Assembly (NCBI RefSeq): GCF_016592155.1
Contig: NZ_AP024237.1
Coordinates: 2,108,001-2,172,000 of the forward strand
From: Mycobacterium heckeshornense
Lineage (GTDB): Bacteria > Actinomycetota > Actinomycetes > Mycobacteriales > Mycobacteriaceae
DNA length: 64,000 nt
Reading direction: 5' to 3'
The notes below the pieces were generated by a model that searched no databases, had not been told where the DNA came from, and was given only the letters and a program-made list of their open reading frames with translations. Made by a program: the position numbers and the translations under genes. Below, in pieces: positions 1-64,000 of the stretch. The number at the start of each line of letters is the position of its first letter. Within the stretch, counting starts at the first letter, position 1.

Positions 1-588
1 CAGTGCACGCCCGAGAATCGCAAATGGTCGGGGATCGCCGGCAAAGTGGTATCCGCGGATGATGTCGGTGAAGCCCAGCCGGCGGTACAGCCGCCACGCC
101 CGGTTGGTCTCGCCGTTGGCTTCCGGTGTCGACAGCAGCACGTTGGCTTCGCCGCGCCCGGCGAGTAGTCGGCGGGCCAGCGCCTCGCCCAGGCCGCGGC
201 CCTGCGCGCGCGGATGAATGTGCAGTTCGGTCAATTCGAAATAGCTCGCCATCAGCCTGGTGATCTCGGGGCGGGGAAATCCGCCGCGCTGCAAGCCAAG
301 AACGACTTGCTGCTGCCACCACTGATCGGGCGCGCCGCAGTAGCCGTAGGCAATTCCGAGCAACGGTGCGTTGCTGAGCTCCGCCGCCGACGGTGGCTGG
401 CCGCGATGCTCGGCCTGCACCGCGGCCACCGCCTGCCAACCGGGTCGGCGAGTGTGCTCAAGCCATGTCGCGGCGCGCTGATTCTCGGTGCCGCGCGGGT
501 AGCGCATCGCGTCGACATATACCGCCAGGGCGTCACCGAGACGGCGCCACATATCTTGCACCGACAGGTCGATGAGGAACGTCCCCAA
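1..588 (-). CDS. GNAT-family acetyltransferase, 3' end cut by window edge
   Basis: Partial protein of 196 codons on the minus strand, running off position 1. It reads as a GNAT acetyltransferase: the acetyl-CoA binding motif A region (HPRAQGRGLGEALARRL) is clear near residue 145, followed by a typical YRRLGF ending. It corresponds to M. tuberculosis Rv2170 (family knowledge), reported as a lysine acetyltransferase; the substrate here is not known. I chose a TTG start at 588 because an AGGAGA ribosome binding site lies about 8 bases upstream and the product then begins at the conserved GTFLIDL. It is divergent from the DUF3040 gene. Confidence 0.8.
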   Translation of the reverse strand, partial: MGTFLIDLSVQDMWRRLGDALAVYVDAMRYPRGTENQRAATWLEHTRRPGWQAVAAVQAEHRGQPPSAAELSNAPLLGIAYGYCGAPDQWWQQQVVLGLQRGGFPRPEITRLMASYFELTELHIHPRAQGRGLGEALARRLLAGRGEANVLLSTPEANGETNRAWRLYRRLGFTDIIRGYHFAGDPRPFAILGRAL

Positions 589-854
589 TTCGCGGTCTCC
601 TCTTCGGGCGCTGATTCGGTGCGCTGCTTGGATTCTCATTATCGGCCCCTGCCTCATGCGGATCGACGTCGCAGTCGGGCTAAAGCCGGTGGCCAGCGCC
701 GGCTTCGAGCCTGTCAGGCCCGCATTGTGGCCAGACTACAATCGACAACCGAACCAGTGGTATGGCGCAGTTTCACCTCGTATCATCTGAGTTAGTTGCC
801 CCGATAAGGTGGGCATCCACGTTACGCGTGACGGCTGTCGGCAAGGAGGGACGA

Positions 855-1250
855 ATGCCACTCTCCGATCATGAGCAGCGGATGCTCGAGCAGATCGAGA
901 GCGCTCTCTATGCCGAAGACCCGAAGTTTGCCTCAAGTGTTCGCGGTGGTGGGCTGCGCGCGCCGACTGCGCGCCGACGGTTGCAGGGCGCGGCGTTATT
1001 CGTCATAGGCTTGGGGATGCTGGTTTCGGGGGTTGCCTTCAAGGCGACGATGATTGGCAGCTTCCCGGTCCTGTCCGTTTTCGGCTTCGTCGTGATGTTC
1101 GGTGGCGTGGTGTATGCGATCACCGGGCCACGGTTCCCCGGCGGGCGAGACCGCTCCGGCTCGCCCGGCACGTCGCGTCGTGCCAAAGGTGCCGGCGGAT
1201 CTTTCACCAGCCGCATGGAGGATCGTTTCCGCCGCCGCTTCGACGACTAG
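855..1250 (+). CDS. DUF3040 small membrane protein (Rv2169c-like)
   Basis: 131-residue protein starting MPLSDHEQRMLEQIE, the standard opening of actinobacterial DUF3040 proteins. A short acidic N-terminal helix is followed by two membrane segments at about residues 43-62 and 66-86, then a basic Gly/Arg-rich tail. The start is set by the strong AAGGAGGGA site just before the ATG; the frame is open further upstream but nothing supports it. Function is unknown. It sits just before the dcw cluster, as in other mycobacteria, and is followed by a clear terminator, so it is probably transcribed separately from mraZ. Confidence 0.85.
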   Translation: MPLSDHEQRMLEQIESALYAEDPKFASSVRGGGLRAPTARRRLQGAALFVIGLGMLVSGVAFKATMIGSFPVLSVFGFVVMFGGVVYAITGPRFPGGRDRSGSPGTSRRAKGAGGSFTSRMEDRFRRRFDD

Positions 1251-1273
1251 CGCCAAACACGCGGGATGTTCGC

Positions 1274-1299
1274 GGGGTAGCTCCGGCTACCCCATTTTT
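1274..1299 (+). terminator. Rho-independent terminator after DUF3040 gene
   Basis: Perfect 8-bp inverted repeat (GGGGTAGC / GCTACCCC) with a 4-base loop, followed by ATTTTT. It lies 24 bases after the stop codon and separates this gene from the mraZ promoter region. The rest of 1300-1498 holds no gene that I can support. Confidence 0.8.
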
Positions 1300-1499
1300 G
1301 TGCCCCGGGCCGACGTGAACGCGGGGCGGGTAGCCCACACGTGCCCCACAATGCCCCACCTGGCTCTCAGCGCCGCTACATAGGCTTCTGAAGTCGATAT
1401 TTCCTGTCGACACGGGGACATTGAGCCGCTGTTCGACCCGCCCCTGTTACCCGATCGACGCCGGAAAATTTCAAATCTGGCGCCGTAAATGGCGCGAAG

Positions 1500-1536
1500 T
1501 GGGGGATTGTGGGGTATGGTGGCTGGAGTCGTGGGG
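1500..1536 (+). promoter_or_regulatory. MraZ operator repeats / mraZ promoter region
   Basis: TGGGG boxes begin at 1500 and 1510, and a weaker third box (TGGCT) begins at 1520, giving an exact 10-bp period with 5-base spacers. A further TGGGG lies at 1532-1536. MraZ proteins bind TGGGN boxes repeated in this way upstream of their own gene (established for E. coli and other bacteria). A TANNNT-type -10 hexamer (TATGGT, 1515-1520) overlaps the boxes, which fits autorepression of the dcw operon. The site lies about 45-80 bases before the mraZ start. Confidence 0.7.
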
Positions 1537-1581
1537 TGAGACGAAGCTCCGGGGCTTCGTACCGTGGCGGGAGGTGGCCTG

Positions 1582-2013
1582 ATGTTCCTGGGCACCTACA
1601 CGCCCAAGCTCGACGACAAGGGGCGGCTGACGCTGCCTGCGAAGTTCCGCGACGCGCTGGCAGGAGGGCTGATGGTCACCAAGAGCCAAGACCACAGCTT
1701 GGCCGTCTACCCTCGCGCCGAGTTCGAGCAGTTGGCCCGGCGGGCCAGCAAGGCCTCGCGAAGCAATCCCGAGGCAAGGGCGTTTCTCCGCAATCTCGCA
1801 GCGGCCACCGATGAACAGCATCCCGATGCCCAGGGCCGCATCACGCTGTCGGCCGACCATCGCCGCTACGCCAACCTCTCCAAGGATTGCGTGGTGATCG
1901 GGGCGGTCGACTACCTCGAGATCTGGGACGCGCAGGCCTGGCGGAACTACCAGCAGACCCACGAAGAGAACTTCTCCGCGGCCAGCGATGAAGCACTCGG
2001 CGACATCATCTAA
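1582..2013 (+). CDS. mraZ: Transcriptional regulator MraZ
   Basis: 143 residues, the same length as the mycobacterial family member Rv2166c. It has two SpoVT/AbrB-like swapped-hairpin modules, the first around residues 6-23 ([18 protein letters not shown]) and the second around DAQGRITL. MraZ forms a ring-shaped DNA-binding oligomer that represses the dcw operon. The ATG at 1582 is preceded by GGGAGG and gives the canonical [15 protein letters not shown] start; the upstream GTG at 1564 would add six residues not seen in the family. It heads the operon, and its probable operator lies at 1500-1536. Confidence 0.95.
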
Positions 2014-2146
2014 GGCGCATGTCCGTGCATCGCGGCCTCTGCCCGAACCGACCCTGACGTACTTCCCCAACGCCAGGTTCGTGCTCTCGGACAGGGACCA
2101 CGGTGCAGGGGCGGCCCGCCGAGCTCATCCAGGTGGAGGTGTTGTC

Positions 2147-3154
2147 ATGGCCGACGGTCCAGCAGGATTCGGTCATGTACCCGTCCTGCTTGAGCGGTGC
2201 GTGGCGCTGCTGACCCCGGCGCTGACCCGCCACCACCCGGACGGGTCGGGCGCGATTTTGGTCGACGCCACAGTCGGCGCCGGCGGGCACGCCGAGCGGT
2301 TCCTCGCCAACCTTCCCGGGCTGCGGCTAATCGGGCTCGATCGTGACCCTCTTGCCTTGGACATCACCCGGACCCGGCTGACCCGATTCGCCGACCGGGT
2401 GACTTTGCTACGCACCCGGTACGACCGCATCGCTACCGCTCTGACTGAAACAGGCTGTGGTGCAACAGGTTCAGTAGACGGGGTTCTTTTCGATCTGGGC
2501 GTGTCATCGATGCAGCTCGACCGTCTCGAGCGAGGGTTCTCCTACGCGCACGACGCTCCGCTGGACATGCGGATGGACCCGGATTCACCGCTGACGGCTG
2601 CCGACATCGTCAACAACTACGACGAGGCCGAGCTGGCCGACGTGCTGCACCGCTACGGCGAGGAGAGGTTCGCGCGCCGCATCGCTGCGCATATCGTCCG
2701 CCGCAGGGCCGTCACACCGCTCACCAGGACCGGCGAACTGGTTGACCTGCTCTACCAAGCCATTCCGGCGCCGGCTCGACGCACCGGCGGGCACCCGGCC
2801 AAGCGGACCTTTCAGGCGCTGCGCATCGCTGTCAACGACGAGCTCGAGTCACTGTGCAGAGCGCTGCCGGTCGCGTTGGACGCACTGACCGTCGACGGTC
2901 GCGTCGTGGTGCTCGCCTACCAGTCGCTGGAAGATCGCATTGTCAAGGATGTATTCAGAAATGCCGTCGCGTCCCGTACTCCGGCTGGTCTGCCGGTCGA
3001 ACTGCCGGGCCACGCCCCGGAATTCAAGTCGCTGACTCGCGGTGCCGAACGTGCCGACCGTGCTGAAACCCAACGCAATCCCCGTAGCGCCGGGGTCCGG
3101 TTACGGGCACTGCAGCGAGTGCAGCCGCCGCAGCAGGCAAGGAGACATGATTGA
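2147..3154 (+). CDS. rsmH: 16S rRNA m4C1402 methyltransferase RsmH (MraW)
   Basis: 335 residues from the ATG at 2147, which has a good AGGTGGAGG site upstream. RsmH methylates N4 of C1402 in 16S rRNA using SAM. Visible motifs are GHVPVLL at the N-terminus, the SAM-binding [12 protein letters not shown] (about 39-50), [11 protein letters not shown], and [17 protein letters not shown] in the second half. The frame is also open upstream to an ATG at 1988 inside mraZ (388 residues). Part of that extension ([10 protein letters not shown]) resembles the longer annotated M. tuberculosis protein, so the start is not certain. The stop overlaps the next start by one base. Confidence 0.92.
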
Positions 3155-4170
3155 TGCGGGCGCAGCAGAAAGCCGGACCGGCCGACCACGCCGCGTCACG
3201 TCGTGCCCGACGTGCCGGCAAGGCCTCGGCACCCACTCGGGAACTCCGTGCGCCGCAGGCCGGGCCACAAACCACGCCAATATCGCGACCCGCTGAGCGG
3301 TCCGCGCGGCCAAAAAGTGTACGCCAGGCCAAGGCCCGTGCTAAAGCCCGAAAGGCTAAGGCGCCCAAAGTTGTCCGCCCGTCACTGCGTGAACGTGTGC
3401 TTTCCAGGCTGGCAGCGGTCGATCTTCGTCCCCGCACGCTGGCGAGCAAGGTGCCATTCGTCGTACTGGTCATCGGTTCGCTCGGGGTGGGGCTTGGTGT
3501 GACGCTGTGGCTCTCCACCGACTCCGCCGAGCGTTCCTACGAATTGGGCAAGGTACGTCAGAAAACCCAGCTGCTGCAACAGCAGAAGGAGGCGCTCGAA
3601 CGCGATGTGCTTCAGGCGCAGTCCGCGCCCGCGTTGGCGGAGGCGGCCCGCAACTTAGGCATGATCCCGAGCAGGGATACCGCCCACCTGGTGCAGGATC
3701 CGTCTGGTAACTGGGTGGTCGTCGGCACACCCAAACCCGCCCAGGGCGTTCCGCCGCCACCGCTAAACACCAAACTGCCAGATGAAAAACCGGCGCCGCC
3801 GACCCCCCCGGCGAACCCGGTGGAGACACCGGTTCGGTTGTCGCCGGGCGCCGACACGCCGACCATCCCGGTTCCGCCGGCACCCGAAGTGCTGCTGCGT
3901 GCTCCTGATGGCGCAACGACGTTAGGCACTCAGCACTTGCCCACCGGCGTAATGCCGGGTGTGCCTGCTCCCCAGGTGGCCGGGCCGGGCCCGTTGCCGG
4001 CGCCAGATCCAGCGCCGATCACGCCCGCACCAGCGCTCGAGATGCCCCTGGCTGCCGGGCCGCCACCCGCTACCGCGCAGGCGCCGACCGTGGTCGCCCC
4101 ATCAGCTCCGCCAACCCTTGGCGAGCAGTTCGGCCCGGTAACGGTCACGGCCCCGGGCACGCCGAGGTGA
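3154..4170 (+). CDS. ftsL: FtsL-like proline-rich divisome protein (Rv2164c-like)
   Basis: 338 residues with a basic Ala/Arg/Lys-rich cytoplasmic N-terminus (1-98), one membrane segment at about 100-120, a periplasmic coiled coil (about 126-160), then a Pro/Ala-rich tail with low sequence complexity (about 190-338). This is the layout of mycobacterial FtsL, the bitopic partner of FtsQ and the septal synthase. The position between rsmH and pbpB is the normal ftsL position. The ATG at 3154 overlaps the rsmH stop (TGATG) and has AAGGAG upstream. Symbol is by synteny and topology, because FtsL proteins are poorly conserved in sequence. Confidence 0.85.
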   Translation: MRAQQKAGPADHAASRRARRAGKASAPTRELRAPQAGPQTTPISRPAERSARPKSVRQAKARAKARKAKAPKVVRPSLRERVLSRLAAVDLRPRTLASKVPFVVLVIGSLGVGLGVTLWLSTDSAERSYELGKVRQKTQLLQQQKEALERDVLQAQSAPALAEAARNLGMIPSRDTAHLVQDPSGNWVVVGTPKPAQGVPPPPLNTKLPDEKPAPPTPPANPVETPVRLSPGADTPTIPVPPAPEVLLRAPDGATTLGTQHLPTGVMPGVPAPQVAGPGPLPAPDPAPITPAPALEMPLAAGPPPATAQAPTVVAPSAPPTLGEQFGPVTVTAPGTPR

Positions 4171-6188
4171 GGCGCAGCGAGCGGTCTCGACCGCACTCCG
4201 CGCCGTCTGGGCGCGGTGAACGCGAGACCAGAAAAGTGCGAAAGAACAAGAACGCCAAGGAATCCAAAAGGATCGGAAACTCCCCCAAACCGGAGAAGGC
4301 CGGTGCCGGTGTGGCGGCAAACGTTGGCCCACAGGGGCATTCCGCACGAACACGGCGCACCCGCCAGGCCGTGGACCTCGGTGTGCGCGGCGCGTCGTTC
4401 GTGTTTCGGTACCGGGCCGGCAACGTGGTGATCTTCGTCGCGTTGATCGTGGCGGCCGCGCAGCTGTTCTATTTGCAGGTGCCACGTGCCGCCGGACTGC
4501 GCGCCGAGGCCGCGGGACAACTCAAGGTCACCGACGTCGAAAAAGCCGTGCGGGGAAGCATCGTCGACCGCAACAATGACCAGCTCGCGTTCACCATCGA
4601 AGCCCGTGCGCTGACATTCCAACCGCGCCGCATCCACAAGCAGCTCGCCGAAGCCAAACAGAAGAACCCAAGCGCACCCGATCCGCAGCAGCGGTTACGC
4701 GATATTGCCAAGGAAGTCGCGCTCCGGCTCAACAACAAGCCGGACGAGGCAACCGTGCTCAAAAAGCTGACCAGCAATGAGACATTCGTCTACCTGGCCC
4801 GCGCCGTCGATCCCGCGCTCGCCACCGCGATCACCGCCAAGTTCCCCGAAGTAGGGGCGGAACGCCAGGATCTGCGCCAGTATCCTGGCGGATCGCTGGC
4901 AGCCAACATCGTCGGGGGCATCGACTGGGACGGCCATGGTCTGTTGGGGCTGGAGGACTCGCTGGACGCCGTGCTGGCCGGAACTGACGGGTCGGTCACT
5001 TACGACCGCGGCTCCGACGGCGTGGTGATCCCGGGCAGCTATCGCAACCGGCACAAGGCGGTCAACGGATCGACCGTGCAGCTGACTATCGACGACGACA
5101 TTCAGTTCTATGTCCAGCAGCAGGTGCAGCAGGCCAAGAATCTGTCCGGGGCGCGCAACGTGTCGGCGGTGGTGCTGGACGCCAAGACCGGCGAGGTGCT
5201 GGCCATGGCCAACGACAACACTTTCGACCCGTCGCAAGACATCGGTCGCCAGGGTGACAAGCAGCTGGGCAACCTTGCGGTGTCGTCACCGTATGAGCCG
5301 GGTTCGGTGAACAAGGTCGTCACGGCCTCGTCGGTGATCGAATATGGACTGACCAACCCCGACGAGGTGTTGTCGGTCCCGGGCTCAATCCACATGGGCG
5401 GTGTCACCGTTCACGATGCCTGGAACCACGGCGTGATGCGTTACACCACAACCGGTGTCTTCGGCAAGTCGTCCAACGTAGGCACGCTGATGCTGGCACA
5501 GCGCGTGGGCCCAGAACGCTATTACGACATGCTCAAGAAATTCGGGCTGGGCCAGCGCACCGGTGTGGGCCTGCCCGGGGAAAGTGCTGGCCTGGTGCCT
5601 CCGATCGACCAATGGTCGGGCAGCACGTTCTCTAACCTGCCGATCGGGCAAGGTCTTTCGATGACGCTACTGCAAATGACCGGCATGTACCAGACCATCG
5701 CCAACGACGGGCTGCGGATTCCACCACGCATCATCAAGGCGACCATCGCACCGGACGGCACGCGCACCGAAGAGCCACGCCCGCAGGGCGTTCGGGTGGT
5801 TTCGCCGCAGACCGCGCGGACCGTGCGCAACATGCTGCGGGCGGTGGTGCAACGTGACCCGATGGGCTATCAGCAGGGCACCGGGCCGGCGGCCGCGGTT
5901 GACGGTTACCAGATCTCCGGCAAAACCGGTACCGCACAGCAGATCAACCCTGCGTGCGGCTGCTACTTCGACGACGTCTACTGGATCACCTTCGCCGGGA
6001 TGGCGACCACCGACAACCCCCGCTATGTCGTGGGCATCATGATGGACAACCCGCACCGCGCCGCGGACGGGTCGCCGGGATCATCGGCCGCGCCGCTGTT
6101 CCACAACATCGCAGCCTGGTTGCTGCAGCGCGAGAACGTGCCCTTGTCGCCCGACCCTGGGCCGCCGCTGACGTTGCAAGCGGTGTAG
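4167..6188 (+). CDS. pbpB: Septal penicillin-binding protein 2/FtsI homolog PbpB
   Basis: 673-residue class B PBP, the septal peptidoglycan transpeptidase. A basic N-terminal tail precedes a single membrane segment at about 86-104, then the dimerisation domain and the transpeptidase domain. All three catalytic motifs are present: S380-V-N-K, S435-S-N and K586-T-G. A CxxCxC-like cysteine cluster directly follows KTGTAQQ, as in other mycobacterial PbpB. The GTG start overlaps the stop of the FtsL-like gene (GTGA), so translation is probably coupled. The next gene remnant is antisense and begins only bases after the stop. Confidence 0.95.
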   Translation: MRRSERSRPHSAPSGRGERETRKVRKNKNAKESKRIGNSPKPEKAGAGVAANVGPQGHSARTRRTRQAVDLGVRGASFVFRYRAGNVVIFVALIVAAAQLFYLQVPRAAGLRAEAAGQLKVTDVEKAVRGSIVDRNNDQLAFTIEARALTFQPRRIHKQLAEAKQKNPSAPDPQQRLRDIAKEVALRLNNKPDEATVLKKLTSNETFVYLARAVDPALATAITAKFPEVGAERQDLRQYPGGSLAANIVGGIDWDGHGLLGLEDSLDAVLAGTDGSVTYDRGSDGVVIPGSYRNRHKAVNGSTVQLTIDDDIQFYVQQQVQQAKNLSGARNVSAVVLDAKTGEVLAMANDNTFDPSQDIGRQGDKQLGNLAVSSPYEPGSVNKVVTASSVIEYGLTNPDEVLSVPGSIHMGGVTVHDAWNHGVMRYTTTGVFGKSSNVGTLMLAQRVGPERYYDMLKKFGLGQRTGVGLPGESAGLVPPIDQWSGSTFSNLPIGQGLSMTLLQMTGMYQTIANDGLRIPPRIIKATIAPDGTRTEEPRPQGVRVVSPQTARTVRNMLRAVVQRDPMGYQQGTGPAAAVDGYQISGKTGTAQQINPACGCYFDDVYWITFAGMATTDNPRYVVGIMMDNPHRAADGSPGSSAAPLFHNIAAWLLQRENVPLSPDPGPPLTLQAV

Positions 6189-6189
6189 T

Positions 6190-6738
6190 GATAGCCAAAA
6201 CGAAATCCGATGAGATTGCCCAGGGCGGTGGTGATTTCGGACCCGACCCGCTGATCGAGTCCGAGCAACTGCGCCGCGCGCTGGCGGATGTCCCCAGCGA
6301 ACCCCTCGGCCTGCGCCTGCCGAACGGCCTGTTCCTCGACAGTCTTGACAGACCCCGCGTATTTGACCATGTAGTCGTCGTAGACATTGAATCCTGCGTC
6401 CCAGGCGTCCTCCACTGCAGAACGCAACCGGCTTTGTGCGGCCGATAGATCTGAAGCCCCCTGGCGGCTGACTTTCGCTGCCTCACGCAACCGCTCGCCC
6501 ACTCTGCTCGCCTTTTCCTTATCGGAAGCAGCTTTTCCTTATCGGAAGCAGCCCGGCTTTCAGCCGCGTCAAAAGCGTGTCCCTGCCAAGCGCTGCTCCG
6601 GATCAGGTTGTGCACCTCGGCAAACCCGAATTCCAGGCGGTCGGCGAAGCGCTCCCAGTATTCCGCATCGTCTGTCAAGTGCGCTGTGCCCCAAGACATC
6701 AAGTTCGATAGCGAAGGCAGTGGACCAGCGTCAGCCAT
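6190..6738 (-). pseudogene. Broken T7SS effector-type gene (WXG-like delivery domain)
   Basis: Two minus-strand frames together encode one protein. The N-terminal part starts at 6738 (MADAGPLPSLSNLMSWG) and carries a WQG motif typical of WXG100-like folds. The second part (read from about 6502 downwards) continues with SRQGASDLSAAQSRLRSAVE and DAGFNVYDDYMV. A 20-bp tandem duplication at 6512-6551 separates them, and removing one copy joins the frames exactly (DKEKASRVGERL). After GSEITTALGNLIGF the reading frame runs into the antisense of pbpB, so the 3' part has been lost. This is a relic of a longer secreted protein, paired with the small gene just upstream. A similar protein is encoded at 37842-38892. 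Confidence 0.75.
6512..6551. repeat. 20-bp perfect tandem duplication
   Basis: The 20-base unit CTTTTCCTTATCGGAAGCAG occurs twice in direct contact (6512-6531 and 6532-6551). Because 20 is not a multiple of three, it shifts the frame of the overlapping minus-strand gene. It looks like a recent slippage event. Confidence 0.95.
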
Positions 6739-6742
6739 TTGG

Positions 6743-7018
6743 CTACCCGCGTAACTCGCCTAGATCGCGGGCCGCTTGGCGCTCGTTTTCTTGATAGTCG
6801 CCCCATGCCGCCACAAGCTTGCTGGAGGTCGCCTGCATACGCGTCGCAGAAGCCGACCCAACCGCCGCCACGCCAGCGTGCCCGGTACTAACCGCCGCCG
6901 CGCTGGGCCGCGCCGACGAACCCACCGCCGGGGCTTCTCCGGCGGTCACCTCATCGACCATCGCGCCAACGCGGCTCGCCATGCTCTGCAATGCGTCCGG
7001 TACCCGCAGCGGCTTCAT
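6743..7018 (-). CDS. Small EspC/DUF2580-like T7SS-associated protein
   Basis: 91 residues (MKPLRVPDALQSMASRVGAM...), rich in Ala and Ser and predicted to be mostly helical. Length, composition and context match the small proteins (ESX-1 secretion-associated, DUF2580/EspC type) that mycobacteria encode directly in front of longer WXG-like effector genes. Its stop lies 4 bases before the start of the broken partner gene at 6738, so they formed a two-gene operon. This gene appears intact although its partner is not. The family assignment rests on pattern and context. The stretch 7019-7243 before murE shows no gene and may hold the murE promoter. Confidence 0.6.
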   Translation of the reverse strand: MKPLRVPDALQSMASRVGAMVDEVTAGEAPAVGSSARPSAAAVSTGHAGVAAVGSASATRMQATSSKLVAAWGDYQENERQAARDLGELRG

Positions 7019-7243
7019 GACGCGGAGTTTAACCGAGCAGCGACGCGATCACCCTTCACGTGCAGTTGTCGTCTTCGACCCGCGCGTACCGGAGCGCTCG
7101 CCACTCGGGGATGGTCGCGACCAACCGATCACTGAACGCATTTTGCGACGCGTGTTCACAGGTGCGCGAGCACTCTACTTCCGTCGCCCTCGATACTGTG
7201 TCATGGCTGAAATCCTGGTGTCTGATGGCGGTGGAGGGAGGTG

Positions 7244-8773
7244 ATGCCGGTGCCCACCGTGCTGCGGCCCCGCGTCGGCTCCGGCGTGCCGCTGCCGACG
7301 TTGGCCGCACAGGTCGGCGCGGTTCCGGCCGAGGACAGCGTCGTCCCCGAGCTGCGGATCACCGGCGTCACACTGCGTGCCCAAGACGCACATTCCGGCG
7401 ACCTGTTCGCGGCGCTGTCCGGCGCGACGACCCACGGCGCGCGATATGTCCGCGAGGCGATCGAACGCGGGGCCGTCGCGGTGCTCACCGACGCTACCGG
7501 GGTTAACGAGATGGGCGAGGGCGTGGCCGTGCCCGTCCTCATCCACCCCAGGCCGCGTCAGGTGCTCGGCGAACTGGCAGGCAGTGTCTACGGTCATCCC
7601 TCCCAACGGCTTTCGGTAGTCGGCGTCACCGGAACGTCCGGTAAGACGACCACGACCTACCTGATCGAAGCCGGTCTGCGCACCGGCGACCGGACGGCCG
7701 GACTGGTCGGCACGATCGGCATCCGCATCGACGGCGACGACATCCCCGGCGGATTGACCACCCCCGAGGCGCCCGACCTGCAAGCCCAGCTCGCGGCGAT
7801 GGCCGAACGCGGTGTGGACACCGTCGTGATGGAGGTGTCCAGTCACGCGCTGGCGCTGGGCCGCGTCGACGGCATCCGGTTCGCGGTCGCGGGCTTCACC
7901 AACCTGTCTCGCGACCACCTCGACTTTCACCCCAGCATGGCCGACTACTTCGAGGCCAAGGCCCGGTTGTTCGACCCCGCCTCACCGCTGCGCGCGGGCA
8001 CCGTGGTGGTCTGCGTTGACGACGACGCCGGCCGGGCGATGGCGGCCCGGGCCGGCGACGCGATCACAGTCAGCACGACAACCCAAGGTGCGGACTGGCG
8101 CGCTGAGGACGTCACGGCAACCAGCGCCGGGGGGCAAGAATTCACCGCAGTCGACCCCGCGGGTGTGCACCACCGGCTCGGCATCCCGTTGCCAGGTGGC
8201 TATAACGTCGCGAATTGTCTTGTAGCAGTGGCTATTTTGGATACAGTCGGTGTTTCGCCGGAACAGGCGGCAGTTGGCCTGCGGGCCGCTCGGGTCCCCG
8301 GGCGCCTCGAACGCATTGACCGAGGCCAGGATTTCTTGGCGCTGGTCGACTATGCCCACAAGCCGGGAGCGCTCGAGGCGGTGCTGACCACGCTGCGGCG
8401 TCCGGGCAGGCGGCTGGCGGTGGTGTTTGGCGCCGGCGGCGACCGCGATCCCGGCAAACGGGCACCGATGGGCAGGATCGCCGCCGAGCTGGCCGATCTG
8501 GTCGTGGTCACCGACGACAATCCGCGCAGCGAAAATCCCGCCTCGATTCGCCGCGACATCTTGGCCGGGGCGGCCAAGGCGGCCACCGCCGCACACGTGG
8601 TGGAAATTGGCGATCGGCGCGAGGCGATCAGGCACGCGGTCGGCTGGGCCCGCCCTGGTGATGTCGTGCTAGTCACCGGGAAAGGCCACGAGACCGGGCA
8701 AAACGTCGGCGGACACATCCGTCCGTTTGACGACCGGGTCGAGCTCGCCGCCGCGCTGGAGGCGCGCCGTTGA
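7244..8773 (+). CDS. murE: UDP-MurNAc-tripeptide synthetase MurE
   Basis: 509-residue Mur ligase that adds meso-diaminopimelate to UDP-MurNAc-L-Ala-D-Glu. The ATP loop GTSGKTTT lies at 130-137, and the D425-N-P-R motif, diagnostic for meso-DAP selection, is followed by GKGHETGQ near the C-terminus. The ATG at 7244 is preceded by GGAGGGAGG; a GTG at 7241 is a close alternative. M. tuberculosis MurE carries a longer N-terminal tail, absent here. The stop overlaps the TTG start of murF. Confidence 0.95.
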
Positions 8774-10302
8774 TAGCCCTGACGCTCGCGCAGATCGCCG
8801 ACATCGTCGGCGGCGAACTCGCCGACATCTCGCCGCAGGACGCCGCACGGCTGTGTGTCACCGGAACCGTCGAATTCGACTCCCGGAAAGTCACGCCCGG
8901 CGGCCTGTTTTTGGCGCTGCCCGGGGCGCGCACCGACGGCCACGACTACGCGGCCGCCGCGGTGGCCGCGGGCGCGGCCGCGGTGCTGGCCGCCCGGCCG
9001 GTGGGAGTGCCCGCCGTAGTGGTAACGCCCCGGCGCGACCCCACTCACGACGCGCTGGCGGCGGTTTTCCAGCACGACCACGACGGCTCCGGTGCGGCGG
9101 TGCTGTCCGCGCTGGCCAAACTGGCCGCCGCAGTGGCTGCAGAGCTGATTAGCAAGGGGCTCACCGTCATTGGGGTCACCGGATCATCGGGCAAGACGTC
9201 GACCAAGGATCTGCTGGCCGCTGTGCTGGCACCCCTCGGCGAAGTGGTGGCGCCGCCAGGATCGTTCAACAACGAGCTGGGCCACCCGTGGACGGTGCTG
9301 CGCGCCACCCCCAGCACCGACTACCTCGTTCTGGAACTGTCGGCCCGCCATCCCGGCAACATTGCCGCGCTGGCGGCCATCGCGCCGCCCAAGATCGGAG
9401 TGGTGCTCAACGTCGGCACCGCGCACCTGGGCGAGTTCGGCTCTCGAGAAGCGATCGCTGCAACCAAAGCCGAACTGCCGCAAGCTATTCCGGACACCGG
9501 AGTGGTGATCCTCAATGCCGACGATCCAGAAGTGGCGGCGATGGCCGACAAAACCGCCGCCCGCATAGTGCGGGTCAGCCGACACCCGCGCACCGATGCC
9601 GGTCCCAGCGACGTCTGGGCCGGGCCGGTCACCCTCGACGAGCTGGCCCGGCCTCGCTTCACCTTGCACACCGACCGGCACGAACGGGGCGCGGCCGCCG
9701 AGGTCCAACTCGGTGTGCACGGCGAACACCAGGTCGGCAATGCGCTCTGCGCCGCCGCGGTCGCTTTCGAGTGCGGTGCCCGCATCGAACAGGTGGTCGC
9801 AAGCCTGGCCGGTGCCGGTCCGGTGTCGGGGCACCGGATGCACGTGACCACCCGTGCCGACGGGGTCACGGTGATCGACGACGCCTACAACGCCAACCCG
9901 GACTCGATGCAGGCCGGGCTGCAGGCGCTGGCCTCGATCGCTCACAGCCGTCGGCGACGCAGTTGGGCGGTGCTGGGAGAGATGGCCGAACTCGGTGCCG
10001 ACGCGATAACCGAGCATGACCGCGTCGGCCGGTTGGCGGTGCGCTTAGATGTGTCTCGTCTCGTTGTGGTCGGAACCGGGAGGTCTATGAGCGCCATGCA
10101 CCACGGCGCGGTCACCGAGGGCCCGCGGCGGGCGGAGGCCACCATGGTCGCCGACGCCGAAGCCGCCCTGGCATTGCTACGGGCCGAACTGCGGCCGGGG
10201 GACGTGGTGCTGATCAAGGCGTCCAATGCCGCCGGACTGGGCGCGCTGGCGGACGCGCTGATCGCGGACGTATCCGGCGACGGCCGAGGCGCTGGCCGAT
10301 GA
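8770..10302 (+). CDS. murF: UDP-MurNAc-pentapeptide synthetase MurF
   Basis: 510 residues. MurF adds D-Ala-D-Ala to UDP-MurNAc-tripeptide, the last cytoplasmic peptide step. The ATP-binding loop GSSGKTS lies at 138-144 and the conserved [26 protein letters not shown] and [11 protein letters not shown] follow in the expected order. The TTG start sits inside the murE stop (TTGA), so translation probably depends on coupling. Confidence 0.95.
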
Positions 10303-11378
10303 TCGAGATTCTCATCGCCGTCGGCATCTCGCTGACGGTGTCCATCCTGTTGACTCCGGCGCTGATCAGGCTGTTCACCAGGCAGGGATTCGGTCACGAG
10401 ATCCGCGAGGACGGGCCCCCCACCCATCGGACAAAACGCGGCACGCCGTCGATGGGCGGGGTGGCGATCCTGACCGGCATCTGGACGGGCTATCTGGGCA
10501 GCCACCTGGCGGGGTTGGCTTTCGACAGCACGGGTCCGTCGGCGTCTGGCCTGTTGGTGTTGCTGCTGGCCACCGCGCTGGGTGCCGTCGGCTTCGTCGA
10601 TGACCTGATCAAGATTCGGCGCGCCCGCAACCTGGGCCTGAACAAGACGGCCAAAACGGTCGGGCAGATCACCGCGGCGGTGCTGTTCGGGATACTGGTG
10701 CTGCAGTTTCGCAACGGCGACGGCCTGACGCCAGGCAGCACCGATCTGTCATACGTGCGCGAAATCGCCACTGTCACACTGGTTCCCGTGTTATTCGTGC
10801 TGTTCTGTGTGGTCATGGTCAGCGCGTGGTCGAACGCGGTCAACTTCACCGACGGCCTCGACGGGCTAGCCGGCGGCTGCATGGCGATGGTCACCGCAGC
10901 CTACGTGCTGATCACCTTCTGGCAGTACCGCAATGCCTGCGCCAACGCGCCCGGGCTGGGCTGTTACAACGTGCGCGACCCGCTGGACCTGGCCCTGGTC
11001 GCGGCGGCCACGGCGGGTGCCTGCATCGGATTTCTGTGGTGGAACGCCGCACCGGCCAAGATCTTCATGGGCGACACCGGATCGCTGGCACTGGGCGGAA
11101 TTCTCGCGGGCATCTCGGTGACGAGCCGCACCGAGATCCTCGCCGTCGTGCTCGGCTCGCTGTTCGTGGCCGAGATCACCTCGGTCGTGCTGCAGATCCT
11201 GGCCTTCCGCACCACCGGTCGCCGGGTGTTCCGGATGGCGCCGTTCCACCATCACTTCGAGCTCGTCGGCTGGGCCGAGACCACGGTGATCATCCGGTTT
11301 TGGTTGCTTACCGCAATCAGCTGCGGTTTGGGTGTGGCCCTGTTCTACAGCGAGTGGCTGGCCGCGATCGGCGACTGA
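10299..11378 (+). CDS. mraY: Phospho-MurNAc-pentapeptide translocase MraY (MurX)
   Basis: 359-residue polytopic membrane enzyme that transfers phospho-MurNAc-pentapeptide to decaprenyl phosphate, forming lipid I. Signature segments are present: [33 protein letters not shown] and the HHHFELVGW loop. About ten membrane helices can be seen. The ATG overlaps the murF stop (ATGA). This is the target of several natural nucleoside antibiotics in mycobacteria (established for the family). Confidence 0.95.
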
Positions 11379-11379
11379 C

Positions 11380-12849
11380 ATGGGGCACGAGGCTGGCCTG
11401 GACGCGCTCGCACCGGATGCGGCCGTGCTGGTCGCCGGTGCCGGAGTGACGGGCCGTTCGGTGCTTGCGGCGCTGGCCCCGCTGGATGTCAGGCCAACCC
11501 TCTGCGACGACGACGCGGCCGCGCTGCAGCGCCATGCCGACGCCGGGATAGCCACCACGAGCCCGTCCGCGGCCGCGCAACACATCGGCGACTATGCGCT
11601 CGTCATCACCAGCCCCGGGTTCAGGCCGACGGCGCCCGTGCTCGTCGCCGCCACTGCGGCCGGCGTGCCGATCTGGGGCGACGTGGAGCTGGCTTGGCGG
11701 CTGGACGCCTCCGGCCGCTACGGGCCGGCGCGCCGGTGGCTGGTCGTGACCGGCACCAACGGCAAGACCACCACCACTTCGATGCTGCACGCCATGCTCA
11801 CCGCCGCCGGCCTCAACGCCCGGTTATGCGGCAACATTGGTAACCCACTGCTGGACGCGCTGGCCGAGCCTGCCGACCTGCTGGCCGTGGAACTGTCCAG
11901 TTTCCAGCTGCACTGGGCGCCGTCGCTGCGACCCGACGCCGGTGTCGTGCTCAACATCGCCGAAGACCACCTCGACTGGCACGGCAGTATGGACGCCTAC
12001 ATCGCCGCCAAGGCGCGTGTACTGAACGGCCGGGTGGCGGTCGTCGGGCTCGACGACGAGCGTGCGGCGGCGCTGCTCGACACCGCGAGCGCGCCGGTGC
12101 GGGCCGGCTTCCGGCTGGGCGAGCCGGCAGCCGGCGAACTCGGGGTCCGCCGTGGGCGGCTCGTCGACCGGGCGTTCGCCGACGACCTGGCGCTGGCGCC
12201 GGTCACCTCGATACCGGTGCCCGGGCCGGTGGGGGTGCTGGACGCGCTGGGCGCCGCGGCGCTCGCCCGCTGCGTCGGAGTGCCGGGGCCGGCGATCGCC
12301 GACGCGCTCGAGTCATTTCGCGCCGGACGCCACCGCGCCGAGCTCGTCGCCGTCGTCGACGGCATCCGCTACGTCGACGATTCGAAGGCCACCAACCCGC
12401 ACGCGGCCGAGGCGTCGGTCTTGGCCTACCCGCGGGTGGTGTGGGTCGCCGGCGGTCTGCTCAAGGGGGCCTCGGTCGACACGACCGTCGCCAGGATCGC
12501 AAACCGGCTGGTCGGAGCGGTCTTGATCGGCCGTGACCGCACCGAGTTTGCCGAGGCGTTATCACGACACGCGCCCGATGTCCCCGTCGTACAGGTTGTG
12601 ACAGGCGAGGATGCTGATGTGCAAGCGACTGTTGAGACTTCTGTTGTCTGTGTGACAACCGACATTGGCGCGTCCGGCGCAAGCCTCGGTGCCCGGGTGA
12701 TGACGGCCGCCGTGGCGGCGGCGCGGGACATGGCCAAACCCGGCGACACGGTGCTGCTGGCGCCGGCGGGTGCGTCGTTCGACCAGTTCACCGACTACGC
12801 CGACCGCGGTGAGGCATTCGCCGCCGCCGTGCGCGCCGCAACGCGGTAG
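11380..12849 (+). CDS. murD: UDP-MurNAc-L-alanine:D-glutamate ligase MurD
   Basis: 489 residues, close to the 486 of M. tuberculosis. The ATP loop [10 protein letters not shown] lies near 124-133, followed by [19 protein letters not shown] and [10 protein letters not shown], all typical of MurD. It adds D-glutamate to UDP-MurNAc-L-Ala. The ATG at 11380 directly follows the mraY stop with one base between. A longer open frame from 11332 inside mraY is not supported by the family. Confidence 0.95.
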
Positions 12850-12852
12850 GCG

Positions 12853-14421
12853 GTGGTGAGCAGCGTGCTGGCCCGGTTGCGGCACCGGGGCAACAAGTCG
12901 CAGCAGGCGAACGAGTCGGCGCCTGCCGAGGCGGCGCAGACCCCGTCAGGCAGCCGGCCGCGAGCCGTGGTGGCGAGTGCGGTTGGCGGGCCACGCAGCC
13001 GGTTCGGCGCCTGGCTGAGCCGGCCCATGACGTCGTTTCACCTGATCGTCTCCATTGCCGCGCTGTTGACCACGTTGGGATTGATCATGGTGTTGTCGGC
13101 GTCCGGGGTGCGTTCCTATGACGACGACGGCTCGGCGTGGGTCATTTTCGGCCGGCAAGTGTTGTGGACGCTGATCGGGCTGGTGGCGTGCTACCTCGCG
13201 CTGCGGGTGCGGGTGCGGTTGATGCGCCGTGTGGCGTTCTTCGGCTTCGCGTTGACCATCGTGTTGCTGGTGCTGGTGCTGATTCCCGGAATTGGCCACT
13301 ACGCCAACGGCTCTCGCGGCTGGTTCGTGGTAGCGGGTTTTTCGATGCAGCCCTCGGAGCTGACCAAGATCGCCTTCGCCATCTGGGGTGCGCACCTGCT
13401 GGCCGCCCGGCGCATGGAGCGAGCGTCGTTGCGCGAGATGCTCATCCCGCTGGTGCCGGCCGCCGTCATCGCGTTGGCGCTGATCGTGGCCCAGCCCGAC
13501 CTCGGCCAGACCGTGTCGTTGGGCATCATTCTGCTTGCCCTGCTGTGGTATGCGGGCCTGCCGCTGCGAGTGTTCGTGAGTTCGCTGTTCGCGGTCATCG
13601 TCTCCGGGGCGATCCTGGCGGTCTCCGAGGGTTACCGCTCCGACCGGGTGCGCTCGTGGCTCAACCCCGGACAGGACCCGCAGGACACCGGCTACCAGGC
13701 CCGTCAGGCAAAGTTCGCGCTGGCCAACGGCGGGATCTTCGGTCACGGTCTCGGCCAGGGCACCGCGAAATGGAACTATTTGCCCAACGCCCACAACGAC
13801 TTCATTTTCGCGATCATCGGCGAAGAACTGGGCTTCGTCGGCGCGTTCGCGCTGCTGGCGCTCTTCGGCCTGTTCGCCTACACCGGCATGCGCATCGCCC
13901 GCCGGTCCACCGACCCGTTCCTGCGGCTACTGACCGCCACTACCACGATGTGGGTGATCGGGCAGGTCTTCATCAACGTCGGCTACGTCATCGGCCTGCT
14001 GCCGATCACCGGCCTGCAGTTGCCCCTCATCTCGGCCGGTGGAACATCAACGGCAACAACACTTCTCATGATCGGGGTGATGGCGAACGCGGCTCGCCAC
14101 GAACCGGAGGCGGTCGCGGCACTGCGCGCCGGCCGCGACGACCGGATGAACCGGCTGCTGCGGCTGCCGTTGCCCGAGCCGTATACACCGACCCGGGTGG
14201 AGGCGCTGCGTGACCGGCTGCGCTCTCGAGCGCACCCGCCCACGCGGCAGCACAAACCCGACCGCACGCCCGCGGCACCGCGGGCTGCGCGATCGGCAAA
14301 ACCTCACACGGCGCATCGGCCTGCCGGCCGATCGGGGCATCATGGAGGGCGTCAGCGCCACGCCGGGCAGCGTCAGCCACGCAGCGGGCGGACTCGTGCA
14401 CTGGAAGGTCAGCGTTATTGA
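12853..14421 (+). CDS. ftsW: SEDS-family septal glycosyltransferase FtsW
   Basis: 522 residues with about ten membrane helices. The cytoplasmic N-terminus (1-55) is Ala/Arg-rich; SEDS landmarks [43 protein letters not shown] and [10 protein letters not shown] appear in order. FtsW polymerises glycan strands together with the class B PBP (PbpB here). A long basic C-terminal tail (about 420-522) is a mycobacterial trait involved in partner binding. Two adjacent GTG codons (12853, 12856) could each be the start. The stop overlaps the murG TTG. Confidence 0.94.
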
Positions 14422-15599
14422 ACGACTCGGTCACTCGGCCAGCCGAGCATGCCCCGTTGTCGGTCGTCCTCGCCGGTGGCGGAACGGCCGGGCACGTCGA
14501 GCCCGCCATGGCCGTCGCGGATGCGCTGACCGCGCTCGATCCGCGGGTGCGGATCACCGCACTGGGCACCCCGCGCGGGCTGGAGACCAGGCTGGTGCCC
14601 GAGCGGGGCTACCGGCTTGAACTTGTCACCCCGGCCCCGTTGCCGCGCAAGCTCACCGCCGATCTGGCGGGGCTGCCGACACGGGTATTTCAGGCCGTCC
14701 GGCAAGCTCGGGCGGTGCTCGACGAGGTCGACGCCGACGTCGTGATCGGGTTCGGTGGATACGTCGCGCTCCCGGCGTATCTGGCCGCCCGCGGTGCGCT
14801 GGCTGGTCGGCGTCGCGTGCCGGTGGTGATCCACGAGGCCAACGCCAGCGCAGGGCTGGCCAATCGGGTCGGGGCCCCGCTCGCGCAGCGGGTGCTGGCG
14901 GCCGTGCCGGATTGCGGGCTGCGGGCCACTGAGGTGGTCGGCGTGCCGGTCCGGTCGGCGATCACCGGGCTGGACCGCGCGGCGTTGCGGTCGGAAGCGC
15001 GGGCCCACTTCGGTTTCGCCGGGGACGCCCGGGTGCTGCTGGTGTTCGGTGGGTCGCAAGGCGCGGTGTCGATCAACCAGGCGGTCGCGGCGGCTGCCGC
15101 CGACCTGGCCGCCGCCGGTGTGGCCGTGCTGCATGCCTACGGGCCCAAGAACACCCTCGACCTGCGTACCCCCGGGCCGGGTGACCCGCCCTACGTGGCG
15201 GTGCCTTACCTGGACCGCATGGAATTGGCTTATGCTGCAGCCGATTTAGCAATTTGCCGGTCCGGGGCGATGACGGTCGCCGAAGTTTCGGCCGTGGGTC
15301 TGCCCGCCGTCTACGTCCCGCTGCCCATCGGCAACGGCGAACAGCGGCTCAACGCGCTGCCGGTGGTCAACGCCGGCGGCGGGATGCTGGTGGCTGACGC
15401 CGATTTGACGCCACGCTTTGTGGCCGAACAGGTGGCCGGGCTGCTTAACGACGCGGCGCGGCTGGCGGCGATGACGGCGGCCGCGGCGCGGGCCGGTCAC
15501 CGCGATGCGGCGCAGCGGGTGGCTCGGGCCGCCGTCGATGTGGCGCACGATGCGCGCCGGTCGCGTGCGCGCCGGACTGCGGGCACGGGGCGACGATGA
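14418..15599 (+). CDS. murG: UDP-GlcNAc transferase MurG
   Basis: 393-residue GT28 glycosyltransferase that converts lipid I to lipid II on the inner membrane face. The N-terminal [11 protein letters not shown] loop, [23 protein letters not shown], the FGGSQGA loop and the [11 protein letters not shown] donor-site segment are all present. The TTG start overlaps the ftsW stop (TTGA). The last 20 residues are basic. Confidence 0.95.
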
Positions 15600-17056
15600 G
15601 CGACACCTCGCTGCCGCCCGAGCTACGGCGGGTGCACATGGTCGGCATTGGGGGAGCGGGCATGTCGGGTATTGCCCGTATCTTGCTCGACCGCGGCGGG
15701 ATGGTATCGGGCTCTGACGCCAAGGAGTCGCGCGGCGTGCGTGCGCTGCGGGCCCGGGGCGCGGTGATCCGGATCGGCCACGACACGTCTGCGCTGGATC
15801 TGCTGCCCGGCGGGCCGACAGCGGTCATCACCACCCGCGCCGCGATTCCCAAGACCAACCCCGAACTCGTCGAGGCCCGCCGCCGCGGCATCCCCGTGGT
15901 GCTGCGCCCGACGGTGTTGGCCAAGTTGATGGCCGGGCGCACCACCCTGATGGTCACCGGCACCCACGGCAAGACGACGACGACATCCATGCTCGTCGTC
16001 GCGCTGCAGCACTGTGGGTTTGATCCGTCCTTTGCGGTGGGAGGTGAGCTGGGCGAGGCCGGGACCAACGCCCATCACGGCAGCGGCGATTATTTCGTCG
16101 CCGAGGCTGACGAAAGTGACGGCTCGCTGCTGGAATACAGCCCCCACGTCGCGGTGGTTACCAACGTCGAGTCCGACCATCTGGACTTCTTCGGCAGTGC
16201 CGACGCCTACGCCGCGGTGTTTGATTCCTTCGTCGAACGCCTTGCCCCCGGCGGGGCGCTGGTGGTCTGCACCGACGATCCGGGGGCGGCCGCGTTGGCG
16301 GAACGCAGCGCCGCTCTCGGTATTCGGGTGCTGCGCTACGGCAGCACACCGGCCGGCGAGTTGGCCGGCACGCTGCTGTCGTGGGAGCAGCAGGGTACCG
16401 GCGGGGTCGCGGCCATCCAGCTGGCCGGCGATCCCAACCCGTGGGCGATGCGGTTGGCGGTGCCGGGCCGGCATATGGCGCTCAACGCGTTGGGCGCATT
16501 CTTGGCGGCGATCGAAATCGGCGCCCCGGCCGAGGCGGTGCTCGACGGGCTGGCCGGTTTCGAAGGCGTGCGCCGCCGATTCGAGTTGGTCGGCAGCGCG
16601 GCGTCGGTGCGGGTATTCGACGACTACGCCCACCATCCGACGGAGATCAGCGCGACACTGACCGCGGTCCGCACCCTGCTCGAGCAAAGTGGCGGTGGGC
16701 GTGCAGTGGTGGTCTTTCAGCCCCACTTATATTCGCGGACAAAGACTTTCGCCGCCGAGTTCGGTCGTGCTCTTGATGCTGCCGACGAGGTGTTCGTGCT
16801 CGACGTCTACGGGGCGCGGGAGCAACCGTTGGCAGGCGTGAGCGGCGCGAGTGTGGCCGAGCACATCAGCGTGCCGGTGCACTACATGCCCGATTTCTCC
16901 GCTGTCACCGAGGCGGTGGCCGCGGCGGCCCGGCCCGGTGACGTGGTCGTCACGATGGGTGCCGGCGACGTGACCATGCTGGCGCCGGAAATCGTCACGG
17001 CGCTGCGGGTGCGGGCCAATCGAACCGTGCCCGGTCGGGCGGGGGAGCGATGGTGA
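15596..17056 (+). CDS. murC: UDP-MurNAc-L-alanine ligase MurC
   Basis: 486 residues. MurC adds L-alanine to UDP-MurNAc, the first peptide step. The N-terminal Rossmann loop [14 protein letters not shown], the ATP loop [20 protein letters not shown], and the C-terminal [10 protein letters not shown] and FQPHLYSRT are all visible. The ATG overlaps the murG stop (ATGA), and the end overlaps ftsQ by 7 bases. Confidence 0.95.
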
Positions 17057-17958
17057 GCGAGCCGACGGGCGGGCCGGCGGCCGAGGCGGTGACCGAGCCG
17101 ATCGCCGCGTCCGGCGACGAAAACGATACAGCGGCAGTCCGTTTCGAGGGCCCGCGGCGGCGGGCACGCCGGGAGCGTGCCGAGCGGCGCGCCGCCGAAG
17201 CGCGGGCCAGGGCCATCGAAGAGGCACGCCGGGAGGCCAAGCGCAGGGCCCTCGGACGCGCTGTCAGCGAGGCCCGACCGCTTCCCCGGGGCGCTGTCCG
17301 CGGATTGAAGACGCTGTTGGCGACGGTGTTGTTGGCGGGTGCGGCCGTTGCGCTCGGGCTCATCCTCTACTTCACCCCGGTGATGTCGGCGCGCAGCATT
17401 GTCGTCACCGGAACCGGCGCGGTCACTCGCGAGGAAGTGCTCGACGCGGCGAGGGTGCGTCCCGGGACGCCGCTGCTGCAGATCGACACCGGTCAGGTCG
17501 CTGACCGGGTGGCCACCATCCGGCGGGTCGCCAGCGCGCGGGTACAGCGCCAGTACCCGTCAGCGCTGCGGATCACAATCGTCGAGCGAATTCCTTTGGT
17601 GGTCAAAGACTTTCCTGACGGCCCGCACCTCTTCGACCACGACGGAGTCGACTTCGCGACCGCCGCGCCGCCGACGTCACTGCCCTACATCGATGTCGAC
17701 AATCCCGGCCCGGGTGATCCGGCCACCCAGGCCGCCCTGGCGGTGCTGAGCGCGCTGCGTCCCGAGATCGCCGGCCAGGTAGCGCGGGTCGCGGCTCCCT
17801 CGGTTGCCTCCATCACGCTCACCCTGGCCGACGGGCGGACGGTGATGTGGGGGACCACCGATCGCACGGCGGAGAAGGCCGAGAAACTGGCCGCCCTGCT
17901 AACGCAGCCCGGCCGCACCTACGACGTGTCCAGCCCGGATTTGCCGACGGTCAAATAG
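17050..17958 (+). CDS. ftsQ: Cell division protein FtsQ
   Basis: 302 residues. The cytoplasmic N-terminus has a strongly charged Arg/Glu/Ala helix (about 33-70); one membrane segment lies at about 87-108, then a POTRA domain (about 113-183) and the FtsQ beta domain. FtsQ links early and late divisome proteins and pairs with FtsL and FtsB. The ATG overlaps the end of murC. It is the last gene of the tightly overlapped dcw chain; ftsZ follows after a 297-base gap. Confidence 0.93.
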
Positions 17959-18255
17959 CGCGGAGGAGCCGCGGCGCCGCAATTGCATTCACGGTCGTGA
18001 ATTTCGGGCAATCACAGCCCTACGCGCAATCTCAGCGCCGGGCTCGATCACCGCACGTGACGAAAATGGCCGAAATTCACCGCAACAACTCGGCGCGCCT
18101 GCATCGCTAGCACGCGCCGCCGCCATACCGTTCTGTGTGCGTGGAACTACTTGACATAACTCTAAGCCTTAGGTTGAGGTTGAGAGTTTTACGACTCGCC
18201 GAGGGTCGCCAAGCGTTTCACCACCAGGCCAAGCCCACCAGGGAGGAAGACTTCA
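17959..18255 (+). promoter_or_regulatory. ftsQ-ftsZ intergenic region with candidate ftsZ promoter
   Basis: 297 bases without a gene. It contains a perfect -35 type hexamer TTGACA at 18151-18156. The best downstream hexamer of TANNNT type (TAGGTT, 18170-18175) is only 13 bases away, so the exact promoter is uncertain. The segment around 18160-18190 has short repeats of GGTTGA. Mycobacterial ftsZ is known to have its own promoters in this gap and within ftsQ. A GGGAGGA ribosome binding site lies at 18241-18247. Confidence 0.5.
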
Positions 18256-19401
18256 ATGATGACCCCCCCGCATAACTACCTGGCCGTCATCAAAGTCGTG
18301 GGTATCGGCGGCGGCGGCGTCAACGCCGTCAACCGGATGATCGAGCAGGGCCTCAAGGGCGTGGAGTTCATCGCGATCAACACCGACGCGCAGGCGTTAT
18401 TGATGAGCGATGCCGACGTCAAGCTCGACGTCGGTCGCGACTCCACCCGCGGCCTCGGCGCGGGCGCCGACCCGGAGGTGGGCCGCAAGGCCGCCGAGGA
18501 CGCCAAGGACGAGATCGAAGAACTGCTGCGGGGGGCCGACATGGTGTTTGTCACCGCCGGTGAGGGCGGCGGTACCGGAACCGGTGGGGCGCCCGTCGTG
18601 GCCAGCATCGCCCGCAAGCTCGGCGCGTTGACGGTCGGGGTCGTCACCCGGCCGTTCTCGTTCGAGGGCAAGCGGCGCAGTCAGCAGGCCGAAGCCGGCA
18701 TCGCCGCGCTGCGGGAAAGCTGCGACACGCTGATCGTGATCCCCAACGACCGCCTGCTGCAGATGGGCGATGCCGCGGTGTCGCTGATGGACGCCTTCCG
18801 CAGCGCCGACGAGGTGCTGCTCAACGGCGTACAGGGCATCACCGACCTGATCACCACGCCGGGCCTGATCAACGTCGACTTCGCCGATGTCAAGGGCATC
18901 ATGTCGGGTGCGGGCACGGCGCTGATGGGCATCGGCTCGGCGCGCGGCGAGGGCCGCGCGCTGAAAGCCGCCGAGATCGCGATCAACTCGCCGCTGCTGG
19001 AAGCGTCCATGGAAGGCGCGCAAGGTGTGCTGATGTCGATCGCCGGCGGCAGCGACCTTGGCCTGTTCGAAATCAACGAAGCAGCCTCGCTGGTGCAGGA
19101 CGCCGCGCACCAGGATGCCAACATCATCTTCGGCACGGTCATCGACGACTCGCTGGGCGACGAGGTGCGAGTCACCGTGATCGCGGCCGGCTTCGCCGCC
19201 AACTCACCCGGGCGCAAGCCGATCAGCAGCTCTGGCCAGGGCCAGAACATCGCGGCGGGCAAGGCAGGCAAGGTCACCTCGACGCTGTTCGAGCCCGCCG
19301 ACGCCGTCAGCGTGCCGCTGCCCACCAACGGCACCACGATCAACATCGGCGGCGAGGACGACGACGAAGACGTCGACGTGCCGCCGTTCATGCGGCGCTA
19401 A
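18256..19401 (+). CDS. ftsZ: Cell division tubulin homolog FtsZ
   Basis: 381 residues (380 from the second ATG at 18259, the start usually annotated in mycobacteria). FtsZ polymerises with GTP to form the Z ring. The tubulin signature [12 protein letters not shown], the T7 synergy loop [11 protein letters not shown] and the acidic C-terminal tail ending [10 protein letters not shown], which binds partners such as SepF and FtsW, are all present. The ribosome binding site is spaced slightly better for the first ATG. Confidence 0.97.
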
Positions 19402-19411
19402 TACTGGGTAG

Positions 19412-20119
19412 GTGGGCTATCGCATCCGGCGAGTGATCACCACCCGGGCGGGCGGCGTGTCGGCGCCGCCCTTCGACACGTTCAACCTCGGCGATCACGT
19501 CGGAGACGACCCCGCGGCAGTCGCGGCCAACCGGGCCCGGTTGGCCGCGGCGGTCGGGCTCGGCGCGAACCGGGTGGTGTGGATGAATCAGGTGCACGGT
19601 GATCGCGTCGAGGTGGTCGACGAGCCGCGTGACGGCGCGGTCGACGGCACCGACGCATTGGTCACCGCCACGCCGCGGCTGGCGCTGGCCGTGGTGACCG
19701 CCGATTGCGTGCCGGTGCTGATGGCCGACGCGCGGGCCGGCGTGGTCGCCGCGGTCCATGCCGGCCGTGTCGGCGCCCAGCGCGGAGTGGTGGCGCGGGC
19801 GCTGGAGGTGATGCTGACCCTCGGCGCTCACGCCGACGACGTCTCTGTGCTGCTCGGCCCCGCGGTCAGCGGGAGCAACTACGAAGTGCCCGCGGCGATG
19901 GCCGACGAGGTCGAGGCGGCGCTCCCGGGCAGTCGTACCACAACGCCGGCGGGCACTCCCGGACTCGATCTTCGGGCCGGAATCGCTTGTCAACTAAGTG
20001 ATTTGGGGGTCACCGCCATCGACATCGATCCGCGCTGCACAGTGGATGACCCGAGCTTGTTCAGTCACCGCCGGGGCGCGCCGACGGGGCGGATGGCCTC
20101 ACTGGTGTGGATGGAATGA
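19412..20119 (+). CDS. YfiH/LACC1-family purine nucleoside phosphorylase-like protein
   Basis: 235 residues, member of the YfiH (DUF152, PF02578) family that follows ftsZ in many actinobacteria (Rv2149c-like). Family members are zinc enzymes with purine nucleoside phosphorylase and adenosine deaminase activity; older annotations call them polyphenol oxidases. The metal-site residues are visible in NQVHGDRV, TADCVPVL and AAVHAGR. The GTG start at 19412 lies 10 bases after ftsZ; no strong ribosome binding site is seen. It overlaps the next gene by 4 bases. Confidence 0.88.
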   Translation: MGYRIRRVITTRAGGVSAPPFDTFNLGDHVGDDPAAVAANRARLAAAVGLGANRVVWMNQVHGDRVEVVDEPRDGAVDGTDALVTATPRLALAVVTADCVPVLMADARAGVVAAVHAGRVGAQRGVVARALEVMLTLGAHADDVSVLLGPAVSGSNYEVPAAMADEVEAALPGSRTTTPAGTPGLDLRAGIACQLSDLGVTAIDIDPRCTVDDPSLFSHRRGAPTGRMASLVWME

Positions 20120-20898
20120 TCGCCATGGCCGACGTCGGGCGGGGCGCGGAGGGCCGAGAAGACCGCGAATCGCAATTGGCCCGCGCGCTAGCAACGGTGC
20201 AATCCCGATTGGCGGCGGCCGCCGAGGCGGCCGGGCGCAAAGTCGACGAAATAGAACTTTTGCCAATAACCAAATTCTTTCCAGCAACCGATGTGGTGAT
20301 TTTGTCGCGGCTTGGTTGTACGTCGATTGGCGAATCCCGCGACCAGGAAGCGTCGGCGAAGGTTCGGGAAGTCGCCCGCATATTGGGTGCGGGGTCACCG
20401 CCGGTGCGCTGGCACATGGTCGGCCAGGTCCAGCGCAACAAGGCGCGGTCGCTGGCCCGCTGGGCACACACCGTCCACTCGGTCAGTAGCGCGCGGGTGG
20501 CGGCCGCACTCGACCGCGCGGTGGGCACGGCCCGCGCCGAAGGTCGTCGCCGGGACCCGCTGCGGGTCTACGTCCAGATCAGTCTCGACGGCGACGTGTC
20601 ACGCGGTGGCGTGGATATCTCGACGTCCGGGGCGGTGGACGAGGTCTGCGCCCGGGTGGCCGCAGCGGAAAACCTCGAGCTGATCGGGTTGATGGCGATC
20701 CCGCCGCTGGATTGGGATCCGGACGCGGCCTTCGAACGTCTGCGGTCGGAGCACCAGCGGGTGCGCCGATCACACCCGAGCGCGGTTGGGCTGTCCGCGG
20801 GGATGTCGAACGACCTGGAAGCAGCGATAAGACACGGTTCGACCTGTGTGCGTGTCGGTACAGCGTTATTGGGCCCGCGACCGCTACGGTCACCGTGA
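20116..20898 (+). CDS. YggS-family pyridoxal phosphate homeostasis protein
   Basis: 260-residue PLPBP (YggS/PROSC) protein. It binds PLP through the lysine in LLPITKFFP (about residue 53) on an alanine racemase-like barrel; [21 protein letters not shown] and the C-terminal [13 protein letters not shown] and VRVGTALLG are typical. The family buffers free PLP. I chose the ATG at 20116 because it overlaps the previous stop (ATGA); an ATG at 20125 (MADVG) is a fair alternative. It lies between yfiH and sepF, a conserved arrangement. Confidence 0.9.
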
Positions 20899-20954
20899 GT
20901 AGTCACTGTCGTCACACCTTCATCACAGACACCGCATCCAGAAGGGGTCCCGCG

Positions 20955-21587
20955 ATGAGCACACTGCACAAGGTCAAGGCCTACTTCGGTATGGCGCCGA
21001 TGGAGGACTACGAGGACGAGTACTACGACGACGACCGCGCCCCGGGCCGCGGCTACCCGCGGCACCGGTTCGAGGACGGATATCGCCGTTACGACGGCCG
21101 TGACTACGACGACCCCCACGCTGAGCCCGACGACTACCCGCCGGGCGGTTACCGTGGCGGCTACGCCGACGACCACCGGTTCCGGGCCCGCGACTACGAC
21201 CGTACCGAGCTGGCGCGACCGCGATTCGGGCTGCTGCGGGGCGCGACCCGCGGCGCCCTGGCGATGGACCCGCGCCGGATGGCGATGATGTTCGACGAGG
21301 GCAGCCCCCTTTCGAAGATCACCACGCTGCGGCCCAAGGACTATACCGAGGCCCGCACTATCGGCGAGCGCTTCCGCGACGGCACCCCGGTAATCATCGA
21401 CCTGGTTTCGCTGGACAACGCCGAAGCCAAACGGCTGGTCGACTTCGCCGCCGGTTTGGCATTCGGGTTGCGCGGATCGTTCGACAAGGTCGCCACCAAG
21501 GTGTTTCTGCTCTCGCCCGCCGACGTCGAGGTGACGCCGGAGGAGCGCCGGCGAATCGCCGAGACCGGGTTCTACGCCTACCAGTAA
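20955..21587 (+). CDS. sepF: FtsZ-anchoring division protein SepF
   Basis: 210 residues. The N-terminal [14 protein letters not shown] is the amphipathic membrane-binding helix; a long Asp/Tyr/Arg/Gly-rich linker (about 18-85) leads to the conserved SepF domain with [37 protein letters not shown] and [14 protein letters not shown]. SepF tethers FtsZ to the membrane and is essential in mycobacteria, which lack FtsA. The start has AGAAGGGG upstream. The frame is open further back into yggS, but no family member begins there. Confidence 0.94.
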
Positions 21588-21678
21588 CAGGCCCGCTGCG
21601 AGCCGGTCGGATGTGTCCGCGCCGACCAAGTCGGTAGGCTGACGCTCGTCACCCTGGTCGCGGGCGGCGTTGTTGTCG

Positions 21679-22005
21679 ATGTCACATTCTGAAGTAAGTA
21701 AGGTCGGGCTGTCGTTGGCGCTGTTCTTCGAAATCCTCGGTTTCGCGCTGTTCGTTTTCTGGCTGCTGTTGATCGCGCGGGTCGTTGTCGAGTTCGTCCG
21801 CTCGTTCAGTCGTGATTGGCATCCGCGCGGCGCCACGGTGGTGATCCTCGAGCTCATCATGTCGATCACCGACCCGCCGGTAAAACTGCTGCGACGGCTG
21901 ATCCCGCAGCTCACGATCGGCACTGTTCGCTTCGACCTGTCGATCATGGTGCTGTTGCTGGTGGCGTTCATCGGCATGCAGCTGGCGTTTGGCGCTGCGG
22001 CGTAA
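21679..22005 (+). CDS. YggT-family membrane protein (Rv2146c-like)
   Basis: About 108 residues with two hydrophobic segments, FFEILGFALFVFWLLLIARVVV and the C-terminal IMVLLLVAFIGMQLAF, joined by a loop with DPPVKLLRRLIP, the mark of the YggT family. Its place between sepF and wag31 is conserved; a role in division or envelope organisation is inferred from context. The start is uncertain: M. tuberculosis Rv2146c begins near the first hydrophobic stretch, so a TTG at 21715 would give about 96 residues. Confidence 0.85.
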   Translation: MSHSEVSKVGLSLALFFEILGFALFVFWLLLIARVVVEFVRSFSRDWHPRGATVVILELIMSITDPPVKLLRRLIPQLTIGTVRFDLSIMVLLLVAFIGMQLAFGAAA

Positions 22006-22094
22006 GCCGCGGCTGTTCACCGGAGCGCACCGAAATGTGTTCGCGGCGCGGTTTTCTCGATCCTTTAAGGACGCGATTTGATAAACCTTAAAAT

Positions 22095-22124
22095 TTGAAA
22101 TTCGTTCTTAATTATCGGTCTAAT
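22095..22124 (+). promoter_or_regulatory. Candidate SigA-type promoter for wag31
   Basis: TTGAAA (22095-22100) and TCTAAT (22119-22124) are separated by 18 bases inside an unusually AT-rich patch (about 22070-22130) in a GC-rich genome. This lies about 110 bases before wag31. It matches the mycobacterial housekeeping consensus well, but transcription is inferred. Confidence 0.55.
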
Positions 22125-22235
22125 CTGCAACCGCCGGGTCTGGTGTGACAGGATGGGCGGCAGTTGCGGTACGGCTACCATGCCGTCCTACACTTTCCAG
22201 ACCGGTTTAACCGCACAGAGTCGAGGGGGCAAAGA

Positions 22236-23021
22236 ATGCCGCTCACACCAGCCGACGTCCATAATGTGGCGTTCAGTAAGCCGCCGATCGGCAAGCGCGG
22301 CTACAACGAAGACGAGGTCGACGCCTTCCTCGACCTAGTGGAAGCTGAACTGACCCGGCTCATCGAGGAGAACTCCGATCTGCGCCAACGGGTCAGCGAA
22401 CTCGAGCAGGAGTTGGCAACTGCCCGCGCCGGTAGCGGTGCGCAACCGACCGAGGCCATGCCGCTGTATCGCCCGGAGCCCGAACCCCAACCTGCGCCCG
22501 CGGCTCCCGACGACATCGGCCAGGACCAGGCCATCAAGGCCGCCAGGGTGCTGAGTTTGGCTCAGGACACCGCCGACCGGCTGACCAGCACAGCCAAGGT
22601 GGAGGCCGAGAAGCTGCTGGCGGATGCCCGCGTCAACGCCGACCACATCATCGCGGAGGCCCGGCGGGAAGCCGACGCAACGATTGCCGAGGCCCGGCAG
22701 CGCGCGGACGCGATGCTGGCCGATGCGCAAACCCGTTCCGAGGCCCAGCTGCGCCAGGCCCAGGAGAAGGCCGACGCGCTGCAGGCCGACGCCGAGCGCA
22801 AGCATTCCGAAATCATGGGAACCATCAACCAGCAGCGCAGCGTGCTGGAGGGCCGCCTGGAACAGCTGCGGACCTTTGAACGCGAATACCGCACCCGGCT
22901 GAAGACCTACCTGGAATCCCAACTCGAAGAACTCGGCCAACGTGGCTCGGCCGCGCCGGTTGATTCCAGCGCAACCAACGAAGCCGGTGGATTCAATCAG
23001 TTCAACCGGGGTACTAACTAG
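22236..23021 (+). CDS. wag31: Polar growth determinant Wag31 (DivIVA)
   Basis: 261 residues, one more than M. tuberculosis Wag31. The N-terminal DivIVA domain ([20 protein letters not shown]) carries the lipid-binding loop; coiled coils follow (about 30-62 and 110-245), with repeats of A-E-A-R and A-D-A. Wag31 marks the cell poles and recruits the elongation machinery. The segment 63-85 is the variable linker that holds the PknA/B phosphosite in M. tuberculosis; Thr72 here may correspond, but the local sequence differs. The start has GGGGGCAAAGA upstream. Confidence 0.96.
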
Positions 23022-23102
23022 CGTAGCTGGCCTGGCTCGCATGTGCGCGGTGGCTGTTTGCCAGGCTAAGCAGCCAAAGTCCCGCCGGCTGGAGGATGAC
23101 CG

Positions 23103-23480
23103 ATGCTGATTATTGCGCTGGTGCTTGCGGTGATAGGCCTTGCCGCACTGGTATTCGCGGTCGTCACCAGCAACGCGTTGGTGGCGTGGGTGTGCATCGC
23201 GGCCAGTGTGCTTGGCGTGGTGCTGCTGATCGTCGACGCGCTGCAGGAACGCCGGCGACGTCAGGTCGGTGCCTCTGCCGGTGAGCCGGTCTCGGTGACC
23301 GCCGAGTCGGAATCCGCGACTGGCCCGAGCGAATACGAGGCCGGTGCTGCCGACCTCGGCAGCCAGCAAGCGTTGTACGCCGACTACCCCGAGGACGTCG
23401 CAGCGGAGGACATTGCCGAGTCTGGCGAGCATCCCGCCCCCGGCAGCGGCCAGGGCGGCAAGGACGACGACACCCGTTAG
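23103..23480 (+). CDS. Small membrane protein after wag31 (Rv2144c-like)
   Basis: 125 residues with two closely spaced membrane segments (about 2-22 and 26-46) and an acidic Ser/Glu/Asp-rich cytoplasmic tail ending GGKDDDTR. Position directly after wag31 matches Rv2144c. Function unknown. A GGAGG site precedes the ATG. Its stop codon overlaps the stop of the convergent phosphoribosyltransferase gene. Confidence 0.85.
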
Positions 23481-24169
23481 GTTTCGGCCCCCGGCCACGG
23501 TGGGGTCGCGAGCAGCTCACGAACCTCGTCGTCAGTGACCTGATGGAAGTCCTCGTAGACCTGCCCCACGGCCTCGAAAGCGGGCGGCATCATCGCGCAC
23601 ACCACGTCGTCGGCTTCTTCGCCGAGTTGCTGGCAAGCTGACGGCGGGCCCACCGGGACTGCGACCACCACCGATTCCGGGCCGGCCGCCCGCACGGCGC
23701 GCACCGCGGCGAGCATGCTGGCACCGGTGGCAATGCCGTCGTCGACGAGGATCACGGTCTTACCACGTGGATCAGCAACCGGTCGGCCGCCACGGTAGGC
23801 CTGCTCGCGCCGCTTGAGTTCGGCGGATTCGCGTTCGATGACCGCGCGCACTTGCTCCTCGCTGATGCGCAGGCTCGACACCACGTTGTCGTTCATCACC
23901 ACGCCGCCGCCGCTCGCCAACGCCCCCATCGCCAGTTCGCTCCATTGCGGCACACCGAGCTTGCGGACCAAAAACACGTCCAAGTCGGCGTGCAGCGCGG
24001 CGGCGACTTCCCAGCCGACGGGCAGGCCGCCCCGTGCCAGCCCGTACACCAGCAGTCCATCCCGGCCCCGGTACGAGGAGAGTTCTTCAGCCAGCACACG
24101 GCCGGCTTCGCGACGGTCGCGGAAGGTGCGCCGCGATGTTCGCCCAAGAAAGCCACTCGATCGGTTCAT
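23477..24169 (-). CDS. Phosphoribosyltransferase-domain protein
   Basis: 230 residues with a type I phosphoribosyltransferase fold. The PRPP loop [14 protein letters not shown] lies around residues 137-150 and the N-terminal [14 protein letters not shown] is the family-typical pyrophosphate loop. Related mycobacterial proteins are predicted PRTases of unknown substrate. The gene runs convergent to the wag31 cluster and overlaps its last stop codon. The ATG at 24169 has no strong ribosome binding site. 24170-24299 shows nothing convincing. Confidence 0.85.
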
Positions 24170-24299
24170 CGGCCGTACTCTCGACTGCTGGTGACACCCA
24201 GCCTACGACGGCGGCGACATCGAGACATGGGTTCCAGCACTGCGGCTTGCCTCCGCGCCAGCAGCTCAAACCGGCCCGTCGCATGCGCCGGTACGGGCC

Positions 24300-25187
24300 T
24301 TACGTCGAAAGCTTGAGGGCAAGCGCGATCAGCGCATCGGTGAGTCGATCCGGCGCGACGCGGCGGGCCAGCGCACTCGCCCACGAATCCGGGCCCACCC
24401 GGTAGCGGATTTTCGGCCGTTTGGCGACCACGGCGGCAGCAACCGCATTGGCGTAGTGCATGGGGGTGGTCTTGGTAGCGTGTGCGCGAGCTTCGCAGGC
24501 GTTTAAAAAGGCGGTAAAGCGGGTCCGATAAATCGCGGCGATTTCGGCGGGTGCCGTGGCGATGGCCTGCTCGGCCGAGGCATGCAGCTTGCGCCACATC
24601 GGTGTCTCGACCACACCGGGCTCGATGACCGACACGCGCACCCCGAATGGCCGCAATTCACGCCGCAGCGCATCGCTGAGCCCTTCTTTACCGAACTCGC
24701 AGGCAGCATAGGCACCCAAAAACGGCGGTGTGACGGCGCCGATACCAGAACTGACGTTGACGATCCGGCCCTTCGACGCCCGCAACAAGGGCAGGAATCG
24801 TTGTGTAACCGCAAGGGCCCCAACAAGATTTGTCTCGAGTTGGATGCGCATTAAGTTAATTGGCACACATTCCAGCGGCGCGCCGATACAGATGCCGGCG
24901 TTGTTCACCAGCGCCCACAACGCGGTGTCGGCGCACCGCAATTCCACGTAGTCGCCAGCCCGTGCGATCGAGGCCACATCGGTGACGTCTAGCACCACCG
25001 GAATCAGTTCACCTGTCGACGGAGGCAGGTTGGCCAGCTGCTCGGCGATCGACTCCGATCTCACGCCGGCAAACACCCGGTAGCCCAGATCGTTGAGGTG
25101 CATGGCAGCTGCCCTGCCGAGTCCGCTTGACGCGCCGGTGATTACCACCGACTTGTGCCGCGGCCGGTGCAGTGCCGAGGACGTCAT
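24300..25187 (-). CDS. SDR-family protein with altered catalytic lysine
   Basis: 295 residues, classical short-chain dehydrogenase layout: TGASSGLGRA cofactor loop (about 17-26), LDVTD, NNAG (about 95-98), VNVSSG with the catalytic serine, then Y160. In place of the expected YxxxK the sequence reads Y160-A-A-C-E164, so the catalytic lysine is glutamate (codon GAG at 24698-24696, one base from AAG). The rest of the protein is intact. It may be a weak enzyme, a non-catalytic binder, or a recent mutation. Divergent from the tRNA and M20 peptidase region. Confidence 0.85.
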   Translation of the reverse strand: MTSSALHRPRHKSVVITGASSGLGRAAAMHLNDLGYRVFAGVRSESIAEQLANLPPSTGELIPVVLDVTDVASIARAGDYVELRCADTALWALVNNAGICIGAPLECVPINLMRIQLETNLVGALAVTQRFLPLLRASKGRIVNVSSGIGAVTPPFLGAYAACEFGKEGLSDALRRELRPFGVRVSVIEPGVVETPMWRKLHASAEQAIATAPAEIAAIYRTRFTAFLNACEARAHATKTTPMHYANAVAAAVVAKRPKIRYRVGPDSWASALARRVAPDRLTDALIALALKLST

Positions 25188-25306
25188 CGCATGATCTTAA
25201 CGGCGCAGGCTCCGCGGATTCGTGCGAAAAGAGCAAGTGGCGGAGTTGATTTCGGCACCATCCGCCCGCTGGCCAGCGGCCACGGGCCGACAACTACCGA
25301 CCAGTG

Positions 25307-25392
25307 TGTCCGAGGGGGGACTTGAACCCCCACGCCCAGTAATAGGGCACTAGCACCTCAAGCTAGCGCGTCTGCCATTCCGCCACTCGGAC
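25307..25392 (-). tRNA. tRNA-Leu (anticodon GAG)
   Basis: 86-nt cloverleaf on the minus strand. The acceptor arms GTCCGAG and CTCGGAC pair fully, with discriminator base A. The anticodon stem CTAGC/GCTAG closes a 7-base loop TTGAGGT with anticodon GAG. A long variable arm (GCCC...GGGC type) and the GGTTCAAGTCC T-arm fit the leucine class II form. The 3' CCA is not encoded. Confidence 0.95.
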
Positions 25393-25519
25393 CAGACCAA
25401 CAAGTGTGGCAGCTAAGGCTATCGGATTGGTCTTTCCCGACCCAAACTAGCGCGGCCAGGACGTGGGCTGTGCGGGTGCGGCCGACGGGCCGCGCAATAC
25501 GGTCGGGGCGCACCCGCCA

Positions 25520-26875
25520 ATGGTAGGAAAGGTGACTGTGACGGTTCCAGCCGGTGTTCCAGTCGATGATGTGGTGGACGTCGTCAGCACGCTGATCCGG
25601 TTCGACACCACCAACACCGGCGAACCCGAGACCACCAAGGGCGAGGCCGAGTGTGCCCGGTGGGTCGCTGAACAGCTGGACGAAGTCGGCTACCGGGTCG
25701 ACTACGTCGAATCCGGCGCGCCCGGCCGCGGCAACGTGTTCGCCCGGCTAGCGGGTGCGGACCGCACACGCGGAGCGCTGCTGATCCACGGTCATCTCGA
25801 CGTGGTGCCGGCCGAGGCGGCCGAGTGGAGCGTGCACCCGTTCTCCGGCGCGGTCGAGGACGGCTACGTCTGGGGCCGCGGCGCGGTCGACATGAAGGAC
25901 ATGATCGGCATGATGATCGTGGTGGCCCGCCAATTCCGGCGGGCCGGCATCGTGCCGCCTCGGGACCTGGTGTTCGCGTTCGTCGCCGATGAGGAAAACG
26001 GCGGCAAGCTCGGGGCGCATTGGCTGGTCGACAACCGCCCGGACCTGTTCGCTCGGGTGACCGAGGCGATCGGCGAAGTCGGCGGTTTTTCGCTGACAGT
26101 GCCGCGCCGAAACGGCGGCGAACGCCGCCTTTACCTGATCGAGACCGCCGAGAAGGGACTGCAGTGGATGCGGCTGACCGCCCGGGGCCGGGCGGGGCAC
26201 GGCTCGATGGTGCATGACCACAACGCGGTGACCGCGCTGGCCGAGGCGGTCGCGCGGCTGGGCCGCCACCGGTTCCCGTTAGTGCTCAGCGACACCGTGG
26301 TGCAGTTCCTGGCCGCTGTCGGGGAAGAAACCGGGCATAGCTTCGACACGGAGTCCCCCGACCTGGAAGGGGCGATTGACAAGCTTGGTCCCATCGCCCG
26401 CATCGTGAAGGCCACGCTGCGCGACACCGCGAATCCGACGATGCTCAAGGCGGGTTACAAGGCCAACGTGGTGCCCGCCACGGCACAGGCCATGGTGGAC
26501 TGCCGTGTGCTTCCCGGTCGGAAGGCGGCGTTCGAGGCCGAAGTCGACCAACTCATCGGGCCGGACGTGGTTCGCGAATGGATCCGGGATCTGCCCTCGT
26601 ATGAAACCAGCTTCGACGGCGACCTGGTCGACGCGATGAACGCGGCGCTGCTGGCGGTCGATCCCGACGCCCGAACAGTGCCCTATATGCTATCCGGCGG
26701 GACGGACGCAAAAGCGTTCGCGCGCTTGGGTATTCGCTGCTTTGGCTTCGTTCCGCTGCGGCTGCCCCCGGACCTGGACTTCTCCGCGCTGTTCCATGGC
26801 GTCGATGAGCGGGTACCCGTGGACGCGCTGAGGTTCGGCACCCAAGTGCTGGCGAATTTTCTGACACACTGCTGA
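25520..26875 (+). CDS. M20-family peptidase/deacylase (DapE2/Rv2141c-like)
   Basis: 451 residues, zinc-dependent M20 amidohydrolase. Metal and catalytic motifs are clear: [18 protein letters not shown] and FVADEENGG, with GGTDAKAF and LFHGVDERV near the C-terminus. Often annotated as dapE2 but the true substrate is not established; the proper dapE of mycobacteria is elsewhere. Start choice is uncertain: ATG at 25520, or GTG at 25538 with AGGAAAGG in front. The open frame extends to 25463 without support. Confidence 0.9.
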
Positions 26876-26894
26876 GGAGACGAGAGGACTGATC

Positions 26895-27425
26895 ATGGCC
26901 ACACTGCCCGACCCGTATGCCCGGCTGCCCAAGCTGCCGTCATTCACGTTGACGTCGAAGTCGATCACCGACGGTCAGCCGCTGGCCAGCGCCCAGATCA
27001 GCGGCATTCTGGGCGCTGGTGGCGAAGACGCCAGCCCCCATTTGAGCTGGTCCGGGTTTCCCGAGCAGACGCGCAGCTTCGCAGTCACCGTCTATGACCC
27101 CGACGCGCCCACGCTGTCCGGGTTTTGGCATTGGGCGGTGGCCAACCTGCCGGCCAACGTCACCGAGTTGCCGGAGGGCATCGGCGACGGGCGCGAATTG
27201 CCCGGCGGCGCGTTGACGTTGGTCAACGACGCCGGCATGCGCCGTTACGTCGGCGCGGCCCCGCCGCCCGGCCACGGTCCGCACCGGTACTACGTCGCGG
27301 TGCATGCCGTCGACGTCGACAAACTTGACCTCACCGAAGACGCCAGCCCCGCGTTTCTCGGATTCCAGTTGTTCCAGCGCGCGATCGCGCGAGCGGTCAT
27401 CTACGGCACCTACGAGCAGCGGTAG
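26895..27425 (+). CDS. PEBP/YbhB-family protein (Rv2140c-like)
   Basis: 176-residue phosphatidylethanolamine-binding fold protein. The ligand pocket segments [20 protein letters not shown] and the [13 protein letters not shown] strand are present. The M. tuberculosis homolog Rv2140c (TB18.6) is an abundant cytosolic protein; its role is unclear. Start set by GAGGAG/GAGAGGA purine-rich sequence upstream. It follows the M20 gene by 19 bases and ends 10 bases before the convergent pyrD. Confidence 0.92.
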
Positions 27426-27435
27426 CCGTCCGGCC

Positions 27436-28534
27436 CTAACGCTTGCGCGTCGCCGACCCGACCGCCTCGCTCAGCGTGGCGAACCCGCCGTCGCGCAGGC
27501 GGCGGGCAATGCCGTCATGAATCCGCTTGGCCCACAAGCCGCCGCCGTAGACGAAGCCGGTGTAGCCCTGCAGCAGTGAGGCGCCTGCGGTGATGCGCTC
27601 CCATGCGTCGTCAACGGTTTCGATGCCGCCCACGCTGATGAGCGCCAACCGGTCGCCGACGCGTGCATAGAGCCGCCGCAGGATCTCGGTGGCGCGGGGC
27701 GCCAGCGGTGGCCCCGATACGCCGCCGCTGCCCAGCGCGTCCGCACCCGCGGTGGCCAGACCGTCGCGGCAGAGCGTGGTATTGGTCGCCACAATGCCGG
27801 CCAGGCCCAGCTCCGCGGCCAGATCCGCTATCCGGTCGACGTCGGAATCGGACAGGTCCGGCCCGATCTTCACCAGCACCGGCTTGGACGTCTCGGAGCG
27901 GACCGCCGACAGGACGGGTCGCAATGACTCCACCGCCTGCAAGTCGGTGAGGCCCGGGGTGTTGGGTGAGCTGACATTGACCACCAGATACGACGCCAGC
28001 GGGCCCACCAGGCGTGCACTGGTCCGATAGTCCTCGGCGGCACGCGCCGCCGGGGTGGCCCTGGTCTTACCGATGTTGACGCCGATCGGCACGTCGGCCC
28101 GGTGGCGGGCGAGCCGGATCGCCAGCTGACCGGCACCGGCGTTGTTGAACCCCATCCGGTTCAGCAGTGCCCGGTCATCGGGCAGCCGGAACAGGCGGGG
28201 ACCCGGATTACCCGGCTGAGGCTCGGCGGTGACGGTGCCGACCTCGGCGTAGCCAAAGCCCAGCGCGCCCCACACGTGCAGCCCAAGGCCGTTCTTGTCG
28301 AAGCCGGCGGCCAGCCCGAGCGGTCCGGGGGAAGCTCACCCCGAAAACCGTGCTGGCCAGCACCGGATCGCTTGGCGCCAACAGCCGGCGCAGGTGTCGG
28401 CGCAGGGGCGGGACGGCGGTCACGGCGCGAAGCAGCAGAAACACCAGCCGGTGGGCGGTCTCGGCGGGCAGCAGAAATAGCAGCCCGCGCACCGCGCGGT
28501 AAAGCCGCTGACGGTCTGTGCCCGGACCGGTCAC
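27436..28534 (-). pseudogene. pyrD: Dihydroorotate dehydrogenase (quinone), frameshifted
   Basis: Class 2 dihydroorotate dehydrogenase, the membrane-linked step of pyrimidine synthesis. The N-terminal membrane-association part ([18 protein letters not shown]) and [14 protein letters not shown] are in one frame; the rest ([45 protein letters not shown]) is in another. The break is at a run of five G (28327-28331; C on the coding strand): four would restore [13 protein letters not shown]. All other parts are intact, so this is either a fresh mutation or a sequencing error. The start is also unclear; GTG at 28534 is the nearest candidate. Confidence 0.85.
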
Positions 28535-28735
28535 AGTTCGGGCTGGTCGGGCCGCCGGTCGAGAGGGGACTTTTTTGCGGCGCAACAACACCCGCCGGCT
28601 GCCGTCGGTGTAGAGCCGGACCCGGGTCAGCTCCCAACCGCGGTACTCTGCCTCGATGGATAGCCGGGTTGACGCGCTGACCCTGGTCACCTCGGGTGGC
28701 AGCCGCAACGGCACCCACTCGTATTCGTCGGACAT
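28208..28735 (-). CDS. DUF5703-family small protein, reading on into pyrD frame
   Basis: Begins [18 protein letters not shown] and continues through [20 protein letters not shown] to RRVLLRRKK, the whole of a DUF5703-type protein (about 66 residues), function unknown. No stop codon follows: the frame passes through a linker ([13 protein letters not shown]) straight into the N-terminal part of pyrD and only ends at 28208, after the pyrD frameshift. If pyrD were intact, the two would be one fused frame. An upstream TTG at 28783, overlapping the lppL stop, is another possible start. Only 28536-28735 is the recognisable DUF5703 part. Confidence 0.6.
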
Positions 28736-28779
28736 CTCGGTGTCCCACTCAGCGGGCAATCGGCCGCGGCGCGCCGCGG

Positions 28780-29826
28780 TCAACGCCCACCCGCCGCGTG
28801 CTCGATCATCTGGACTCCGTCACCTGACCCCGACACCACATACAGCGTGCCCGACGCATCGTCAAAAGCCAGCCAGTTGGGTTGCCGCACGGTTGGGTAA
28901 CGTACCTTTTCGACGGGTATTCCGGTGCCCAGATCGTAACCAATGACCATATTCGTTGCGGTCTGCGATACCCAAGCCAGTTCCCGCGAGCCGGCCACAC
29001 CGTACGGTGCCTGGCGCACCGGGTAGGCCTGGCGCAAGATCAGCGGGTCCACGCCGAACACCAGCAGCTGGCCGCCGCGCGTGTCGGCGACCAGCACCCG
29101 GCCGACCGGGTCGGCGGTCATGGTGGTTGCGCCCAGGCCGGCGCGCAGCGCCTGTTCGGCGTTCCCGTCGCGGCCGACCGCTGTCACCGAGGTCTGGCCG
29201 CGGTCCAAGATGACGGCGGTATTTCCCTGTGTCACAATGGAATCCACGCGTGCGAAGGTCTTGCTTGGTTTGGCAACAGCCGCGGTGGCGCCCGTGGGTC
29301 GGTCCAGCAGGTAAACAGCGCCGTCGGCGCTGCCCACCACCAGCTTGCCGTCGGCGCGACGGGCGATGGCGGTGAATTCGCTGCCGTGCGCGCCCGCGAT
29401 GTCGATCCGCGTGGCGTGGCCCGCCGCCAGGTCGACCACGAAATAGCCCCCACGCGCCGACACGTAGGCCGTGCCGCGGTCGTCGCCGGTGAATGCGGTC
29501 GCCGGACCGGGCAGTGTGACGGCCCGCGGCGGTTGGCCGGCAGCGAACAAGGTGATGGCTGCCGGCGCCGTCGGCCCCGGGCCGGGACTTAACACCGCCA
29601 GCCGCGAGGTGCCCGCATCGAACATCGCCGCTTGCGGGTGCCCGCCCAGCGGCCATACCACGCCGGCCGGCCGGGCGGCCGGCGGAGGAGAATCAGCGGG
29701 TTTCGCCGGCGAGATCGTCGGCGGCGCTGCGTCGAGGGGGGTCGACGAACATGCCGCGGCGAGTGTCACGCAAAACAGCAGGCCAGCGACGCGACGACGA
29801 TCCGGGGGTTTACAGATTCGCGTCAC
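28780..29826 (-). CDS. lppL: Beta-propeller lipoprotein LppL
   Basis: About 348 residues. A signal peptide ([12 protein letters not shown]) ends in a lipobox with the cysteine near residue 26, so it should be lipid-anchored outside the membrane. A Pro/Ala-rich linker leads to a repeated beta-strand pattern ([43 protein letters not shown]), typical of a beta-propeller. Function is unknown. The start could be GTG at 29826 or TTG at 29829. The stop lies next to the TTG that could start the DUF5703 gene. Confidence 0.85.
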
Positions 29827-30012
29827 CAAGTAACTCTGGAAGCATGCGATGGGAGCTGGGATCGGGGTCTGATTCTAGGGGGCTGCTCGGCAACATTGTC
29901 GGCTGCGGCCCGGGTGCGCCAGGCGTCTCGCGGGGGTTGGCGGGAGGTATGGTCAGCGCATGACCCGGGTCCGCGATGATGCAGCGCGCAGCACTGAGGG
30001 GAAGCCGCGGCC

Positions 30013-30312
30013 ATGACCGTCGCCGAAGACCGCCAATATGCCCGTCCCGAATTTGTCATCGAGGACATGTCGACCGGGATCTTCGCAAGCGGGTATGGGC
30101 AAGTGGAGGGGCGAAGCTTCGCGTTCCACACCGACCGTCGCTCGCTTGTCGTCGAGGTCTACCGGCCCCGGTTGAGCGGGCCGGTGCCCCAGCCTGACGA
30201 CGTCGTCGCGACCGCAACCCGCAGCCTGGTCGGCATCGACCTCACCGACGAACGTAGTCTCGCCGCGGCCGTTCGTGATTCGGTCGCTCAGGCCGCACCG
30301 GTCTGCCGCTAG
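30013..30312 (+). CDS. Conserved hypothetical protein (Rv2137c-like)
   Basis: 99 residues beginning [19 protein letters not shown], no membrane segment or signal peptide, and no domain I can name. The homolog in M. tuberculosis is Rv2137c, in the same position next to uppP. GAGGGGAAG lies upstream of the ATG. Divergent from lppL across a 183-base gap. Confidence 0.8.
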
Positions 30313-30368
30313 TACCGTCAGCCACGCCCGTCAACCGGTGCCGCCGCGCACCCGGTACGGTCGTCGTC

Positions 30369-31271
30369 GTGACTGCGGCCCCGGCGATGTCTTGGTGGCA
30401 GGTCGTCGTTTTGTCGGTGATCCAGGGGTTGACTGAGTTCCTGCCCGTGTCGTCATCGGGGCATCTTGCGATCGCGTCGCGGATCATGTTCGGTGCCGAT
30501 GCGGGTGCTTCGTTCACCGCGGTCACCCAGCTAGGCACCGAGGTCGCCGTGCTGGTGTACTTCGCCCGAGATATCGGGCGCATCGGCGTGGCCTGGTTCA
30601 ACGGGCTGGTGCGCTCGCCGGTGACGGCACGACCCGGCCCGGGCGCCCGGGCCGGCCGTGGGCACCACCTTGATCAGCGCGGCACCGACTACCGGCTGGG
30701 CTGGTATGTCATCGTCGGCACCGTGCCGATTTGTGTGCTCGGGCTGCTCTTCACCGATGAAATCCGCTCCGGAGCACGCAATCTCTGGGTCGTGGCGACG
30801 GCGCTGCTGGTGTTTTCGGCGGTGATCGCGGCCGCGGAATATCTGGGACCGCAGACCCGAGGCGTCGAGCAGCTCACGGTTTGGGACGCTGTCGCGGTGG
30901 GCTTTGCCCAGACGCTGGCGCTGATCCCCGGGGTGTCTCGCTCCGGGGCCACGATCAGCGCCGGGCTGTTCGTCGGGCTCGACCGCGAACTGGCCGCCCG
31001 ATTCGGTTTCCTGCTGGCGATCCCGGCGGTGTTCGCCTCGGGGTTGTTTTCGCTGCCCGACGCCTTCCACCCGGTGCGCGAGGGGATGAGTGCCACCGCG
31101 CCCCAGCTGCTTGTTGCTACGGTGATCGCGTTCGTCATCGGCTTCAGCGCGGTGGCGTGGTTTCTGCGGTTTCTGGTGCGGCACAGCATGTATTGGTTCG
31201 TCGCATACCGGGTGGTCGCCGGCATCAGCGTGCTCGGTTTGCTCGCCGCCGGGACGGTGGCCGCGACATGA
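30369..31271 (+). CDS. uppP: Undecaprenyl (decaprenyl) diphosphate phosphatase UppP/BacA
   Basis: 300 residues, about seven to eight membrane helices. It removes a phosphate from the polyprenyl diphosphate carrier, recycling it for lipid I/II synthesis. Both catalytic motifs are present: [13 protein letters not shown] near the N-terminus and [10 protein letters not shown] in the middle. Compared with the 276-residue M. tuberculosis protein there is an extra Gly/Arg/Pro-rich stretch (about 82-102, [13 protein letters not shown]) in a loop. GTG at 30369 is used; ATG at 30387 (MSWWQ) is the other option. Confidence 0.92.
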
Positions 31272-31972
31272 CGGTCATCTTGTTGCGGCACGGCAGATCG
31301 ACGTCGAATACCGCGCAGGTGCTGGCCGGCCGCTCCGAGGGCGTCGACCTCGACGACACCGGCCGCGAACAAGCCGCCGACCTGATCACCCGGCTCGCCG
31401 AGCTGCCCATCCGGGCGCTGGTGTCCTCGCCAATGCTGCGCTGCCGGCGCACACTCGAACCGCTCGCCGGGGTGCTGGGTCTGCAGCCGGTGGTCGACGA
31501 GCGGCTCTCCGAGGTCGACTACGGCCAGTGGACCGGCCGCAAAATCTCCGAATTGGCCAAAGAACCGTTGTGGGCGGTGGTTCAGGCGCATCCCAGCGCA
31601 GCGGTGTTCCCCGACGGCGAAGGGTTGGCGCAGGTGCAGGTGCGCGCGGTGGCCGCGGTTCGCGAGCACGACCGGCGCCTGGCCGACCAGCACCGCGGTG
31701 ACGCCCTGTGGCTGGCCTGTACCCACGGTGATGTCATCAAGGCTGTCCTTGCCGATGCGCTGGGCAATCATCTGGACAGCTTCCAGCGCATCACCGCCGA
31801 CCCGGCGTCGATCAGCGTGATTCGCTATACCCAGCTGCGCCCATTTGTGTTGCATGTCAACCACACCGGCGCACGGCTGACCGCCGCGCTGACCGGCGCG
31901 CCGTCTCCGGATGCCGCGCCGGGCGGTGACGTGGCGCCCGGTGACGCGGTGGTGGGCGGCTCCACGGGCTGA
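31268..31972 (+). CDS. Histidine phosphatase-family protein (Rv2135c-like)
   Basis: 234 residues. The phosphate-binding RHG motif ([10 protein letters not shown]) sits at residue 7, with [10 protein letters not shown], the acidic SEVDYGQW and the second histidine in CTHGDVIK. Annotated in MTB as phosphoglycerate mutase-like; most such proteins are phosphatases. The ATG overlaps the uppP stop (ATGA). The C-terminal 30 residues are Gly/Ala/Pro-rich. The longer frame from 30881 lies inside uppP and is not real. Confidence 0.88.
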
Positions 31973-32064
31973 CTCACGTCCGGCTTGAATAGACCCGGAC
32001 GAATATGCCCGGCAATTGCTGGGCATTACACGGGAACGACAATTGCCGGTATTTTGGAGATGCC

Positions 32065-32652
32065 ATGGCCCGAGCAATTCACGTGTTTCGTACCCCCGAC
32101 CGCTTCGTCGCCGGGACCGTCGGCCAGCCCGGAAACCGCACCTTTTATCTGCAAGCCGTCCATGACAACCGGGTGGTGTCGGTGGTGCTGGAGAAGCAGC
32201 AGGTCGCGGTGCTCGCTGACCGCATTGGCGCGCTGTTGTATGAGGTGCACCGCAGGTTCGGCACACCCGTGCCGCCGGAACCGACCGAGGTTGACGACCT
32301 CAACCCGCTGATCACCCCGATCGACGCCGAGTTTCGGGTCGGAACGATGGGGCTCGGCTGGGATTCCGAGGCGCAGACCGTAGTGGTCGAATTGTTGGCC
32401 GTCACCGACACCGAGTTCGATGCGTCGGTGGTGCTTGACGACACCGAGGAGGGACCCGACGCGGTGCGGGTGTTTTTGACCCCGGAGTCGGCCCGGCAGT
32501 TCGCGACCCGGTCGCATCGCGTGATCGCGGCGGGCCGTCCGCCCTGCCCGCTGTGCGACGAACCGCTGGACCCGGAGGGGCACATCTGCGCGCGCACCAA
32601 CGGCTATCGGCGCAGCGCGCTGCTCGGGTCTGACGATGACGCCGAGGCCTGA
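32065..32652 (+). CDS. DUF3090 family protein (Rv2134c-like)
   Basis: 195 residues starting MARAIHVFRTPDRFVAGTVG, the standard DUF3090 opening. Two CxxC pairs (CPLCDEPL and the C in GHICAR) near the C-terminus suggest a zinc-ribbon. Members are always found beside the SCO1664-type gene, as here, where the two overlap by 17 bases. Biological role unknown. GGAGA precedes the ATG. Confidence 0.88.
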   Translation: MARAIHVFRTPDRFVAGTVGQPGNRTFYLQAVHDNRVVSVVLEKQQVAVLADRIGALLYEVHRRFGTPVPPEPTEVDDLNPLITPIDAEFRVGTMGLGWDSEAQTVVVELLAVTDTEFDASVVLDDTEEGPDAVRVFLTPESARQFATRSHRVIAAGRPPCPLCDEPLDPEGHICARTNGYRRSALLGSDDDAEA

Positions 32653-33451
32653 TGATCGCGAGGTTCTGCGGCGCGGCGAGCTGACGGTCCTGGGACGCAT
32701 TCGCTCGGCCAGCAACGCGACCTTCCTGTGCGAGGCGACGTGCGGCCAGCGCAGTGTGCACTGCGTCTACAAGCCGATCGCCGGTGAGCAGCCGCTGTGG
32801 GACTTTCCCGACGGGACGCTGGCCGGCCGGGAACTCGGCGCATATCTGGTGTCCACCCAACTTGGGTGGAACATCGTGCCCTACACCATCATTCGCGACG
32901 GTCCGGCCGGTCGCGGCATGCTTCAGCTGTGGGTGCACCAACCCGGCGATACGCCGGACTGCGATCCCGATCCGGGCCCGGACTTGGTGGACCTGTTTCC
33001 CGCAAGCAAGCCGCCACCGGGCTATTTGCCCGTGCTGCGCGCCTACGATTACGCCGGCGACGAAGTGGTGCTGATGCACGCCGACGACATCCGGCTGCGG
33101 CGGATGGCGGTGTTCGATGTGCTGGTCAACAACGCCGACCGCAAAGGCGGCCACATCCTGCGCGGACTCGACGGACACGTCTACGGCGTTGACCACGGTG
33201 TCTGCCTGCACACCGAGAACAAGTTGCGCACGGTGCTGTGGGGCTGGGCCGGCAAACCCGTCGACGACGAGACCCTGGACGCGGTCGCCGGGCTGAGCGA
33301 AGCGCTGCGCGGCCCGCTCGCCGACACCCTGACCGGGCACATCACCGCCCGCGAAATCGCGGCGCTACGCCGGCGCGCCCGCGCGTTGCTGGACAACCCG
33401 GTGATGCCTACTCCGGATCGGCATCGTCCCATTCCGTGGCCGGCGTTTTGA
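32636..33451 (+). CDS. SCO1664-family kinase-like protein (Rv2133c-like)
   Basis: 271 residues with a PI3/4-kinase-like fold as recognised for the SCO1664 family: CVYKPIAGEQPLWDFPDG resembles the nucleotide-binding lysine region, NNADRKGGHIL the catalytic loop, and GVDHGVCLH the metal-binding loop. Substrate unknown. The start overlaps the end of the DUF3090 gene, so the two are probably translated together and may act in one process. Confidence 0.85.
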   Translation: MTPRPDDREVLRRGELTVLGRIRSASNATFLCEATCGQRSVHCVYKPIAGEQPLWDFPDGTLAGRELGAYLVSTQLGWNIVPYTIIRDGPAGRGMLQLWVHQPGDTPDCDPDPGPDLVDLFPASKPPPGYLPVLRAYDYAGDEVVLMHADDIRLRRMAVFDVLVNNADRKGGHILRGLDGHVYGVDHGVCLHTENKLRTVLWGWAGKPVDDETLDAVAGLSEALRGPLADTLTGHITAREIAALRRRARALLDNPVMPTPDRHRPIPWPAF

Positions 33452-33488
33452 CGCGTGGTCTTCGTCGAAAACGGTACCGTGCCTTGCT

Positions 33489-33995
33489 ATGCCGCGCGCG
33501 TTCGCCTATTCGGCCGACTCTCCGGCCGGTGTCGAGCAAATACTTTCGGCGTTCGGCGACAACGATTACTGGCAAGCCAGGCTGGCGGCCGCCGGCAACG
33601 ACACCGCCAGGTTAGACGCGTTGGATGTCGACAGCCGCGGTGCGGTGAGCATAGTGGTCAAGGCCAGCGTGCTGCGTGACCATCTGCCGAAAGTCGTGGC
33701 CAAGATCGGCCGCGGTGATCTTGAGACCACGCACTGCGAAACGTGGACTCCGATCGACCGGGGACAGGTGCGCGGGGAGATTGTCGTCGCGATGCGCGGG
33801 GTCCCGCTATCTGGACGCGGTGAGGCGCTGCTGGCGCCGGCCCAGCACGGGTCGCGGCTGCAGGTGCGCGGGACCGTCGCGGTCACAGTCCCATTGATCG
33901 GAGGCCGGATCGAAGGCTTGATCAGCAGTCAACTCGGCACCGGCATCACCGAACTGCAGCGCTTCACCGCCGAGTGGATTGCGGGAAACCGCTGA
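33489..33995 (+). CDS. DUF2505 family protein (SRPBCC-like)
   Basis: 168 residues, MPRAFAYSADSPAGVEQILSAFGD, matching the DUF2505 family, which has a lipid-binding START/SRPBCC-type fold. The pattern of alternating strands and a C-terminal helix (GTGITELQRFTAEWIAGNR) agrees. No catalytic residues can be named. It lies between the SCO1664-type gene and cysQ. Confidence 0.8.
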   Translation: MPRAFAYSADSPAGVEQILSAFGDNDYWQARLAAAGNDTARLDALDVDSRGAVSIVVKASVLRDHLPKVVAKIGRGDLETTHCETWTPIDRGQVRGEIVVAMRGVPLSGRGEALLAPAQHGSRLQVRGTVAVTVPLIGGRIEGLISSQLGTGITELQRFTAEWIAGNR

Positions 33996-34056
33996 CTTTC
34001 TCTGACGTCAGACCGCGTGCGACCGGTGCCGCGCGCCCGTCGGCAATACTGGTCGG

Positions 34057-34833
34057 GTGAACCCGGCCTGCCACGACCCGACCGACGCGGCGCTGGCCGC
34101 GCAATTGGCCGAAGATGCCGGCAAGCTGTTGCTGGCGGTGCGCGACGAGGTGGGCTTCGACTATCCCTGGCTGCTCGGCGACATCGGCGATGCCCAGGCC
34201 AATTCGCTGCTTTTGCGGCGGCTGCACGCTGCGCGGCCGGCTGACGCGGTGCTCAGCGAGGAAGCCTATGACGACCTGTCCCGGCTGGGCGCCGACCGGG
34301 TCTGGATCATTGACCCGCTGGACGGCACTCGGGAGTTCTCCACGCCGGGATGCGACGACTGGGCTGTCCATGTGGCGTTGTGGCGGCGGGACGGCGGGCC
34401 GAACGGTGCCATCACCGACGCAGCGGTCGCGCTGCCCGCCGCCGGCGAGCTGTACCGCAGCGACACCGTCACCGCGAACGGATCGCCACACGGCGGACCC
34501 ATTCGCGTCACCGCCAGCTCGAGCCGGCCGCCTGCGGTGCTGTACCGGCTGCGAGAACGCTTAGACATCCAACTGGTCCGGATCGGCTCGGCCGGCGCGA
34601 AGGCGATGTCGGTGGTGCGCGGCGACGCGGACGCCTACATTCATGCCGGCGGGCAATGGGAATGGGACTCGGCCGCGCCCGCGGGGGTGCTGTTGGCCGC
34701 GGGCCTGCACGCCTCCCGACTGGATGGCTCCGAGCTGGTCTATAACCGACCCGACCCGTATCTGCCCGACCTGCTGATGTGCCGACCCGAGCTGGCTGAC
34801 GTGCTGCTGGGTGCGATCCGGTTGGCAGGCTGA
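34057..34833 (+). CDS. cysQ: 3'-phosphoadenosine 5'-phosphate phosphatase CysQ
   Basis: 258-residue member of the inositol monophosphatase superfamily. The metal-binding motifs are LSEEAYDD (glutamate), [12 protein letters not shown] and [16 protein letters not shown]. The M. tuberculosis ortholog Rv2131c dephosphorylates PAP/PAPS and also acts on fructose-1,6-bisphosphate and inositol phosphate. GTG start at 34057. It precedes mshC, linking sulfur assimilation and thiol synthesis. Confidence 0.92.
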
Positions 34834-34853
34834 GAGACCTTAGAGTCGACGCT

Positions 34854-36092
34854 ATGCAATCGTGGCCCGCTCCGCCGCTTCCGGTGCTGCCGGGACGCGG
34901 GCCGGAGCTGCGACTGTACGACACGGCTGATCGCCAGGTGCGCCCGGTGACGGCAGGCCGGACCGCGACCATGTACGTCTGCGGAATCACCCCCTACGAC
35001 GCCACGCATCTGGGTCACGCCGCGACCTACGTGGCATTCGACCTGGTGCACCGGTTGTGGCTGGATCTCGGTCACGAGGTGCACTACGTGCAGAACGTCA
35101 CCGACGTCGACGACCCGCTATTCGAACGCGCCGACCGTGACGGTGTCGATTGGCAAGAGCTGGCCGCACGCGAGGTAGACCTGTTTCGCGCCGACATGAC
35201 CGCGCTGCGGGTGCTGCCCCCGCAGCAATACGTCTCGGCGACCGAGGCGATCGCGGAAGTCGTTGAGCTCGTTGAGAAAATGCTGGCGTCGGGTGCGGCG
35301 TACACCGTCGACAACGGCTACCCTGACGTCTACTACCGGGCCGACGCCACACTGCAATTCGGCTACCAGTCCGGTTATGACCGCGACACCATGCTGCGGT
35401 TGTTCGCCGAGCGTGGCGGCGACCCGACCCGTCAAGGCAAGAGCGACGCGCTCGACGCCCTGATGTGGCGGTCCGCGCGTCCGGGTGAACCGAGCTGGCC
35501 ATCGCCGTTTGGGCCCGGCCGGCCCGGTTGGCACGTCGAATGCGCGGCGATCGCGCTCAGCCGCATCGGTGCCGGCCTCGATATCCAGGGCGGCGGCAAC
35601 GATCTCATCTTTCCGCATCACGAGTTCACTGCCGCGCATGCCGAATGTGTAAGCGGGGAGCGTCGATTCGCTCGCCACTATGTGCATGCCGGGATGATCG
35701 GCTGGCAGGGCCACAAAATGTCCAAGAGCCGCGGCAACCTGGTCTTGGTGTCGACGCTGCGCGCGCAAGGCGTCGAGCCGCCAGCTATCCGGCTGGCCTT
35801 GTTGGCCGGACATTACCGCGCCGACCGGTACTGGGACGCACAGGTCCTCGACGAGGCGATCGCACGGCTGCACCGCTGGCGCACCGCGACCGCACTGCCC
35901 GCCGGTCCGGACGCCGCCGACACCATCGGCCGGGTGCGGCAGTACTTGGCCGACGATCTCGATACCCCTAAAGCGCTTGCCGCCCTTGATGGTTGGGCGA
36001 CCGATGCGCTGGATTACGGCGGCCACGACGCGCAGGCGCCCGACGCGGTGGCAGCCGCAATCGACGCACTGCTGGGAGTGGAGCTGCGATGA
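34854..36092 (+). CDS. mshC: Mycothiol ligase MshC
   Basis: 412 residues, cysteinyl-tRNA synthetase-like. It joins cysteine to GlcN-Ins in mycothiol synthesis. The class I signature is [12 protein letters not shown], the KMSKS loop is [10 protein letters not shown], and the zinc and cysteine pocket residues are in MYVCGITP and WHVECAAIA. Unlike true CysS it lacks the anticodon-binding domain, consistent with the short length. The end overlaps the next gene by 4 bases. Confidence 0.94.
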
Positions 36093-36967
36093 GCGCAGCC
36101 AGCCGCCAAGTTGTACTCATCACCGGCGCTGCAGGTGGCATCGGTGCCGAAGTGGCCCGTCGATTGCACGCCAAGGGCGCCAGGCTGGTCTTGAGCGATT
36201 TGGACGAGGCACAGCTCAATACGCTGGGCGCCGAACTAGCCGACGAGCGGGTGCTCACCGTGGTCGCCGATGTCCGCGACCGCGCCGCCATGCAAGCCGC
36301 CGCCGACCACGCCATAGACCGGTTCGGCGGTATCGACACGGTCATGGCAAACGCCGGGATAGCCAGCTACGGGTCGGTTCTGCAGGTCGATCCCGAAGCA
36401 TTCCGCCGACTCGTCGACGTCAACGTGCTCGGGGTGTACCACACCGTGCGGGCCGCTCTTCCCTCGCTGATCGAGCGGGGCGGCTATGTGCTGATCGTGT
36501 CGTCGCTGGCCGCCTACGCCGCAGCCCCGGGTATGGCGCCGTACGGCGCCTCCAAAGCCGCGGTCGAACACTTCGCCAACGCGCTGCGCCTGGAGGTTGC
36601 CCATCTGGGCGTCGACGTCGGGTCGGCGCACATGTCGTGGATCGACACGCCGATGGTGCAAGACAGCAAGGCCGACCTGTCCACATTCACCGAGATGCTC
36701 GCCAAACTGCCTTATCCGCTCAACCGCACCACATCGGTGCAGAAGTGTGCGCAGGCCTTGGTCAAGGGCATCGAGGGGCGCAAACGCCGCATCAACAGTC
36801 CGGGCTGGGTTGGGCTGGTCCGCTGGCTGCGGCCGGTGCTGTCCACCCCGCTGGGCGAGGCCCCGGTCCGGCGGTTGGTGCCCGATCTGCTGCCGCGCAT
36901 GGACGCCGAAGTCGCTGCGCTTGGTCGTTCGACCAGTGCTCACACGCAGGGACTGGAGCGGCGGTAA
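36089..36967 (+). CDS. SDR-family oxidoreductase (Rv2129c-like)
   Basis: 292 residues, intact short-chain dehydrogenase: [11 protein letters not shown] cofactor loop, [15 protein letters not shown] serine region and [11 protein letters not shown] with the proper YxxxK. Substrate unknown. The ATG overlaps the mshC stop (ATGA). Directly after its stop begins the left copy of a direct repeat that matches the 3' end of the PAC2 gene. Confidence 0.9.
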
Positions 36968-37406
36968 GCCGCTGTTGCCAGACTCCGCCCTGGGGGCCGT
37001 TGCGGCCCGCGCCGTCGCCGGGCTAGCGCCCGAAACCGGGGCGGCGGCGGCGTAGATAGCGTTCGAACTCGGCGGCCAGCGCGTCCCCGTCGATCTTGCC
37101 CAGCGCCTCGTGCATGTCGACCTCGGCGTCGCCGCGCTGCTCCAACGAAGCGACGTACTCGGCGATCTCCTCGTCCTCGGCGGTCATCTCGCTGACCGCG
37201 GCCTCCCACTCCTCGGCCTGGGCGGGCAGGTCGGCCAGCGGAACCTCGATGTCGAGCACGTCCTCGACCCGGCGCAGCAGTGCCACGGTGGCTTTGGGGT
37301 TCGGTGGCTGAGACACGTAGTGTGGTACCGCTGCCCAGAACATCACCGCTGGAATCCCGGCCGCCACGCACGCGTCCTGGAACACTCCGGCAATACCGGT
37401 CGGGCC
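36967..37406. repeat. Left copy of a ~440-bp direct repeat (PAC2 3' end)
   Basis: Matches 39463-39900 in the same orientation. Both start AGCCGCTGTTGCCAGACTCC and both contain the PAC2 stop and about 120 codons. The coding part (37023-37403) differs at only about seven bases by eye, several of them clustered at one spot; the non-coding start (about 60 bases) is more diverged with a 2-base length difference. Confidence 0.9.
37023..37403 (-). pseudogene. Truncated duplicate of PAC2-family gene (3' end)
   Basis: Encodes the last ~125 residues of the PAC2 protein encoded at 39517-40395, ending EFERYLRRRRPGFGR, with very few changes (for example VTFWAAVP becomes VMFWAAVP). The N-terminal 60 percent is missing; upstream sequence switches abruptly to a metH fragment on the other strand. 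A GTG (VFQDACVAAG) could start translation but there is no sign that it is expressed. Confidence 0.88.
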
Positions 37407-37410
37407 CCGC

Positions 37411-37645
37411 GGATTACCAGAGATGCCTGGACATCGCCAAGGAACAGACCCGCGACGGCGCGCACTTGCTGGATCTGTGCGTGGACTCTGTGGGCCGCGA
37501 CGGCGTCGCAGACATGACGGCGCTGGCCAGTTGGCTCGCCACCGCGTCGACCTTGCCGATCATGCTGGACTCCACCGAAACTGCCGTGCTGCAAGCGGGT
37601 TTGGAGCATTTGGGTGGGCGCTGCGTGATCAACTCGGTGAACTGC
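37411..37645 (+). pseudogene. Internal metH fragment, diverged
   Basis: 235 bases aligning without gaps to metH 41571-41805 (roughly residues 366-443, DYQKCLDIAKEQTRDGAHLL...). I count about 35 differences by eye, mostly at third codon positions, so it looks like the same gene from a related species rather than a recent copy of the local one. The frame is open across the fragment (DYQRCLDIAKEQTRDGA), then the similarity stops at AACTGC. Confidence 0.88.
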
Positions 37646-37841
37646 AGTTCGTGCGGTTCGGCTACGCCGTTTGCAGCGCGGCAATAGCGTGGAACGGAGG
37701 CTGGCTGGTGTGCGTCCTTAGCGGAAAAGCTGGCGGGGTGCGCCGACTTGAGCGAACTCGTTGTTGGCTGCCTGCTTCGGCGGTGGTCTCGTATCGGTGG
37801 TTTGGCCGAGTGGAATAGGTCGTTCCCACTACGATTCCCGT

Positions 37842-38892
37842 ATGCCCGAGGCCCCCGGTCGCCGCCTGAAGGTGCTCGCGATTGGGTTGCGCCAGTTGGG
37901 AGCTGAATGCGAGACGATCTGCGGTGAGCTGTCCGCGGCCGCAGCGCCGTCGTTTGTGGCGGCTTCGCCCTGGCAGTCCACCGTGGGAAGCGTGAACCTC
38001 GCCGCCGCCGCGGCGAGCAAAGACCTGGCCGCGATAGCGCGGCGGGTGGGCGCGCGTGGGGCCGACTACAGTATGGCGGGCATCGCCTACACCGGCACCG
38101 AGGACCACAGCGCGGCGCGGTTGCGGGGGGTTGGTGAGCTGATGGCCGGTGTGTCGCCGCTGCCCACGGGCTGGCCGACGCTCTCGCAGCTGCGTTCCGC
38201 GCAATTTGGTCACCTGGGGCAGTTCGCCGACTGGTGCGAACACGTCGGTGCTGAAGCAGAGAAAGCCTTGGCGCAATTGGCGCAAAAAAGTGCGTGCCCC
38301 GGGCGGCGTCGAGTGGGAGGGTGCGGCCGGGGACGCGGCGATCACTCAGGCGGAAACCGATGTGGTCATTGCGCGCAAGTTTTTGTGGAGCGTGCCCGAT
38401 GCGGCCGAGATCGCCCGGCGTGGGCAGGACGTGCTGCAAGCCGGCAAGCAGGAAGCCCTGGAGGCGGTCGCCGACGCCCAGCGCGCCGGCTTTCGGGTCA
38501 GCGAAGCCTACAGCGTCACCGACACCGGTCGGGCCACCAGCCGCGCGCAGCAGGAGAAACGTCTGGCGGAAGCCGTCGCGCACTCCAATTTCATTCGCCA
38601 CCGCGTCGGGATGCTGGTCGGCAACGAGCAGCGCGTCAGCGCAGAGCTGAAGGAAGCCACCGCCGCCTGGGGCACCCTGACCTTCGCCCAGTCGCCGACG
38701 GCCAAGGTACGAGGGTCAGGCGTAACAGACGGAATTCCTCTGGGATTTCACGACATTCTTCAAGGCCGGATTGTCTGGTGCGTACCTGGTCCGCGGGGTG
38801 GGCCCTGGGCTTTTCATTGCGAAATTCTCTATCCGGACGGTACCACTGACATGTATTACACCGACGAGGACGAGTCAGGTGGACACCTATGA
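37842..38892 (+). pseudogene. T7SS effector-like gene (EspC-like + WXG-like), frameshifted
   Basis: N-terminal 100 residues (MPEAPGRRLKVLAIGLRQLG...) look like a small EspC/DUF2580-type protein. They continue in frame, without a stop, into a WXG-like delivery domain (SPLPTGWPTLSQLRSAQFGH). At a run of six A (38284-38289) the frame shifts; dropping one A continues to VRAPGGVEWEGAAGDAA (WEG motif), RRGQDVLQAG, DAQRAGFRVSEAYSVTD and RVGMLVGNEQRVSAEL, the same helical region as the broken gene at 6190-6738. The last ~60 residues (PLGFHDILQGRIVWCVPG... to DESGGHL) differ and could be a short toxin domain or its remnant. A normal layout would be two genes, so it looks fused as well as frameshifted. 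Confidence 0.65.
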
Positions 38893-38935
38893 CGATTCCG
38901 GCGTACTCGACCACCAACGGTTACGGGAGCAACCG

Positions 38936-39349
38936 ATGACAACGCCAGCTGACGATCCAATTGCACAGCAACGGTTCGCCTTCAGGATGAAGCCCCAATT
39001 CGAGCACACCACCGATGGGTGGCGTGCATGGTACCCAGGTTCGGACTGGTCGGTGACTGCGCCGAGTGCAGAGGAAGCGCGACAGAAGTTGGTGGCCGAG
39101 GTCAACCGGCGCCGCGAAGCCGGCGAAGACCCGAAGGCCTTCCAGGAGGCCGTCTACCGTAAGCACTTGCAAGAACCCGTTCCTGGGGTTTACGCCATGG
39201 ACAACGAGCTGTACCGCTATGTGGCGCGAGAAACGGGGTACGACCAAGACGCTCTGCAAGAAGTCTTCGAGGAATCCGAGCGCCGCCGGGCGTTGGGTGA
39301 AAGCTTCACCAAGGCCGATTACTTGGCGTGGATGAACCGGAAAAACTGA
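38936..39349 (+). CDS. Hypothetical protein, candidate immunity/antitoxin partner
   Basis: 137 residues, acidic and soluble, no signal peptide: MTTPADDPIAQQRFAFRMKP, then a segment WRAWYPGSDWSVTAPSAEEA that resembles HicB-like folds, then a helical C-terminal part. It starts 43 bases after the effector-like gene in the same direction, with GGGAG ahead of the ATG. A small soluble gene directly after a secreted effector is the usual place for an immunity protein; this is inference from position only. Confidence 0.6.
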   Translation: MTTPADDPIAQQRFAFRMKPQFEHTTDGWRAWYPGSDWSVTAPSAEEARQKLVAEVNRRREAGEDPKAFQEAVYRKHLQEPVPGVYAMDNELYRYVARETGYDQDALQEVFEESERRRALGESFTKADYLAWMNRKN

Positions 39350-39462
39350 CCGGCAGTCTGGCGGTGTGGATGTACTGCGTTATGTGAGTCTTGACGGTGT
39401 GCCAGGCGTTTCGGAGTCCTGGTGGTGTGGGTGGTTGGTCGGCTGCTAGGAGGGGGCAGACC

Positions 39463-39900
39463 AGCCGCTGTTGCCAGACTCCGCATCGGGGCTTGCGGCA
39501 CGCATCGCCCCCACGGCTATCTCCCGAAGCCGGGGCGGCGGCGGCGTAGATAGCGTTCGAACTCGGCGGCCAGCGCGTCGCCGTCGATCTTGCCCAGCGC
39601 CTCGTGCATGTCGACCTCGGCGTCGCCGCGCTGCTCCAACGAAGCGACGTACTCGGCGATCTCCTCGTCCTCGGCGGTCATCTCGCTGACCGCGGCCTCC
39701 CACTCCTCGGCCTGCGCGGGCAGATCCCCCAGGGGAACCTCGATGTCGAGCACGTCCTCGACCCGGCGCAGCAGTGCCACGGTGGCTTTGGGGTTCGGTG
39801 GCTGAGACACGTAGTGTGGTACCGCTGCCCAGAACGTCACCGCTGGAATCCCGGCCGCCACGCACGCGTCCTGGAACACTCCGGCAATACCGGTCGGACC
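39463..39900. repeat. Right copy of the ~440-bp direct repeat (PAC2 3' end)
   Basis: Partner of 36967-37406. This copy continues into the complete PAC2 gene, so it is the parent locus or has been made identical to it by gene conversion. The two copies bracket the metH fragment and the effector module. Confidence 0.9.
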
Positions 39901-40395
39901 TTCGTAACGGGTTTCCTGTAAACCGAAGCGGCGCGCCGACTCCGGCGAGTAGGCCGCCCCGGACACCGGAACCGGTCGGCTGTGCGGCGTGTCCGCAAGC
40001 AGCGCCCCGAGGATCACGACGGTCTCGACGTTGAGCTTGTCGACGATCGCGAGTAACTCGGCGCAAAAGGTGCGCCATCGCATGTTCGGCTCCACCCCAT
40101 GCATCAGCACGATGTCGCGCTCGCTACCCGGTGGGCGGCAGTGCGAGATCCGCATCGCCGGCCACACCAGTTCGCGGGTGACGCCGTCGACCTGGCGGAT
40201 CACCGGACGGTTGACCTGATAGTCGTAGTAGGCCTCGTCGTCGATCTCGACGATGGGCTCAGCCTCCCAGATGGCCTCCAGGTGCTCGACCGCGTCGCTG
40301 GCGGCGTCGCCGGCGTCGTTCCAGCCCTCGAAAGCCGCCACCACGACGGTGTTGTGCAGTTCGGGCAGCGCGGCGCGGGCATCCGGCGGGGTCAC
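39517..40395 (-). CDS. PAC2-family protein (Rv2125-like)
   Basis: 292 residues from the GTG at 40395, the same length as I recall for Rv2125. PAC2 (proteasome assembly chaperone 2-like) domain with VVAAFEGWNDAGDAAS, the acidic VEIDDEAYYDYQVNRP, VILGALLADTPHSRPVPV and YEGPTGIAG. Role in mycobacteria is not settled. An ATG at 40449 would add 18 residues. It is divergent from metH with an 81-base gap. The last 125 residues are duplicated at 37023-37403. Confidence 0.9.
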   Translation of the reverse strand: MTPPDARAALPELHNTVVVAAFEGWNDAGDAASDAVEHLEAIWEAEPIVEIDDEAYYDYQVNRPVIRQVDGVTRELVWPAMRISHCRPPGSERDIVLMHGVEPNMRWRTFCAELLAIVDKLNVETVVILGALLADTPHSRPVPVSGAAYSPESARRFGLQETRYEGPTGIAGVFQDACVAAGIPAVTFWAAVPHYVSQPPNPKATVALLRRVEDVLDIEVPLGDLPAQAEEWEAAVSEMTAEDEEIAEYVASLEQRGDAEVDMHEALGKIDGDALAAEFERYLRRRRPGFGR

Positions 40396-40476
40396 AGGAT
40401 CAGCGTACGGCGTTGCACCGGTTGCCCGCGCCGCGACGAACGGACCCATTTGGATAGAACAGCTATGCTTGTCGGG

Positions 40477-43400
40477 GTGACTCCTGTGAACGATCGCACC
40501 TACGACACCGACCTGCTAGACGCCTTGTCTAAGCGGGTCATGGTGGGCGATGGTGCCATGGGCACCCAGCTGCAGGCCGCGGAGCTGACGCTCGACGACT
40601 TTCGCGGGCTGGAGGGCTGCAACGAGATTCTCAACCAGACTCGCCCCGACGTGATCGAACGGATTCACCGCGCCTACTTCGAGGCGGGCGCCGACGCCGT
40701 GGAGACCAACACCTTCGGCTGCAACCTGTCCAACCTGGGCGACTACGCCATCGCCGACCAGATCCGCGAGCTCGCGCGAAAAGGCACCGCGATCGCGCGT
40801 CGGGTCGCCGACGAGCTCGCCACACCCGACCGCAAGCGCTACGTGCTGGGATCGATGGGACCGGGCACAAAGCTGCCCACCCTCGGACACACCGAGTACG
40901 CGCAAATCCGCGACGCCTACACCGAGGCCGCGCTGGGCATGCTTGAGGCCGGCGCCGACGCGATCCTCGTCGAAACCTGCCAGGACCTGCTGCAGCTCAA
41001 GGCCGCGGTGCTGGGATCGCGGCGGGCCATGGCCCAATTCGGACGCCGCATCCCGGTGTTCACCCATGTGACAGTGGAGACGACCGGAACGATGCTGCTG
41101 GGCAGTGAGATCGGCGCGGCGCTGACCGCCGTCGAACCGCTCGGCGTCGACATGATCGGATTGAACTGTGCCACCGGGCCCGCCGAAATGGGCGAACACC
41201 TGCGTCACCTGTCCCGGCATGCCCGCATTCCGGTGTCGGTGATGCCCAATGCCGGCCTGCCAGTGCTGGGTCCCAACGGCGCCGAATACCCCCTGCAGCC
41301 AGACGAATTGGCGGAGGCGCTGGCCGGTTTCATCGCCGAGTTCGGGCTATCTCTGGTCGGTGGCTGCTGCGGCACCACCCCTGAACACATCCGCCGGGTC
41401 GCCGAGGCCGTGCGCACCGTCACACCAGGCGAGCGGCACATCACCTATGAACCGTCGGTGTCGTCGCTGTATACCGCGGTCCCCTTCAAACAGGAAGCCT
41501 CGGTGCTGGTGATTGGGGAGCGCACCAACGCGAACGGCTCCAAGGCTTTCCGCGAGGCGATGATCGCCGAGGACTACCAGAAATGCCTCGACATCGCCAA
41601 AGAGCAGACCCGCGACGGCGCGCATCTGCTGGATCTGTGCGTCGACTACGTGGGCCGCGACGGGGTCGCCGACATGGCGGCGCTGGCCAGTCGGCTGGCC
41701 ACCGCATCGACGCTGCCGATCATGCTCGACTCCACCGAAACAGCAGTATTGCGAGCGGGTTTAGAGCACCTCGGCGGCCGGTGCGCGATCAACTCGGTCA
41801 ACTACGAAGACGGCGACGGCCCCGAGTCACGGTTTGCCAAGACCATGGAGCTCGTCGCCGAACACGGCGCCGCAGTAGTGGCGCTCACCATCGACGAAGA
41901 AGGCCAGGCCCGCACCGCCGACAAGAAAGTCGCAATCGCCGAGCGGCTCATCGACGACATCACCCGCAACTGGGGTGTCGACGAGTCGTCAATCCTCATC
42001 GACTGCCTAACGTTCACCATCGCTACCGGGCAGGAGGAGTCGCGCCGCGACGGTATCGAGACCATCGAGGCCATCCGCGAGCTGAAGAAACGCCACCCGA
42101 AGGTGCAAACCACGCTCGGGTTGTCCAACATCTCCTTCGGTCTGAATCCCGCTGCGCGCCAAGTGCTCAACTCGGTGTTCCTGCACGAATGCCAGGAGGC
42201 CGGGCTGGACTCGGCGATCGTGCATGCGTCGAAAATCCTGCCCATCAATCGGATTGCAGAAGACCAGCGCACTGTCGCGCTGGATCTGATCTACGATCGC
42301 CGCCGCGAGGGCTACGACCCGCTGCAAGAGCTGATGCGGCTCTTCGAGGGAGTGTCGAGCGCGTCGTCGAAAGAATCCCGCGCCGCGGAGCTGGCCAAGC
42401 TGCCGGTGCTGGATCGGCTGGCCCAGCGCATCGTCGACGGCGAACGCAACGGCCTGGAGGCCGACCTGGACGAGGCGATGACCCTCAAGCCGCCGCTGGA
42501 GATCATCAACGACAACCTGCTTGCCGGCATGAAAACTGTTGGGGAGCTGTTCGGTTCCGGGCAGATGCAGCTGCCGTTCGTGCTGCAGTCCGCCGAGGTG
42601 ATGAAGGCCGCCGTGGCCTACTTGGAGCCGCATATGGAGAAATCCGAGAACGACTCCGGCAAGGGCCGGATCGTGCTGGCCACCGTGAAGGGTGATGTGC
42701 ACGACATCGGCAAAAACCTCGTCGACATTATCTTGAGCAACAACGGCTACGAGGTGGTCAACCTCGGCATCAAGCAACCGATCGCCAACATCCTGGAAGT
42801 CGCCGAAGACAAAAGCGCCGACGTGGTCGGCATGTCGGGGCTGCTGGTCAAGTCGACCGTGGTGATGAAGGAAAACCTCCAGGAGATGAACAGCCGCGGG
42901 GTCGCCGGGAAGTTCCCGGTACTGCTCGGCGGCGCGGCGTTGACCCGCAGCTATGTCGAAAACGACCTCGCCGAAGTCTACGAGGGCGAAGTGCATTACG
43001 CGCGAGACGCTTTCGAGGGCCTGAAGTTGATGGACACCATCATGAGCGCCAAGCGTGGCGAGGCGCCCGACACTGACAGCCCCGAGGCGATCGCCGCCCG
43101 CGAAAAGGAAGCTGAACGCAGGGCGCGGCATGAGCGCTCCAAACGAATTGCGGCGCAACGCAAAGCAGCCGAGGAGCCGATCGTCATACCGGAGCGCTCC
43201 GACGTTGCGGCCGACGTCGAGGTTCCGGCGCCACCGTTCTGGGGCTCTCGCATCGTCAAAGGTTTGGCGGTAGCCGACTACAGTGCGCTGCTCGACGAGC
43301 GTGCGCTGTTCCTCGGCCAGTGGGGCCTGCGCGGTGCCCGCGGTGGCACAGGCCCGTCGTATGAGGAATTGGTGGAGACCGAAGGGCGCCCGCGGCTGCG

Positions 43401-44055
43401 TTACTGGCTGGACCGGCTGTCCACTGACGGAATTCTCGCCCACGCCGCGGTGGTGTACGGGTATTTCCCGGCGGTCTCCGAGCGCGACGACGTCATCGTG
43501 CTCGCCGAGCCGACAGCCGATGCGCCCGAGCGGTTCCGGTTCACCTTCCCGCGCCAGCAACGCGGCCGCTTCCTGTGTATCGCCGATTTCGTCAGGTCAC
43601 GGGCGCTGGCCGCCGAACGCGGCCAGGTTGACGTGCTGCCCTTCCAATTGGTGACGATGGGCGATCCGATCGCCGAGTTCGCCAACCAGTTGTTTGCGTC
43701 CAACTCTTACCGCGACTACCTAGAGGTGCATGGCATCGGCGTGCAGCTAACCGAAGCGCTGGCCGAGTACTGGCACCGGCGTATCCGCGAGGAGCTGCGT
43801 TTCTCCGGCGACCGGGCCATGGCAGCCGAAGACCCGGAGGCGAAAGAGGATTACTTCAAGCTCGGCTATCGTGGTGCCCGGTTCTCCTTCGGCTACGGTG
43901 CCTGCCCCGACCTGGAGGACCGGGTCAAGACCATGGCGCTGCTGCAGCCCGAGCGGATCGGAGTGACGTTGTCGGAGGAAATGCAACTGCATCCCGAGCA
44001 GTCCACCGATGCCTTCGTCCTGCATCACCCTGAGGCCAAGTACTTCAACGTCTGA
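40477..44055 (+). CDS. metH: Cobalamin-dependent methionine synthase MetH
   Basis: 1192 residues from GTG 40477, equal to the M. tuberculosis length. Domains in order: homocysteine-binding (GDGAMGTQLQ, zinc cysteines in GGCCGTTPEHI), methyl-THF binding (IGERTNANGSKAF, DLCVDYVGRDG), cobalamin cap and binding (VKGDVHDIGKNLV with the axial histidine), and SAM-dependent reactivation domain (GYRGARFSFGYGACPDLEDR). It makes methionine from homocysteine. No cobalamin riboswitch is visible in the short gap to the PAC2 gene. ATG at 40465 is an alternative start. Confidence 0.96.
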   Translation: MTPVNDRTYDTDLLDALSKRVMVGDGAMGTQLQAAELTLDDFRGLEGCNEILNQTRPDVIERIHRAYFEAGADAVETNTFGCNLSNLGDYAIADQIRELARKGTAIARRVADELATPDRKRYVLGSMGPGTKLPTLGHTEYAQIRDAYTEAALGMLEAGADAILVETCQDLLQLKAAVLGSRRAMAQFGRRIPVFTHVTVETTGTMLLGSEIGAALTAVEPLGVDMIGLNCATGPAEMGEHLRHLSRHARIPVSVMPNAGLPVLGPNGAEYPLQPDELAEALAGFIAEFGLSLVGGCCGTTPEHIRRVAEAVRTVTPGERHITYEPSVSSLYTAVPFKQEASVLVIGERTNANGSKAFREAMIAEDYQKCLDIAKEQTRDGAHLLDLCVDYVGRDGVADMAALASRLATASTLPIMLDSTETAVLRAGLEHLGGRCAINSVNYEDGDGPESRFAKTMELVAEHGAAVVALTIDEEGQARTADKKVAIAERLIDDITRNWGVDESSILIDCLTFTIATGQEESRRDGIETIEAIRELKKRHPKVQTTLGLSNISFGLNPAARQVLNSVFLHECQEAGLDSAIVHASKILPINRIAEDQRTVALDLIYDRRREGYDPLQELMRLFEGVSSASSKESRAAELAKLPVLDRLAQRIVDGERNGLEADLDEAMTLKPPLEIINDNLLAGMKTVGELFGSGQMQLPFVLQSAEVMKAAVAYLEPHMEKSENDSGKGRIVLATVKGDVHDIGKNLVDIILSNNGYEVVNLGIKQPIANILEVAEDKSADVVGMSGLLVKSTVVMKENLQEMNSRGVAGKFPVLLGGAALTRSYVENDLAEVYEGEVHYARDAFEGLKLMDTIMSAKRGEAPDTDSPEAIAAREKEAERRARHERSKRIAAQRKAAEEPIVIPERSDVAADVEVPAPPFWGSRIVKGLAVADYSALLDERALFLGQWGLRGARGGTGPSYEELVETEGRPRLRYWLDRLSTDGILAHAAVVYGYFPAVSERDDVIVLAEPTADAPERFRFTFPRQQRGRFLCIADFVRSRALAAERGQVDVLPFQLVTMGDPIAEFANQLFASNSYRDYLEVHGIGVQLTEALAEYWHRRIREELRFSGDRAMAAEDPEAKEDYFKLGYRGARFSFGYGACPDLEDRVKTMALLQPERIGVTLSEEMQLHPEQSTDAFVLHHPEAKYFNV

Positions 44056-44060
44056 CGCCT

Positions 44061-45461
44061 ATGGCTGACTCGGCGCGGGTCCGGACCGCCGTCCGGTTCG
44101 CCTCGGTGGCCGCGCTCGGCGGGCTGATATTCGGCTACGACGTCTCGGTCACCAACGGGGCGGTGGCCGCGCTGCAAGACCAATTCAGGGTCGGCAATAC
44201 GTTGTTGGGTTTGGCCGCCGGCGCGGGTCTGGTGGGTGCCGCCGCGGGCGCGATTACCGCAGGACGCATCGCGGACCGGATGGGCCGGCGATCGATGATG
44301 AAGCTGGCCGCCGCGCTGTTCCTGATCTGCGGCCTGGGCACCGGGCTGGCCGGCGACGTCTGGATGTTCGTCGCATGCCACAGCGTGGGCGGGTTCGGTA
44401 TCGGCGTCGCGTCGGTGGTGTCCCCGGCCTACATTGCCGAGATCTCGCCACCGGGTATCCGCGGTCGGCTCGGTTCACTGCAGCAGCTGGCCATCGTCTG
44501 CGGAATCTTTCTGGCCCTGGCCGTCGCCTGGCTGCCGTTTCACCTTGCGGGCGGTTCGCGCGAAGAACTATGGCTGGGGCTGGCCGCGTGGCGCTGGACG
44601 TTCCTCGCCGAGACCGTCCCAGCGCTCCTCTACGGAGCGTTGGCCTTCACGATCCCGGAGTCTCCGCGCTATCTCGTTGCCGCACAACGTGTCTCGGAAG
44701 CTCATCGGGTGCTTTCCGAGGTGCTCGAGGATCGCCAAGTCGAAGCCACGGTAGAACGCATCCAAGCAACGCTGCAACGCGAGCACCGGCCGTCGTGGCG
44801 TGACCTGCGCAAGCCGTCGGGCGGTTTGTACGGCATCGTGTGGGTCGGTCTGGGGGTGGCGGCCTTTCAGCAGCTCGTCGGGATCACCGTGATCTTCTAC
44901 TACGGCAGCGTGCTGTGGCAGGCAGTGGGTTTCGGGGAGAACGCGTCGTTCGGCATCGCTGTCGCCACCGCCTTTGTCAACGTCGTGATCACGTTGATCG
45001 CGATGGCGCTCATCGATAAGGTCGGCCGCAAGCCGCTGCTGTTGACGGGATCGGCCGGCATGGCGTTGATGTTGGCGGTGCTATCGCTTGTCTTCGCCCA
45101 CGTTCCGATCATCGGTGGCAAGCCGCACCTCAGCGGAGCCTCCGGGGTGGTCGCCCTGGTCGCCGCCAACGTCTTCGTCGTCGCGTTCGCTGTCTCGTGG
45201 GGGCCCGGGCTATGGGTGCTCCTCGGCGAGATATTTCCCAACCGCATCCGTGCCGCGGCAGTGGGATTGGCCAGCGCCTGCCAATGGCTGACCAACTTCG
45301 CGGTTGCGTTCACCTTCCCGGGGCTGCGTCACGCCCTCGGATTCGCCTACGGCTTCTATGCGCTGTGTGCAACGCTGTCATTCGTATTCGTGTGGCGATA
45401 TGTCCGGGAGACCAAGGGCGTATCTCTAGAAGACATGCACGCCGAACTGCTGCACGAGTGA
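44061..45461 (+). CDS. MFS sugar-porter family transporter
   Basis: 466 residues, 12 membrane helices. Sugar porter marks: [15 protein letters not shown] in helix 1, [10 protein letters not shown] loop, PESPRYL after helix 6, [13 protein letters not shown] in helix 7, [10 protein letters not shown], and the C-terminal [11 protein letters not shown]. Similar to SugI of M. tuberculosis; the substrate is unknown. It starts 5 bases after metH. In M. tuberculosis this place holds a PPE gene, so this is a point of difference. Confidence 0.88.
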
Positions 45462-45519
45462 ACCTGCAACCCGCACCGGCGTCGAGCATGAAAACCGCCG
45501 TGACTTAGCTGGCCGGGAC

Positions 45520-45801
45520 GTGAAACAATCGCTGGCCGTGAAGACCTTCGAGGACTTGTTCGCCGAACTGGGCGAGCGTGCCCGCACCCGACCCGCTGGC
45601 AGCGCCACCGTGGCCGCGTTGGACGGCGGGGTTCATGAGCTCGGCAAGAAGATTCTCGAGGAAGCTGGTGAGGTGTGGCTGGCCGCCGAACACGAGCCTG
45701 ACGACGCCCTGGCCGAGGAGATCAGTCAGTTGTTGTATTGGACGCAGGTGCTCATGATTTCGCGTGGCCTCACGCTCGACGACGTGTATCGGAAGCTGTG
45801 A
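45520..45801 (+). CDS. hisE: Phosphoribosyl-ATP diphosphatase HisE
   Basis: 93 residues, same length as the M. tuberculosis protein. All-helical MazG-like fold with the metal-binding [13 protein letters not shown] and the C-terminal TLDDVYRKL. Catalyses the second step of histidine synthesis. GTG start; the stop overlaps the hisG ATG (TGATG). Confidence 0.95.
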
Positions 45802-46661
45802 TGCTGCGCGTCGCGGTTCCCAACAAGGGTGCACTCAGTGAGCCGGCCATCGAGATCTTGTCAGAAGCCGGCTACCGCCGTCGCACCGACTCGAAGGACC
45901 TGACCGTCCTCGATCCGGTCAACAACGTCGAGTTCTTTTTTCTGCGGCCCAAAGACATTGCTGTCTACGTCGGATCCGGCGACTTGGATTTCGGGATCAC
46001 CGGACGTGACCTGGTACGCGAGTCCGATGCGCCGGTGCGCGAACGTTTGGCGCTTGGTTTCGGGTCTTCCAGCTTCCGCTACGCCGCACCCGCTGGACGC
46101 GAGTGGACCACCGCCGACCTGGCTGGCATCCGAATCGCCACAGCCTACCCGAACCTGGTACAAAAAGACTTGGCCGCCAAAGGGATTGAGGCAACAGTCA
46201 TCCGGCTAGATGGGGCCGTAGAGATTTCGGTGCAACTGGGCGTGGCCGATGCCATCGCCGACGTAGTGGGCTCTGGTCGCACGTTGGGCCTGCATGACTT
46301 AGTGGCCTTTGGTGAACCGCTGTGTGATTCGGAGGCGGTGCTCATCGAGCGAACCGATCACGACCGGCACGACCCCGCCAAAGTTGCCGCCCGCGATCAG
46401 ATGGTGGCCCGCATCCAGGGCGTTGTGTTCGGCCAGAAGTATTTGATGCTGGACTATGACTGCCCGCGTGCGGCGCTCGACCAGGCCACCTCGATCACCC
46501 CGGGATTGGAGTCACCGACCATTGCGCCGCTGGCAGACCCCGACTGGGTGGCGGTGCGTGCTTTGGTGCCCCGCAGCGACGTCAACGCGATCATGGACGA
46601 GCTTGCCGCGATCGGGGCCAAGGCGATCCTGGCTTCCGACATCCGTTTCTGCCGATTCTGA
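45801..46661 (+). CDS. hisG: ATP phosphoribosyltransferase HisG (long form)
   Basis: 286 residues. First enzyme of histidine synthesis and the feedback-controlled one; the long form carries a C-terminal regulatory ACT-like domain (about 212-286, ending DIRFCRF). The core has [33 protein letters not shown] and the PRPP loop region [11 protein letters not shown]. Translation is coupled to hisE. Confidence 0.95.
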
Positions 46662-46740
46662 GCGCGCCGAGGTTTCAGCGCGGTGGGTGTGTTAGCGTCC
46701 GGCTGAGCCAATTGTCCGGCTCCTTGGCAGGAGGACCGCC

Positions 46741-47223
46741 GTGACGCACTTTCTTGTGCTGCTGCTCGCGTTGTTGATCGGTGTGGTCGCCGGGTTACGC
46801 GCCGTGACCGCTCCGGCCGTTGTTGCGTGGGCGGCCCTGCTCGACTGGATCAACCTGGCCGGGACGTGGGCATCGTGGGTCGCCCACCCGGTGACGGTCA
46901 CCATCTTCACCGTGTTTGCGGTCGGCGAACTCGTCGCCGACAAGCTGCCGATGACGCCGAGTCGCACCGCTGCCGCCTCGTTCATCGCACGAATCCTATT
47001 GGGGGCCTTCGCGGGCGCCGTTATCGGCACCGCCTGGGGCTATACCTGGGGTGGACTCGGCGCAGGCATTACGGGTGCGGTACTCGGCACCCTGGGCGGT
47101 TACGCGGCACGGACTCGACTGGTCGGCGCCGCCGGCGGGCACGACCTGCCGGTCGCGCTGGTCGAAGATGCGGTTGCAATCCTTGGCGGGTTTGCGGTCG
47201 CAGCGATGACAGGCGTTCTCTAG
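46741..47223 (+). CDS. DUF4126 membrane protein (Rv2120c-like)
   Basis: 160 residues, four to five hydrophobic segments with GLRAVTAPAVVAWAA near the start and many Gly-rich turns (GGLGAGITGAVLGTLGG). DUF4126 family, function unknown. GTG start with GCAGGAGGA in front. Its stop overlaps that of the convergent RecB-like gene by four bases. Confidence 0.87.
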   Translation: MTHFLVLLLALLIGVVAGLRAVTAPAVVAWAALLDWINLAGTWASWVAHPVTVTIFTVFAVGELVADKLPMTPSRTAAASFIARILLGAFAGAVIGTAWGYTWGGLGAGITGAVLGTLGGYAARTRLVGAAGGHDLPVALVEDAVAILGGFAVAAMTGVL

Positions 47224-48122
47224 CAGAACAATTCAGTCGCGTCTTCAGGCGTACTCGCCAGGCCCGCCGACTCGGTCGCCCGGTCGGCGGGCCAGCCCGG
47301 GTAGGGCGGCGGCGTCCCGCCGAACTCCGGGCAGTGCTGCTGGTGCGGGCACCACTCACATAGCCGCGACGGCCTGGACCGGAAATCGCCAGTCGCACCG
47401 GCGGATTGGATGGCCCGCCAGATCGCAATCAACGTCTTCTCGAAGCGCAGCAGCTCCTCGCGCTCGGGGGAGTAGTCGAGCAGCTCACCGTCGGCCAAGT
47501 AGATGAGCCGCAGCCGGGTCGGCAGCACACCCCGCGAGCGCAGCAGCGCCACCGCATAGAACTTCATCTGAAACAAGGCCTTGAACTCGGCAAGCGCGCG
47601 CGCCGCCGGCGGCGCCTTGCCGGTCTTGTAGTCGACCACCCGCAGCTCGCCGGTGGGAGCGACATCGATGCGGTCGATAAAGCCGCGCAGCAGCGTGCCA
47701 TCGGCCAGCTCAACTTCGACGCGCTGTTCGCAGCTTTGCGGGTCGAACCGGGTCGGGTCCTCTAACCGGTAGTAGCCGGACAACAACGCGCGGGCCTCGT
47801 CGAGCATCTCGGCTTGCTCGGCCGGACTCAGCGCGGCGGCCAAAGCGGGTTCCCCGGCGACCAGTTGCTCCCACACCGGTGCCACCAGCGCCACGGCGGC
47901 GTCCCGGTCCCGCTGCGCCGGGGGCAAACCGTACAGCTGTTCCAGCGCGGCGTGAACCACCGATCCGCGCAGCTGAGCTACCGACGGCGGCTCAGGCAAC
48001 CGGTCGATCGCCCGGAACCGATACAGCAGCGGGCACTGCTTGAAATCCGCTGCCCGCGACGGCGACAGCGCCGGACGGGTTCGGGTGCCCGGCTCGTCGC
48101 GTACCGCAGCCTGGCCGCACAT
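47220..48122 (-). CDS. RecB/Cas4-like PD-(D/E)XK nuclease (Rv2119-like)
   Basis: 300 residues. The nuclease core shows GSVVHAALEQLY, GFIDRIDVAPTGELRVVDYKTGK (D...DYK) and QMKFYAVALLR. Cysteines in FKQCPLLYRF and the C-terminal CEWCPHQQHC are arranged as in iron-sulfur containing RecB-family nucleases. A role in DNA repair is likely but the partner is unknown. It is divergent from trmI. Confidence 0.88.
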   Translation of the reverse strand: MCGQAAVRDEPGTRTRPALSPSRAADFKQCPLLYRFRAIDRLPEPPSVAQLRGSVVHAALEQLYGLPPAQRDRDAAVALVAPVWEQLVAGEPALAAALSPAEQAEMLDEARALLSGYYRLEDPTRFDPQSCEQRVEVELADGTLLRGFIDRIDVAPTGELRVVDYKTGKAPPAARALAEFKALFQMKFYAVALLRSRGVLPTRLRLIYLADGELLDYSPEREELLRFEKTLIAIWRAIQSAGATGDFRSRPSRLCEWCPHQQHCPEFGGTPPPYPGWPADRATESAGLASTPEDATELFC

Positions 48123-48190
48123 AGCAGCAGCCTAGAAGCGAGGTCCGACAAACCCGCGCACCGTTTTCGGCGCGTCTGCTGGCAGGCTAG

Positions 48191-49030
<840 letters not shown>

Positions 49031-49044
49031 GGCTCGCCGACCCC

Positions 49045-49341
49045 TCAGTCGTCGTCGCTGCGATGCAGGCCGCGGCGCACCGACAGCAACTCGAACTCCG
49101 GGTGCGCCGCCACCAGGCGTTCAGCGGCGTCGAGCACATCGACGGTGTGGCCGCGGTCGGCGGACACCATGGCCACCCCGATGCCGGCCCGCCGGTAAAG
49201 ATTGTGTGAACCGGTCTCGGCGGCGGACACGCTGAACTTGCGCTGCAGTTCGGCCACGAGCGGGCGGATCACCGACCGCTTTTGTTTGAGCGAGCGCACG
49301 TCGCCGAGCAGCACGTCGAATTCGAGCCAGCCGATCCACAT
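49045..49341 (-). CDS. DUF503 family protein (Rv2117-like)
   Basis: 98 residues, MWIGWLEFDVLLGDVRSLKQ, the DUF503 (YlxP) pattern, with the RSVIRPLVAELQRKF and DVLDAAERLVAAHPEFEL segments. Family function unknown, linked to the ribosome factor RbfA in some genomes. The ATG at 49341 is the conserved start; the open frame upstream runs back into the neighbouring lipoprotein gene and is not used. Confidence 0.9.
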   Translation of the reverse strand: MWIGWLEFDVLLGDVRSLKQKRSVIRPLVAELQRKFSVSAAETGSHNLYRRAGIGVAMVSADRGHTVDVLDAAERLVAAHPEFELLSVRRGLHRSDDD

Positions 49342-49349
49342 GGCCGCGA

Positions 49350-49892
49350 TCACGGGGTCGGCGCGGGTGGTGTGGCGGGCGGCGAATTGCCCAAGCCCAG
49401 CAGCATTGCCGCTGTCTGCTGGGACAACTGCCATCCGCCCTGGTATGGCTTGAACTCCATCGGGAACGAAAACCCGGCAGTGTCCCGCTTCGGTGAGGTG
49501 ACGTTGACGGTGGCCACCACGTCGGCGGGATGCTTGTCCGACCAGGAGATGTCGGTTGCGTTGAAGGTCACGGGCGCATAGCCGCCGTCGATCAACGCGG
49601 TGGGGAATCGGTCCAGGGCGGCGGCGTTGTCCGGGGTCGCGCTTTCGACCAGGCTGAGCTTCTGATCGCCGGGCACCGCCGGGTCGGCCAGCCGGTAGAG
49701 CACGTCGGTGAGGGCCTCCGGCGGGGGCAGCGGCGCGACCTGGGCAGGCGTCGCTGGAGGGGCCGCGGGCTGCGACGACCGCGCGGCCGGTGACGACGGG
49801 GCAGAACCGCGTTCGCCGTGTGCGCACCCGGATAGCCCGAGCGCCGCCACAACGGTGGCGGCGCTCAACACGGTGGCCAGCTGCCTGGGCAT
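49350..49892 (-). CDS. lppK: Lipoprotein LppK, MTB12-like domain
   Basis: 180 residues. Signal peptide with lipobox ALGLSGC (Cys23), an Ala/Ser/Pro-rich linker (about 25-58), then a domain with [28 protein letters not shown] and [14 protein letters not shown]. This domain is clearly related to that of the next gene upstream (49908-50402). Likely outer face of the cell membrane; function unknown. Confidence 0.88.
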
Positions 49893-49907
49893 CCCATCCA
49901 GGAGCGG

Positions 49908-50402
49908 TCAGCCGGCCGCCTGCACGGCCTGCAGCAGCGACATCGCTGAACCGCGGGACAGCTTCCAGCCGCCCTGGTTGACGAACGTGATGTTCTGCGT
50001 GGTGGGCGCAAGATTCGGACCCGAGGCCGTGATGTCCGCCGACGCCGCACCGGGACCGGCCGGCGTGATGTTCGCCACATTGAACGTCAGCGGGAGCGAG
50101 CCGTTTCGCGCGGCTTTTTGCAGCTGCCGGTCGGCGATGCGGCCCTCGACCCCGCCGACACCGCCTTCAACCAGATAGCTCTTGCTGGCAAACGGAATGT
50201 TGGGATTCTGCAGTCCGTTGAGAACGTTGATCAGCTGGTCGGGAGTTGGTACGTCCGCCGCCGGATCCAGCGGCAGCGGCGCACCGAAGACCACCGGCTG
50301 CACGTGCGGAGGGGACACGGCCTCGGATGCAAGTGACGTCACACCGGCTGCGGCCGCGCCGACTGCAGCGACGGTGAGCAAGCCTGTGGCTAGGGATTTC
50401 AC
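49908..50402 (-). CDS. MTB12/CFP-2-like secreted protein
   Basis: 164 residues with a cleavable-type signal ([20 protein letters not shown]) without a lipobox cysteine. The body ([26 protein letters not shown]-like [36 protein letters not shown]) matches the mycobacterial low-molecular-weight antigen MTB12 (Rv2376c), which lies elsewhere in M. tuberculosis. It lies 15 bases upstream of lppK on the same strand, and both encode the same domain, so they look like tandem paralogs. Confidence 0.88.
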
Positions 50403-50553
50403 GGTCTCGGATGTCCTTTCGATCGGCCCGATTCAGTGCGAAGGTTACCAATGGTACTTATGTGTTGAATTTTGATCCCCGCACGAATGCCGAATCGCCG
50501 GTAGCGTTGAAGTATCCGCCGCGCCAACATCCGGCGCGCGAAAGGAGCTCAAC

Positions 50554-52368
50554 ATGGGTGACTCAGAGCGTGAAACGTTCGGACCCCCGATGTCCAGCGA
50601 CGACGCCGCAGAGTTAGAAGAGCTGCGACGCGAGGCCGCCCTGCTCCGGGAGCAACTCGAAAACGCCGTCGGACAGCAGGGGTCAGTCCGTGGTGCCCGC
50701 GATGTGCACCAGCTGGAGGCGCGGATCGACTCCCTCGCCGCCCGTAACTCCAAATTGATGGAAACCCTGAAGGAGGCACGCCAGCAGCTGTTGGCTCTCC
50801 GCGAGGAAGTCGACCGGCTCGGGCAGCCGCCCAGCGGTTACGGTGTGCTGCTGTCCACACACGACGACAACACCGTCGACGTGTTCACCTCCGGCCGCAA
50901 AATGCGCCTGACGTGCTCACCGAATATTGACGTCAAGTCACTTAAGAAGGGGCAAACCGTTCGGCTAAATGAGGCCCTGACCGTCGTCGAGGCCGGCAAT
51001 TTCGAATCGGTCGGCGAAATTTCCACATTGCGTGAAATTCTCGCCGACGGGCACCGGGCGCTGGTCGTCGGCCACGCCGACGAGGAACGCATCGTCTGGC
51101 TGGCCGAGCCGCTGGTGGCCGAGAACCTGCCCGACGGTGTCCCCGAAGCGCTCAACGACGACACCCGCCCCCGCAAGCTGCGTCCCGGTGACTCCTTGCT
51201 GGTCGACACCAAGGCGGGGTATGCATTCGAGCGCATCCCCAAGGCGGAGGTCGAAGACCTGGTGCTCGAAGAGGTGCCCGATGTCAGCTACGACGACATC
51301 GGCGGGCTGAGCCGGCAGATCGAGCAGATCCGCGACGCGGTCGAGCTGCCGTTCCTGCACAAGGAGCTCTACAAGGAATACGCGCTGCGCCCGCCCAAGG
51401 GCGTGTTGCTCTACGGCCCGCCCGGCTGCGGCAAGACGCTGATCGCCAAGGCGGTGGCCAACTCGCTGGCCAAGAAGATGGCCGAGGTCCGCGGCGACGA
51501 CGCCAAGGAGGCGAAGTCGTACTTCCTCAACATCAAGGGCCCGGAGCTGCTCAACAAGTTCGTCGGCGAGACCGAGCGTCACATCCGGCTGATCTTCCAG
51601 CGCGCCCGCGAGAAGGCCTCGGAGGGCACCCCGGTCATCGTGTTCTTCGACGAGATGGACTCGATCTTCCGCACCCGCGGCACCGGGGTCTCCTCGGACG
51701 TGGAGACGACCGTGGTGCCCCAGCTGCTGAGCGAGATCGACGGCGTGGAGGGGCTGGAGAACGTCATCGTGATCGGTGCCTCCAACCGCGAGGACATGAT
51801 CGACCCGGCGATCCTGCGGCCGGGGCGCCTCGACGTGAAGATCAAGATCGAGCGTCCGGATGCCGAGGCGGCGCAGGACATCTTTTCCAAGTACCTCACC
51901 GAGGATCTGCCGGTGCACGCCGACGACCTCGCCGAGTTCGGCGGCGATCGCGCAGCGTGCATCAAGGGGATGATCGAGAAGGTCGTCGACCGGATGTACG
52001 CCGAGATCGACGAAAACCGGTTCCTGGAGGTCACCTACGCCAACGGCGACAAAGAAGTCATGTACTTCAAGGACTTCAACTCCGGGGCGATGATCCAGAA
52101 CGTCGTCGACCGGGCGAAGAAGAACGCGATCAAATCGGTGCTGGAGACCGGCCAGCCCGGGCTGCGGATCCAGCATCTGCTCGACTCCATCGCCGACGAG
52201 TTCGCCGAGAACGAGGACCTGCCCAACACCACCAACCCCGATGACTGGGCGCGGATCTCGGGCAAGAAGGGCGAGCGGATCGTCTACATCCGCACCCTGG
52301 TCACCGGCAAGAGCTCGAGCGCGTCGCGAGCCATCGACACCGAATCCAACCTGGGCCAGTACCTGTAG
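50554..52368 (+). CDS. mpa: Proteasome-associated AAA ATPase Mpa (ARC)
   Basis: 604 residues. N-terminal coiled coil (about 17-90) that captures Pup, two OB domains (about 95-240), and the AAA module with Walker A GPPGCGKT (288-295), Walker [11 protein letters not shown] and the arginine finger region. The C-terminus ends GQYL, the tail that docks on the 20S proteasome. It unfolds pupylated proteins. AAGGAG lies before the ATG. Confidence 0.97.
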
Positions 52369-52376
52369 TCGCGGGC

Positions 52377-53021
52377 TCAGCCGCTTACCAGCGAATAGCT
52401 GTTCTTCAGGTCGTCTTGCAGAACCTGCGCGGCATGGGTGGTGGTGTCGATGCGCAACGGGCTGTCCAGCACCCTCGACTGGTAGGTCCATCCGTCGGGC
52501 AAGTTGAGCCGCTCGCCGAGCTTGGGCAGGTCAGCTCGCGACAGGTTGGAATCAACCATCTGGCTCCAGGTCTGCATCACCCAGCATCGGAAAGCGGGGT
52601 CGTGCAGCTCGTAGACCTCTTCGCCGGCGTCAAAGGTGAAAACGGTGTGGCGGTTGACTTGGTTTGCGGTGTAGGGCGCCGGGTTCACCGCTGTCAGCAA
52701 CACGGTGGCTTGCAGCTGCATCTCGATTCCGCCGAAGGTCTTGATCAGCCGCGGAACCTGCTGCGTCTTTTCGATGGCGTTCATCAGCCAGTAGCGCGGC
52801 CCGTTGAGCAGGACTGTGGCGGCGCCGTTTTCGGTCGCGATGGCCTGCGGGTCCAGCGCCGACCATAAGTCGGCGGGACAGTCGTTAAGCGGGTAAGTGC
52901 TGTAGACGCTGGCCTGCGGACCCGCTTCGCCGGGGGTCACCAGGAGCACTTCGCCGTAACGCTTCCCGGACACGCCGGTCTGTCGATGCTGGGCTGCCAC
53001 GTTCGGTTCGGGGGCGGACAC
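52377..53021 (-). CDS. Conserved hypothetical protein (Rv2114-like)
   Basis: 214 residues, no signal peptide, no named domain. Segments such as YWLMNAIEKTQQVPRLIKTF, HTVFTFDAGEEVYELHDP and CWVMQTWSQMVD are well-formed protein sequence, and the gene keeps the Rv2114 position between mpa and dop on the opposite strand. Function unknown. Confidence 0.82.
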   Translation of the reverse strand: MSAPEPNVAAQHRQTGVSGKRYGEVLLVTPGEAGPQASVYSTYPLNDCPADLWSALDPQAIATENGAATVLLNGPRYWLMNAIEKTQQVPRLIKTFGGIEMQLQATVLLTAVNPAPYTANQVNRHTVFTFDAGEEVYELHDPAFRCWVMQTWSQMVDSNLSRADLPKLGERLNLPDGWTYQSRVLDSPLRIDTTTHAAQVLQDDLKNSYSLVSG

Positions 53022-53202
53022 AGGGCGAAGTTAACCACTGACCGGGCAATTCTGCACCTCGACAAGGACGATTGTGCGGCTTGCGCGCCGGATCAGGCCG
53101 CATCGGCGGTTGTCGCCGCCCCGAGGCGGACTCCGCAACCAGGCAAACGTCACCGCGCACGCTTGCGCCGGCACACGGCGGCGGCTCACCTAGGCTTGTG
53201 GC

Positions 53203-54699
53203 ATGCAACGGATTATCGGGACCGAGGTCGAGTACGGCATTTCCTCGCCGTCGGACCCGACCGCGAACCCGATCCTGACCTCCACCCAGGCGGTGCTGGC
53301 CTACGCCGCCGCGGCGGGCCTTCAGCGCGCTAAACGCACCCGCTGGGACTACGAGGTGGAATCCCCGCTGCGCGACGCCCGCGGATTCGACCTGAGCCGC
53401 TCGGCCGGTCCGCCGCCGGTGGTCGACGCCGACGAGGTCGGCGCGGCCAACATGATCCTGACCAACGGCGCGCGACTCTACGTCGATCACGCCCACCCGG
53501 AATACTCGGCGCCTGAATGCACCGACCCGCTCGACGCGGTGATCTGGGACAAGGCCGGCGAGCGGGTAATGGAAGCGGCCGCGCGCCATGTCGCCAGCGT
53601 GCCCGGGGCGGTGAAGCTGCAGCTGTACAAAAACAACGTCGACGGCAAGGGTGCCTCCTACGGGTCGCACGAAAACTACCTGATGAGCCGCCAGACCCCG
53701 TTCTCGGCCATCATCGTCGGCCTGACCCCGTTTCTGGTGTCCCGCCAGGTGGTCACCGGCCAGGGCCGGGTGGGCATCGGCCCCGCCGGCGACGAACCCG
53801 GATTTCAGCTGTCCCAGCGGGCCGACTACATCGAGGTCGAGGTCGGCCTGGAGACCACGCTCAAGCGCGGCATCATCAACACCCGCGACGAGCCGCACGC
53901 CGACGCCGACCGGTACCGTCGGCTGCACGTCATCATTGGCGACGCCAATCTCGCGGAGACGTCGACCTATCTCAAACTGGGTGCTACGGCGCTGGTGCTC
54001 GACCTGATCGAGGAGGGCATCGACTTAAGCGATCTGGCGCTGGCGCGGCCGGTGCACGCCGTGCACACCATCAGCCGCGACCCCTCGTTGCGTGCCACGG
54101 TCGCGCTGGCCGACGGCCGGGAACTGACGGGGCTTGCGTTGCAACGGATTTACCTGGACCGGGTGGCCAAGCTCGTCGACTCCCGTGACCCGGACCCGCG
54201 CGCCAACGACATCGTGGAAACCTGGGCCCACGTGCTTGACCTGCTCGAGCGCGATCCGATGGAGTGCGCCGAGCTGCTGGACTGGCCGGCCAAATTGCGA
54301 ATCCTCGATGGGTTCCGCCAGCGGGAGAAGCTGAGCTGGTCGGCACCACGACTGCATCTGGTCGACCTGCAATACTCCGACGTCCGGCTGGACAAGGGCC
54401 TGTACAACCGGCTGGTCGCCCGCGGGTCGATGCGGCGTCTGGTCACCGAGCAGCAGGTGCTCAGCGCGGTGGACAACCCGCCGACCGACACCCGGGCCTA
54501 CTTCCGTGGTGAATGCCTCCGGCGGTTCGGCGCCGACATCGCCGCCGCCAGCTGGGACTCGGTGATATTCGACTTGGGTGGCGACTCTCTGGTGCGGATT
54601 CCGACGTTAGAGCCGCTACGCGGCAGCAAAGCCCATGTCGGGGCGTTGCTGGATTCGGTCGACAGTGCCGTCGAACTAGTGGAACAACTGACGACGTGA
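53203..54699 (+). CDS. dop: Pup deamidase/depupylase Dop
   Basis: 498 residues, glutamine synthetase-like fold shared with PafA. It deamidates the C-terminal Gln of Pup and also removes Pup from substrates. [10 protein letters not shown] holds the ATP/Mg glutamates; [33 protein letters not shown] and [19 protein letters not shown] are typical, and residues 38-75 are the Dop-specific loop. The ATG follows a 181-base gap with no gene. Confidence 0.95.
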
Positions 54700-54850
54700 G
54701 CTTGCCGTCCGGCGACGATGCAGGCCTGCAAGGCCTGGGGAGAAGCCGGACAATCGAACTTAAGCCCGGGGAAAGGTCGGTGTGGACCGGTAGGGTAGAG
54801 AGACCGGCGGACGCGTGACGCGCCGCCGATTGACGAAGCAGGAGGCAGCG

Positions 54851-55045
54851 ATGGCTCAAGAGCAGACCAAGCGTGGCGGTGGCGGCGGCGATGACGACGA
54901 CTTCACCGGCAGCAACGCCGCGGGCCAGGAGCGTCGCGAAAAGCTGACCGAGGAAACCGACGATCTGCTCGACGAGATCGACGACGTTCTCGAGGAGAAC
55001 GCCGAGGACTTCGTGCGCGCGTACGTCCAAAAGGGCGGACAGTGA
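54851..55045 (+). CDS. pup: Prokaryotic ubiquitin-like protein Pup
   Basis: 64 residues, ending in GGQ, so the C-terminal Gln must be deamidated by Dop before PafA can ligate it. The N-terminal half is disordered (Gly/Asp-rich, [10 protein letters not shown]), and the C-terminal half forms the helix that binds Mpa ([21 protein letters not shown]). GCAGGAGGC precedes the ATG. The stop overlaps the prcB GTG. Confidence 0.97.
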
Positions 55046-55941
55046 CCTGGCCGTTCCGCGATCGCCTGGCCACTAACTCAGCACTTCCCGGAGTCCCATC
55101 CAGTCCCGTAGATCTGTCCTCGTTTGCCGACTTCCTGCGTCGGCAGGCGCCTGAGTTGTTGCCGGTGTGCGCCGGCGGCGCCGCCGAGTCTGGCGGGGCC
55201 GCCGGTGGCCAGCTGCGCCACGGCACCACGATCGTCGCCCTCAAATACCCAGGCGGCGTCGTGATGGCCGGTGACCGACGGTCGACGCAAGGCAACATGA
55301 TCGCCGGGCGCGACATCAAGAAGGTGTATATCACCGACGACTACACCGCGACCGGTATCGCCGGCACCGCCGCGATCGCGGTCGAGTTCGCCCGCCTTTA
55401 CGCCGTTGAACTCGAACACTACGAAAAGCTTGAGGGTGTGCCGCTGACGTTCGCTGGCAAGGTCAACCGGCTGGCGATCATGGTGCGCAACAACCTCGGT
55501 GCCGCCATGCAGGGGCTGGTGGCGCTGCCGTTGCTGGCCGGCCTCGACATCGATGACCCGGATCCGCAGAAAGCTGGCCGTATCGTGTCGTTCGACGCCG
55601 CCGGTGGCTGGAACTTTGAGGAGGAGGGCTACCAAGCGGTGGGCTCGGGGGCGATCTTCGCCAAGTCGTCGATCAAGAAACTCTACTCCCAGGTGACCGA
55701 CCCCGATTCCGCGCTTCGGGTGGCGGTGGAAGCGCTCTATGACGCCGCCGATGACGATTCGGCTACTGGGGGACCGGATCTGGTTCGCGGTATCTACCCG
55801 ACTGCGGTCACAATCGGCGCCGAGGGTGCCATCGAGGTGCCCGAGCAGCGCATTGCCGAGCTGGCCCGAGAGGTCATCGAAAGTCGTTCGCGTGCTGACA
55901 CTTTCGGGCCCGACGCAGAGGCGCCACGGAGCGAGAAGTGA
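55042..55941 (+). CDS. prcB: 20S proteasome beta subunit PrcB
   Basis: 299 residues. A propeptide of about 61 residues is cleaved to expose the nucleophile Thr62 in [35 protein letters not shown] and the active-site lysine region are conserved, with [15 protein letters not shown] in the back half. GTG start within the pup stop (GTGA). Confidence 0.96.
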
Positions 55942-56678
55942 GCTTCCCGTATTTCATTTCACCCGAGCAGGCGATGCGCGAGCGCAGCGAGCTCGCCCGC
56001 AAGGGCATCGCGCGCGGCCGAAGCGTGGTGGCGCTGGCCTACGCCGGGGGGGTGCTATTCGTCGCCGAGAACCCGTCACGATCGCTGCAGAAGATCAGCG
56101 AGCTCTATGACCGGGTGGGTTTTGCGGCTGCCGGCAAGTTCAACGAGTTTGACAACTTGCGCCGGGGCGGCATCCAGTTCGCCGATACCCGCGGCTATGC
56201 CTACGACCGGCGCGACGTCACCGGCCGACAGCTGGCCAACGTCTACGCGCAGACCCTGGGCACCATCTTCACCGAGCAGGCCAAGCCCTACGAGGTCGAG
56301 CTGTGCGTAGCCGAGGTGGCGCACTACGGCGAGACCAAGCCCCCGGAGATGTACCGCATCACCTACGACGGGTCGATCAACGACGAGCCGCACTACGTGG
56401 TCATGGGCGGCACCACCGAGCCGATCGTCAACGCGCTGAAGGAGTCCTACACCGAAAACGCCGACTTGAGCACCGCGGTGCGCATCGCTGTCGAGGCACT
56501 GCGGGCGGGCAGTGGCAATGGCGCCGGTGATCAGCCGGCCCTCGGCGTGTCCACCCTCGAGGTGGCGATCCTTGACCAGAACCGGCCGCGGCGGGCCTTT
56601 CGGCGAATCACCGGCACCGCGCTGGAGGCGCTGCTACCCGAAGCCGAGGGCTCGGCCGGCGGCAGGTCGTCGAAGTAA
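55938..56678 (+). CDS. prcA: 20S proteasome alpha subunit PrcA
   Basis: 246 residues. The N-terminal [20 protein letters not shown] forms the gate of the core particle, which Mpa opens. [19 protein letters not shown] and the [20 protein letters not shown] segment are typical alpha-subunit sequence. GTG start overlaps the prcB stop. Confidence 0.96.
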
Positions 56679-56736
56679 GCCGGCCACCGCGTGGCTTGGC
56701 CGACAGGACAGGATGGCAAGCTGCGGAGGTCGCCTG

Positions 56737-57213
56737 ATGAGCGAGCTGCATATCCCGGTGATCGACACCTTCGCGGGAGAGTATCTGTTCTTGTCGAACT
56801 TCGCGCCCGCACCGACGCCGCATCGTGGTTGGCTGTACCCGACCAGCGAGCACGCCTTCGCGGCCGCGAAGACACGAGACCCGGCTGCGGTGGCCGCGAT
56901 CCGCAATACCGACGATCCGGCCCGCGCCAAGCAGATCGGCCGTGCCGCGCCCTTGGTCGAGGGCTGGGAAGCCGGCGGCAAGTTCGCGGCGATGGAAGAG
57001 GTGGTCACGGCGAAGTTCGGCAACAATCCCGACCTGGCGCGCCGGCTGCTGGAGACCCAGGGCGTTCTGCTGGTGGAAGGCAACACCTGGCATGACCAGG
57101 TCTGGGGATCGTGCAGGTGCGACGAGCACTGCAACATCCCCGGCGCAAACGCGCTCGGTGTGATCTTGATGGCGGTGCGGCTGCGGCTGGCGGCGCAGCG
57201 CACCCCGGCTTGA
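56737..57213 (+). CDS. NADAR-domain protein (ADP-ribose related)
   Basis: 158 residues with the NADAR (DUF1768) signature: the start IDTFAGEYLFLSNFAPAP, YPTSEHAFAAAKT, and the end WHDQVWGSCRCDEH and GANALGVILMAVR. NADAR proteins hydrolyse N-glycosidic bonds in ADP-ribose-type molecules; some remove ADP-ribose from guanine in DNA, others act in riboflavin synthesis. No toxin partner (DarT type) is adjacent. The ATG at 56737 has GCGGAGG upstream; the longer frame from 56512 lies over prcA. I do not know of a counterpart at this place in M. tuberculosis. Confidence 0.88.
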   Translation: MSELHIPVIDTFAGEYLFLSNFAPAPTPHRGWLYPTSEHAFAAAKTRDPAAVAAIRNTDDPARAKQIGRAAPLVEGWEAGGKFAAMEEVVTAKFGNNPDLARRLLETQGVLLVEGNTWHDQVWGSCRCDEHCNIPGANALGVILMAVRLRLAAQRTPA

Positions 57214-57311
57214 ACCTCCCGGTAGCCAAGCGGCGAGCTCGTCGGCCGCGGGACGCGAACGACATCAACGGCTTTGGCCCGGAGCCCTTGTTGCCGAGAG
57301 TTCAAATCGGT

Positions 57312-57455
57312 GCTACCTTGCGGAAGCACCTCGTTAGGCGAGGCTTCTGGACGAACATAGGCCACTGATCTGACGACGTCGAGAGACGCCCAAGATCAGG
57401 ACAGATCTCCCCGGCTTAAGGGGTGGTCCCAAGTGGCTTTCCCGGCGCTGCGGGG
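57312..57455 (+). promoter_or_regulatory. M-box (ykoK) Mg2+ riboswitch
   Basis: The segment carries the conserved M-box core in order: CGTTAGGCGAGGCTTCT, ACGAACATAGGCCACTG, ACGACGTCGAGAGACGCCC, CAGATCTCCCCGGC, TTAAGGGGTGGTCCCAAGTG, GCTTTCCC. Pairing partners are intact (for example GATCTG/CAGATC and ACGTCGAGAGACG). M-box RNAs sense Mg2+ and usually control Mg2+ transport genes; in M. tuberculosis they precede Rv1535 and PE20. Here the next long gene is the Stealth protein at 57575. Ends are approximate. 57214-57311 shows nothing else. Confidence 0.9.
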
Positions 57456-57539
57456 ATACGTCGGCCAGTGCCAAAGCTCAACGTGTGAGGGCGATGTCGC
57501 CGCTCGACCGCGTTTGCGGTGCCCCTCTGTGTGCACGAA

Positions 57540-57578
57540 ATGACCGACATCGAGTACGGAAGGCAGGTGTTCCCATGA
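57540..57578 (+). CDS. Possible 12-residue leader ORF before the Stealth gene
   Basis: ATG at 57540 opens a short frame (MTDIEYGRQVFP) whose stop overlaps the ATG of the next gene (ATGA). No ribosome binding site is visible in front of it. It might couple translation of the Stealth gene to the riboswitch state, but chance is possible for so short a frame. Confidence 0.3.
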   Translation: MTDIEYGRQVFP

Positions 57579-59074
57579 CCAGCATGATCGACGTTCGCGT
57601 CGCCGGTTCAGCCGATGGGTTGCGCCTGACTCCGTATGAGGCGATGCGCCAGGACTTGCTGTTCATCCGCGGCGAGCTTGAGCGGGCGGGTATTCCGTTC
57701 CTGCTCATCCGCGGTGCCGACGGGCGGCCGGCACTCGTCGTTGACATTGCCCTTCGCGCCCGGGTCGCTGACGCGTTGATGGCGGCCTGCCTGGACGCGC
57801 CGCTGCGCGCGAAGATCCTCGACGGAACCGGGCGCCGCTCGGTGTATCTCGGCGACGGCTTGCTCTCAGTGGACTCGGACCCGCGGCTGCTGCGCGTGTT
57901 TCGTCGGCGCGAATGTCCGCGCTCCGGCATGCGTTACGGCGCTTCCGCCGGGGTGGAGTTACAGTTCTGGGTGTTCGACGGGCAGCACGCCATCTGCCCG
58001 ATCGAAAATTCGCTGACCCGCAAGACGTTGGCGCTCAGCGAGGTTGTGTACACCACCGTCGAATTGCACGGCCGCACCTGGCCGACGATCGCCGGGATGT
58101 TCACCCCGCATGCGGGCGACATCACGTTCGACATCGACATGGTTTTCTCCTGGGTGGACGGCAACGACCCGGAGTTCCGGGCGCGCCGCGCGGCGGCGAT
58201 GACGAATTATGTTGTCGGTGAAGGCGATGACGCCGACGCGCGGATCCGCCAGGTTGACGAACTGAAGTATGCGCTGCGCGCGGTGCATGCCTTCGCGCCG
58301 TGGGTGCGCCGGATTTTCATCGCGACCGACTCGCCGGTGCCCGAGTGGCTCGCGCCGCATCCAAAGATCACCATTGTGCGCGCCGACGAACACTTCACCG
58401 ACCCTTCTGTGCTGCCGGTGTACAACAGTCACGCGGTGGAGACTCAACTGCACCACATCCCCGGCCTGGCCGAACATTTCCTGTACTCCAACGACGACAT
58501 GTTCTTCGGCCGAGCGGTTTCGCCGGCGATGTTCTTCTCCCCGGGTGGCGTCACTAAATTCATCGAAGCGCCTACGCGAATCGGGCTCGGTGGCAACCAC
58601 CCGGAGCGCAGCGGTTACGAGAACGCGGCACGGGTCAACCGCCAACTGCTGTGGGACAGGTTCGGCAAGATCATCACCCGGCACTTGGAGCACACGGCTG
58701 TCCCGTTGCGCAAGAGCGTGCTGTTTGAACTCGAGCGCGAGTTTGCGGCCGACTTCGCCCGCACTCAGGCAAGCCGCTTCCGTTCCAGCACCGACATCTC
58801 GGTAACCAATTCGCTGTACCACTACTACGCGTTGATGACCGGGCGCGCGGTTCAAAACGAGGCGGCCAAGGTCCTCTACGTCGACACCACGTTGCGGTCG
58901 GGGCTGGCGAAACTGCCGAAACTGTTGAAGAAGCGCAAGTTTGACTTCTTCTGTCTCAACGACGGCAGCTTCCCAGAGGTCAGCGCCGAAGAGCGGGCAC
59001 AGGTCGTTGGCGAGTTCCTCGAACGCTACTTCCCGGTGCCGGCGCCGTGGGAACGAGCGGCCGCCGACGAGTAA
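57575..59074 (+). CDS. Stealth-family sugar-phosphate transferase (CpsY/Rv0806c-like)
   Basis: 499 residues with all four Stealth regions: CR1 ITFDIDMVFSWVDGNDPEF, CR2 VDELKYALRAVHAFAPWVRR and HFLYSNDDMFFG, CR3 (HLEHTAVPLRKSVLFELE, SRFRSSTDIS), CR4 FFCLNDGSF. These enzymes move hexose- or GlcNAc-1-phosphate onto capsule-type glycans. An N-terminal domain of about 180 residues precedes CR1. No membrane segment is evident. GGAAGG/AGG lies before the ATG. In M. tuberculosis the similar gene Rv0806c (cpsY) sits next to Rv0805; the same pairing is found here in a different genomic place. Confidence 0.88.
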   Translation: MTSMIDVRVAGSADGLRLTPYEAMRQDLLFIRGELERAGIPFLLIRGADGRPALVVDIALRARVADALMAACLDAPLRAKILDGTGRRSVYLGDGLLSVDSDPRLLRVFRRRECPRSGMRYGASAGVELQFWVFDGQHAICPIENSLTRKTLALSEVVYTTVELHGRTWPTIAGMFTPHAGDITFDIDMVFSWVDGNDPEFRARRAAAMTNYVVGEGDDADARIRQVDELKYALRAVHAFAPWVRRIFIATDSPVPEWLAPHPKITIVRADEHFTDPSVLPVYNSHAVETQLHHIPGLAEHFLYSNDDMFFGRAVSPAMFFSPGGVTKFIEAPTRIGLGGNHPERSGYENAARVNRQLLWDRFGKIITRHLEHTAVPLRKSVLFELEREFAADFARTQASRFRSSTDISVTNSLYHYYALMTGRAVQNEAAKVLYVDTTLRSGLAKLPKLLKKRKFDFFCLNDGSFPEVSAEERAQVVGEFLERYFPVPAPWERAAADE

Positions 59075-59078
59075 GACC

Positions 59079-59116
59079 TCCCAGCGGGCGGGCGCGCTGG
59101 ACCCCGCCCGCTGGGA
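59079..59116. terminator. Inverted repeat between convergent genes
   Basis: Perfect 14-bp stem (TCCCAGCGGGCGGG and its complement) with a 10-base loop, placed between the convergent Stealth and phosphodiesterase genes. Probably a two-way terminator; it lacks a T-tract, as is common in mycobacteria. Confidence 0.7.
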
Positions 59117-59117
59117 A

Positions 59118-60041
59118 TCACTCGCGACGCGCCAATTGCGGGGCGATGCGTGGTATCCGGGTGGCCGGCAGGATGCTTACCTGGGCGTCGGCCAGCTGAC
59201 GGCGGACGGCGTCCGGAGAAACGAACCGTCCCACTGTTGCTCCGGCGACCAGCGGAATGACAGTGTGCACCACCGTATCTGGGTAACAGTGCACGAGGTT
59301 GAACGCCTGCGCACCGTCACGGCCACGGGTTCCGGGCGTCAGCAGATCTTGGGTGTAACAGCTGGCCGAGGCCACCGACACCGGGATGCCGGCGAAAGTT
59401 GCTGTGGTGGAATAGTGCAGGTGCCCGGCAAGAATGCTGCGCACATCGCTGCCGCGAAGCACGTCGGCCAGTGCGGCTTGATCGCGCAGCTCCACCATGA
59501 CGGCCAGATCCTGCACGCAGGGAATCGGGGGGTGGTGCATCGCCAGCATGGTGCCGAAGGGAGCAGGTTCGGCCAGTTGATCGGCCAGCCATCGTAGCTG
59601 ATCCGGCGCGACCTGCCCGTGGTGATGGCCGGGAACCGATGTGTCCAACACGATCACACGCAAGCCCGCGACGTCGTGCACCCGGTCCATCGGCGTCATG
59701 GTTGGGGTCTCGCGCAGCAGATGTTCGCGCAGCGATGCCCGGTTGTCATGGTTGCCCATCACCCAAATGATCTGGGCGCCAAGACGATCGGCTAATGGCT
59801 CGACGAGTTCGCGCAATTTGAGGTAGGCACCGGGTTGACCCGTGTCGGCGAGGTCACCGGTGAAGATCAGTGCGTCCGGCCGAGTTTGGGAGGCTTCAAG
59901 CCGCAGCAGCAACTCAGCCAATCGCGCGTCTGCGTCGACGTCCCCGTACAGTTCGCCGTCGCCGGCCATCAAGTGGGTGTCGCTGATATGTGCGATAACG
60001 TGGTCAGGCCGCGAGTACTCCGCGACCCTGGGTCTGTCCAC
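59118..60041 (-). CDS. Cyclic-nucleotide phosphodiesterase-type metallophosphoesterase (Rv0805-like)
   Basis: 307 residues. Dinuclear metal-site motifs of the calcineurin-like family: [32 protein letters not shown] and LAGHLHYS. Closely similar to M. tuberculosis Rv0805, which hydrolyses cAMP (2',3' better than 3',5') and other phosphodiesters. The C-terminal extension after [13 protein letters not shown] is the part associated with the cell envelope in Rv0805. GTG start at 60041. Confidence 0.9.
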
Positions 60042-60109
60042 TGGACTAATGAGGACCTCTCAGATGAGCAAGCTCGCTTGATCGGGTCGTATCAACTCTA
60101 CCCGAGTGA

Positions 60110-60415
60110 TTACCGGTTGCCGGTAAGGCGTGCCTTGACCTCGGTGAGTCGGTCGAACGGCGGGCGCGCGTCCGGAGGTGTCATGCCATCGTGCGTGATG
60201 CGGCGGCGTCGATACCACCAGATCACGCATTCGCGGTACGACGATGCGCTGCGCAGCGTCTGCGACCACGACCGGCAGTCTCCAATGAGCCGACGCATCA
60301 GCTCGGTGTCCGAGGCCGCATCGCTGAGCCGCATTGCGTCCAGCTTCTCGGCCAATCTGCGGAAGTCGTCGGCGTGCGCGCGTAGCTGCGCGACCCCTGC
60401 CTGTGCTGCTCGCAT
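60110..60415 (-). CDS. Small hypothetical protein between phosphodiesterase and pafA
   Basis: 101 residues, mostly charged helix: [20 protein letters not shown], then [20 protein letters not shown] and a Pro-rich end. AGGGTGAGG lies just before the ATG. No family recognised. It is divergent from pafA with a 92-base gap. The open frame and ribosome binding site support it moderately. Confidence 0.5.
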
Positions 60416-60507
60416 GCCTCACCCTGGCACGCCAGCGCGGCCGACCGCGGACATCATCCACAGCGGGCCTGCCCACGAGTTGCCCATTTAACCAGTACGC
60501 TCGAATC

Positions 60508-61866
60508 GTGCAGCGGCGAATCATGGGCATCGAGACCGAATTCGGTGTCACCTGCACGTTTCACGGCCACCGGCGTCTATCCCCGGACGAGGTGGCCCGG
60601 TACCTATTTCGCAGGGTGGTGTCGTGGGGCCGCAGCTCCAACGTGTTTTTGCGCAATGGCGCCCGACTCTACCTCGACGTCGGCAGCCATCCCGAGTACG
60701 CCACCGCCGAATGCGACAGCCTGGTGCAGCTGGTCACCCATGACCGCGCCGGCGAACGGGTGCTGGAAGACCTGCTCATCGACGCCGAGCAGCGGCTCGC
60801 CGACGAGGGCATCGGCGGCGACATCTACCTGTTCAAAAACAACACCGATTCGGCCGGCAACTCCTACGGATGCCACGAGAACTACCTGATCGTGCGGGCC
60901 GGCGAGTTCTCCCGGATCTCCGACGTGCTGTTGCCGTTCCTGGTCACCCGCCAGCTCATCTGTGGGGCCGGCAAGGTGCTGCAAACCCCTAAGGCCGCGA
61001 CGTTTTGCCTGTCCCAGCGCGCCGAGCACATCTGGGAAGGCGTGTCCAGTGCGACCACTCGCAGCCGTCCGATCATCAATACCCGTGACGAGCCGCACGC
61101 CGACGCCGAGAAGTACCGACGGCTGCATGTCATCGTCGGCGACTCCAATATGTGTGAAACCACCACCATGCTCAAGGTCGGCACCGCGGCGCTGGTGTTG
61201 GAGATGATCGAAGCCGGGGTGGCGTTCCGCGACTTCTCGCTCGACAACCCCATCCGCGCGATCCGCGAGGTCAGCCACGACATCACCGGTCGGCGCCCGG
61301 TGCGGCTGGCCGGCGGGCGGCAGGCCAGTGCGCTGGACATCCAGCGCGAGTACTACACGCGCGCCGTCGAGCATTTGCAGACCCGGGAGCCCAACGCCCA
61401 GATCGAGCAGGTCGTCGACCTGTGGGGGCGTCAGCTCGACGCCGTTGAAAGCCAGGACTTCGCCAAGGTGGACACCGAAATCGACTGGGTAATCAAACGC
61501 AAGCTGTTCCAGCGTTATCAGGACCGCTACGACATCGAGCTGTCCGACCCCAAGATCGCCCAGCTGGACCTCGCCTATCACGACATCAAGCGTGGCCGCG
61601 GCGTATTCGACCTGCTGCAACGCAACGGTCTGGCCGCCCGCGTCACCACCGACGAGGAAATCGAAGACGCCGTCGACACGCCGCCGCAGACCACGCGTGC
61701 CCGGTTGCGCGGTGAGTTCATCAGCGCCGCGCAGGCGGCCGGGCGCGACTTTACCGTGGACTGGGTGCATCTCAAGCTCAACGACCAGGCCCAGCGCACC
61801 GTGTTGTGCAAGGACCCATTCCGCTCGGTCGACGAGCGGGTCAAGCGGCTGATCGCCAGCATGTAA
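60508..61866 (+). CDS. pafA: Pup-protein ligase PafA
   Basis: 452 residues from the GTG at 60508, the same length as the M. tuberculosis enzyme. It activates the C-terminal glutamate of Pup with ATP and links it to substrate lysines. [13 protein letters not shown] carries the Mg-binding glutamates, followed by [35 protein letters not shown] and [19 protein letters not shown]. Glutamine synthetase-like, homologous to Dop at 53203. The longer frame from 60334 overlaps the opposite gene and is not used. Confidence 0.97.
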
Positions 61867-61939
61867 GCCACGACAAAGCAGCCCGCGAAGCGGGGTCGGG
61901 AGCCGTCGGGCAAGCGAGCTAACGCTTACCCTGATACGG

Positions 61940-62992
61940 GTGGCGACTTCCAAAGTCGAACGGTTGACGAACCTCGTCATCGCATTGCTGTCCACCCGCG
62001 GCTACATCACCGCCGAAAAGATCAAGTCCACGGTCGCCGGCTACTCCGACAGTCCCAGCGACGAGGCGTTCTCCCGGATGTTCGAGCGCGACAAAAGCGA
62101 ATTGCGTGATCTCGGCATCCCGTTGGAGACCGGCAGGGTGTCGGCGCTGGACCCCACCGAGGGTTATCGCATTAACCGCGAGGCCTACGCGCTACCTACC
62201 GTCGAGTTGACCCCTGAGGAGGCCGCCGCGGTGGCGGTGGCAACCCGGTTGTGGGAGTCGCCGGAACTGATCACCGCAACCCAGGGTGCGTTGCTCAAAC
62301 TGCGTGCGGCCGGAGTGGACGTCGACCCCGACGCCCCGGTCGTGATTGCCTCGACCACCGGGCTGCCGGGCCTGCGCGGTTCGGAGAACGTGCTGGGGGT
62401 GCTGTTGGCGGCCATCGAGGCCGGGCAGGCCGTGCAGTTTCCGCACCGGCCGTCGCGCAGCGAGCCCTACACCCCCCGCACCGTCGAACCGTGGGGGGTG
62501 GTGACGCAGAAGGGCCGCTGGTATCTGGTCGGGCATGACCGCGACCGCGACGCCACCCGCGTGTTCCGGCTGTCCCGGATAGGTGCCGAGGTGAAGCCGA
62601 TCGGTCCGGTCGGCGTCGTCGTTCGGCCTGAGGGTGTCGACCTGCGCAAGATCGTTGCCGAGACCGTGGCCGAACCAATGACCGGTGCGCAGGCGCAAGT
62701 GTGGGTGGCCGACGGGCGCGCCATGGCGTTGCGGCGTGCCGGCAAATCCCTGGGGCCACGGCGATTGGGGGGCCGTGACGGCGAGGTGATCAAACTCGAC
62801 ATCGGATCCAGCGACCGACTCGCGCGTGAGATCACCGGCTACGGTGCTGACGCGGTCGTCCTCGCGCCGGCGTCGCTGCGAGACGACGTACTGGCCCGCC
62901 TGCAGGCCCAGGCCGTTCGGCGAGGAGCGGCGCCGGTGACGCGCGCCGGCGACGATGCAGAGCGACGCGATGAGGAGGAGCGGCGCCGATGA
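61940..62992 (+). CDS. pafB: WYL-domain transcriptional regulator PafB
   Basis: 350 residues. An N-terminal winged HTH (VERLTNLVIALLSTRGYITA...) is followed by a WYL domain (WGVVTQKGRWYLVGHDRDRDATRVFRLSRI) and a WCX C-terminal part. PafB and PafC form the DNA-damage-responsive activator that is independent of RecA/LexA. The last 18 residues (TRAGDDAERRDEEERRR end) are encoded by the first, variant unit of the 53-bp tandem array, so the tail comes from repeat DNA. GTG start. Confidence 0.93.
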   Translation: MATSKVERLTNLVIALLSTRGYITAEKIKSTVAGYSDSPSDEAFSRMFERDKSELRDLGIPLETGRVSALDPTEGYRINREAYALPTVELTPEEAAAVAVATRLWESPELITATQGALLKLRAAGVDVDPDAPVVIASTTGLPGLRGSENVLGVLLAAIEAGQAVQFPHRPSRSEPYTPRTVEPWGVVTQKGRWYLVGHDRDRDATRVFRLSRIGAEVKPIGPVGVVVRPEGVDLRKIVAETVAEPMTGAQAQVWVADGRAMALRRAGKSLGPRRLGGRDGEVIKLDIGSSDRLAREITGYGADAVVLAPASLRDDVLARLQAQAVRRGAAPVTRAGDDAERRDEEERRR

Positions 62993-63252
62993 CGCGCGCC
63001 GGCGACGATGCAGAGCGACGCGATGAGGAGGAGCGGCGCCGATGACGCGCGCCGGCGACGATGCAGAGCGACGCGATGAGGAGGAGCGGCGCCGATGACG
63101 CGCGCCGGCGACGATGCAGAGCGACGCGATGAGGAGGAGCGGCGCCGATGACGCGCGCCGGCGACGATGCAGAGCGACGCGATGAGGAGGAGCGGCGCCG
63201 ATGACGCGCGCCGGCGACGATGCAGAGCGACGCGATGAGGAGGAGCGGCGCC
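62922..63252 (+). repeat. MIRU-like 53-bp tandem array between pafB and pafC
   Basis: Six 53-bp units begin at 62935, 62988, 63041, 63094, 63147 and 63200, with a 13-base partial unit in front. By eye the last five are identical; the first differs at one base (GGTGAC for GATGAC). The core GACGATGCAGAGCG...GATGAGGAGGAGCGGCGCC is the motif of mycobacterial interspersed repetitive units, which are known to insert in ATGA stop/start overlaps. Here the insertion is exactly at the pafB/pafC overlap. Confidence 0.9.
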
Positions 63253-63257
63253 GATGA
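62989..63257 (+). other. Chain of five overlapping 18-residue mini-ORFs in the repeat array
   Basis: Each unit gives an ATG that opens MTRAGDDAERRDEEERRR and stops at a TGA overlapping the ATG of the next unit (ATGA). Frames: 62989-63045, 63042-63098, 63095-63151, 63148-63204 and 63201-63257, the last overlapping the pafC ATG. Each has AGGAGG about 10 bases before its start, so ribosomes could pass from pafB to pafC by repeated re-initiation. No protein function is implied. Confidence 0.7.
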
Positions 63258-64000
63258 CAGCCGTATCTACCCGCCTGGTGCGGTTGCTGAACATGGTCCC
63301 CTATTTCCAGGCCAATCCGCGGGTCACCCGCGCCAAGGCGGCAGCCGACCTCGGCGTCACCGTCAAACAACTGGAAGAAGACATCAATCAATTGTGGTTG
63401 TGCGGGCTACCGGGTTACGGACCCGGTGACCTGATTGACTTCGAATTCTGCGGCGACACAATCGAAGTGACGTTCTCGGCAGGCATCGACCGGCCGCTGC
63501 AACTGACTTCCCCGGAGGCCACCGGCCTCCTGGTGGCGCTGCGCGCACTGGCCGACGTCCCCGGCCTGGTGGATCCGGAGGCCGCGCGCAGTGCGATCGC
63601 GAAAATCGAATCGGCCGCCGGCACCGCCGCGCACGGCACCCATGCAGCGGCGGTCGAGGAGCCGGCGCCGGCCGAAAGCGAGGCCGCGGCCGCGGTTCGC
63701 ACCGCGGTACGCCGCAACTGCGCGCTGGCCATCGACTACTACTCCGCCTCCCGCGACACGCTGTCCAGCCGGATCGTCGACCCGATCCGGGTGCTGTTGA
63801 TCGGCGACCACAGCTACCTGGAGGCCTGGTCCCGGGAGGCTCAAGGGGTGCGGCTGTTCCGGTTCGACCGCATCGTCGAGGCCCGAGTGCTCGACGAGCC
63901 GTCCGCGCCCCCCGAACCCGCGGTCCAATCACCGCCGGACACCTCACTGTTCGACGCCGACCCGGCGCTTCCGTCGGCCACGCTGCGGGTGGCGCCGTCG
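63254..64000 (+). CDS. pafC: WYL-domain transcriptional regulator PafC, 3' end cut by window edge
   Basis: First 249 codons. N-terminal HTH region MTAVSTRLVRLLNMVPYFQA, AKAAADLGVTVKQLEEDINQL, then an Ala/Glu-rich linker and the WYL domain (CALAIDYYSASRDTLSSRIV, SYLEAWSREAQGVRLFRFDRI). It works as a pair with PafB. The ATG overlaps the last mini-ORF stop of the repeat array, and AGGAGG in the final repeat unit supplies its ribosome binding site. Confidence 0.93.
   Translation, partial: MTAVSTRLVRLLNMVPYFQANPRVTRAKAAADLGVTVKQLEEDINQLWLCGLPGYGPGDLIDFEFCGDTIEVTFSAGIDRPLQLTSPEATGLLVALRALADVPGLVDPEAARSAIAKIESAAGTAAHGTHAAAVEEPAPAESEAAAAVRTAVRRNCALAIDYYSASRDTLSSRIVDPIRVLLIGDHSYLEAWSREAQGVRLFRFDRIVEARVLDEPSAPPEPAVQSPPDTSLFDADPALPSATLRVAPS

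Follow-up and report, generated by a model that had tools for sequence, protein, structure and literature searches.

M-boxes are known as switches of metal transport genes, and in mycobacteria they are also found before PE/PPE genes. In the window analysed here, a stretch of 64,000 nucleotides of the Mycobacterium heckeshornense genome (NZ_AP024237.1, positions 2,108,001 to 2,172,000), an M-box stands in front of a gene for a Stealth-family protein. This raises the question of whether the riboswitch governs that gene and, if so, how magnesium and a surface glycan could be connected. An original prediction, made from the letters of the sequence alone, had described a complete M-box core followed by a CpsY-like Stealth gene and by no Mg2+ transporter. 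Papers are cited below by PMC number.

The M-box and the gene behind it

A search of the whole window for RNA families returned one M-box and two other families. The M-box (Table 1) was matched by RF00380 with 134.3 bits, where the gathering score is 44 (cmscan, E 1.1e-30), and the alignment runs over the full length of the model, from 1 to 169, which confirms the completeness of the predicted core. In the 11 homologous copies, 92.9% of the cells in the aptamer helices are standard pairs, a share that drops to 30.6-44.5% after sliding of the partner strand. Two-sided change is seen in four pairs versus 1.3 in shuffles, and one of 500 shuffles scored as high. The model's two outermost P1 positions are unpaired in all of these 11 Stealth-linked aptamers. 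A score above the gathering value, compensatory change in the helices and a sense position in the 5' leader identify the element as a member of the family. A metal transport gene is the usual target of an M-box, but it is no part of the RF00380 family definition.

Table 1. Features of the M-box and Stealth locus, in window coordinates
Feature	Position	Strand	Basis
Promoter-like element TTGCCG (57291-57296), 17 nt, TACCTT (57314-57319)	57291-57319	+	conservation
M-box (ykoK) Mg2+ riboswitch aptamer	57323-57496	+	RF00380, cmscan
Aptamer helix P1 3' strand CGUGUGAGGG, SD1-like / anti-anti-SD	57482-57491	+	RF00380 structure line
Candidate anti-SD segment CCCUC...GCACG	57523-57537	+	alignment pairing
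SD2 GGAAGGCAGGUG of the Stealth gene	57558-57569	+	leader conservation
Stealth (CpsY-type) predicted hexose-1-phosphate transferase, 499 aa	ATG 57575 to stop 59074	+	Pfam PF17101, PF11380, PF17102, PF17103
Inverted repeat CCCAGCGGGCGGG / CCCGCCCGCTGGG between convergent genes	59080-59115	.	read from sequence
Calcineurin-like phosphoesterase, convergent	59118-60041	-	PF00149

The next real gene proved to be CpsY-like, as had been proposed. Its product contains the regions Stealth_CR1, CR2, CR3 and CR4, all above the Pfam cut-offs, and the closest solved relative is CpsY of M. tuberculosis (PDB 8J2N; 563 bits over 314 residues). When the first residue of that structure is taken as CpsY 201, the CpsY residues E305, N322, D324 and R419 align with E289, N306, D308 and R403 of the window protein. 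CpsY activity fell 200- to 500-fold in the mutants E305A, N322A and D324A and was abolished in R419K and R419Q; the assay substrates were UDP-GlcNAc and glucan, Mg2+ or Mn2+ is stated as required, and a model puts Mg2+ at D324 (PMC10668966). Capsule polymerases with Stealth motifs have been described as joining sugars via phosphodiesters (PMC5974469). The window gene is under purifying selection, with dN/dS values of 0.07-0.14 against five relatives.

The predicted lack of a Mg2+ transporter behind the M-box was also borne out. The gene after Stealth is the convergent phosphoesterase, which ends 43 nt beyond the Stealth stop codon, and therefore Stealth is the sole gene that the M-box can serve here; neither a Mg2+ nor any other metal transport gene was found as a target downstream of it. 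The inverted repeat between the two convergent genes may be a two-way transcription end. A convergent gene follows Stealth in all 11 M-box loci. In the 10 mycobacterial loci this is the phosphoesterase, directly behind Stealth and with the pair set between prcA and pafA; a second Segniliparus genome has the same direct order, and in Segniliparus rugosus one LCM-domain gene separates Stealth from the phosphoesterase. No match to a proteasome gene was found within 18-19 kb around either Segniliparus Stealth locus. We take the phosphoesterase to be Rv0805-like, and the arrangement recalls the Rv0805-Rv0806c pair.

Two further observations concern the surroundings. A NADAR-domain gene (56737-57213) lies between prcA and the M-box in four of the 10 mycobacterial loci (the window, G186, G060 and G359). 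Farther downstream, at 62922-63258, a 53-bp unit is repeated 6.4 times with 99% matches, spanning the end of the ORF at 61940-62992, presumably pafB by its position, and the start of an ORF at 63254; the unit contains an ATG, and its length is not divisible by three.

Distribution and ancestry of the pair

A search with the Stealth protein across 396 genomes of the genus gave a match in 47, of which 10, the window included, were of the window type (at least 83% identity). The M-box was present directly upstream of the Stealth gene in all 10, and in none of the 10 next Stealth loci of the same run. With S. rugosus as an eleventh case, the recurrence of the pair that had been looked for in related mycobacteria was found. 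Of 80 loci in named genomes, 19 were examined: the M-box was present in the five closest to the window (those of M. kyorinense, Mycobacterium sp. SM1, two MAGs and S. rugosus), which are among the same 11 loci, and absent from the other 14. In the family-wide set it was found at the Stealth gene of S. rugosus and neither in the second Segniliparus genome nor at the other 35 loci, so that window-type Stealth genes of Segniliparus have it in one of two genomes. Over all 76 Stealth locus records, 16 carry an M-box, representing 11 distinct loci, and 60 do not; besides the second Segniliparus genome, none of the 59 other records, which are not all distinct, has one. Mycobacterial CpsY-type loci make up 30 of these 60 records, again not all distinct, and two of them (L042 and L140) include only about 170 nt before the start codon, too little to reveal an M-box.

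The Stealth M-box is the single match in the S. rugosus genome, and the second Segniliparus genome gave no M-box match at all. A VIT-family gene (L207:8034-9080) is divergent from the Stealth M-box of S. rugosus; the second Segniliparus locus lacks both this gene and the M-box, and there a TetR gene directly precedes Stealth.

The pair was also approached from the riboswitch side. Among 97 M-box loci with 1.5 kb flanks, a set that leans to high-scoring M-boxes and omits eight of the 11 Stealth-type loci, Stealth was found in three (the window, L004; L190; L201), all of the window type. Across the class, 26 of 394 scanned genomes proved to contain M-boxes, and a motif search, which may miss divergent copies, yielded 57 M-boxes, of which 48 distinct ones were kept. 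The M-boxes of small genomes, L191, L202 (G115), L227 and L229 (G075), reach only 72-95 bits and may be in decay.

In a midpoint-rooted protein tree, for which 127 of 139 sequences were kept after removal of identical ones, the proteins of the M-box group (10 mycobacterial and two Segniliparus tips) were sister to a mycobacterial CpsY group of 26 tips, with support of 1.0. The window protein is thus of a sister lineage to CpsY (Rv0806c, number from PMC11895460; 8J2N, PMC10668966), with the four CR regions and the catalytic residues common to both. Both lineages are present in the genomes G060 and G148, and G359 has a second, partial Stealth match that is outside the tree. A convergent phosphoesterase of like kind also neighbours the CpsY-type gene in G105 and G115; the examined CpsY-type loci, however, are without an M-box, and it is the window-type copy that lies between prcA and pafA. 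In another genus, a CpsY-like Stealth gene is followed, at a distance of about 1 kb, by a TPP riboswitch (L175:3961-4053).

In a tree built from the aptamers (90 tips), all 13 Stealth-linked tips (11 loci and two repeat rows) group together as a single clade with support of 1.0, which matches the Stealth protein clade. The nearest group, with support of only 0.66, is made up of five M-boxes from other mycobacterial genomes and one from another family (L243). The nearest aptamers are M-boxes that precede metal-transport genes in other mycobacteria, and the Stealth-linked aptamers share with them the stretch CTGATC(T/C)GACGACGTCGAGAGACGC; whereas the window M-box leads to Stealth, the four genes examined by Pfam behind these M-boxes are of the kinds P-type cation ATPase (L219, in the sister group), MgtC (L214), MgtE_N (L213) and Nramp (L216). 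The mycobacterial M-box types listed in PMC12810186 are pe20, Mn, rv1535 and mgtE, those of M. tuberculosis standing before pe20 and rv1535, and we take the nearest metal-transport M-boxes to be probably of the mgtE type.

The leader compared with other M-boxes

The host genome has four M-boxes in total. The other three precede, respectively, a PE gene with an Nramp gene farther downstream, an Nramp gene, and the gene of a short protein with a class I tRNA synthetase gene farther downstream, the last presumably ileS by its position. Behind SD2, all three have a conserved peptide of about 26 codons, which we read as the uORF2 described for M. tuberculosis (PMC12810186). Two very similar M-boxes were seen back to back, about 300 bp apart (G000:C1:2467976-2468617; L001, L145, L146), one before the PE gene with Nramp further on and the other before a second Nramp gene.

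In the Stealth leaders, the promoter-like element, the aptamer and the gene are collinear at all 11 loci. The element reads TTGCCG-17-TANCYT in the 10 mycobacterial loci, with 6 nt up to the aptamer's GCACC in every case, and is looser in S. rugosus (TTGCGC-17-TAGCGT, 7 nt to the aptamer). A generic sigma-70 scan of 57200-57700 reported no promoter, and a search for an intrinsic terminator in the leader found none. The motif GGAAGGCRGGUG is present at SD2 in all 10 mycobacterial leaders. The pairing between SD1 and the candidate anti-SD segment was retained in 99.0% of the cells of an alignment of 10 species, against at most 83.9% when slid, and that between the anti-SD segment and SD2 in 89.8% of cells, against at most 62.5%; two-sided changes numbered zero in the first helix and one in the second, neither above shuffles. 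RNAalifold recovered the SD1/anti-SD helix unprompted.

Two-state folding with penalties gave a mean SD2 accessibility of 0.33 in the closed and 0.31 in the open state, with the open state higher in six of 11 leaders. This procedure lacks power, because the three leaders of other classes in the host genome also departed from the prediction of the model (leader B higher in the open state, A and C lower). The alternative SD1/anti-SD/SD2 pairing of the pe20 type is compatible with the alignment, while two-state folding gave no difference.

The M. tuberculosis pe20 M-box (Rv1805A/PE20), as reported in PMC12810186, resembles the window leader in its RF00380 aptamer, an SD-like P1 3' strand, a pyrimidine-rich segment followed by a second SD, and the lack of an intrinsic terminator. 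It differs in what follows: in the window, SD2 serves Stealth itself, with no conserved uORF2, PE/PPE or transporter gene, and the window aptamer belongs to a clade apart from the sampled M-boxes that bear uORF2. Judged from these sequences, the Stealth-linked M-boxes would constitute a further, fifth mycobacterial class.

Proposed function of the riboswitch and alternative readings

Given the structure, the conservation, the position of the promoter-like element and the sole target described above, we consider it quite probable that this leader functions as an M-box riboswitch, has a promoter of its own and governs a transcript whose only gene is that of the CpsY-type Stealth protein; by analogy, this transcript would be raised at low Mg2+. 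As in the M-boxes studied so far, high Mg2+ would close helix P1 and bring Stealth expression down, and low Mg2+ would open P1 and bring it up. The freed P1 3' strand would then pair with the candidate anti-SD segment, so that the SD region of the Stealth gene would be released. By analogy, the platform would probably be translational plus Rho, the mode reported for the pe20 M-box of M. tuberculosis; the ykoK M-box of B. subtilis turns transcription off at high Mg2+ (PMC12810186).

The conservation of this pair in eleven related bacteria suggests that a surface sugar polymer may be altered in these cells under magnesium shortage. An envelope glycan rich in phosphate could retain Mg2+ at the cell surface. 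The original prediction had likewise tied glycan phosphate transfer to magnesium supply, as an inference from the Mg2+ binding of phosphodiester-linked polymers. Tentatively, and only as one possible reading, low Mg2+ might lead through the M-box to an envelope glycan that is decorated with GlcNAc-1-phosphate or linked by phosphodiesters and that would concentrate Mg2+ at the cell surface.

Low Mg2+ might instead be read as a cue of the environment, for example of a host vacuole, and time an envelope change unrelated to Mg2+ balance. A CO2/pH table of PMC11895460 gives values of 1.54 and 1.57 for cpsY of M. tuberculosis and includes rv1535 and corA as well, a weak hint of shared physiology, and the M. 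tuberculosis M-boxes before pe20 and rv1535 (PMC12810186) fit such a signal as well. The induction of cpsY is small, however, the link is indirect, and two of the five named carriers are MAGs; we regard this explanation as doubtful.

It is rather unlikely that the switch serves to compensate for a cofactor, raising a Mg2+-dependent phosphotransferase that loses activity as Mg2+ falls, with a polymer that has no part in Mg2+ supply. The requirement of CpsY for Mg2+ or Mn2+ and the Mg2+ modelled at D324 (PMC10668966), a residue kept as D308 in the window, speak for it. Nevertheless, very many enzymes that require Mg2+ have no M-box, as is generally known, and none of the 30 mycobacterial CpsY-type records, counted with the repeats and the two short records (L042 and L140) noted above, carries one.

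A leader peptide could also be the main object of control, like uORF2 elsewhere, with Stealth following, perhaps by translational coupling. The peptide behind SD2 in the other classes would be a precedent, and the window has a 12-codon ORF (57540-57578) that overlaps the Stealth ATG. The span of the original prediction, 57312-57578, encloses the M-box, and its end takes in this ORF. The window alone starts it with ATG; the same 12 codons recur in three of 10 relatives, with GTG in G060 and G250 and TTG in G186. Across the 11 leaders, the segment is an ORF ending on the Stealth ATG in four, is in frame with Stealth in three and is no ORF in four others, and no peptide, uORF2 behind SD2 included, is kept throughout. 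Because only four of 11 leaders have it, the 12-codon ORF was rated an unlikely target of coupled control. An N-terminally extended Stealth protein starting from GTG 57485 inside P1 was set aside too: the frame is open in the window, but from SD1 to the Stealth ATG a single frame exists in only five of 11 leaders, one of them interrupted by a stop, and the extension is out of frame or interrupted in seven of 11. Control exerted mainly on a leader peptide is accordingly very improbable.

That the M-box is a chance neighbour or a relic of rearrangement with no hold on Stealth, as its absence from the second Segniliparus genome might suggest, is extremely unlikely, as the promoter-like element, the spacing and the covariation are kept across 11 loci in two genera; by the sequence comparison, the link is conserved to a degree that neither chance nor the status of a relic would allow.

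Control of a single-gene Stealth transcript by the M-box thus remains the preferred reading. The Stealth gene is a new target class for the M-box. The Stealth-linked aptamers probably form a new sub-class within a known riboswitch family, and the system as such is not of a new kind. In the freely available literature, no paper was found that links an M-box or ykoK leader to a Stealth protein or a capsule phosphotransferase. The accessible text of PMC12810186, the contents of its Figure 1B aside, does not contain the word 'stealth' and mentions 'various transferases' behind rv1535-type elements, some of which might overlap with the present case, and the available passages of PMC3766115 hold no list of mycobacterial M-box targets.

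If the metal-trapping reading is true, a riboswitch would here govern a polymer that traps metal instead of a transporter. An M-box class with no conserved leader peptide helps to separate the effect of the aptamer from that of uORF2. The link between Mg2+ supply and a surface polymer becomes directly testable, and its presence across the clade offers a genetic handle on the unsettled role of Stealth/CpsY proteins in mycobacterial envelopes.
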